Part shown: piece after piece, positions 1-64,000 of the stretch | Position numbering within the stretch: the first letter of the stretch is position 1 | How the letters are laid out: every line of letters starts with the position of its first letter | DNA from: Clavelina lepadiformis | Taxonomy: Eukaryota > Chordata > Ascidiacea > Aplousobranchia > Clavelinidae | Assembly (NCBI RefSeq): GCF_947623445.1 | Contig: NC_135247.1 | Location: 994,501-1,058,500 of the forward strand | Direction of reading: 5' to 3' | Length of the DNA: 64,000 bases | The notes under the pieces: model-generated | Databases searched by the model: none | What the model saw: the letters and a program-made list of their open reading frames with translations, nothing else | What the model was told of the DNA's origin: nothing | Translations under genes and position numbers: made by a program

Positions 1-69
1 GATCTTGATGAGTATGAAGATTATCTTACAATAGGAGAAGTTGAATATGATTGGCTTAAAAGTATGTAA
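1..69 (+). CDS. 3' end of an unrecognised protein-coding gene (terminal exon, cut by the window edge)
   Basis: Frame 1 is open from the first base to a TAA at 67-69 and encodes an acidic, aromatic-rich tail that starts DLDEYEDYLTIGEVEYDWLK and ends SM. An AATAAA lies 22 bp after the stop, as expected for a last exon. I do not recognise the family. Only 22 codons are visible, so no function is offered. Confidence 0.5.
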   Translation, partial: DLDEYEDYLTIGEVEYDWLKSM

Positions 70-90
70 CTTTAGCCAAAGTTTCGATAT

Positions 91-96
91 AATAAA
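91..96 (+). promoter_or_regulatory. poly(A) signal AATAAA
   Basis: Canonical hexamer 22 bp downstream of the stop codon of the partial gene at the left edge. Confidence 0.5.
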
Positions 97-508
97 GCAA
101 ACAACACGTTGCTGATGTGTTTTGTAAATGAAACTGCTTGTGTCGCTTGAAAAATTTGTAGGCCTAGTTGTATAAATTGGAAGGATCGCAACAAAGACAC
201 AAATATATTTATTTAACGTGATCAATTGGAGGCACAAGGTGAACAGCTTGGAGTAATGTAGAACCAGCAATAGCAAAGAAAAAACATGCGGAATTGCTTG
301 CATGCAGCAACACGTTTTAACGTTTTGTAGTGATTTTCGAAACACAATTTAAAACGGATTTATTAAGTATGAATTTAATCAATTGTTTTTTACCATCATT
401 ATCATTCCAAAGCATCATAAAACCGTTTTCAACAGAAGTTAGTACAATCTTCAATAACGGCAGCAAAGAACAACTAACGAGAGAAAAAACTAACATCTTT
501 TGTCCAAG

Positions 509-638
509 GATGAGATGGCTTTACTTGTACACAAGGGGATTCTGGGATGGGGATTTAGGGTCTCGGGAAATGGGATCTTGTTTGAGGATTCCCCTTTTCT
601 TGTCACTGTTCATGAGAAGAACGCCGAGTTCCCTTTAC
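509..638 (+). CDS. possible orphan internal exon, function unknown
   Basis: An open frame of 43 codons lies between an acceptor-like stretch (TTTTGTCCAAG ending at 508) and a strong donor (GTAAGT at 639). It begins DEMALLVHKGILGWGFRVSG and ends EKNAEFPL. The composition looks like a real globular protein, not random AT-rich translation. No neighbouring exon could be joined to it on either side, and the 719-bp element begins only 24 bp later. It may be an exon of an unrecognised gene or a relic. Confidence 0.25.
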
Positions 639-661
639 GTAAGTCAAGAACTAGGCTAGAG

Positions 662-1380
662 CATAGATATCTTATATATAATAACTAGATATCCAACTAC
701 CTTGCCCTTGCGCTTTAAAAAGTGAAGCCAGTATGGGTCCGCCATTTTGTCAACATATGCGACCAGAAATGCTCTGGCGCATATGTGATGAATGCAACAT
801 ATGAAAAGATTATGTGACATTGGAAATTAGTTATGAAATGGAAAGACGTTTTTTGATGCAGACGATGCTAAGCAATATTGCTAAAGCTCAATTGCATAGT
901 TAAAGGGTGTTTGGCGTTTAAATATGGGCCCAGATACTGGAACGGCCCGTACCGTACCGGTATCATTAGCGAGCAGTTTGTGCGAATGGTAGGATGTTTC
1001 TGGCAATAAATTGTTGAAAGAAATTATTTATGTATTAATTATTTGCTTTGGATCATGTAACTCTTACTCAAATGAAGGGCAACCACATTGCCTTATGCTA
1101 GGCCTATACGGTACCGGTAGGCAATTAGCCTAGGCAAGCTTACTCATTGATACAGCTAAAATACAAACATTTACAAAAACAATCGGTGATAGCGCAGTGC
1201 AAAGAGCTCGGCTCTTCGAAAAACGTCAATAGAATTAGGCATATACAGAACGAATTTACAATCGGCTTTTAGCGTTTCACTCACTCTCTCCCGACGCTTT
1301 TGGGCGCATGTGTCATCGCAGGCTTGCTTCACTTTTCAGCGAGAGTTGGATATCTAGTTATTATATATAAGATATCTATG
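662..1380. mobile_element. 719-bp non-autonomous DNA transposon (hAT-like MITE)
   Basis: Terminal inverted repeats of 37 bp are identical at 662-698 and 1344-1380. They begin CATAGATATCTTATATATAA. The element is flanked exactly by the 8-bp direct repeat GGCTAGAG at 654-661 and 1381-1388. A terminal CA and an 8-bp duplication are the signature of hAT-type insertion. Weaker inverted similarity continues inward for some tens of bases. No transposase reading frame is present inside, so it must have been moved in trans. Confidence 0.8.
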
Positions 1381-2976
1381 GGCTAGAGTACTTTCCAGTA
1401 ACCGGCAAATTACTGCTGATAGCTTATCAACTTATCACCCTTATTTTTTCGTGAAAAAAGAAGTTAATTCCACAGCGTTGGGCCTAAGCCTAGTTTGCTG
1501 GAAACTACAGGTTTGGAGTAAGAAACCCTGGCTACTGCAGATGGATAGGCGAACCCTGTCAAAAGATCATGTATATATGGATGACAGCCTTGGCTATAGG
1601 GCGTTGGCCTACAGGTTAGGCTCAATCTTTATACCTTGCCAAGGTTTGGCTAGCCTAATTATTGTAAAATTATTTTTAAGGTAATAGCAGTCATATGAGG
1701 TGAGAGTTTTAATCAGAGTGGATTAGCTTAAGACGAATTCAGACTTTGGAAAAGTAATATGTCAGTTTGAATTAGAAATTATACAGCATACACGCCTGGG
1801 TACATTCCGTGTGATATTCACCAAAGTTCATTTTGACATACATTATGATTACGCCAAAGACCACACGCCAATTGCAATTTCTAAAAAATCTAACTGTGCT
1901 CTTTTTTAGTGTAAACGGCAGAATTTGGTTTCAATGTACGGTTTGGTCCAGACATGTTTTTGCTTCGTGCCACGCTGCATTTACACCGTTGGACTGTAGG
2001 CTAGATCATTTCAAAGCTCTTTGACGGAACTCATGTGCCATAGTAGAAACTGTAGTGCCTGCACGCACGAAGTTCATCAACGTGCCCGCTAAACCTTTTT
2101 ACCTTCAAACTGGATTATTATTTATAAATAAAAAAAAACTTTTCGCTCTAACGCCATATGTATAAAAATGAACAAAGTTTTGAGGCTTCAGTGCACGTCG
2201 TCACAACAAATTTGTGGCTTTGGTTGAACGAGTTCGTGTCGAACTCTCCCGCACTTTTCACTCGGACTCATTTGAAATGCATCCAGTCCCATACCACATA
2301 GACATTTTCAGCAACATTTCAGATGTGCCGAACAATCGAAAATGACAAGTGTAGACTTGTAAAAATGCTCAAAACAGTTGGTTTGAACTCAGCGTTGCAT
2401 GGAATATGTGTGGCTTACACTTCTTGTCACAACCACGGAAATTGCAAATTAATTTTGCTCTTTCGTTTTTCTCTTGTTTAGGCAAAAGAGAGCACAGTAT
2501 CTCGTTTTTAGAGATTGCAGTTTGTTAATGTCTTTTACGTATTTGTAAATTCACCTTTGACATTGTATGGAATGCACCTTTGGCGGAATCAGACGCCACC
2601 TGGCCCGAGTTCTTCGTTTAATACCTAAAGAAAGTACGATTTATGTTTGTTGTGGTGTAAGCCTAGTACACATAGGATGATGATTTTTTCTGACATCAAT
2701 TCTTTAGCTTCCCCAAAACAATATCTTCTTAGTGACGATTTAGTTTGTTGACTTTGAGTTGGTTGCGATACTTGTGCACTTGTAAACGAGACAGAGTTAG
2801 ATTATTTCTTTAATAGTCACTTTGAAACATATATTAATGTTACAATACATACAATATGTGTACTGTATATGTATATCTTAATTGACTTAAAATAAAGTGC
2901 TAATTGCTGATAACTACAAAATGTATGTAGTTATGCAGGTGTAATTCTGAGTTGTGTTGTACTGGTGAAATTCGAA

Positions 2977-5900
2977 ATGGCATCTAGCGGACAGGAAGTT
3001 CAAACAAGGTGTGCAAGAATAAAGGTTGTTGGCGATATTTTAAAGTGAGTTACATTGCCGTGTTTTTTGTTGCTTAAAAACTACTAGACTGTAATAATGA
3101 AGTACGGTGACATATGTTCATTGTTGCGTACATGTAACATCATAGGTCGTACTGTAAAATATAACAAACGCACGAACAAGACTCAGAAAATTACTCGATA
3201 AACTTTTTCTTTTTCATGCCATTTGATAATAAATTTAGTGCAAATTGGCGAGTTTGAATGCCTAGTTATAATAAATCAACAATTGAAGCCTCGTTGCATG
3301 TGGTCGCTTTGGCATTTGTGTTTTTGCACATACGATTTCTCATCAAAAACAGCCATACTTGACAGTCGGGTTATTGATTATATGGCAGTCTGTTATAAAT
3401 TTGCAATGGGAAGTAGCCTCATGATCATCCTTTGATCTTAAAAATCTCATAATAAATAACAGTATAAGCGAAGATTTCAGTGCTGTGGAACAGTGTGTTC
3501 TCATGGTATTGGTATTCAGTTTGTTTACCCCATTTTAATCTGAGTAGTGTACAACATAGGCATTACATGCTGGGTATCATATATCTATACAGTCCGGGTT
3601 AAACGGCAATTTTTGTGTCATTAGCTCAAATTTTGTTGTTTTATTTATGCACAGCTATAGCTTTTCTATACAAATATAACAACTCTATCTGGCGGTTAAG
3701 ATAACATAAGCACATTTCATAATCTAGTTTCTGTAGTGAAGTTATAGGCTAATTACAAGTAATGTGAAGTCTGTATATCTGCAATACCTTGCTACTGCAA
3801 TATGCAATCTTAGGCAATTAATCTGACTCAATTTATGAACCATACTTCTTGCAGGAGAACCTTGTAGAGTTTTGCTTGAGTTAAGATGGATTAACTTCGC
3901 AGTTTGGGGCAAAACAGACATCCTATGTCCATTATCCAGATATCTGTGTGTTATGTTGTTATCTACCCAACATCTGAGCCTGATTATGTTAATGAATGCA
4001 TTTGTATGATTGTACGTCCCAGCTTTTGGTTGTTGTTATTTCTAGGTATGATCCCGGGGAAAGTACCCAAGTTGGTTGCGTGATACTACGACAACCCATA
4101 GGATGTGCCAAGAATAATCACTTCGAAGTCAAGGTTTTAGATAGTGGCAAAGCAGGTGAATATCTCCCTGTGTTTGTTGCTGAAATAAAATTACAAATCC
4201 ATAATTAACGACAAGTTCCCAGTGTTGTGTACATCATCACCTTTCAGGGCGTATTTCAATTGGACTGGTGCCATATAATTACCCTCTTGACCAAGAACCT
4301 GGTCATCAAGCTACATCCATTGGATATCATGGCCATGATGGAAAGTAGGGCTTTTTGGATGAACTTGTAAATGCAGATTTACGATAACTCATAGCAACCT
4401 AATTTTCTCAGATTGTATTATTCATCAAAGCGACACGTAGGATGCGGGCCATGTTACAGAACAGGGGACAGGATAGGATGTGGTGTCAGGGAGGAACCAA
4501 AGAACGGTTTTGAATCTCCACTCTCCCCATTCGTCGTTTATTTCACCAGAAATGGCAAACAGGTTGCGGTTTTATTTTTTCATTTGCATGTGCATTTTAC
4601 TTTACAATGGTCGTTTCGGTTTTATCATTTCTTCGTGGTCATCTATGCAGATTGCCTCATTGACTGTCAGGCGGAACTCAGTGCTTGACTTCTATCCGGC
4701 AATCAGTTTGCATTCTGAAGGTGAGACTGTCGAGATCACTGCTCGACCAAGTGCTGTTGTCCGCATTTCTTCTATTGATGACTTCATGCTCGTAGATTCT
4801 GAAGAGGATTGGATAAAAACGCACGATGTTAGGATTAATGGGCAGGTACTTCTCTATTTATAAAATTTAAGCACAATGTGAACTCTGGAAGAGTGGGAAA
4901 GATGCTGTTGAAGCAGCCAAGCTCAGACATTATTGACATATCGTAAACATTAAATACATTTTTTGGAAAATAAAATCTGACGCTGTGCTTTGTGCAATGA
5001 CTTGTCTTACCTGTTTCTACTATTTCTGACACTTAAAGTGCATGGCTGTGTTAAAGTTAAAACGAACTTGATATTAGCACTAGCAGCTTAGTTTTATTTA
5101 TAAGATTACTTATCATTGTCAACAAATGCTGGTTGATGGAGATAAGATAATATGAGATACTATGAGATATGAGAGATAAGACCATGTTCTCATGCATTTT
5201 CTAAAGTTTCTTTTTCATTTCACGATATTTTCCTTACGAGCAGATCATAGAATATACCGGAAAAGGGGAGCACATTCACGATGTTGGTTTGGCCCAAGCC
5301 AAATATCCCCTTTCCACGACATACCATTACTTTGAGATTGAAATATTAGAACCTGGTGATAAATGCTTCATTGCCATTGGACTTATACACAAGGTACATC
5401 AGAATGTTTACACCTTTGTAACAAAGTTATTTATTCTTGTTGATATACTGGTTTATTCAACATTTTTGGATACTTTCATATTTGTACATAATTATGTCAC
5501 CCATTGTTATAGCAACTAGACTGCAATACAAGCCAAGCAATACTGGATGCACAGTTGCTTGGAATGTATGGAGATGACTGTTTGTTTTTTAAAGCCAACT
5601 TAATGATATATAATTGGCGTATTATGCAGAACTATCCACTACATCGCCACCCGGGGTGGAATATGGGGTCGATCGCGTATCACGCTGACGATGGAAAGAT
5701 ATTTGTAGGTCGAGGGCAAGGAACTGCTTTTGGGCCAAAGTATGCTCGTGTAGAAAGTTAAACATTGTTGTGTCATTGTCACCAACAATGCTCGATGTGG
5801 TGAAATAATATTTTCGTTTTTTTTTTCAATAACTGTTAATGACGGCAAGAAGGTTGTTTCACACAATGACACTGATATCCTTATTACAGCTGAGGACTCC

Positions 5901-7383
5901 AGTATGTTAATGATGTCATCATAGCACTGTCACTTCATTTCAAAGCAACGTCCATTTAACTCGTGAGATTCATTATGACTCTTTGGTTATTTTCCAGATG
6001 TTACCGAGGTGACGTAATGGGCTGCGGGATCCAGTATCCCTTTGATTACGTAACACCGAGTGACGACGAGGATGAGGATGAGGAAGTTGAGCAAAGGCCG
6101 ATGGCTGCTCCAGGTAAATCCCCTCATATAATCTGATCATGTTTCGTGATGATTTTTGTTCCACCAAAATAACGTTTTGTTTTTGATCAGACATGAGAGA
6201 GCCGTTCCACGTTTCTCATCTCGTATTTATTAATGGGTTTTGCGGCTTTATAAAACAGTGTCATGTCGTGTTAATTTTCCATCACACTTTAGCAACATTG
6301 AAATTTCACTGAACAGAAATGAATGCAAACTCATTAAAACTAACCTTCTTACTGATTCATAGATGGCGTAATTGTGCAAGTTTTAAAATAACAGTCGAGG
6401 TATTGAATTGTCAGTTTTCTGAGGCTTAATATTCCTTGGACATCGTTCAGCTAATCCAAAGCAAATGCTTCTATATCAGACCTTAATGCCTTGGACCCCA
6501 ACATATTGGGGGATTTGCTTGACGACATGGAACCCATCGACCCGCTAAATGATGATTTCGGGGGCTCCGGGGATGAAGAGGACCTCTTGTGGGGGGGAAA
6601 TCGAAGATTTGCTGAGGCACCTTGGGCTCCGAGGGTGGTCGATGGGGAAGAACCAGTGCCGATGGATTTTGTCCTTTATCCAGACATGGGGAGAAGATAC
6701 ATGGAGGTATGCATCAGTCGATTTTGTTGATTCCGGAACCTTTCTTGCTTCAAAGCTTGCAATTTAAAAATATCTTTCAATGCAACAAACGAAATTGTGA
6801 CTGAATTGTACTAGTGAAACATTTACTTTTTCATAAAAATCACAAGTAACAACAGAGTTCTATGATTTAGCGGTGGCTTGGAGGTGGACGAGGAATGAAC
6901 GAGAGAAGAATTTTCCCAGTAGACTTCCCTCCTCCTCCTCCTCCGCTCAGGGACATGGATCGAAGACCTCCTGCCATATATGGTCATAAAGATGGAGGCC
7001 AAGGCTTGTTAGTCAAGGTACACAGCGGGACTTGTTGGGCTCACTAGGGATTGTCACATACAACTGAACCAGTTATTAAATTTCTTCGTCGTTGACTCGG
7101 TGGGGACGAAAAATCAGTGCTAGTTGTTAATGGTGTGCACTGGGAATTAATCGACAAATCCAGGCTTGAAACCTGCATGAAACTGTTGATGGTGTTAACT
7201 TGCTGACAACAACTAGCTGGACCGCTAAACTCAAACCGCTTTCTGCAGGTTTTCTTCACACGGAACGGCCGCCGCATCGGTCAGAGAGAAGTAACTATGC
7301 CAAAGAGTGGCTTCTACCCCGCAGTTGGCATGCTAAGCAACAACGAGAAAGTCAAAGTTGACCTTCGACCTTTGTCAGGATGA
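2977..7383 (+). CDS. SPRYD3: SPRY domain-containing protein 3
   Basis: Eleven exons (2977-3044, 4046-4155, 4248-4344, 4412-4562, 4651-4845, 5244-5393, 5630-5739, 5998-6113, 6480-6706, 6871-7017, 7249-7383) splice in frame to 501 residues. The first SPRY domain is about residues 20-165 (GRISIGLVP, then GDRIGCGV, VVYFTRNGK). The second runs from about 208 to 495 (DVGLAQAKYPLSTTYHYFEI, HPGWNMGSIAYHADDGK, GDVMGCGI, VFFTRNGRR) and ends KVDLRPLSG, almost exactly as in vertebrate SPRYD3. A long acidic and proline-rich insertion splits the second domain. SPRY domains are protein-interaction modules; the molecular role of SPRYD3 is poorly defined. The start is the first in-frame ATG of the first exon. 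An AATAAA follows at 7543. Confidence 0.93.
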
Positions 7384-7542
7384 CGTCATAATCACGACAA
7401 TGACCAGCGTCATTAGATTGTGCTCGGGGATCTCTGACCATTGCAACAACTCAGCGATTCCATTGAGATTCCACGTGTTATTGATGGATTCTTTCATCTG
7501 CTCTAAACCTGCCTTTATTCACTGTGCCCATTTCTTCTGCGT

Positions 7543-7548
7543 AATAAA
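7543..7548 (+). promoter_or_regulatory. poly(A) signal AATAAA of SPRYD3
   Basis: Hexamer 160 bp after the SPRYD3 stop, in the tail-to-tail gap with CTNNAL1. Confidence 0.5.
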
Positions 7549-8138
7549 TAATTATAATAATAAACGCCGCTTTTGAAGCATGGGGAGGGTTTATCAAAAC
7601 TTGCAGGATTAGGCGATTGCTTTCCACTTCAAACGCCGAGAAGTTGCAAATGGTACTAGATTCGCCATTTACTTTAGTTACAAGACCTTGACAGAATATT
7701 TCAAGCCTCATAAATCTTCTGTTGTTTTGGTGCCGCTGCATAAAACCTCAACATATCGAGCATGGGCTAATTGTGACGGCAAGTGCTACGTGTTGGACAT
7801 TTTCCTTTCAAGTTTCCGTTTTCCTCCTTGATTTACATTCCTTATGTTAATTACTTTTCTTTATATACCGTTGCGTTTTGTACTATGTTCAGTGCCGTAT
7901 TTTACATATATCAGTTCTTACTCGTTGGCCAACACGCTTCTGTGTAGAAGCAGCTTGGTTGCGCTTCCAAGAACACGCAACTTTGCTACAGGTCAGATGA
8001 AGCCCCATCATCTGTGCATTGAAAACCTGATCGGCCGCATAATCATCAAATCTAATTCATTAATTTCTGCTGGAAACTTATAAAGTCACCTTCATTCGAC
8101 ACCGGTTTTATAGTTATAACTTAAAGATTTGCTATAAC

Positions 8139-8144
8139 TTTATT
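8139..8144 (-). promoter_or_regulatory. poly(A) signal AATAAA of CTNNAL1
   Basis: TTTATT on the + strand reads AATAAA on the - strand, 38 bp downstream of the CTNNAL1 stop codon. Confidence 0.5.
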
Positions 8145-8181
8145 TCAAAACAACAGAAAAAGGTAGTTTGGCGAAAAGCGC

Positions 8182-11100
8182 TTAATCGTCGGCGGAAAGT
8201 TTGACGCAGGTGAGGAACTTGCTCATCTTTTGTGAGTGTGAAAGAGATTGAGACCGCGATAGAAGCCTCGCACTTCTAGATGAACCCTGCCCGGTGCTTT
8301 TGTTCGCATTTTTGGTCGTGCGTTCGCATTTCTGCTCGCTCGGTCGTGTGCACTTTTGGTTTAACTTCACCATACGACACTGGCATTGAACTGGCCGCCC
8401 TCGACTTTGGCTCCGTGTTCGACTTCGTGGCGTGGCTGATCCACTTCTAGATAGCGTACGACGTGGCGTCACTAGAGACTTGGCTCGATGTTCAGAAAGA
8501 GATGGCAAAAAGGTAAGCTGGGAAGACATAGGCTTGTCTAAGAATATGCCACGAAAATAACGCTAATGCACTCGAACAACCAACACAGATAAATTCCTTG
8601 TGTAAAGCTGAACTTACCTTCAATGCGACGGAATGCGAAGACATCGCCAGCTTCGTAACCAGTTCTAGAACCTTCTTCACATTTTGCAGTGTGCCGATCA
8701 CCTTGCTAAAAATGGCGGCTTTGTTGGTCGCGTTCATTCGCGAAATCAAGGCCTGCGATCGGTGGCACGTGACCGGTATGAGCAGGGCCGTGGATATCGC
8801 GTCCGTGTATAAAGCCGGTACACGGACAGCGGCCTCCTTCTGTGGAGAAACAGGACGCACAACTTTTGACTTAAACGTATATCATAACTTTTAACTATCA
8901 TCGTTCAAATAGTTAGAAATTCGCGGTCAGTCGTGTTAATGATCCACCAGATCTCTCGTACCACCTCTTCTAGATAGCGCCGAGACGAACGGCTGAATTC
9001 TTCGGCGTCAGCAATCAGCTCGGAAGCACAGTGGAAAAGATCCGCAGTTGTATGCAGCGGGGGATCCCCTCTTGTGAAATGGTAGACGCTCCATGCAGAG
9101 GCTGAAATCTAAGGTTAAACGATTGAAACGAGCTTGCGCGGGTGATGTTTGGACGAGCACGGCCAATCGCCTCTTACCTTCCGCACGAGTCGCAGTAGAC
9201 TCGTCGTCTGCTCGATTTTTGGTAGACTCGTCCAGTGACTATGTTCGACTCTGCACTGAGTAGACAAGAGTTTTATATCCAGGCCCAGTTTTACGGCGTC
9301 TGCCTGGTCGTTGGTGTTGCTTGAAATAATCTGCTGTAAGATGTTTTGCTGTAGTGAAAAAAGTGACAACGATTGCGTGCAGCAGACAACGTGATTGTTT
9401 CGTCACAAATACCTTTGTTGATTCTTCAATTTTAGAGCTTCCTTCTGAACAAGATACAATTTCTTCGCCGTTATGTTTTGTTATCGAAGAAGCGATTGAA
9501 ACAGTTTCGCTCGCAATCGTGGATTTATACCGCTGGATGATGTCCAAGAGCTGTTCCACTGCTGGCGTGCTATCTGGCAACGACTGGACAATGTGGTAGG
9601 AAGTTGTTATCTGGGAAAAATGAGAAGTCACCGCTTAGCTTGAAAGCGACATAAGGTGGACGCGTTTCTCGCAATTACTGATTTTTGTTGGTGGTTTGAG
9701 GTCAGGCGAGGTTCAGGTTTATTGTTACGTCACTCACTTGTTGATTGAGGTAGTTGATCGAATCAATCACGTGAGCAGCTGCCACTAATCCAGCAGGATT
9801 GGACAAACACTGCCTGGCCAAGGAGAAAGCTTCGAACACCTGCCAATACACGATGCCACCTCTGGTTATTACCCAATAAAGGGCTCGCAAACGTCATAGA
9901 CCATGCTTGCTTTTGATTAGGTCCCATCAGTTTGAAAGTTGTGATTACCTCGTTCGTAAATTCTCGGAATTTTTCGAAATACTGCCTTGACCCTTTCTTT
10001 CTACTTCCGGGAATTTGAACGTGACTGATTAGCTGGTCAATTGCGTTTATGACGTCGCAATTTGGCGTGCCTCTCACTTTAAGTTTGTTGTTGACTTCGT
10101 TTAGTTGAACAAGAGCGGCAATTTGCAACTAAAAATGATACAGACAAAATAACTAAGTGGTCAGTGCTAACGGTCATAGATCGAATACGGAATAAACTCA
10201 CCGAATTTGTGAAATCTTGCAAAGCGTCTTGGAACGCGGCTTTTTCTTCGCGCTGCACAGCGAAACATAAACAGCATCAGACAATAGGAACACAACCACT
10301 TTTTTATACAGAAACTCTTTATAGCAAACTACAGAGACCTCATTTCGGAAAGCTTGGAAACCGTTTCATTGGGTCAGCTCTGAATTGAGAAGCTTTTCTC
10401 GTTTGTGACGTATGCGTTTGTGGGTTTGTTGCGTTGAGTTTAAACACGTTGTGTATAAATTTTTTTCACCATTTCACTTTTCTGGAAACTTCTGATTTTG
10501 TTGTTTTCTTGACTTAAAACCGCTTTTTCATCCTTTCCTCGGTAAATTTCAGTTTTAAAATTAAATCAAGTCTGGATAATTTAAAAAAAAACTATGCCCG
10601 AAATTCATGCTACGGAGTTTGTGCCGGTGTAGTGCAAAATAATTATCCCCTCTATGACGTAATAAAGTCATTGTCTGATAAAGGATTTGACTCAGTAGAA
10701 AACGTGCAATTATTCAGTGGCGGAATAATGTGACACTGTAACTTTTGCGAATGTGTGTATACTGGCAAACAAATTACCGTTTATACGGTAATTTGTTTGC
10801 CAGTATACCCACATACCTGTATAAACATACCTATAAACTTTATAGGCCACAGGTATTGGCTTACTTGTAACTGTTAGTTCTGTAGGTTACTCGTGTATAG
10901 AGCTTATTGCGTATTGAATGAATAAAATTATTACGTCACAAAGCGGGGGAGGGGGGGGCGGTAAATATTTGGCAGCGGGTCACTATTTGATACGACACCG
11001 AAACTTATAGACCGCTAAAAGCCATGTTACCACAAGCTTCAACCCAAAACTTTTTATAAAGAGAGTAAGAGTACTCTGAGACTTAAAGTAACTCCAATAA

Positions 11101-14100
11101 AGTTCACCACCTCTTTGATCCAGTTGTTCAAAGCTGATTTGATGGAGGTAGATGCTTCAAGGATTTGCAATCTTTGCTCGTGTCTTGTGTAAGCGCAGTC
11201 TGTAAAGTCGTCAGCAATTTCCAACAACTGTCAAAAAATTAATTTTTGCATCATCTCTCTCGCTTTTTCTGAAGCTTTCTACTGACCGACAACCGTAAGT
11301 CAAATCTGTGTGATTTGTCAAATCCAACCTTTCGGACAAGATTTTCGATTTGCACAAACTTCGAGGGCGCATTTCTCTGTGTGAGGTCATAATCGTCGGT
11401 CATTCTTTCATCTGACGTTCGGTTGATCTCAGCTTGTAATTGTGTCATTAGTTGAAAAGCAGTTCCCGAATTCATTTCGACAAAACTAGTCTTTTTTTCA
11501 ATGCTGCATCTACAACAGAAATATAAAGTTGGGAAATATTAGATAAATATAATTTATTTTCAAAACTTTCTCGCAAAATTCTAAAAACCACAGATCACTT
11601 TGCTATTTGCTTTGTCAACGAGTTGTTCATCTTCAAAAGTTTCCTCTTTGTGGACGATGGCGTGACTTCTTCTTGACGGTCCCTGACGGGCAATAAGACT
11701 ATATTTTCTATCCGCACGAGGGCAGTTTTCATTCGTTCCAAGCATTGATTTCGACACTGCCGAGCCAGGCATGAGTTTGGGTGTCTGAAGCATATCTATG
11801 ACATCATAATACAACGATTTCGTAATCAAAAGTGGCTGACTTCCAAGTTTAAACCCATCACCTCAAAATTTTTAAACTGTTTGTTGGGAAGATTTTGAGA
11901 TAAGAAGTTTAAATGTGATACAATAAATAAACCAACAAAAAAATTTAAAAATATATTTTGTACAAAAAATATCTTGGTCCAATGTTATGTTTAAAACGGT
12001 TGATGATTTGTGGCGTGCGCTACTATAATATGCCTAAACCCGTATTTCACTGTAGTCCCGCGTTTTGTTGTTTAACAATGTCCTAGTTAAAAGCAAAAAG
12101 AAAAAACCAACTGGGATTGACTTTGTGATGTAACACAAGCATTGACGTCACTACTTTATCACAAAATAGTACCAATACAAAATCGAGGTGACGCGCGAGT
12201 ACAAGATACGGGAGTAAAACGCGAAAACTGCAATAAAGAACTTAGTCTTCAGTCATATTAGGTCCATGCACGCCTGCTTATATTACGTCATTCGTTCCTG
12301 TATTATGGACATCTCGAAAATCAATAGCAGGGACGAGATTAAGTGGAAAGGTGTCATGCAAAATACGGCCCGCTATGGCTTAGACGTTTAGCACGAAAAA
12401 CTATACCTTGGACGTTGAAAGAAGCAAAGAAGTTCCTTTCTCTAAAACCGATCTCGAACCTTCCATGTGGACTCTGTCAGTGTCGCGACGAAGTTCCTGA
12501 AAATAATTGGCGCCATTACAACACAGACATATCTAAAAGTTTTGATTGTATACCAACTCGGGAAAGGTATGATCGGGCAAATTTGTCAATCATATGATCT
12601 AAAAATTTGCTTGCATTGACTCTAACGCAGATGGCGAACGACTAAAGTTCATTGAACTATCACAGGCGAAGTATGTGGTGGAAAAAATCACCTTGGCCAT
12701 GAAATTTTAAAAAGGTCTCGCTATTATGGATGCGAGCCCTCTAATAAACACGACGAAACAATGCGAGTTGGTGAGATAAACAGGTCTAAAACGGGAGAAG
12801 TGAAGCAATTATCGCGTTGGACCAAAATTCTCCATTAATAGCAGATGTGTCTGCTTCCGTATATAGTTAGAAACGACACAACGATAGAGAAAGATCCTTT
12901 TCCTCCCTGATACATCGCAGTGACCTTAATTCGCTCGCAGGAGGTGGTCTATAAAGCAGCAGCTAACTCTTGAATCTCGTAAAAAGTTCATTCGTTTCCT
13001 GTCGGTCGAATTATACGCATTACGGCCAATCTTCGCCGGACAAGTTCCTTATTAGAAAATCGATTACGCACGCCATCTGTGGCCGCTAACACGAACTTGC
13101 CTTCTGTCGGCTTCCCGTCTCATGAGCCAGCGTGACAAGCCGGTTCCCGAATTCGCGAAATTCCGCCATAAAATCGTGAAAGTCGCGACTCTGTTCAATC
13201 TGTTCCAAGCTATTGGCCACCTGGGGAAGAATTTGAAAGTAAATTTGTTGAACTTTCACGCAAATATAGCAGCAGTTTGAAACAAGTTATGAGAGACTGA
13301 GAACGAAAATCTCATGCTGCAGCCAAGACCCTAATTCATTCTCTCTTGGCCTCGGTGCAATGCAGGAAAATGCTTCTTTCCAACATTTCTATATCTTTTT
13401 AACGGAAGTCACGATATTTTGTCACCTTTTTAACGGAAGTGACGACATCTTGGACCGCACTCTGGTCTGCAAGTATGAGCACGTCTACTAGTGACGTCAT
13501 CAAACTCAAGCAGACGGAAGAGAGTTCCGACTTCTTTATATCGTCGTCGGAGAATGACCTAGTTGATGACGCGTCGTCGCGACTCAACGATCTCAGTAAA
13601 GAATCGGCGTTGTGACGTCTTGATGACGTTTTAGATTCGTTCAAAATCCAGTTTCTTACACTGTTTCGTTCCCCATCCTTGCAAAGATAGCGCAGAATCT
13701 TATTAAAAATTAAATAATGTAAGATTTCTGCCCAGTTGATTGATTATTACTCAACAATGTCGCTTTATTACCTCACTTCCGTATTCGTCATCAATATCTT
13801 CCACTCCGCTGTCGGTGCCGGTCTGGCTGCTGCTTGGGCTGAGACCCTGGCGTGGCTTCTGAGTCAAGAAACGGCACAAAGTATCCCCTGCCACAAACAA
13901 AGAATTGCACGTTTCTGCGTTATTTCGATATTACAGGCTAACCAGTGATCACTTAAAACCATAATTTCCAAGAAGACTTGAAGTAAATTGTCTCATTATG
14001 AGAGCCCATATATCAAATGTGTAGAAATACGACTCTCTTATAAAATATTCATGACACTTCGCTAGGACAACACACGAGCATACGCGGGAATCAACTCCTG

Positions 14101-17100
14101 TTCGACTCCTGGGAACGAAACCAGAATTTTACGGTGTCGGGAGGGGACATGTCCCGGTGGTCGATGTAAATATTTACCAGGAGTTAAGTGCGCATGGATA
14201 AGAGCCGTTGCTTGGATTGGACTGCATGATACACGGAAAAATTATCTTACGCGTTAATTTTTAATGGTTTTGTCGGTTGCTGATTTAAGCAGTATTTGAA
14301 GCATTATTGGGAATCATTTCGGCAAAATTTTACTTGACAACTCATGCGATCTATGCTCCCGACAACTGCGGCTTCAAATGACATCAAATATATTGTCCTG
14401 ACGGTAGAACGAATAAAAAAATATTAAACAAAAAAAATGCAGGTTTAGTGAAGCAATTTTGTTGCAATATTTGGTTGGAAATGAAATTGTATTATGAAAT
14501 TGAAAAGTTTGATATAAAACTGCGGCACCTGACGACTGAACGACGTCACAGGCGTGCTCTAATTCCTGCTTCAAGTTTTGGGCAGAGTTGGCCGCCTTCC
14601 TCCCACTCTGAATGACTTCAGTAACCGTTTTTGACACCACCTGTCAGTCAAAAAGATCACAATCCACAAATTAAAAGAAAAATGATGACGTTTTAAGAAC
14701 AAAACTCTGGCACACGCGAAGGAGATTTATATACACTTGAAGGATTTGTTTGTTACGAACGTCAACGTAACAATGTTCACAGAATTTTTTATAATATTTT
14801 CAGTAGCTGTTATTCAAACTCACATGAATTGTTTGGTCGATCGAGACTGGCTTGATTGGAAGATTTGTGTCAATGCATCCTCTTTGACGTAATAAAGCTA
14901 TTATCTACAAATAACAAATGAAGCATTATTTTTGTAGAATTATTTTGCATAATCAAGTTTTCAGAGATTTTTTCGAGTTAGTTTTTATTTTATTTTGCAT
15001 TCTTCAAACAAGTTCAAATGTTATGGACCAACGCTGCTCCAAAAATAAAACCTATCTATTATTTATGTGAAAGAGCACAGAAAATGGACAGATTTACAAC
15101 AAATATATTGTGGTGGTTGTGTTGTCGCCACTTACGAAAGCGCCAAGTTCGAAAATATTGATTTCACAATTTCCAGCTTTACGTTTGTCATTGCGCTTTG
15201 TCGGCTCGACTTAAAATTATGGAAAAATTTTGATTTTACTTTCATCGAAAATATTGATTTATGGAGAGCAGAACAAAATTTGGATGGTTTGTGACGTGAC
15301 AGACACAAATGTTAGGTCACAAATTTTTCGGCTTCCTGGCCATTGACAAACCATTTATACTTTGATGCTCGAATTGGGATTATTGCGTCAATAAAAATCG
15401 ACTTTTGCAAACAAACGAGTTAAAATCGAGCGCGGGACAAGAAATAGAAGAGATTCTGACAAAAAGGCGACCAAGATTTTGTGGATTTCCGCTGAAAGAA
15501 AATTCTGTAAAGTGATTTGGAAGAAGCGCGAACGTTGATTATTCTAAGCTGCAAAAAAATTAACAGAACCCTTTCGTTCCAACGTTTATAAAGTTTGACT
15601 CAAAAGTACACAACAGTAAAACAAAAAGACAGTTATAATCGTATAACTGCTGTAGCCGCTGTTTGTTCGCTGTGATAAACGAGAATTAATTGATTCATTA
15701 AATACTTTCCATTCTCCATTATTTTCATATAAGCAAAATATTTCCCTGATTTTATTCCAAAATTCAAAATTCAAATTCAAATAACAAAATTCAACCGATG
15801 ACATTTTTGAAATATCGTAATTACAAGTAACTTTCACCTGACAATAATTGTCTCTATCCAGTTCGAATTACTTTTATCGATTTTCAGTAGATTGCTTTTT
15901 AAATGCGCTTCGAAGATATTTACAATTAAAAATGGTCTTTCAAGTTTTAATTGTGACGACACGAGTCACACGATTATTCTCTAGGAGTCGTAAGTTTAAC
16001 TACGTCCGATCTTGCTTGGCCTATTCATCTGTTGTATTTGCATCATACACTTGAATAAATTGCTTCTTCTTATTTCAGTTAGGCGTACGTAAGTGAGAGC
16101 GTACGTAAAGTATCCCATAATTGTTTCTCTCACAACCTATTTAATTTAAGCTTATTATGTTACTTATAACACTTAATCCAATTTGAATTTAAATAACGAC
16201 AACATATACACTCAACTTTTATCCGATTAAGAATTAATTGATATTTTTCATATGCAGCAAACCCGACATTTTCAAGCATATAGTATAGGCTACAAACAGA
16301 ACTAATGAACAGTAATAACACGACCCCGTATGCTTAGAAGGTCAATTAATGCTTGTACCGGTAGCTCATAACTCTCATTCTAGTTTTCATTATTTATGCA
16401 TATCAAGAAAATCGTTCAAACGCATGTTGTGCGCTATTAGGATTTCTGCTTTGTGATGTAATAATCCCGCTGCATCGTCACAAACATGATTGCCGGGTCA
16501 TGTGAAAAAAACGGACATGTGATTTCCATTAGGAGTGGTTTTGAATCGTCAGGTCACGTGACCTTTGTCACTCTTTGACTGAATTAAACCTGCCAGGTCG
16601 AGACATCTCTCTGTTTTATTGCGACCAGCTGTTACCTTTAAATCGACGCGAATGAACGTTTACTACCGTGAGGTGAATTGGAAAAACTTTAAGCGAAAGA
16701 TTCTTGACGATTTTCGTTGTGAGTTTATGACGTAATAGAGGAGAAGGCCGTTTCGAAGCAAATTCGAAATATCGATTTACTGCTTCCGAAAACGCCATTT
16801 AAATTTGTCCCGCTGGAATCTAATTTGCGTTGAAATAAAAACAGATAATAAACTCCTATATCCGGGGCTGTCCCGTTGTGACCTATCACAAGATGTTACG
16901 ACGCTTACGTCATAAAGTTGCTGCAACTGGCTACAACGAAATCTTTGAAAACAAAGTCACAAAGTAATAAAGTTGTAACTTTCCGATATTAAGCAAATCC
17001 CTGAAGTATATGAATCAACAGCGTAATGTGTCAACATCGTTGTTTGTTAACGACCACATTACCTCAGAAGTGACGTCTTCTAAATGTCAAAACTGACAAC

Positions 17101-17628
17101 AAACTGCATCACATGTCCATTAATATAAAATATCTCCTTAGAAAGTCTTTACATCTCGGCCTTATCAGTACAAAGCTACCAAAGCCAACGCATGTTATAC
17201 GAGCCGGGTTATTGGCATGATATTTGAGCAGAAAATTACATTTGACCTTCGGTTCTTGCCGATTTCGCAAAAAACATGTCGTTAGAAACGTCAATCATAC
17301 GAATTAAAGGACACAATATGTTGGTTTTGAAATGCAACCTTATTAACGAGACGTAATTCTAAAAGCAAATCACGATACCTAATGTTCTTTCTAACTATAT
17401 CATAGAACACTTCTAAGAAAAACAACAAGCTCTATGTCACACGTGAACTATTTTTATGACAATAACCCATGCACAGCATTCGTTGAAATACATCACCTGA
17501 TGCAGGATTGGTCGAACGGTATTTTCTATTGGCTTGGTTGGAATCGATTCGATGCATTTGTTTATTTCATCGCGAATATTGTCTTTGTTTGACATCTCTG
17601 AAGTTCCAATGTTTGTCTCTTGCCACAT
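8182..17628 (-). CDS. CTNNAL1: alpha-catulin, vinculin/alpha-catenin family
   Basis: Eighteen exons in transcript order: 17497-17628, 14824-14904, 14529-14640, 13772-13887, 13426-13677, 13101-13220, 12407-12496, 11599-11795, 11287-11509, 11111-11227, 10202-10252, 9949-10128, 9738-9839, 9413-9610, 9178-9333, 8962-9108, 8618-8839, 8182-8517. Phases agree at all junctions and give 943 residues, against about 734 in human. Diagnostic catulin blocks are LEKGTSLLLSTSK followed by RHPNS; DDFTDCAYTRHEQR; QADAVKLGL; and YHFTRGDPPLHTTADLF. Catulin is a cytoskeletal scaffold linked to Rho and NF-kB signalling. The intron after 13101 uses a GC donor (GCAAGT). The protein ends in a long Ser/Arg-rich tail not expected in vertebrate catulin. 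The donor at 8962 is weak (GTACGA) and is the least certain junction. Confidence 0.9.
10751..10814. repeat. near-perfect 30-bp hairpin with 4-bp loop in a CTNNAL1 intron
   Basis: Arms 10751-10780 and 10785-10814 are complementary at 29 of 30 positions around the loop TTAT. The core is GTATACTGGCAAACAAATTA. The full fold is 64 nt, within the size range of an animal pre-miRNA hairpin, and it is transcribed with CTNNAL1 on the - strand. It could equally be a minimal fold-back repeat. Confidence 0.7.
14905..17496. other. first intron of CTNNAL1
   Basis: About 2.6 kb, the longest intron of the gene. Several short open frames occur, but none has a credible family match or paired splice sites. No repeat was recognised. 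Confidence 0.5.
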
Positions 17629-18432
17629 GCTTACAGCGAAAATCGATCAGACCGCTGAATATATCAGACCAGTTCTATTTGCACGCATTAAGTGCACCTG
17701 TCCTGTAGCCGTTTGCCAAGGTATATAAGATGAATTTGCTGCTTTCATTTTAAATATTTCAATAAGAATTGTGCTTTAAAATTTAGTCAGCTACGTTATT
17801 TTCTACATTGACTAACGTTACAAAGTTTACGGTAAGTACTTCCATAAAAATATTTGTGCTGTTTTTGTCCCAACTTGTTTTAAGAATGTTCTACAATACT
17901 GTAGACTACAGTTGTCATGTGAATGTCAAAAAGCTTAAGAAATGGAGAACAGATTTCGTAAAAAGATCGCTGGTTCTAAGGCTGATTTTCTTCAGCTAAC
18001 ACAGTCTAAACTTGCTGTTACTACAACCTTATCAATTATACGGTACTTGGAAACGTTTTAGGATTTTGCGGCGTAGATCTGTAGTCGCTGGACCAAAACT
18101 TATCAACGAACTGGATTTCAGGAAACAGTCTGGTCAATATTAGAGTGCAAATGCATGTTTGATCAAATAATCTTATATGGGGTAATAGAGGGGTCGATTG
18201 TCAAATTAATCGATTACTATAAGTTAGATGGCGATCGATAGTGCTTATTTTCAGGTTGGCATGCGCTGATTTTTATCAAGCTAACGGCAACTAAAATTAC
18301 ATAATTTAGCCTTTTAGTAAGCTATTAAACAAATCGCATGTTTTTGAAAACATTAACCAGGTTATAAACTTTTAGGCGGTTTGTTTCTTGTTTTGGCTCC
18401 GTTTTCGTTGGATAGTAATAACTGTCTATGTA

Positions 18433-18497
18433 AAGGTTTCGTTCTATCGTTTCTATCGTTCTATCTTTCGTTCTATCCTTCGTTCTATCCGTTTCGT
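18433..18497. repeat. imperfect tandem repeat of a TTTCGTTCTATC-like unit
   Basis: About five tandem copies of the 8-12-bp motif (TT)TCGTTCTATC with small length changes. Simple replication-slippage repeat. Confidence 0.8.
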
Positions 18498-20025
18498 AAT
18501 TTAAGTAAACAATGATCTTTATTTCTGTTAATGTCTCCTGTAGGTTGCACGCGAAAGTATTTCAGGCTAACTCTCTCGTAGCTGTCCCTGTCTATAAAGT
18601 TACCGCATCAGTCTTTTTGTTTTTATTCTGCTCGACAAACACCATCCGTTTGTGTCAAGAGATTGGACTGATTCTTAGACTATTTCACTTGCTGCTGTTT
18701 CCTTTTTTCTTAAACGACCACGACAAGAGCAAACGGACGATTTCTCTCTTCAAGCTCGCTCATGTACCTTCAGGAATCCATAGCTCTTTAACGCCCACCC
18801 GTGTCGATTTATTTTCATAACGCTATAACTTATAAACATGAATGAAAGCTATAGTTAGAAGAAGCTATGTTTGCACATGAGAGCGTGGTATAGTAAAAAT
18901 GTTAGATAATTATAATGTTAGTAATTTTAATGGATCATCTCTTTCTCAATATTTCCTGTCTCTTAAATGCGCTAGAAACTTTTTTATTTTTGTTGTAACA
19001 ACTGTAAATAGAATTCATGCTTCTAGTCGGCCCCTCTCAAAAAATTCTAACCTCTGTAGGCCCCAAAAAACTCTCTGTCGCCCTAACTGTCACACCACGT
19101 CACTTCTTTCTCTAACTTCGATTACGGGACATTTGATCGTCTCAGAAAGGTTAGCAGAGGACAACAATATCAAATTCGAAAGATGTTCCGAAAAAAGTTT
19201 ACAATCGGCAAACCTACCCTTACGTTAGCAAATTCGAAATATCGCTTTCAAGAAAAATCTAATTATAGCTTCTAATAACCTTCGGCCTGGCGTCGCCCGA
19301 TTTTGGTCAGCTCTCAAGTGGAGAGTGGTAAACTTCTGCTTGAAAGTCTGACCCGGAGAAGATAACCGCAGACTATGTTACATTTGATCGCCTCATTTGC
19401 AGCGTTTCCTCCACAGAATACAAGGTGTGCGTTTTTTAAATGACAGCAAGACCCAGTGACTTCTCCATTCCAAGTAGAAATAATGCCGAAGAGAATATGT
19501 ATTTAAAAAAGAAACTGGCCGCTTTACTTGATTTTGTTGGGTTGGTTTTTGACAGTGAGGTTATTAATTTGGGGAATCACCTATACCATATTGCTGACTT
19601 CCAATTTTTTGATGAATTTTGGAGTTGGCCATTGCTGATGCTGTAAAAGAGTTGATTGCTAAATGCTGTTGCTGATTTGGTTAAGGTTCTCAATGCTCAT
19701 TAGCTTCATACGTTCACATAAAACTGTGCTTGCACAAGACTTGTTGAAGCTTTGTGCATTGTATAGTTGGATTTGGTGGCCGTGCTGACGAGTATTCGTC
19801 TCTATGTCTTTATCATTTGGTTACTTTATGCATGGCGGCGTCTGTCAGTCTATTTCACCAGCTACCGGTTACCGAAATAAATGTTATTTTCAACTTAAAA
19901 TCACATTTTTTTTACAAAGTATAAATTAATTTAAAACTAATCCCCTGCGACCCAAACTCTCACCTCTCATGACTAAATTAGATCAGAAATAATTTGGACA
20001 TAAAAGGAAGTCAAACAATAGCAAG

Positions 20026-20346
20026 ATTTTAACCCGGGACCTCAGCCATAACTGGACTGCAGAGTATCGCCGTTTTCAGTAAAATCTTGGGTGCGCCAAA
20101 CATCCAAAAATGACAAATGCGGTGCGCAAAAATGCTTAGAAGCAGTGGAATTGCGCAATTACACAGAAATGTAAACAGTTTAATTTACTCAATCTTTAAA
20201 TCAATTGAAAGTTGAGTGCACATAAGTTCTGTCCAAGCCATTAAGTACAAAATAATGTAACTTAAGTGCGGCACTTGAGGTCACGCTAGCTCAGCTATGC
20301 CAAACTCTGCTGTCTGGCACCATATGAGCCCCATCGCTAACCACTT
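20026..20346 (-). repeat. possible tRNA-derived SINE remnant
   Basis: On the - strand, GGTGGCAAAGTGGTTAGCG at about 20328-20346 resembles an RNA polymerase III A box region. GGTCCCGGGTTAAAATC at about 20026-20042 resembles a B box. They are about 300 bp apart, too far for one tRNA head, so this is either two diverged fragments or chance. Confidence 0.25.
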
Positions 20347-21400
20347 TGCCACCGTATTGCTTTCTTCTCCTCATCTAAAACGTTGGTGATAAACCCATTT
20401 CAGTGAAAATTTTCCGTTCACTTTATTATGATTCAGCAACTTCGGTAAACTTATTCATGCACGTTTTGATCTTTTGGGCTTTGTTGCTTTTTCACGCTCA
20501 TTGTTTGCTGGTGAATTTATTATTTTATCACGCTATAATAGGGTAGCATTAATATTCGTTTCTCCACTGAGAATGATGACAAATATGCAACACAATACCA
20601 TGGTCATGGTGGTACTGGGCAGTTTTTCTCATGACTTTTTATGGCAGATTTATTAATTTCAAATTGTGTCTGCTCAGATATTATTGTGTCAAAATAATGT
20701 GATGTCTTAACAATTTAAGTAAAGTTATGCTCATGGCAGAACGGGCATGATGTGAATTGGCAGGCTACACCAATTTTGCCCCAAAATATAAAGGCACTCA
20801 GGATTTGTTACAGAAATAAATTTTGCTAACTTTAACTGAAATATAATGAAGTAATATAAGTGCATTACGAAGTGAAAGTGGTTTTTGCAACCTACAATGA
20901 GCCAAACTTTTATTGACAGTATAACTCGGTGTCGAGTCCGCCAGGTAATGACTTAAATTTAGGATCTTCTGCTAAATTGTCAGACTCAGTAATATGTATA
21001 TAAGCTGGCACTTTTTAATGAGATCTTACAGAAGCAGCATTGGAGTGCAGTGAAACTTTTGTTTTAATCAGGAGTTGCAATTGCAATGCTTTCCACTGTG
21101 ATGCGGTGTTTGTAAATAAACCAGTCGTCAAAAATATTAGTTTGTTGATTTAGGCTTAGGCAAGTAGAAAATATGTGAGAAATCTCTGCTGCCAACTTAA
21201 TAGTTTACTTGGATTCTGTTTCCAACCTATGGTTAGCTACCAGCTTGGCATAACGTGGGAAGAATATAACAGCCCGGAGTTGAATGCCTGAAAACAGAAA
21301 ATATGAATGGTATATATATATGCAATATTTTACTTATTGTATTCTGCTTGAATTTTTTTTTATTTTATCAAACGCTCTAGTTTTATTTATTTATCAAACG

Positions 21401-21485
21401 CCTATGCTATCATGAATATATATCATGCTATCATGAATTTCTTATCATGAAATTCCTATATATCATGCTATCATGAATATACGTA
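21401..21485. repeat. short tandem/direct repeats of ATATCATGCTATCATGAAT
   Basis: Two near-identical copies of TATATCATGCTATCATGAAT and one shorter variant occur within 85 bp, just upstream of the first recognised SKIC2 exon. Confidence 0.65.
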
Positions 21486-21771
21486 TTCATCAAGGTTAAT
21501 GCTGTTCTGAAGACTGCTTGTAAAAGGCCTTGTGAAATTTGGAACAATAACCTCTTAAGTATTCGATCGATAAATTTACCGAAATTCTACTTTGATGAAA
21601 TTCTTGCATTTCTAAACTTTTCTTGGTGATGCATGATCCATTCTCTCATGTATTATAATTGAGTTTTCTTATAATAATCTTATCAAAAAAGCCCACAGAG
21701 AATACCGAAAGAAGTGGCTTTATTCACTGCAAGAAATCAGCATTAAGCTAATACTTTTCTTTTTATTTCAG

Positions 21772-35880
<14,109 letters not shown>

Positions 35881-36654
35881 GGGAATATCTGTGTGGCGTA
35901 TATAGGTGATTATGCTTGATGGTCTGCCCTGTAGCCGACCAAGCGTGCGTACTTTAGTAGCGTTCCATAGTGTAGGAGGAAATTTTCTTCTGAGTTCAAC
36001 TAAGAAGATGTACGCTACGATCACTTTGCTGAAGCATTGGTTGCCGAATTTACAACTGGCTTTAAAATTCTTGGTTTATGTTTCTGCCAGAAGCTTTTAG
36101 TGTAACTTAGCTGGATGGCCTTCGTCCTATTTACAAATGCGTGCAATAAAACAAGCCCTGACTGGAATTAAGTCGTGGTATGCATCACGATCTCGATTTT
36201 TTGTACGTCACCGATGTCACATTTTTTGTCGACATTGTAAGCTCTTTATCGCCACCAAGTGTTGGCGTGTAAACAAGTCAAGTCCGTGCTTGCTAATTTG
36301 AAAAGCGCTCAATAATGCTATCTAGCGACCTGCAAAACATTGCATTAACAGAGTACAGTGGAGTATATATTGAGATTTCAAAGCGACAATGCTGAAACAG
36401 AAAGATTTGAATGGCTACGATTGTGCACTGTGTAACTTACGTGCAAGCGCACGTACAATAAATCAATAAGTTTGCAGTTGAGTAAAATGTGAACACCTCT
36501 TCAAAATTAAATTCTCTGCATAAATCATTACACTTATTAAAACTTTCACCAGACAAACATAATAAGCTAATGAGCAATTAGTAAAAAATTAATAATCTCT
36601 AAAATCATCTTCAGTAACGGTAGACAAAGAGCGACAGATTCCGGTATTGGCAAC
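35881..36654. other. tail-to-tail gap between SKIC2 and PLSCR
   Basis: About 0.8 kb of AT-rich sequence with the SKIC2 poly(A) signal at 36145. Nothing else was recognised. Confidence 0.6.
36145..36150 (+). promoter_or_regulatory. poly(A) signal AATAAA of SKIC2
   Basis: Canonical hexamer 265 bp after the SKIC2 stop codon. Confidence 0.5.
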
Positions 36655-39600
36655 CTAACCATTGTTGTTTTTTTGTTGTTCGAAGTACATCATGTCCTGT
36701 CAAAAATAAATGAAGTTAGTTCTGAATCTAATGTTTGTAAGGGAATTCATTGACATATCTATGATACTAATACCTTAACGCATAAATTTTTGCCTATTTT
36801 AAGTATTCAGTTTCACATTTAGTTAGTAACACTTACAAATAAGAATGTCGCTCCAATCAACACTGCTTTCATCTTCACGTCCAAATCCATGGGAACTGCA
36901 GCATTATAGAAAGGGTTTGTTATGCACCAAGTCTTATTTTAACCGGTAGCAAAATGTCATGTCTGATATGATAGCGAAGTAAAAAGAAACAAATTTACAA
37001 AATTCAGCAGGTTTTAATTAACGGATTGTGATAATATTGTGATTATAACCAAAACTAATATACAGATTATGTGAGATTTACAATTCTAATACTTATGTGT
37101 CGTTTTAGCAAAGAGTAACACGACCCGCAATCATTTCCTGTACCATTGTTGTGACGCAATATTTTGCCTTTCTCGCATGCGTTCAATTTGTCGAAAATAA
37201 GTTTGTTGGCGTAGGGCAGTAAGAAGTGACAAGTCTGGGAATAATTAGCAATCAGCAATTTAATGCAGTTGAATATAGCTAAGCCAAAATGCTATTACAT
37301 TAACTGTTGAATGAAGTGTTGTTGATGTGCCAATGTTCTGTCAATTTGTAATCGTATAACGAAGAAACAATATAACCAGTTTATACAATCAACAAATTTG
37401 TGCAAACTACTGAACAATACAACTTAAGATAAGCTCAGTGTTAAGTCAGACAACTCTGCTTGTCGGCTTCACAAGACAATCAGCTTTTAGCTGAACAATC
37501 GAGTCTAGGATTGATTAAGCAAACAACGACCTTGAGGCTCATTATATCGATGACAATAAACATTCAGACAATCAAAGATTGTATTGGAGTGACTGGTGCA
37601 GTCAAGATCAATACAATCTTTGATTGTCTGAATGTTTATTGTCATCGATATAATGAGCCTCAAGGTCGTTGTTTGCTTAATCAATCCTAGACTCGATTGT
37701 TCAGCTAAAAGCTGATTGTCTTGTGAAGCCGACAAGCAGAGTTGTCTGACTTAACACTGAGCTTATCTTAAGTTGTATTGTTCAGTAGTTTGCACAAATT
37801 TGTTGATTGTATAAACTGGTTATATTGTTTCTTCGTTATACGATTACAAATTGACAGAACATTGGCACATCAACAACACTTCATTCAACAGTCAATGTAA
37901 TAGCATTTTGGCTTAGCTATATTCAACTGCATTAAATTGCTGATTGCTAATTATTCCCAGACTTGTCACTTCTTACTGCCCTACGCCAACAAACTTATTT
38001 TCGACAAATTGAACGCATGCGAGAAAGGCAAAATATTGCGTCACAACAATGGTACAGGAAATGATTGCGGGTCGTGTTACTCTTTGCTAAAACGACACAT
38101 AAGTATTAGAATTGTAAATCTCACATAATCTGTATATTAGTTTTGGTTATAATCACAATATTATCACAGGATCAAACAGAAAGTTGTTCTTCGCTTTAGG
38201 CCTACAAGACATTTCAAGTTTCCATACATGTGGGATAGATAGCTGTTAAATCATAGAGAAGATCGTGTTGATTGCAAGATAAATTATACTCACAGCTGAC
38301 TGAAAAGTTGGTTGCTTTCGTGTAGGCTTCCCTGAGAAATCCGCCATATTGCTTCGCTATCCTGCCAATCGGGGGGTTTGAAGTATCTTTGGGGTGAATA
38401 TCAAATGGTACGTCATTGGGGCAACAAGGACCTGTACAAATGCAGCATGGACCCTTGATCTTAAATATCTGCTCGCCATTTGCGTCCAAAATGTTGAAAT
38501 AGGGAGTCCAGAGGTAGTGGCTAGAAAATTAAATAAAAGCTTCCTGCTTAACTTTGAAATAAACTCACTTTATAAGAAAATTTGGGCTGTAGCTTTTAGC
38601 GGCTTGGTCTTTCGTTCTTGTGCCAGATTTTACGGTGTAAGTTTTTTTGAAGTTTTTTAATTTATCAAAACATAAGTTATTTTAAACCAAGGTTCGACAA
38701 ACAAAGGTCAAATTAACTGTTTTTCAATTACAGTTTAGGCCAAATGTTACTGCTAAGTTTTGAGTTAAGCGGTAAAATTTTATTCATGTTGCATTCAAAA
38801 CCAGCACCAAACAAACCGATTGGTTGAGTTTCGTATTTTTGAGTTTCTCAACTTTCCACAAAACGGCCTCAACAGCTGTTTTGTAAAAAATGTAGGTCTA
38901 CCTAGTGTAGTCAGATCAAAGGGACTTTTAACTATGCACTCCAAAATGAAAGCTTCATGGGGAAAGTATTAACAGGTAATAGAGAAGTAGTTATGACGTA
39001 ATAACCAGTCAACAATGTATTCGATCGCGGTATTAAGTGGGGTGGAAACATAAAGGAAATCCGATCAAATTAGATTGTTCTATCAAATAGCTATTATTAC
39101 GTATCTTACTCTTGTCGTATTTGTCCAATGGGATTGCCGACTGGTGATTCCACGTTGACCATGAAAGCGCAGTGGTCTGTGTTGGCGCACCAGCAGCAGC
39201 CTGCGCAGCACTTGAACTCCCGAGTAAGTCGAATAACTTCCTGTGGGAAAGTTCCATTTTTAATCACGACGAGACAACAATAACGTTGAGAATGATTTCT
39301 ACTAGAGAGCTACTATGTATTTTAACTGATTGGTATGTAGGCTACTGTACATTCAGCAAGCAACTGTTTGCGTAAGCTATGATATGTTGACAGTGATATA
39401 TGAAGCGCGTTTTTAATATTAACCAAAATTGACATACTTTGCCTGTGTTGTCATCTATATGCATGACGAAGCCGCGCGCGTTCTTGCAGCACAATCGCAT
39501 ACAAAGGTCGGATTCTAAAGAACAAACAGTTAAAATATGTCTCAAAGTTAAAAAGCAACTTCGGGTTTAAAGAGATGGATCTTACCTTCATGGGCGTAGT

Positions 39601-40075
39601 AGCACTGTTGCCCCAAGCTGTTCTTCAACATGTATCGGTTCTGAGTTTCAAAGTCAGTTATAACTGTTCAACAAAAGTAACACAAGATTGTAAGAAACGA
39701 AAGTTTAAATAACAACAAATACCGGTACCTAATGAACAAGATGACATCTGTATTGGTTTCATTTTCTTTTAGCCTATACCTTCCAACAGTTCAATTTGCT
39801 GATGTATGAGTACTTGATCAAGCTGAGTTAGATATTCCAGTCCTGGAGGGCATCCACTCACCTGAGGAATAGGCATCCAGTTTTGTGCCGGGGGTTGCTG
39901 AGCTACTAGCCCTTGCATGCCATACTGTGTCTTAGAATTAGATACAAGCATGATTTAATACAATAAAAGTCTAACTGGCCATGAACGCAACTGGGATGTG
40001 ATATTTTATAAGTTTACTTACCGGTATAGGTTGTTGCGCCTGTAGCGTGGCTTTTGTTTCGTCGTTGTGATCCAT
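36655..40075 (-). CDS. phospholipid scramblase
   Basis: Eight exons (40022-40075, 39780-39930, 39586-39663, 39438-39514, 39110-39240, 38294-38520, 36837-36895, 36655-36696) splice in frame to 272 residues, somewhat shorter than human PLSCR1. Order: a short Gln/Pro-rich N-terminus; the scramblase start [36 protein letters not shown]; a Cys-rich palmitoylation-type cluster [23 protein letters not shown]; and the C-terminal helix [15 protein letters not shown] followed by DMMYFE. The last part corresponds to the calcium-binding and membrane-anchor segment of the family. Such proteins act at the plasma membrane in Ca2+-dependent lipid movement and in signalling. Vertebrates have several paralogues and I cannot assign one. 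The intron 36896-38293 contains a 1.1-kb palindrome. Confidence 0.93.
37027..38168. repeat. 1,142-bp near-perfect palindrome (560-bp inverted arms, 22-bp spacer) in a PLSCR intron
   Basis: Arms 37027-37586 and 37609-38168 are reverse complements at constant register over their whole length, so there are no insertions or deletions; I found one substitution by eye (near 37305). The spacer is 37587-37608. The palindrome stops abruptly on both sides, with GGAT directly before (37023-37026) and directly after it (38169-38172), like a 4-bp target duplication. The termini read TGTGATAATATTGTGATTAT inward. No transposase frame is present; identical 63-codon open frames in the two arms are simply the mirror images of each other. 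Confidence 0.92.
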
Positions 40076-40428
40076 GTTCAATCAGTGTTCTTTTTATTGA
40101 ACCTAACTAAGTAAATTGCTTCCTAATTTTATCCCTACAAAGTGAGCTTGTAACTTGTTATAACAGCCTTCTTTTAAATGCTACAATCAGTTGTTGCTAC
40201 TCGCTGTAAACTCTTGGGATTGGTTTGCTTTTTCTAGCCTATTCACTTGTGATATTGATTCACTGGTCTGTCATCTGATACGGATCCTTAACTCGTGACT
40301 CAATATAAAGTCATTTGTTCTGCTCTGCAAAGTAGACGGGTTGTCTATTGTTGGTTTAAACGGGCGTACAAACACATAAAGCAAACATGTGACCTGAAAT
40401 GGTCCTAGCAACAAAAACGTTAGGCTAT

Positions 40429-40635
40429 CTAGTTGAACCTTTTACGCTCTCTTTCACTAATGTTGACCAATCGATGACGTAGCTGATAATTTCTTTTATA
40501 TTTTTTTCCATCCACATTTATAAAGCGCATGGGGCAGACGGCAAAGAAGCCCTTGGTTGTCATGGCACCTTGAGCAGGGAATATTTCAGGATAGGCAAAC
40601 AAGAGAATACGAGCAGTTGTGAAATTGCTGATCAA
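40429..40635 (-). CDS. unassigned open frame, possible terminal exon
   Basis: An open frame of about 68 codons ends KKYKRNYQLRHRLVNISERE followed by RKRFN and TAG. It includes a Cys/Phe-rich part, GFFAVCPMRFINVDGKK, which looks more protein-like than its surroundings. No partner exon or family could be identified. It may be a fragment or chance. Confidence 0.15.
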   Translation of the reverse strand: MISNFTTARILLFAYPEIFPAQGAMTTKGFFAVCPMRFINVDGKKYKRNYQLRHRLVNISERERKRFN

Positions 40636-40990
40636 TCAATGTTGACTACTGTTGTTTACATAGGCTGGAATCCTCATAAAATTTATTTTCTCCTTCATAG
40701 TAGAACTCAGCACGCGTCGTTTGGTGATATTTGCGGTAAATGGTCTCAAGGTTTTGCATATTGCTAGCCTTATGTTGATTGCCTATTGTCGCAGGTACCG
40801 TATGTTTATCATTACAATTTTTATGAGAGTTGTTAGTTTAAGCGTCATCCTAAAACCATAACAAGACAGTAAAGCCGGTAAGTGCTTGCAATTTTTACTC
40901 TATAAACATTTTCGGCCTCAAGCTAATCCACTTCTAAACTTAGTCGTAATGATTCGCATTAATTCTGAGAATGGAGTAGAGCTACTTGCA

Positions 40991-41045
40991 CTAGACGGCG
41001 CTACTGAGTTAGATTTCAACTCGTGGCAAGTGGAGCTGGCGATTG
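40991..41045. repeat. dispersed repeat, copy A
   Basis: Begins CTAGACGGCGCTACTGAGTT and continues through CAAGTGGAGCTGGCGAT. The same block recurs at 46130 and 47125. Confidence 0.6.
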
Positions 41046-41915
41046 GTAACGACATTTTTTCAAACAAGGGGTATGTTAAAATAATACTGAAGTGTAAGCA
41101 TTTAATAGGGGCTAAAGCTTGTTTTATGCCGTATATACTATACAGTCTACGTGAGGTTCATTGATGCCTATGGGTAAAGCATTTGTGTAAAAGCATTCTT
41201 AAGTTACTAAATGTTCCACAGCAGGACAACGGGAATATGTGTGCGCACACAGTAGACTTGTATTTTCCATGTTGCTGCTCAGAAAGACACCAGAAAAACA
41301 TAATAAAACAGGAAACAATTGATCACGCCAATAAGAAACGTGTTAAGATGGACACCTACAGTATAATTACGTTAAATTGGGACGCAATGCTTTCCTATTG
41401 GCCACTAAACATGCAATAGAAAAACTACAGTACTGTCATGTAGTTGGGTCTCGGTACAATGTCAATAGTTTGACGAGCACCGATATTTTCACATGGATAA
41501 TTGTGACATCATAAGATACTTCTGGGATAAAAAAAGTTTCTTCTGTGTAATTGTAAATCAAGATATTTATCCCTTGCACTTGCAAGACAATCTGGGTATT
41601 TTATCCCATTATTACAATCTGGGTAGGTATAAATTCAGCGCAAGGTCGATAAAATAAAATAAACGAAATAAAATAAAAACTCTCTGAATAAGAAAGAAAA
41701 TTTAAAGATGTTAACCCAAAGCAAGTAGATGTGATATTTGTAAAGAGCGGAGTGTAACGTTTCGCATGAAATACACAAAAGCATAAAGACTAAACTATGA
41801 TTACACACGTCTATGTTACATATAAGAAGGGCGTGTAGATCTCTTTTAACGCGTTACGAGTTTGCGTTTAAGCTCTGTACCGGGGATTCGACGTAGCAAC
41901 AGGTAGATAAAGTGC

Positions 41916-43989
<2,074 letters not shown>

Positions 43990-46129
43990 TATTGAGAACG
44001 GTATTTACAGGTATGTTCGCCTCAAGTAGGTTATTCAAAATGTATTGTGGCCGTATTAGCCAGCCCTGAATTCTACACCAACAACAACGTGTTACAATTG
44101 TTAGACTGTACCTGATAAATCCCATTGTATAACTCTTACCCGGTTGGTATCAGTTCCCACTGACGTAATAGTCATCTATTGCAACGTAAGATCGTGTTAC
44201 AACAAAACCCTTACCAGTTACAGTTTATTATGGCGTCACCCATTGTCGTCATCACAAATACTTCTAAGCGACTTACGTTTACTTTTGAAAAAACATTTTT
44301 GTTTTGGCTGTGATATGCCAATGGTGTTATCAAACCTTTTCGTAACTGGCGTAAACAGGCCGAGGCCATCATTGTTGTCCCGACCACTCCATATAAACAC
44401 AGTTTAAACTTGTTGAGCTAAATATTTCACAACGCAGTGAGAACGCGTTTCACTTGACGTGGCTAAGCCCATGGTTAAGCCCATTTGATAACTTGACTGC
44501 CTATAGGTAAGCCCTTTACCGTATCAGAGCTATAAGATTTAACTGTCAAATATTCACACATCTTGTACATTTCTGGGGTCTAGTTCTCAGGAAAAAATTT
44601 CAGGAGGACCCGATTAATCCAGATTTAGTGCTAACATCACATTCAACAAGCTCAAATGCTCGATCGTTTCAAGATATCTTATTGCTTAATAACAGTGGGG
44701 CTACATATCTCCACATATGACAACGCTCGTAATACCGACCGTTACCACAAATTTTAACACAGTATTGCGTCTGAATCGGCCTCATAGCTTTATGTCAGCT
44801 GCCGAGACTCAAAAATCCGATTCTGGTTTGATATCATTATTGTTCGATCATTTCCTCAAGCGCTTTGTCTTTCGCAAATCACGACAGCTCCAATGTTTCC
44901 TATTACACGTAGAGCCGGGCTCATAGGCTGTTGCTGGCGATGCAGTTCTATTGGGCCCAGCGTTGCTTAGCAACAAAACAAAACTAAAAATTTAGTTTTT
45001 ATGATTAACACAAGTTTTTATTTGGTTCTTTTTTCTTTTCTTCTTATTTTTCGTCTTACTGTTGTTATTATTAAACGAAGTCATGCAAAGTCGTTACATC
45101 GCCCTACGCGTTTACTTGGGCAGCCCAGGTCACAAGAGTGCATTTTCGTTATAGCGTTGTTTGCACTTTCACGATTAAGTACGTTCTTGTTTTCAGCGCA
45201 CAAATGCATTACCCATAAAATGGTTTCAAAACACTCACATCAGCGCCCAACGTACGTTGGTCGCTTGAGTTGGCTCCACCCGAATACTCTTGTGTTTTTA
45301 CGTTTGTATCAATCAGCCAACTTTCTCGTTGAAAAAGTAGAAGTTTCTCCTGCTCCAGCCGAGTTTGTATCTTACATGCCGTGAATCAGCCGTCACATGG
45401 GTGTCGCAGGTATTCATGATTGTATGATTTAGTGTGTGCCTTTACTGTATAATGTAATGTATTGTAATGCCACATTAAACAATTATATCTTTTGTTATAT
45501 CTAATGTATGTGCATGGCCGATGCTTATATACGACAGGCGTTTTTAGGCGTATACGAATACACCAGTTTATCCAATCATTTGTGCGCCGGATTTTTGGAA
45601 CTAGCCTTTTTTAATTCAAGCTGTTACCTGCTACGTTGCGTTTTACGTTTTGTGGAATTGTTACCTCACAACAGACACCAAGCGTTTTGCAAATCACACA
45701 ATGCAAGATACTGTGCAGTAAGTAGAGGGGCTAATTCATGCAAAATCATATAACAACGGTGCACTACACAGGTGACTTTCTTACCGTGTTACCTCAATTC
45801 TGGTTTATTCTCTCCTTCTTGATTAAAGTTGGTCCAGGCTTAGAACCGCAATACGATACAGCGTATGCAATACGTTAGAAAATTGATTAACATATTTGCA
45901 ATCGTCAATCAATCGATCAATCAACAATTCGTGGCTGCATATCTCATTCTACCGACCTTACAACTTAAATTCCTGCGCTGTTACTGGTTGGACTCAACAC
46001 TGTTGTAAGCCTTCGTAAGTGTAGTATTCATGGCGTTATATATGTGGTCGGTATCGGTTCCTTTTTGTGCACGCACTTTACTTTGCATCTTTGTTCGCAA
46101 GTGGATGTTCCTGAAAAGTTTTACTTTTC

Positions 46130-46183
46130 CTAGACGGCGTTGCTGAGTTAGGTTTCTTCCCTTGACAAGTGGAACCAACGATC
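46130..46183. repeat. dispersed repeat, copy B
   Basis: CTAGACGGCGTTGCTGAGTT followed by a diverged CAAGTGG block, in the same order as copy A at 40991. Confidence 0.55.
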
Positions 46184-47124
46184 AAGCGAATATATGTTCA
46201 AACTGGTATTTGTTTTTAATTCAAACTATACTATAATGCAAATTCGAGCATAAGCTCGATACCTTAAATACACGACAATCAAAGATATAAGTTCAAGGAA
46301 CCACGAAAATTTTCGCTTATTAAAAGGTAATCAGCGAATGCAATCGGTGGAAATATTTTGCTCTTTAGCGCCACCGTTACCTTTAGCCTAAAACTGTGAC
46401 ATCCGACGTGCCGAAAAGAGAAAAATGTTTCATCCAATTTTTTGCATTAAAACACTCTCCGATGAAAACACGCGTACAGATTTAATTTTGAGTGTTAAAT
46501 TCAATTTAGAGCACTGTTTGATTAATTATTTATATAAGTTATAGAATGCTAACAATCGACTAGTCTAGGAGCAAATATATTGCTAAGCGTTTCCGTTCCT
46601 GTGACTTCCGCTTTGCATCGTCAAGCAATACTCACCCAGTATCGATGCGCTCGGTGTTGTTTGTATGCTGTGATATGCTCGCTACGTTATGTAATGTAAT
46701 GCTGTTGTTACTGTTGTAGCAATATGCTGTCATAGACATCGAAATGTTACACTTATGCAACCTAAAAGTCATAGAAATGCCAATATACTGTAAGCCGATG
46801 ACCGTGACGTAAACTGAGCATAGTGTTATTTTCTATCGATCTATTTGTGTTGTTTCTTGACATCGTCTTTATAGAAAGTGACCTAATCTTGGTTGTGCCT
46901 TGATCAAGATTTTATCTTTCCTATCGTTCTTTCATCGCGGTCCATGGAAGGCTGGACGAGTTGAGGTGATGTTGGCTGGAAAAAGTTTTGCTTCTTTTTC
47001 TTGTGATGATGACGTCTGGTAGGTTCGATCCGGATTATTGGAACTCTTTTTCTTTCATGCTTTATACTGTAGTTCACCCATTACTCGCTTTGTAAGTTGG
47101 TTGCCGTGAGCTTTATTGCTACGC

Positions 47125-47178
47125 CTAGACGGCGCTGTTGGGCTAGGTTTTAACACGTCGTAGGTGAAGCCGGCAACT
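47125..47178. repeat. dispersed repeat, copy C
   Basis: CTAGACGGCGCTGTTGGGCT followed by a diverged GTGAAGCCGGCAA block, in the same order as copies A and B. Confidence 0.5.
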
Positions 47179-47888
47179 GAATAAAGGGTTTTTCCAAAAG
47201 AACACCAAGGTTTAAATAAATCCAAGCCAATACTGTATTATAGTGTTTGCGTTAGGTACAGGAACTAAAGCTTCTTTGGCTAAGTATAGCCTAGTTCCAT
47301 TTCGTTTTGGCCCCAACCAACAGAAAGTGGTACAGGCTTGCCAACAATTTCGTTACAAACTACACAAGAAAATGGAATGCAATCCCATTGAGTTACGCAA
47401 TACTTTTCTTATGAAAAACCGCTTATCTTTTATCCAGGAATTGAGATGTATCCATAGAATCATATATCGTTATGTTTGCGGACTTATTTTATGTTAAACA
47501 TCATCGCACGTATAGACAAGACAAAGCATACGAAATACTTATTATTTATTGTAACCCAGTTTACTGTAAGCTACTACCTCGCAGAGAACACATTGCTAAG
47601 CGTTTCCGTTTCTAAAGCTTCCGTTTCGCGCCTTGAAAGAATAATTATTCATTCAACAATTGTTCAATTGTTACCTTTCATACATTGTAATACTTTGCGG
47701 AAATTATAGAAATAAATCTGCTGCGTCGAATCCTGGCATGATTCAGAAGGATCTTTCCTAACCTTCTTTCATACGCGATGAAAAAGCGCGTGCCCGCCGA
47801 AGAAATCTTCAGATCTCGGGTAACTGCTTGAGAAGATTGCTGGAAGAAGAAATTGAAGAAATTCAACTGAAGAAAAAGAAGAGACAAG

Positions 47889-50800
47889 ATGGCGACAAAG
47901 TTTTTGATTTTCTTTCTGTTCGCCTTTGCCGGCTTTCAAAGTACGTTTGATGTAATTTAAACCCGTATTAGGAATAATGTCGTGTACTATGCTATATTGT
48001 GCACATATATGTGAATATTCTTCTTAGCACGCTGATGTAACCAACTGATTAAAAGTCAAACGAACGTTGACTTTTTTGTCAATTGTGTTCTTTCATTTGA
48101 CTGTTTTTGAATTTTTGGCGTGTGCTTTACCAACAAGATCTTTTTGCGTGTTTTCAATTATTTTGGAATAATGTGAATATATTACTCTTATTAATTACCA
48201 AGTCGTTAATGTTTTAAAATCTTATTTGAAGCCAAATGAATAGTCTTAACTTAGTTACAGCGGCAGACTAAACCAATCCAGGTTGAATTTTAAACTTTAA
48301 ACTGCCTTTTACCGAACCTACAGAGAGTTTCTTTTTTCGTATTTTAACTGGTCTAACGTGGCATGGACCAACGTTGGCAGAAAAACAAACGAAATCACAT
48401 TTTGAACTAATACTCGTCCTGTCTTAAACGAAATTTGATGCGTTCCAAACCGTTAATTTGTTTTAATTACTTTCTCCTGGATTTAGGTATCAACGCTGAT
48501 GGCCATGGTGAGACAAACTGCTCGCTAACACCTGTCATCAAGTGAGTGTGAATTATATGAAATATGTTTTCGTTAAAATGGCAACTATGATCTAGGTCAA
48601 GCACTGGGTGTGCTTTACGCGCACTTCAAACGTAACATGGTCCGATGTATTATTTTTGTTAACAAAGACTAGGCAGTACTTTGCTGGATCAATTTTATCT
48701 GCAAGGGACCGACAAGCTCATCATCACAAGCGGCTCCTCTTTGTCAAACGTTACAGCCATGTGTGAATTTACCGGCATCACCGTCAACACGACTGAGGCG
48801 ACTTTTTACCTGGCCTCTTTGGAGTCATGTCACCCGCTTTTCAAGGTGATTAAATATAGCAACACATTCAAGAAATCTGTTGATGTTTGCTGATTTTAAA
48901 GACAACTTTAAGGTGCTAATTAAAGTCTGTTGATTGCCGCTAGAAAAACTACTATGTAAGATATCATCACGCCACGTGAATTGTTTATTGAATTGGTTAT
49001 TGCGCTTGAATTCAGAAATTCGCTCATAAATTGTAAGCTCAACCATGTCGTTTCAGAGTGATAACGACACTTTGTACGTGACTTGGCAAATCGTTTCTGT
49101 TCCTTCAATAAACGTGTCGGATACTATTCAAAGATATTCGGACAACTGTATCAACGTCACTTGCGCTTTTGACATAAATCTACTGCTCAACACTTCCGGC
49201 ATTGTGCCAACCATCGAGTGAATATTCTCAATCTTGCTCTGAAGTTGATTGACAGTTGGTCGATAGACTTAAAAATACTCAATTACCTATTTTTAAAACA
49301 CAGGAAAATACTTCTGGCCGAGGTGGTAGGCCAAGGAGAATTTGCTATATCTATAGACTACGTAAATGAAAATTACACGGCGCTTGGCAACGACCCCCGT
49401 GTGTACGTCCCAGAACCAATCTATGTTCGTGCAGAGCTTGATGTTGATGATCCGGAGAATTATGTCTTGCAGGTCTTTTGCGACTTGTATCTTGCATTTG
49501 CATTCACGAACTTGTTTTCTATGATAAGCGCATAACGTGGTTTTGCTTCTTTATTTATTTGTTTATTTATTCATTTATGTTAGGCGGAAGAATGTTGGGC
49601 TACTCCGACGAGTGACGAAACCACGATGCCGCGATATGACATCATTGAAGACGGGTGAGTTTCTTTCGGACTAGGCTTTTCCTCCAATAATGTACATAGC
49701 TAGGCGCTAAATTGTAGCAAACATGTGACATTTTGTTACCCAGGTGCGCAGTCGAAGACATTTTTGAGTCTGAGAATGCGATTACGGTGGTCGAAAACTA
49801 CATGTCATATTTTTTTAAATTTTATTTCGACTCCTTCGTTTGGACTGGCATAGACGAGGATGAACAAAAGATTTACGTGTTTTGCTACGTGAAAATATGC
49901 CATGTTGATTCCGGTGTTAACTGCACGATGCTACCGGTAGGTCATAAGACTCAACAAACACACAAAAAACATCTAATACGTAAACTAGTCTTGCTAAATT
50001 ATTAACTGCTTTTTTGAAATTCAAATTTGACTTTTCGAATGAATATTTGCCAAAACGTCTACCATGCAGGCGAAGTATAGAAATGTTTTTCGGAATATTT
50101 TCTTACTATTCTATCTCTATTCTACGCCTTGCGAATTTTCTTATTATGCCCTGACGTTATTTTTGCTGTTTGAAACAAAGTATTCTAAAGATATTAATTG
50201 TACTTTTTAAGTATTTAAAGCAGATCGTGTATGTATTTATAAACTTCACGCGATTTACAACAAGCGTTTTTAAGAAGAAAACAAAATTCTGAAAAATATT
50301 TGCAATAAAAACGTATAAAAATTTAACAAGATTTAACACGGGCAAGAAACACATTCTGTCGACCCTAAATTTTGGCGACGTTTTATATTTATTTTCATAG
50401 AATGGCCCTTGCCCCGCAAATAGGAAAAGACGTGACGTTCCCTCCGCTCTTACAGACGGTAGCAACCGTCAATTGATTTCCTCTGGTCCCATCTACATCC
50501 ATAAACAAGAAAAAGAAACTTGTGCAAAGGTTGGTGGAGAAAATCTTTGGTTTGAGTATTGAGATACTTGAGTATTTTAAGGAGCATCGTGGTATTATTT
50601 AGACGTAGATATATGCACTTTGGGTCTCCCTTACAATTTTGTGTTTATTGGCTCTAAAAAAATCGCACAAAAATATGCGAAACATAGAGAAATATTTAAA
50701 ATATTTCGACAATCGTTGCCAAGCCTTCAAATGATTCTCAATTACTAATTATTACTCATAATGCATCCGCAGCTATCTGGCTTAGATTGTTAAAATGTTC

Positions 50801-51318
50801 GAGCCGTAACAATAGTTCCATGAAATCATCACAAAACCTGCATCCGCCGAGGTGCCGAATGTTTCCGACGTTGCTATTTGTCATAAACTGAACACGCGGC
50901 CAGCGCGTGCAAAACGCATGATATCAACGTAACAATACATTTAATAAACGTTTGTTTTGTCACAGAACAACGGTGGATGCAGCGATGTATGTGAATTACG
51001 CGAAGGCGACGTCTTCTGTTCATGCTTCAATGGAAAACATTTGAATCAAGATGGAAAAACCTGTACAACAAGTAAGCTTGCCAAATCGGTTACACATATA
51101 GTTGCACTGTACACCATTCGAGCCATTTGCACATTCACCGATTTTTATCGTCGTTTGAATTTCTTTCAGATGACAAAGAAATGATCGTTCTGGAAATGCC
51201 TCATCCATCAGTCACGCCCATCATTGCACTCGCGCTGATAGCGAGCTTGGTCTTGCTTGTGGGGGGTTATATGGTTCGTTCGTCCAAGCAAAAGATTTCC
51301 GCTGGCAATCTCATTTAA
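47889..51318 (+). CDS. zona-pellucida-domain membrane glycoprotein with an EGF-like repeat
   Basis: Ten exons (47889-47940, 48487-48541, 48677-48845, 49057-49217, 49304-49472, 49584-49654, 49744-49936, 50401-50529, 50966-51071, 51170-51318) splice in frame to 417 residues. The signal peptide is MATKFLIFFLFAFAGF. An N-glycosylation-rich ZP domain follows, with the typical ECWATPTSDETTMPRYDIIE and then DGC. A furin-type site RKRRDV is followed by a hydrophobic-patch-like ISSGPIYI. Then come a six-Cys EGF-like module (CAKNNGGCSDVCELREGDVF onward), a membrane helix (about IIALALIASLVLLVGGY) and a short basic tail. ZP proteins are cleaved and polymerise into extracellular matrices such as egg coats. 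An egg-coat role is only a guess. An ATTAAA lies at 51543. Confidence 0.9.
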
Positions 51319-53465
51319 ATGTCGTCTTTGACCCTTGCCCGGAGCCGTGTCAATTCCGAAAGCTTTCACAGAGTTTTTTTTTGAAATTTGAACCGGTCTA
51401 ATGAAACATTTTATAAACCCATTTGCTTTGGTATATTTACAAATAAGGCAATCAAAACGTTTGTCTATTCTTCCTGCTAATTGATTCAATTTATATTTTA
51501 TTCTTGAATGCCTATTGGCCAGAGAATGAAATAGTTTTGCTCATTAAACTGATTTTGACTTACATTATTGACAGTCATTGTATACCAGCTTAGTACAAAT
51601 ATCAATGTTCTTGTATTCTTCCTCGTGTCGCCCTTTTGTGGAAAACTTTCACCATATTTGGGCACAAAACATCGAGGAAAAGCGTTTTTGTTGTTTACTT
51701 GGAGTGATTGTTAGAACCGCGCAGCCTTTAAATAGGAAAAAGGGAGTTTCCCCAATACACAAGGAAGAATACAGTGACCGCTTATTAACATTAGTTTATG
51801 TTTCTATCGTTATATCTTTCCGCTATATGTGTTTCCCGTTTATCCTTAAAGTTTTAAAATAGGGGGCAACTTAAAAACGCCATGAGTGACACTGGAGGCT
51901 TAGGGCCCCCATACCTTGTATCATGCATATGGTTGCAGCCAGATACCTCTGTTTGGCCATATGTGTCAAAAGTCGCTTTTTTCAATTCGCTGTTCGTTTG
52001 ACCAACACAGCCATGTTTTTACAATGTAATTTATCGTGCATGCAATTTAACAACGCGTTATTTTGAATCTTTCGGCCAGGCAAAACACCATATACGGTCA
52101 TCGTGTTGGCAACTTACGAACGTGCATGCAATTTGTAAACACGTTCGCAATTTACGAGCGGGCTGAAAAAATGAATTTGTACACATATGGTTAACCATAG
52201 ACATCCACTATAAAGATTTCCACAGCTAGGCTTGGTTTGGTAAAACGAACTGGATGCATAGCGCTAAAGAAACCTATCTTTAGGACGGGAAACGGGCCTT
52301 GGGAGATATTGGCATGATCTTAAATGATATGTTTGTTTTTACACGTCGTAAACTTATTACTCGGACTATATCTTGCTTGCTGACTGGCTTGAATCATTTG
52401 TCTATGTGGCACCAGTGGTTTCAATTGTTATTATAAACATTTTGCGTTTTCAATTTTGCAAACGTTTACATTTTTCGAATATCAAATTTAAAAATAACAA
52501 GCAAATTTTGGCCTAATTGTTTGTTCTTGTCTAATTTTAAAGCAACATTTGTGCTCAAAATCACAATAAAACAGCTTGTATGTCAATTCAAAGTTATGTT
52601 GTGCAGACAACACGAAAAGATGAAAGCTTGAAAATTAATTAGAAAAGCAACAGACAGAATAGGCAATAAACGGCTGCTATTACTACCAACGATTATTAAA
52701 ATTACACACTTAGTTAGTTATGACGTCACCATAATTTACACGCTACAATTATTTCACTAAACACCCCAACAGCCAACATGGCAACGGCCGACTATGGCTT
52801 TTCCATAATGCGAACAAAATATACGAGAAAGGATTTCGTTCTCACGACCAAAATAATTTTTCGATAATATTAAGATTAAAAATCACACGTCGAGCGCTTC
52901 ATTATTATGCTATTATAGTGGTTTCGTCACTCATCAAGCCTAGCCTAAACACGATTTTGGTGAACTTGATGATAGGCCAAGTAAAATACCATCGCTAACT
53001 GTGATTTGTACCATATGCCACTTAGTCCACAGATATAATTTGAGTAATTTTCAAAAAAATAACGCTGTTGCACATAGATCTTCCACGATAAATCAATCTC
53101 GCGGCCAGTCTAATTTTTTTACAATAACGAGTGCTAGGCCTAGGCAACTAAATTCAAAATTAAGCACCAATATGCACAACAGCTCAGCAGTTCCCGGAAT
53201 TAAAAGCAGTGTAAGATTTTTTTGTATTAAAATTCCAGCAAGTAATCAGTAACCAATAGTGGAAAATGTGGCACCGTCACGCACGATTTCTTGTTGAAAA
53301 CTGCCTTCTTTCCAGCTGGGGCAATAACTTGCTTTTATAACTGTACATATTTTAGAATGGCAGAATTAGCAAACAGTTTTCTGTATGATTTACATAAACT
53401 TAATTTTTTGCTTTCTGTTTCCTGTGAAGCTTTTTCTACTATTTGATAAAAAAGTTACGCAAAGA
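51319..53465. other. gap between the ZP gene and HHAT
   Basis: About 2.1 kb of AT-rich sequence with the ZP 3' untranslated region at its left and presumably the HHAT promoter at its right. Short open frames here have no recognisable family. Confidence 0.5.
51543..51548 (+). promoter_or_regulatory. poly(A) signal ATTAAA of the ZP gene
   Basis: Variant hexamer 225 bp after the stop codon. No canonical AATAAA is nearer. Confidence 0.35.
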
Positions 53466-56400
53466 ATGCTTGAAAATGATAAATGCAAGAAAAACAGTTT
53501 GCAGCGTTGTTATTCACGACTGCAAATTTTTGAGGTTATTGTTTATGCTTTGACGTGGGTTGGACTGTATTTGTATTCTGTAAAACAAGTATTCCATTTG
53601 TCGAAGGGTAAGCAGTCTTGTTGTTTTTCTATTGTTTTGGCCCTTTACCCGGTGTCTGGAAGCACAGTGCTAAAGCTACCGCGTTGCTATGATATGACGG
53701 GGTCAAACTGTTGTAGTACTTTAAGTACTGGTTGTTTTTATGTTTAACACTGTTGCGTTTTGCTTGTTTTGGCATTATTCTGTTACACTCTTCCTACATG
53801 CAGTCTATGTCACGAAATTTATTATATTTACAATACAACATTCACGCAGTAATTACAGCTTAATAAACAGCGTTTACCTTAACTGTTTGAGGTCTATTCT
53901 TAATTGATTTGGATTGCAAACATTTTTTCTGATAATTTTATTTTTTCAGTTTATATCCCAGAGGGTTATCGTATTGGTGATTTGGAAAGAAGGAAAGATT
54001 ATTTGACATCTTCTCAACCATGGAAGGTAGAATGGTATTAGGTTGGGTTTGGATAGTTTCGGGCTGGTAAGTGCCGCAGTTTAAAAATGTTGCTTACATG
54101 TCTAGGACGTCCATGATTTTGAATGGGATCTTTGGCTGTATTGGTTTTATGAAATGACTGTGTATGCTGGTGTCGGACATTTTATCATCATGAGAATCTG
54201 TGAACAATTTAAGCCTGAGGTATATTGGCAATATACTTACTATATTTGTCGTTAAGTTTATCATAAAAATTATACACACCCATATCAAACCTTGATGTAT
54301 AATATCATATATTTCAATAATTTAATTTAAATGTAATTAATTTAAAGATTTTGATGTTTAATATCATATCTTTTAATATATCACTATGGAACCTGTGTTT
54401 GAAAAACCACAATAAGAAAATGAAAGTAAATTTCTTTGCTGTTTGTTAACCTCCTCTATTGTAAAAGAGTTAAACAAAACTTGTTTTTCAGTATAGATTT
54501 CACATGTCGGCATTGTATGGCATTGCATTCTGTATTTACTTCTACGGAGCGAAAGGATTGGTGATTCTTTTGGCACAAAGCCTACTATTGTTCAGCATCA
54601 GTCATCAAACGAAAAATGTTGCCTTGACGTGGTGTGCAGCTATAACCTTAACATTGCCACTGATCAGCACCACAACATTTGACAAACTGGTATGTTCGGT
54701 TTGATTTTAAGTACTTTCCAAAATTTTAAATTAAAATTTTAAATTTCTCATACAATGCCTTGCTTGAATTTACCTCTGTTCACTTTCATTGAAAAAGTGC
54801 ACCTTATAAATTTCTAACCATATAATTGTGCATGTGTTTTTGTGAAGGGATTACCCACATGCAATGTCTTGTATTTAAAATCTAAAGTTTTATATTCCTG
54901 TTTTCTTTTAGAGAGAAATGTTTGATGATAATGACCTGCTAACAGTCATGTATGTGGTCATGTCAACAATGTGCAATCTACGCTACATTGCATTTTCCGT
55001 AGAACACTGTTGGTTCGAACAAAATATGAAAGCATCACATAATATCAAAGAGGAAAAGCATAAATCAAAAGCAGTAAAGAGGGATATTGACGGGAATCAT
55101 CAAAGCGAGCAGAAAACGTTTTTGGGGCTGACAATTGACCTCATTTTGTATCAGTTTTATTTTCCACTTTTATCCGGAGGTCCAGTTTTAAACTACAACA
55201 AATTCGCCGAACAGGTACAACGAGAAGTCAATTTGCAATTGATTCACAATCATAATGCTCATGGCATGATAGTGTCATGAGCATGGATCACGGTTGTCAA
55301 GACAATTGGTGATCATTCACGCTACTTGTATTTTTGTTTCAGATCCAGCGACCACCTGTGACGTGGACTTTTAAATTTTTCTTAAAATACATTCTTGGAA
55401 TTTTGAGATATATCTTTTGGCAGTTTGTTGTCAATTTTTTGCTGCATTTCTTGTACTTTTCCAGCATCAACACAAACGAAAGACTTCTGAACAGAGTTCC
55501 ATTGCTGACATTATGTATGGAATACTAGATGAATGCCCTAGATCAGCGGTTCCCAAACTTTTTTTGAGCGCGACCCAAATCTGAGTTTAGTGAACATCTC
55601 GCGGCCCAAGCTTCAAACAGCGTATTTTAACACGCAAAAATAACGACTGTATGGATGAATTTTTTGCAGTGGCTAAGTTCATTTGCAATGTCAGCAATCT
55701 ACTCTTTTCTCAAGTAGCTATGGGCCTACGCTACAGACAGACACAGCCAAGCAGTGATAATCTGATCCACTCACTATGGAACAATGTATTTTAATACAAA
55801 CATAGGTTTGCATCGTCTTGGTGTGACCCATTTTTTGACTCTTCGTGACCTTTGTTTGGGTCGCTACCCATACTTTGGGAACCACTGCCCTAGATGATGT
55901 TATGCATGGAAATATGGCATACTAGATGTTTCATTAGCTGCTGCTACATTTTGCTATTATACTTTCTTTCTCAGGTGGACTTGCTTTATGCTTTGTTCAA
56001 TTTTTTTGCATGAAGTACATGGTCATGTACGGCTTGCCTTCACGTATTGCTCTGGCTGACAACCTTGATGTGCCTGGTGCTTCACATTGTGTTTCGTCGA
56101 AGCACAGATTCACGGATATGTGGAAGTGTGTATCAATGTCATTCACACCTTTATTGTAGTTTAGCGATATGCGTTTAAGCAGCTTTTTTGTGGCGATATG
56201 CCTTAAGGAAAAATTGTTAATAAAATTTAAAGGAAATTTGTACTTAAGTACTGAACGGAGATGTATTTGCACATTTTGCTTAACTTTCGACTTCTAGGTA
56301 TTTTGATCGTGGTCTTCATTTTTGGCTGGTTCGTTACATCTTCGTCCCGCTTGGAGGTTCAAAGGATGGAAATGGTTTTGTACGAAATACTGTAAACTCT

Positions 56401-57791
56401 TTGATACCGTTTGCATTTGTCTACATTTGGCATGGGGCGAGACATGAACATCTGGTCTGGGCTGGTTTAAACTGGTTTGGCATTTGGATTGAGAAAATTG
56501 CCGATGACGTCTACAAAAGTGACCAAATCAAAGCACTTGAGGTAAGGGAATCCACCTTGTTGGTTGCTAGGGAAGTGTTGTGAAGTAAATTGTTTGTGTT
56601 TGTTGAATGAATGAATGTTATATAAGTTGACATGAACAAGTATCGAACCTGTCCTTGTTTACATCAAACTTTAAATTTTTGTTAATTATTATTAACTAAT
56701 AATTAATTTTCCCTCGCTTACGTCATGACGCAAAAGCTAAACAATTTGCTTTGTTTTCAAAATTGCAATAGAACGATTATATTGAAGACCTACAATTATT
56801 TGGTAAATGTTAAATGATATCAGTCCATCTCTACGGCTACTTGACTTTGAGATTCATTCAACTTTCCGCCGTAATTGTGCTGACGCTAATAGTTGCTGAT
56901 GATACAACCTACTGAGACATCTATCATGTTTAAATACTGTCTCTTGCAGGCAAAATATTTCAGTCCTTCAGTAAGTCGTAGGATTAGAGCTGCCGTCTCC
57001 ACGCCTTTGTTCAGCCTCCTAATTGTGTCCAACCTTTACTTTCTGGCTGGGATAACGGCCGGTAACATTTACATGCGCCGGATATACACTGAAGGTAGGT
57101 ACAGCTGTTTAATAGTCTATCTATAATTCTGTATACCACTGATGGAAACAAGTCTTACTAGTTGTGACACAAGTCAAGTCATTTAATTACATTCCCAAAT
57201 CAAGTCAAGTCAGTAACGTTTGTCAAGACAAGTCTTAACATACACCAAGTCACAAAAAAGTCACCACTTACACTTTTTTCATTTTAGATCGGTAATAAAC
57301 AGCTTTCTCAATACTCGTAACATAAAGATAAGCATAAAATTTGATTTTGTCCATTTCTGACTCCTTTGCACATTCAATAGATTGTATTGTAATGATTTTT
57401 GAATAATTTCTTTCACAAAAAAAAAAAATTCTTTTGCAACGATTTGAAATATTTCATTTTGGGACTCAAGTCAAGTCAACCGAAATTTCTACATTAACAC
57501 GAGTCAGGTTGAGCTTTTTAAGAACTAAAACACGAGTGAAGTCTTTCCGAAAACATTGACTTGAGTTCTTCCATCTCTGCTATATAGGTAGTTAAGGGTA
57601 ACCTATATCTGGCGCCTTTGTTTACATCAAGAAAGAAAATTATGACAATGAATCATGTTGCAAGGACTTTTGACAGATTTTAAATGAAATGATTTGATAT
57701 GATTTCAGATTTTGTATCTACTCTTCTAATTCATCTAGTACTATACCTGGGTGCACAAACATCAATGGAATTAACACGATTTGGGTTTTAA
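53466..57791 (+). CDS. HHAT: protein-cysteine N-palmitoyltransferase HHAT (MBOAT family)
   Basis: Ten exons (53466-53607, 53950-54026, 54106-54219, 54492-54689, 54912-55214, 55343-55514, 55975-56125, 56298-56541, 56950-57094, 57709-57791) splice in frame to 542 residues (human 493). HHAT is a multi-pass ER enzyme that palmitoylates the N-terminus of Hedgehog ligands. Landmarks are FYFPLLSGGPVLNYNKF; FTDMWKYFDRGLHFWLVRYI with the conserved Asp; the catalytic-His motif FVYIWHGARHEHLVWAGLNW; AKYFSPSVSRRIRAA; and a final membrane helix ending LTRFGF. The extra length includes a Lys-rich loop in exon 5 (KEEKHKSKAVKR). The start could also be an in-frame ATG 27 codons upstream. A hAT MITE lies in intron 6 and a second inverted-repeat element in intron 9. 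Confidence 0.93.
55544..55887. mobile_element. 344-bp hAT-type MITE in HHAT intron 6
   Basis: The left end CAGCGGTTCCCAAACTTTTT is mirrored by the right end, whose reverse complement is CAGTGGTTCCCAAAGTATGG. The perfect 8-bp direct repeat CCCTAGAT flanks the element at 55536-55543 and 55888-55895. The interior GCGACCCAA and GGGTCGC motifs are typical of hAT/Charlie-like MITEs. No transposase is present. Confidence 0.9.
57137..57579. mobile_element. 443-bp inverted-repeat element (hAT-like MITE) in HHAT intron 9
   Basis: The ends read CACTGATGGAAACAAGTC and, reverse-complemented from the right, CAGAGATGGAAGAACTCAAG. Flanks CTGTATAC and CTATATAG resemble a diverged 8-bp duplication (6 of 8). 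The interior is full of CAAGTCAAGTC repeats in both orientations. Confidence 0.55.
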
Positions 57792-57937
57792 CTAACATGC
57801 TGATACGCACTATATTTCGGTAGCAACGTGACATGATTTCCTCATTGCCCAAATGTTGATACTGGATTTGCTAAGCCGCCGATTTGCCTATCCATATGAT
57901 GATGATTTTGGTATATTGAAAGAACTTCTACTGTATA

Positions 57938-57943
57938 ATTAAA
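57938..57943 (+). promoter_or_regulatory. poly(A) signal ATTAAA of HHAT
   Basis: Variant hexamer 147 bp after the HHAT stop codon. Confidence 0.4.
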
Positions 57944-58347
57944 AGAGTTTTTTACGACTTTGTGTTGAGATCATCTTAATGAATTTATTGGCAGTTTATT
58001 TTTTACAGTTTTTATTGTATTATTGAATTTGAGACTATTATTGTTTTGGCCTCTCAAAACTCGTTACAATTATTGTCTTTGAGATGCAATTTGTCATATT
58101 TGCAATACTTTTTGTGCTAACTGTATGCAGTATGTTGAAGCTTTTCAAGTGCCTGTAGCATGACAAAATTAGGCCATCTATTTAGTTGAGACATCATTGC
58201 TAATATTTACCAATTTTCACCTTTGCTATTTCACTTCCCCATTGTGCAATATATTTACCTATGTGTAGTAAACTTCTGTTAATCAGGAAAAGCCTTTCTG
58301 TTAATATCTGGTGAGCAAGCATTATTTTAGTCAGTCAATGCGGCAGC

Positions 58348-58353
58348 TTTATT
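58348..58353 (-). promoter_or_regulatory. poly(A) signal AATAAA of DAP
   Basis: TTTATT on the + strand; reads AATAAA on the - strand, about 290 bp past the DAP stop. Confidence 0.4.
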
Positions 58354-58643
58354 TATCACGTACTCATGGAATGAATGTGTAGCTTTTGCAACTTCACTGT
58401 TAACACAGTTGCTGGTTTTAATTTCCAACTTTCGTTACGCAAATGATGAACTTCAAGATGCACGATATAAGAAAACAGAATGTAAAAGTATTTCGAATCG
58501 ACACGTACTAAAACCGCAGTATTTCCAGCAAATCTGTGACAGAAAATAAGCCACCCAAAACCACTCACAAAAAAAATACATCAACATATCACAAAATTAT
58601 TGCAAGTCACATTGCACAGCACTTCATCGCACAGCAGCTGTAC

Positions 58644-59118
58644 TTAGCGTGGTTGTTGGATGTTTCTGTTGATTTGTTTGTTAGCAACAGGTTTTACAGC
58701 CGTTGGAAGCGGTTTCTCGTGAGCAACTTTCACTGATTCTACCGTGAAATCCTTATCTCCGTGTGTTAAAGCCCCAGACACCACAACACTCTGAGACGTT
58801 CTGGATAGGATAATAATTACGACAGTTATAACCAAATTTCATCTGATTTTAGACTAAAATGTGACCCTGCAATACATACTCTTTCGCATTTTCGGTTTCC
58901 CATGGCGATTCTGTTTCCTCCTTGGTCAGTTTTTCTTCATGGACTCTGGCTCCTTTGATTCGCATCCCACCAGCTTTCACTGTAAAAATGTGAACAAGTA
59001 AAACACATTCGACTTATGAATGAGCATTGTATCTTAATATGTTTTGAAAGGTTTTGATTTAATCACCGGCTGGCGGGTGTCCTGCTTTCAGTTGATCTTC
59101 TTTTTGAGCTGAGGACAT
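58644..59118 (-). CDS. DAP: death-associated protein 1
   Basis: Three exons (59067-59118, 58880-58979, 58644-58800) splice in frame to 102 residues, the same length as human DAP1. Conserved blocks are KAGHPPAG..KAGGMRI near the N-terminus, VVVSGALTHGDKDF in the middle, VKVAHEKPLP, and the C-terminus NIQQPR. DAP1 is a small, proline-rich, largely disordered cytosolic protein. In mammals it is an mTOR substrate that restrains autophagy and was first found as a mediator of interferon-gamma-induced death. The ATG is the only sensible start, directly at the conserved N-terminus. The neighbouring PKD2 gene starts 1.8 kb away on the other strand. Confidence 0.95.
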
Positions 59119-60956
59119 TGTGACAAAATTAACAAAAAAGGTTACACAGACTAGCTTATATTACTTTGCAAGCAATTTATTTGTTACGCTGAGAAGAACT
59201 TGTGAATGTTAAAATTGGCTACAAACTGTAGCATAATTTTTAGGCTGCCACAATTTCACTCTCCCATTCTTCTAACGTAACCACCTATCTTTAACAGTGC
59301 ATGTGACGGTCTGCTTGACCAGTGCAGGAGTAAACAGTCAATTCGTAACGTTTAATACTTTTTTTGGAAATCAGTAAACTGAAAGTATGTCAGTTAAACT
59401 TAACTGCATCATGAACACAACTGTTTCTGCTGTTCCAATACTCAACCTAAAGTCTCCTATTTAAAAACGTATTTCTTCAAAAAACAGGATGACCTGCAAA
59501 CAAGATTGCAACATCCTGGCACGATCAAAACAGATCTTAATTAGGAAAATTTGCTGTTTGCAATCGTGCCACATGCCCACAACAACAAATAACAGCTGTA
59601 AACAACTTTGATCACATGCTCTGTAGCCAAGGCCTAGTGATCAAGCCAAGAATTTTTACCCTTAACTTCTTTGGCTTCCTACCATTGGCACAACAAACAC
59701 TAAACGTGACCAGCGACTCGTAAACTTGATGACGTTTACATTTTACATGTTTACCACAAACTAGAAAGTGCTCGGCCGTAACAAGTGTTTCCTTCTTAAA
59801 ATAAATGTTTTGCCCGGGGCTGTGCGTTTTAGATTTTGTTGAAATATACTTTGAAAAATAAGTTTAAAAATTACATACAAATTTAGGAAATTTCGAAATG
59901 TTTTTTATTCCAATTTAATATTTGTTTTATAAATACTACCGCACAGTTTTAACCTTTTGAGCTTTTTTATTTTCATAATGTTATCAAAAATAAAATTATG
60001 AGATTTCTTCCATGTTCATCTACTCAAAAGTAATTAATAAAATGCAAAAAATCTTGCAAATGTTGTGGGTAAGCCAGAGCATAGTCGTTAGTTTCTACCA
60101 CAGATACATCATTTGACTTGCTGATGTGTATTTATATTTCTTTATAAAGCTTGTTGATTTCAGTAAAGCATGGTTGACTACGACACATGACAAATGTATA
60201 ATCTGTGACTACAGCGACGTCAGCTGGATTTTCGAATGTAAATATTTATCCGCACGTAGCGGTAATGAGCAGAAGTAGCAGTTGCCAAGCAGATCGTCAC
60301 AAAAACATTTCGTTGATGTCAGGTTAGTCGGTTTTGTACCTCGTTATTCGTTACGAGTTGGGATACTCAGGGATAGGAAAAATGAAAACAGAAAAAGTAT
60401 ACATCATCTTTTACTAGAAAGTTTACTTTTAGAGAAAGTTATTTTTTGCGATTTCTTACGTTGAAAACAAACGATTCTGTTGCAAATGAAAATGATTAAC
60501 TACGGATAGGTTACGTTCAGACGTTCGGTTACTGTTGGGTAGTTCAGTAGTTAAAGAAAATAGTTAAGCAAGTGTTATGTTTTATTTTCAAAGTTTTGTT
60601 TACCGCACTTTCTTCTGCAAAGAATTTCAAAGCCAAGTAGCAGAAGTCAGATTTGATATGATAGGGCACTTGTGATTGTCTCAATTTGTCTGGTTTTATT
60701 TTATAGCTTAGCCTGTTACGATTGCTTGAGACCTTAAGTTGTTAATTTATATCGTAGGGGATGAGAATAAATTCGCTTGATGGAAATCATGGCTGCTTTT
60801 AGATAACTGGCATCTCTGTTACTGTAGCCTATCTGTTAAGAGAGCTTTGTTTTAAATGCAGCTGCTGAATTTTTATCGATGATTTTTTCACGCAGTAAGA
60901 TTGTCGCTTAAAACATGATTTTTTAATGAAGTAAACGTTTCTATCGCCCTTCAACT
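59119..60956. other. head-to-head region between DAP and PKD2
   Basis: About 1.8 kb, presumably both promoters and 5' untranslated regions. A weak inverted repeat around TGGCACGAT (about 59516-59573) is the only structure noticed. No coding was supported. Confidence 0.5.
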
Positions 60957-63900
60957 ATGTCTGGAAGTGCACGAATTAGCCCGACAAATCTCACACCCAA
61001 TGATGAATATGAACTTGATCACATAAGTCTGGGTAAATGTGTAATGTACATTAATAAGTAATATTTTTAATATGTGTATTAACATATGTGGTAACATATT
61101 AACATGACAAATGAGCTTTTATTATGTTTCTTTGTTTTTAAATTGGTGTTATTGCAGTAATAATTAATGGCAGTTGCAGAAATAAGCTTGTTAATGTTTG
61201 AATAGTTATCACTAGGGCATTGCTTTTCAACCTTTTAATGTATGCAGTTTGCGAATTTAAGAATAACTTTAGCATGGATGCCAAACACATCCTTTTACAA
61301 TTTATCTTTACTTATAGTTGTATTTGTAACTTTGTATTTGTTATATTTTTATTTAAAATATTTTTCATCACATTTCTGAAAGCTTATTGTGATTTTCCAA
61401 TTGTTCTGTGGCAACACTGGTTGGTCTTGTAAATGAAATGTCGAACAAAAGAATGTAAACTGTTTTTCGAAAAACTGAGAAGCACTGCACTAAGCAAAGT
61501 ATATGAGCCACAATAATAAATTATACAGTAAATACAAATACAATAAATTTCACTTTCTTATATTTTCACGATAACATTTTCCTGCTCTTCTCGTAAATTA
61601 CTTTTCTGTAATGGTTCTGGAACATAGAGAATAAATTGTTAATGCACATTGCCATATCAATCAGCCTTTCATTAAGTTTTAATATCTAAGTATGTAGAAT
61701 TGTCTCACATTGCTCAGTAGCCAAAGCAATGTGATTCACTTAATGGTTAAAATGTTGTTTTAGTTGTCAGATGAGTGCCATTTCACTAGGAAAGAAATTG
61801 GAATGCAGTCTTGTGTCATCTTTTTATTTATTTTGACTTTTCATTTTTGAAGTTGGAATAATATCTTTTCAGAATATCAATTTGTGCATTGCTATTGCGT
61901 GATGTATTGTTTGCTTTAAAAGACTTTGACTTTCTGTAAGTAATTTGCTAACTAACTTCATGGTAACATTGTCAAATTAAAAACTGTACCAAATATGCCC
62001 CCAGGTAATATGGCCCAGAAAACTAGACAATAGCTGTTTTCATTTAGTTATCATATATACCACAATGTATTTTCAGTTAGTTATTTGAAAATGTTTTTTC
62101 TTTCCTTTTTTTGAGTTGTTTGTCTTGATTTGTTGTCATATTATATGAATATAACTAATTATATTGCATAGGTTACATGAAAACTAAATATTATAATATT
62201 TTGCTGTGGTAAGGTGATCCTCTCGTCTTGTCTTTCCAGGTGGACGAAGACCAGGCAGTGCAGAATCTCGTAATGCGTGGGACAATGAGGCATTTGATAA
62301 TACCCCTGGTGTGACCAACACCATTTCAACAAACTACTATGGTAGGTGCTATAATTTAAGTCTGGTATGATTAACTAATTGCTTTTACTAGGTATGCATG
62401 GAAAAAGATTTTTAAGCTTTATTTTTTCGGTTGTCCATGTTTGCAAAATTTTTTCATATTTTTGTATAATTGTCCTTGAAACTTTAGACTACGATGATCG
62501 ACCGGCGGAGATGTCCAGTGAGGTTTACGTCAGCACGGCTGGATCTCATCGTCACCACGACCAGGATGAGAATGAATTTCGGGAAAGAAAGGGAATATGG
62601 ACCAGCGTCAAAAAAGGCCTTCGAGGTGTGTTACTTACAAATAATTTACAATGTTTTGTTAGGAATTTGATAAAGATGTGTTGTTTTTTAACGATTTCTA
62701 ATTCTCCAAAGATTTTTCAACATCCTATCCTAGAAGTCTTATGGTTATGTTTAGAAATCGATGACGTTATTTTAACAGTTATAACATTGTAATGAAATAA
62801 CGCCGGGCAATTAAAGTGTGAAAATAAATGTAATTATTTGCCCTATCCACTTTTATTAGTGTTTTAACACCTTCACACAAAGGCCTTTATGTTGAAAACA
62901 ATGGCACTTGAAAGCTTAACCATCCCACAATAGTATTCATGGTGTATTAACTTTCCAAAGCTGACAGTGTAGTAGACATGGAAAATTATACGGTCGTGCT
63001 TTTGTTCGAAGCTATAGCTGTAACCCTTACAGTGTACACAGCCTGTATGTGCCAATTGATGCTTGTTATTGCTTAACAGTAGTTATTTTCAAGACATTTG
63101 ATACCTAAATTAATAGTTTGGTCTTATACCCATGTTTTAAAGCTTTTGTAAAATAAACCTGGGGTTTACTTATTTTTAATTTTGTCCAACTTTTACCCAA
63201 AACTTTAAACCGTATATAAGTTTTAAAATTATTTAGAAACCATTTTAATCGAGAACAATGGTTTTAATTTCGATAATAATTTCAGGGCTTTGGGGAACCC
63301 GTCAAACAGAAGACACTCAGAAAGATAGAGAACTATACATCAGAACAACCATACGTGAACTTATTGTTTACATCTTCTTTCTTATAACACTGTGCATATG
63401 TGAGTAATTCCTAACGACCATGGAGATTTGGATTATATGAAATATACACCTGCAGTTCATGTGTAATTATCGGCGGTTGTTTGACTTAACTCATCTCTAG
63501 TATTTTGGCTCTGGTGTTAACTCTTTGAAAAACATTTTCCATGCAAAACTTTCTGTACATGGCACCTGTGGTACCTACCAGTAATTTTCCTATTTTATTC
63601 ACCACTAGGTGCTTGAATAACGGACAATTCATTAATATTTTAACACCGTACTCCTCTAGACATGAATTTTTCTATTGCTAACAATTACCATTAATATTGA
63701 TGGAGCCTGCTCGACATATCGTATACTGCTTGGACAAGCTGTACTCCACGATGATGATAAAATATGAAATTTATTGTGTTGATCAAGTGCCATCAGATTG
63801 TTGGAATGATTTACTTTCTTTTCTATTACAAACTTTTAACTCTTATACCAACGAGATGCCTTTAACCTTTCAATTTTCCTGAATTCTGTGATAACTTTCT

Positions 63901-64000
63901 CTTTATCCTGCTGCATCGCAGTAACATTTGGAATGACGAGCTCCACGCACTTCTACTACACCAAGGTGATGCAGGAACTCTTCATCGACGGTCAGTTTCC
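60957..64000 (+). CDS. PKD2: polycystin-2 (PKD2/TRPP2), 5' part; runs off the window
   Basis: Five exons are visible: 60957-61032, 62240-62341, 62488-62625, 63286-63399, and 63922 to the edge. All junctions are phase 1. The N-terminal cytosolic region is short, begins [20 protein letters not shown], and is followed by a charged stretch ending [16 protein letters not shown]. The first membrane helix, [20 protein letters not shown], and the start of the extracellular polycystin domain ([17 protein letters not shown]) match vertebrate PKD2 closely (GLWGTR, then [20 protein letters not shown]). PKD2 is a ciliary and ER cation channel that pairs with polycystin-1. The N-terminus is shorter than in human. 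The first intron (61033-62239) is 1.2 kb without visible features. Confidence 0.95.

Follow-up and report, generated by a model that had tools for sequence, protein, structure and literature searches.

How a nearly perfect palindrome of about 1.1 kb came to lie within what appears to be an intron of a protein-coding gene is the question raised by this part of the Clavelina lepadiformis genome. The palindrome is found on contig C8, and the window, which means here the whole stretch of 64 kb that was analysed, corresponds to C8:994501-1058500. An earlier note on this DNA had described two arms of 560 bp with about one substitution around a spacer of 22 bp, had placed them in an intron of a phospholipid scramblase (PLSCR) gene, and had noticed that the mirror ends exactly at GGAT on both sides.

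The palindrome and its surroundings

Sequence comparison recovered the described geometry in all its parts. The features of the region are as follows:

38256-38522, minus strand: match to the scramblase family (profile search), with an exon end probably at 38294
36896-38293, minus strand: putative scramblase (PLSCR) intron of 1398 bp containing the insertion, with splice sites inferred from the sequence
37023-37026, no strand: GGAT, left copy of the 4-bp target-site duplication
37027-37586, plus strand: left arm, bases 1-560 of a long terminal repeat (LTR), starting at the U3 end TGTGATAATA
37587-37608, plus strand: spacer of 22 nt, LTR bases 561-582 in single copy (from the match of locus L003 to bases 1-582)
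37609-37611, no strand: turn-back point CAA, which is LTR bases 583-585 in plus sense as well as the complement of bases 558-560
37609-38168, minus strand: right arm, LTR bases 560-1 inverted, terminating in a second U3 end
38169-38172, no strand: GGAT, right copy of the target-site duplication

The arms, 560 bp each, align without any indel and with a single mismatch (A at 37302 versus C at 37893), and their symmetry ends at 37026/38169, exactly where the two GGAT copies stand. When the window was scanned for inverted repeats of at least 40 bp (14-base seed, copies at most 5 kb apart) just one other was detected, at 649-1393, with 50 bp, 90% matched, and 645 nt between its arms. A chance origin of the palindrome is therefore excluded.

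On the minus strand the segment 38256-38522 matches PF03803 with E values of 5.6e-12 and 1.6e-14 in two profile searches. A donor-like GTGAGT starts at 38293 and an acceptor-like AG is found at 36897-36896. This putative pair joins the scramblase segment in frame to a downstream protein stretch, which we take to be the typical C-terminal stretch of a scramblase. With the profile match and the in-frame splice sites around it, the palindrome would indeed sit inside a scramblase intron, as had been claimed. Without the insert and with one GGAT the predicted length of this intron would be about 252 bp. The long RNA duplex that had been envisaged is likewise in line with structure prediction, which folds the insert, as RNA, into one long hairpin of -1009 kcal/mol.

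The source of the arms

A genome search with 37027-37600 listed at least 44 matches, i.e., the two arms in the window, 39 near-full-length matches of 92-97% identity and three partial ones; as 40 of 404 candidates were scored, this copy number is a lower bound. The copies have a common unit of about 611 bp (TGTGATAATA...CATTCCATTACA), and the left arm together with the spacer represents bases 1-582 of this LTR. The suggestion of a fold-back element of an unrecognised kind had therefore to be abandoned, since the arm is a dispersed LTR. A regular expression extracted 53 copies of this family, called family A here: 30 solo LTRs and 23 copies adjoining a leader/primer-binding site or a polypurine tract. 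This panel leaves out L015, L016, L020, and L037, which the expression missed. An exact 4-bp duplication flanks 29 of the 30 extracted solo LTRs, L033 being the exception. The search for arm copies with flanking 4-bp repeats, which the earlier note had recommended, thus found such copies, and its reading of GGAT as a duplication made upon insertion holds.

Eight pairs of LTRs in direct order are spaced by 7578-7588 bp, with 0, 2, 0, 0, 0, 0, 0, and 0 differing sites between the two LTRs. As seven of these eight pairs are identical, family A has moved recently. Six pieces of L042, an element of this kind, yielded DUF7041, reverse transcriptase (RVT_1), RNase H (RT_RNaseH), Integrase_H2C2, and a part of the integrase core (rve), in an order which we take to be that of Ty3/Gypsy elements, and a TGG following the leader presumably marks the tRNA primer site. 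The source thus appears to be a Ty3/Gypsy-type LTR retrotransposon, an assignment based on domain order rather than on a tree. The palindrome consists of the LTR of an element with reverse transcriptase, RNase H, and integrase domains and carries a 4-bp duplication of the size usual in the family, so that both its LTR origin and its insertion signature are well supported.

Several observations concern the elements themselves. L042 has a third open frame of about 650 amino acids behind pol (L042:6338-8290), and a similar frame is present on the minus strand of L024 (1854-3755). The second half of the L042 frame matched the Herpesvirus glycoprotein B ectodomain at an E value of 6.6e-10, with 39.3 bits against a curated cut-off of 43, which suggests an env-like gene. 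LTR triplets occur at C6:16587962, 16595540, and 16603118, with the 7578-bp spacing of tandem elements with a common LTR, and at C2:22679143, 22691455, and 22703761, with a spacing of about 12.3 kb and the same right flank, as in a tandem duplication. L073 and L074, which belong to the related families B and C, respectively, are short elements with two LTRs of 376 and 429 bp that start 1548 and 958 bp apart; leader and purine tract are present in both, and they are apparently non-autonomous. At L014:1501-2112 a family A LTR is followed by the leader/primer-binding site of the family C element L074 (ACGTTTATGGTGCCAACGAGCTCG), probably a chimeric element.

Read against the LTR, the palindrome runs from base 1 to base 585 and then back from base 560 to base 1, with the three nucleotides CAA common to both readings: the plus-sense match to L003 stops at element base 585 and the inverted match begins at 583. 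Because of this turn-back near base 585 the insert has a U3 end on each side and lacks a U5 end; the last 26 nt or so of the LTR, which an ordinary solo LTR would have, are absent. Compared with the panel, the two arms have 23 non-majority columns in common, four of which are absent from all 53 other copies, and their only difference falls on a column where G (32 of 53) and A (20 of 53) are both common. Either the second arm was templated by the first or by an identical strand, or conversion homogenised the two later. The earlier note had concluded from the near-identity that the palindrome is either young or maintained by gene conversion. Copying of one arm from its partner prior to insertion would account for the near-identity, with later conversion conceivable but unneeded.

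Other insertions with two U3 ends

The family A U3-end pattern is present at 101 sites of the genome, and the reversed control pattern at none. Among 100 listed hits there are six inverted pairs within 5 kb, all of them with their U3 ends outward. No inverted U5 pairs were seen among 100 listed of 112 family A U5 ends. Families B and C, which have U3 ends of their own, yielded 351 and 158 sites, of which 100 listed sites each were used for the census. A second family A U3 pattern added L059, the family B and C searches added L060, L071, and L072, and reading 11 of the 13 family A U3 ends that lack a U5 partner and lie outside the six inverted pairs added L062, L063, and L064. Altogether at least 13 U3-U3 insertions were found across the three related families, the one in the window included; insertions of this kind make up nine of the 82 loci built from the 100 listed family A hits. 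This count leaves out the lone family A U3 ends C2:24056128 and C4:16596973, L066 and L070, the family B ends at C5:21026809/21029083, which form an outward pair with 2.3 kb between them, the inward pair of family C at C6:18819433/18820835, and C4:2739395 and C4:2969742, two look-alikes of L061.

The individual insertions, with their target-site duplication, the LTR base at which the sequence breaks, and the microhomology at the junction, where these could be given, are:

window: GGAT; break at 585; 3 nt
L021: GATG; 2-3 nt
L022: AGTT; 2 nt
L039: AATC; break at 212
L040: GGCT; break at 103; 6 nt
L041: AAGT
L059: AAGG
L060: GGCT
L062: AGGT; break at 300; 3 nt
L063: breaks at 359/95
L064: AGAT; break at 134; 11 nt
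L071: GATC
L072: inexact flanks GATC/GATT

Exact 4-bp duplications thus flank 11 of the 13 insertions found, for which the probability under random flanks is near 7e-24, assuming base frequencies. The two exceptions, L072 with its inexact flanks and L063, in which one U3 end is 6 nt short and a duplication is absent, count against the explanation that we prefer below.

Some candidates had to be rejected. L061 (C4:1565408), which resembled a repeated fold-back, is a solo LTR of the ordinary kind, flanked by CCTT on either side and located beside other LTR pieces. In L056, L067, L068, and L069 the LTR terminates in the ordinary way and a matching 4-bp repeat comes next, L065 runs from U3 to U5 as usual but has no matching repeat, and in L055 a purine tract precedes a chimeric LTR. 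The LTRs of L056, L065, and L055 start as family A and go on as family B-like or other sequence, and are apparently recombinants between families in ordinary orientation. L067, L068, and L069 (C7:3777425, 3815913, 3841401) are solo LTRs that are nearly identical and all flanked by the duplication TATC; these three of the 82 family A loci are probably one locus multiplied by segmental duplication.

Junctions and joins between families

In L021, L022, L041, L060, and L071 the long arm passes the end of the LTR and continues for 4-7 nt into the leader/primer-binding site, and in L059 it stops at the LTR end and is followed by letters that could not be placed. Breaks 0-8 nt past the U5 end therefore occur in six of the 13 U3-U3 insertions; uniformly distributed breaks would place six of 13 in this 9-nt zone with a probability of at most 2.6e-7, a figure to be read with the fact that the zone was picked after the data had been seen. 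The cluster coincides with the place where plus-strand strong-stop DNA ends. The remaining details are less uniform. The palindrome in the window turns back 26 nt before the U5 end is reached, L039 has a filler of 22 nt at its junction, L060 requires two switches, and L021 has two arm differences beside the junction where all 53 panel copies agree, all of which count against the best explanation. L063 has two unplaced bases at the junction, L072 is complex with a repeated U3, the arms of L059 differ from each other as judged by eye, and those of L041 are strongly divergent (72 identities, 15 mismatches, and 15 gaps).

Another finding was that three of the 13 insertions combine U3 sequence of different families. 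L062 consists of 300 nt of family A U3, identical to L005 (100%), and 96 nt of family B U3, L064 of 134 nt of family A and 164 nt of family C, and in L041 a B-like stretch (96.5% over 86 nt) is flanked by two A-like ends. Unless a chimeric parent existed, the joins in L062 and L064 can be derived neither from one strand folding on itself nor from rearrangement of a single solo LTR.

Formation of the palindrome

Taken together, the palindrome is most probably an integrated LTR-retrotransposon cDNA with two U3 ends that arose from self- or cross-primed plus-strand strong-stop DNA. The sequences themselves show that the insert derives from an LTR, that it has U3 ends on both sides, and that across the insertions found there are 4-bp duplications, varied junctions with a cluster at the strong-stop end, and joins between families; from these we infer the strong-stop intermediate, the route of second-strand synthesis, and the joining by integrase. 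Plus-strand strong-stop DNA (U3-R-U5) would be primed at the polypurine tract, and the 3' end of the nascent strand would quit its minus-strand template at about LTR base 585. The freed end could then pair via CAA with the plus-sense bases 558-560 of its own or of an identical strand and be extended back to LTR base 1. A switch onto genomic RNA rather than DNA is also possible. The product would have to be made fully double-stranded, perhaps by extension of the 3' ends of two paired strands or by renewed priming at the polypurine tract, which could convert a hairpin to a duplex with two U3 ends, a step that we propose ourselves. Finally integrase would take both U3 ends and insert the molecule with the usual 4-bp stagger of the family, duplicating GGAT.

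In an alternative with the same intermediate the plus strand would never have switched to itself but, in every case, to a separate molecule, either another plus-strand DNA, yielding a tail-to-tail dimer, or genomic RNA near its 3' end. L062 and L064 need such a second template since they join different families, and the sole difference between the window arms lies where both letters are common in the family (G 32 and A 20 of 53). However, the arms of the window, L021, L022, L039, and L040 agree in all or nearly all of their non-majority variants, and the loop of just 22 nt in the window suits self-folding, yet an identical co-packaged RNA would look alike. An exclusive switch to a second molecule is hence possible but rather doubtful. 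Autointegration, in which integrase inserts the end of a cDNA into its own molecule or into a second cDNA before the product integrates, would likewise join LTR pieces in inverted order. The inner junction should then contain an LTR terminus (CA-3'). The inner junctions that could be placed, however, lie within the LTR or a few nucleotides beyond the U5 end, and short microhomology is frequent there, which makes autointegration very improbable.

Large palindromes can come from rearrangement, and conversion can keep their arms alike, so a normal solo LTR might have become palindromic later by chromosomal rearrangement or gene conversion. This is improbable, because the symmetry stops exactly at the U3 end with the target duplication intact, as likewise in 11 of 13 cases, five junctions include leader/primer-binding nucleotides that a solo LTR does not have, and in L062 and L064 the two U3 ends belong to different families. 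A transposon of the DNA type or of the fold-back (TIR) type, moved by its own transposase, would also have long terminal inverted repeats and short target duplications, but the arm belongs to a U3-R-U5 LTR whose full-length copies have reverse transcriptase and integrase domains, and we found no common internal structure, junction or size among the 13 insertions from the matches listed, as expected of separate origins. There is hardly any probability left for such an element. Least probable of all is an artefact of assembly or fold-back sequencing. Snap-back artefacts do exist, but neither a boundary that coincides with a U3 terminus and a duplicated GGAT nor 12 further cases with different junctions and different 4-bp repeats would be expected of them, and the published assembly was built on 117-fold HiFi reads from fragments of 12-20 kb (PMC10884593).

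Beyond the single locus, we lean, with some reserve, to the view that Ty3/Gypsy-type reverse transcription in C. lepadiformis regularly leads to integrase-type insertion of tail-to-tail plus-strand DNAs with two U3 ends, which sometimes come from different families. If this is true, LTR retrotransposons can generate palindromes as well as inserts that have terminal inverted repeats, which would give some kilobase palindromes or inverted repeats in introns a simple origin. Repeat software might class such inserts as solo LTRs or as unknown TIR elements. The findings suggest that two U3 ends can be integrated with a normal stagger in a living animal, and the A-B and A-C joins indicate that a single reaction brought together plus-sense strands from different families. 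Plus-strand recycling beyond yeast becomes testable if such scars are counted in other genomes. No precedent for integrated U3-U3 LTR products was found in the open-access literature searched, which excludes most subscription journals, and priority is not claimed.

Comparison with known systems

With a solo Ty3/Gypsy-type LTR the palindrome has in common the LTR sequence, the U3 terminus, and the 4-bp target duplication; it differs in being palindromic and in having a U3 end on either side but no U5 end. Solo LTRs are usually explained by recombination of an element already in place; the palindrome, in contrast, must have had its mirrored form when it was inserted. Fold-back and TIR DNA transposons have long terminal inverted repeats and short target duplications as well. 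In contrast to these, there is no sign of a common transposing unit here: the arms are LTR sequence and each case has a structure of its own. HIV-1 minus-strand strong-stop DNA can fold back and prime on itself in vitro, which resembles the formation proposed for the palindrome, but in C. lepadiformis the plus strand would be involved and the products are integrated.

The closest parallel is the recycling of plus-strand strong-stop DNA in Ty3 and Ty1. In Ty3 the polypurine tract primes repeatedly, and displaced, dead-end plus-strand strong-stop DNA accumulates in the particles (PMC5371799). Such displaced strands are the precursor that we propose for the palindrome, although the pertinent section of that review deals with particle DNA and not with hairpins, dimers or integration (PMC5371799). 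The U3-U3 scars in C. lepadiformis would then be a fossil record of a by-product of reverse transcription that is known from yeast particles.
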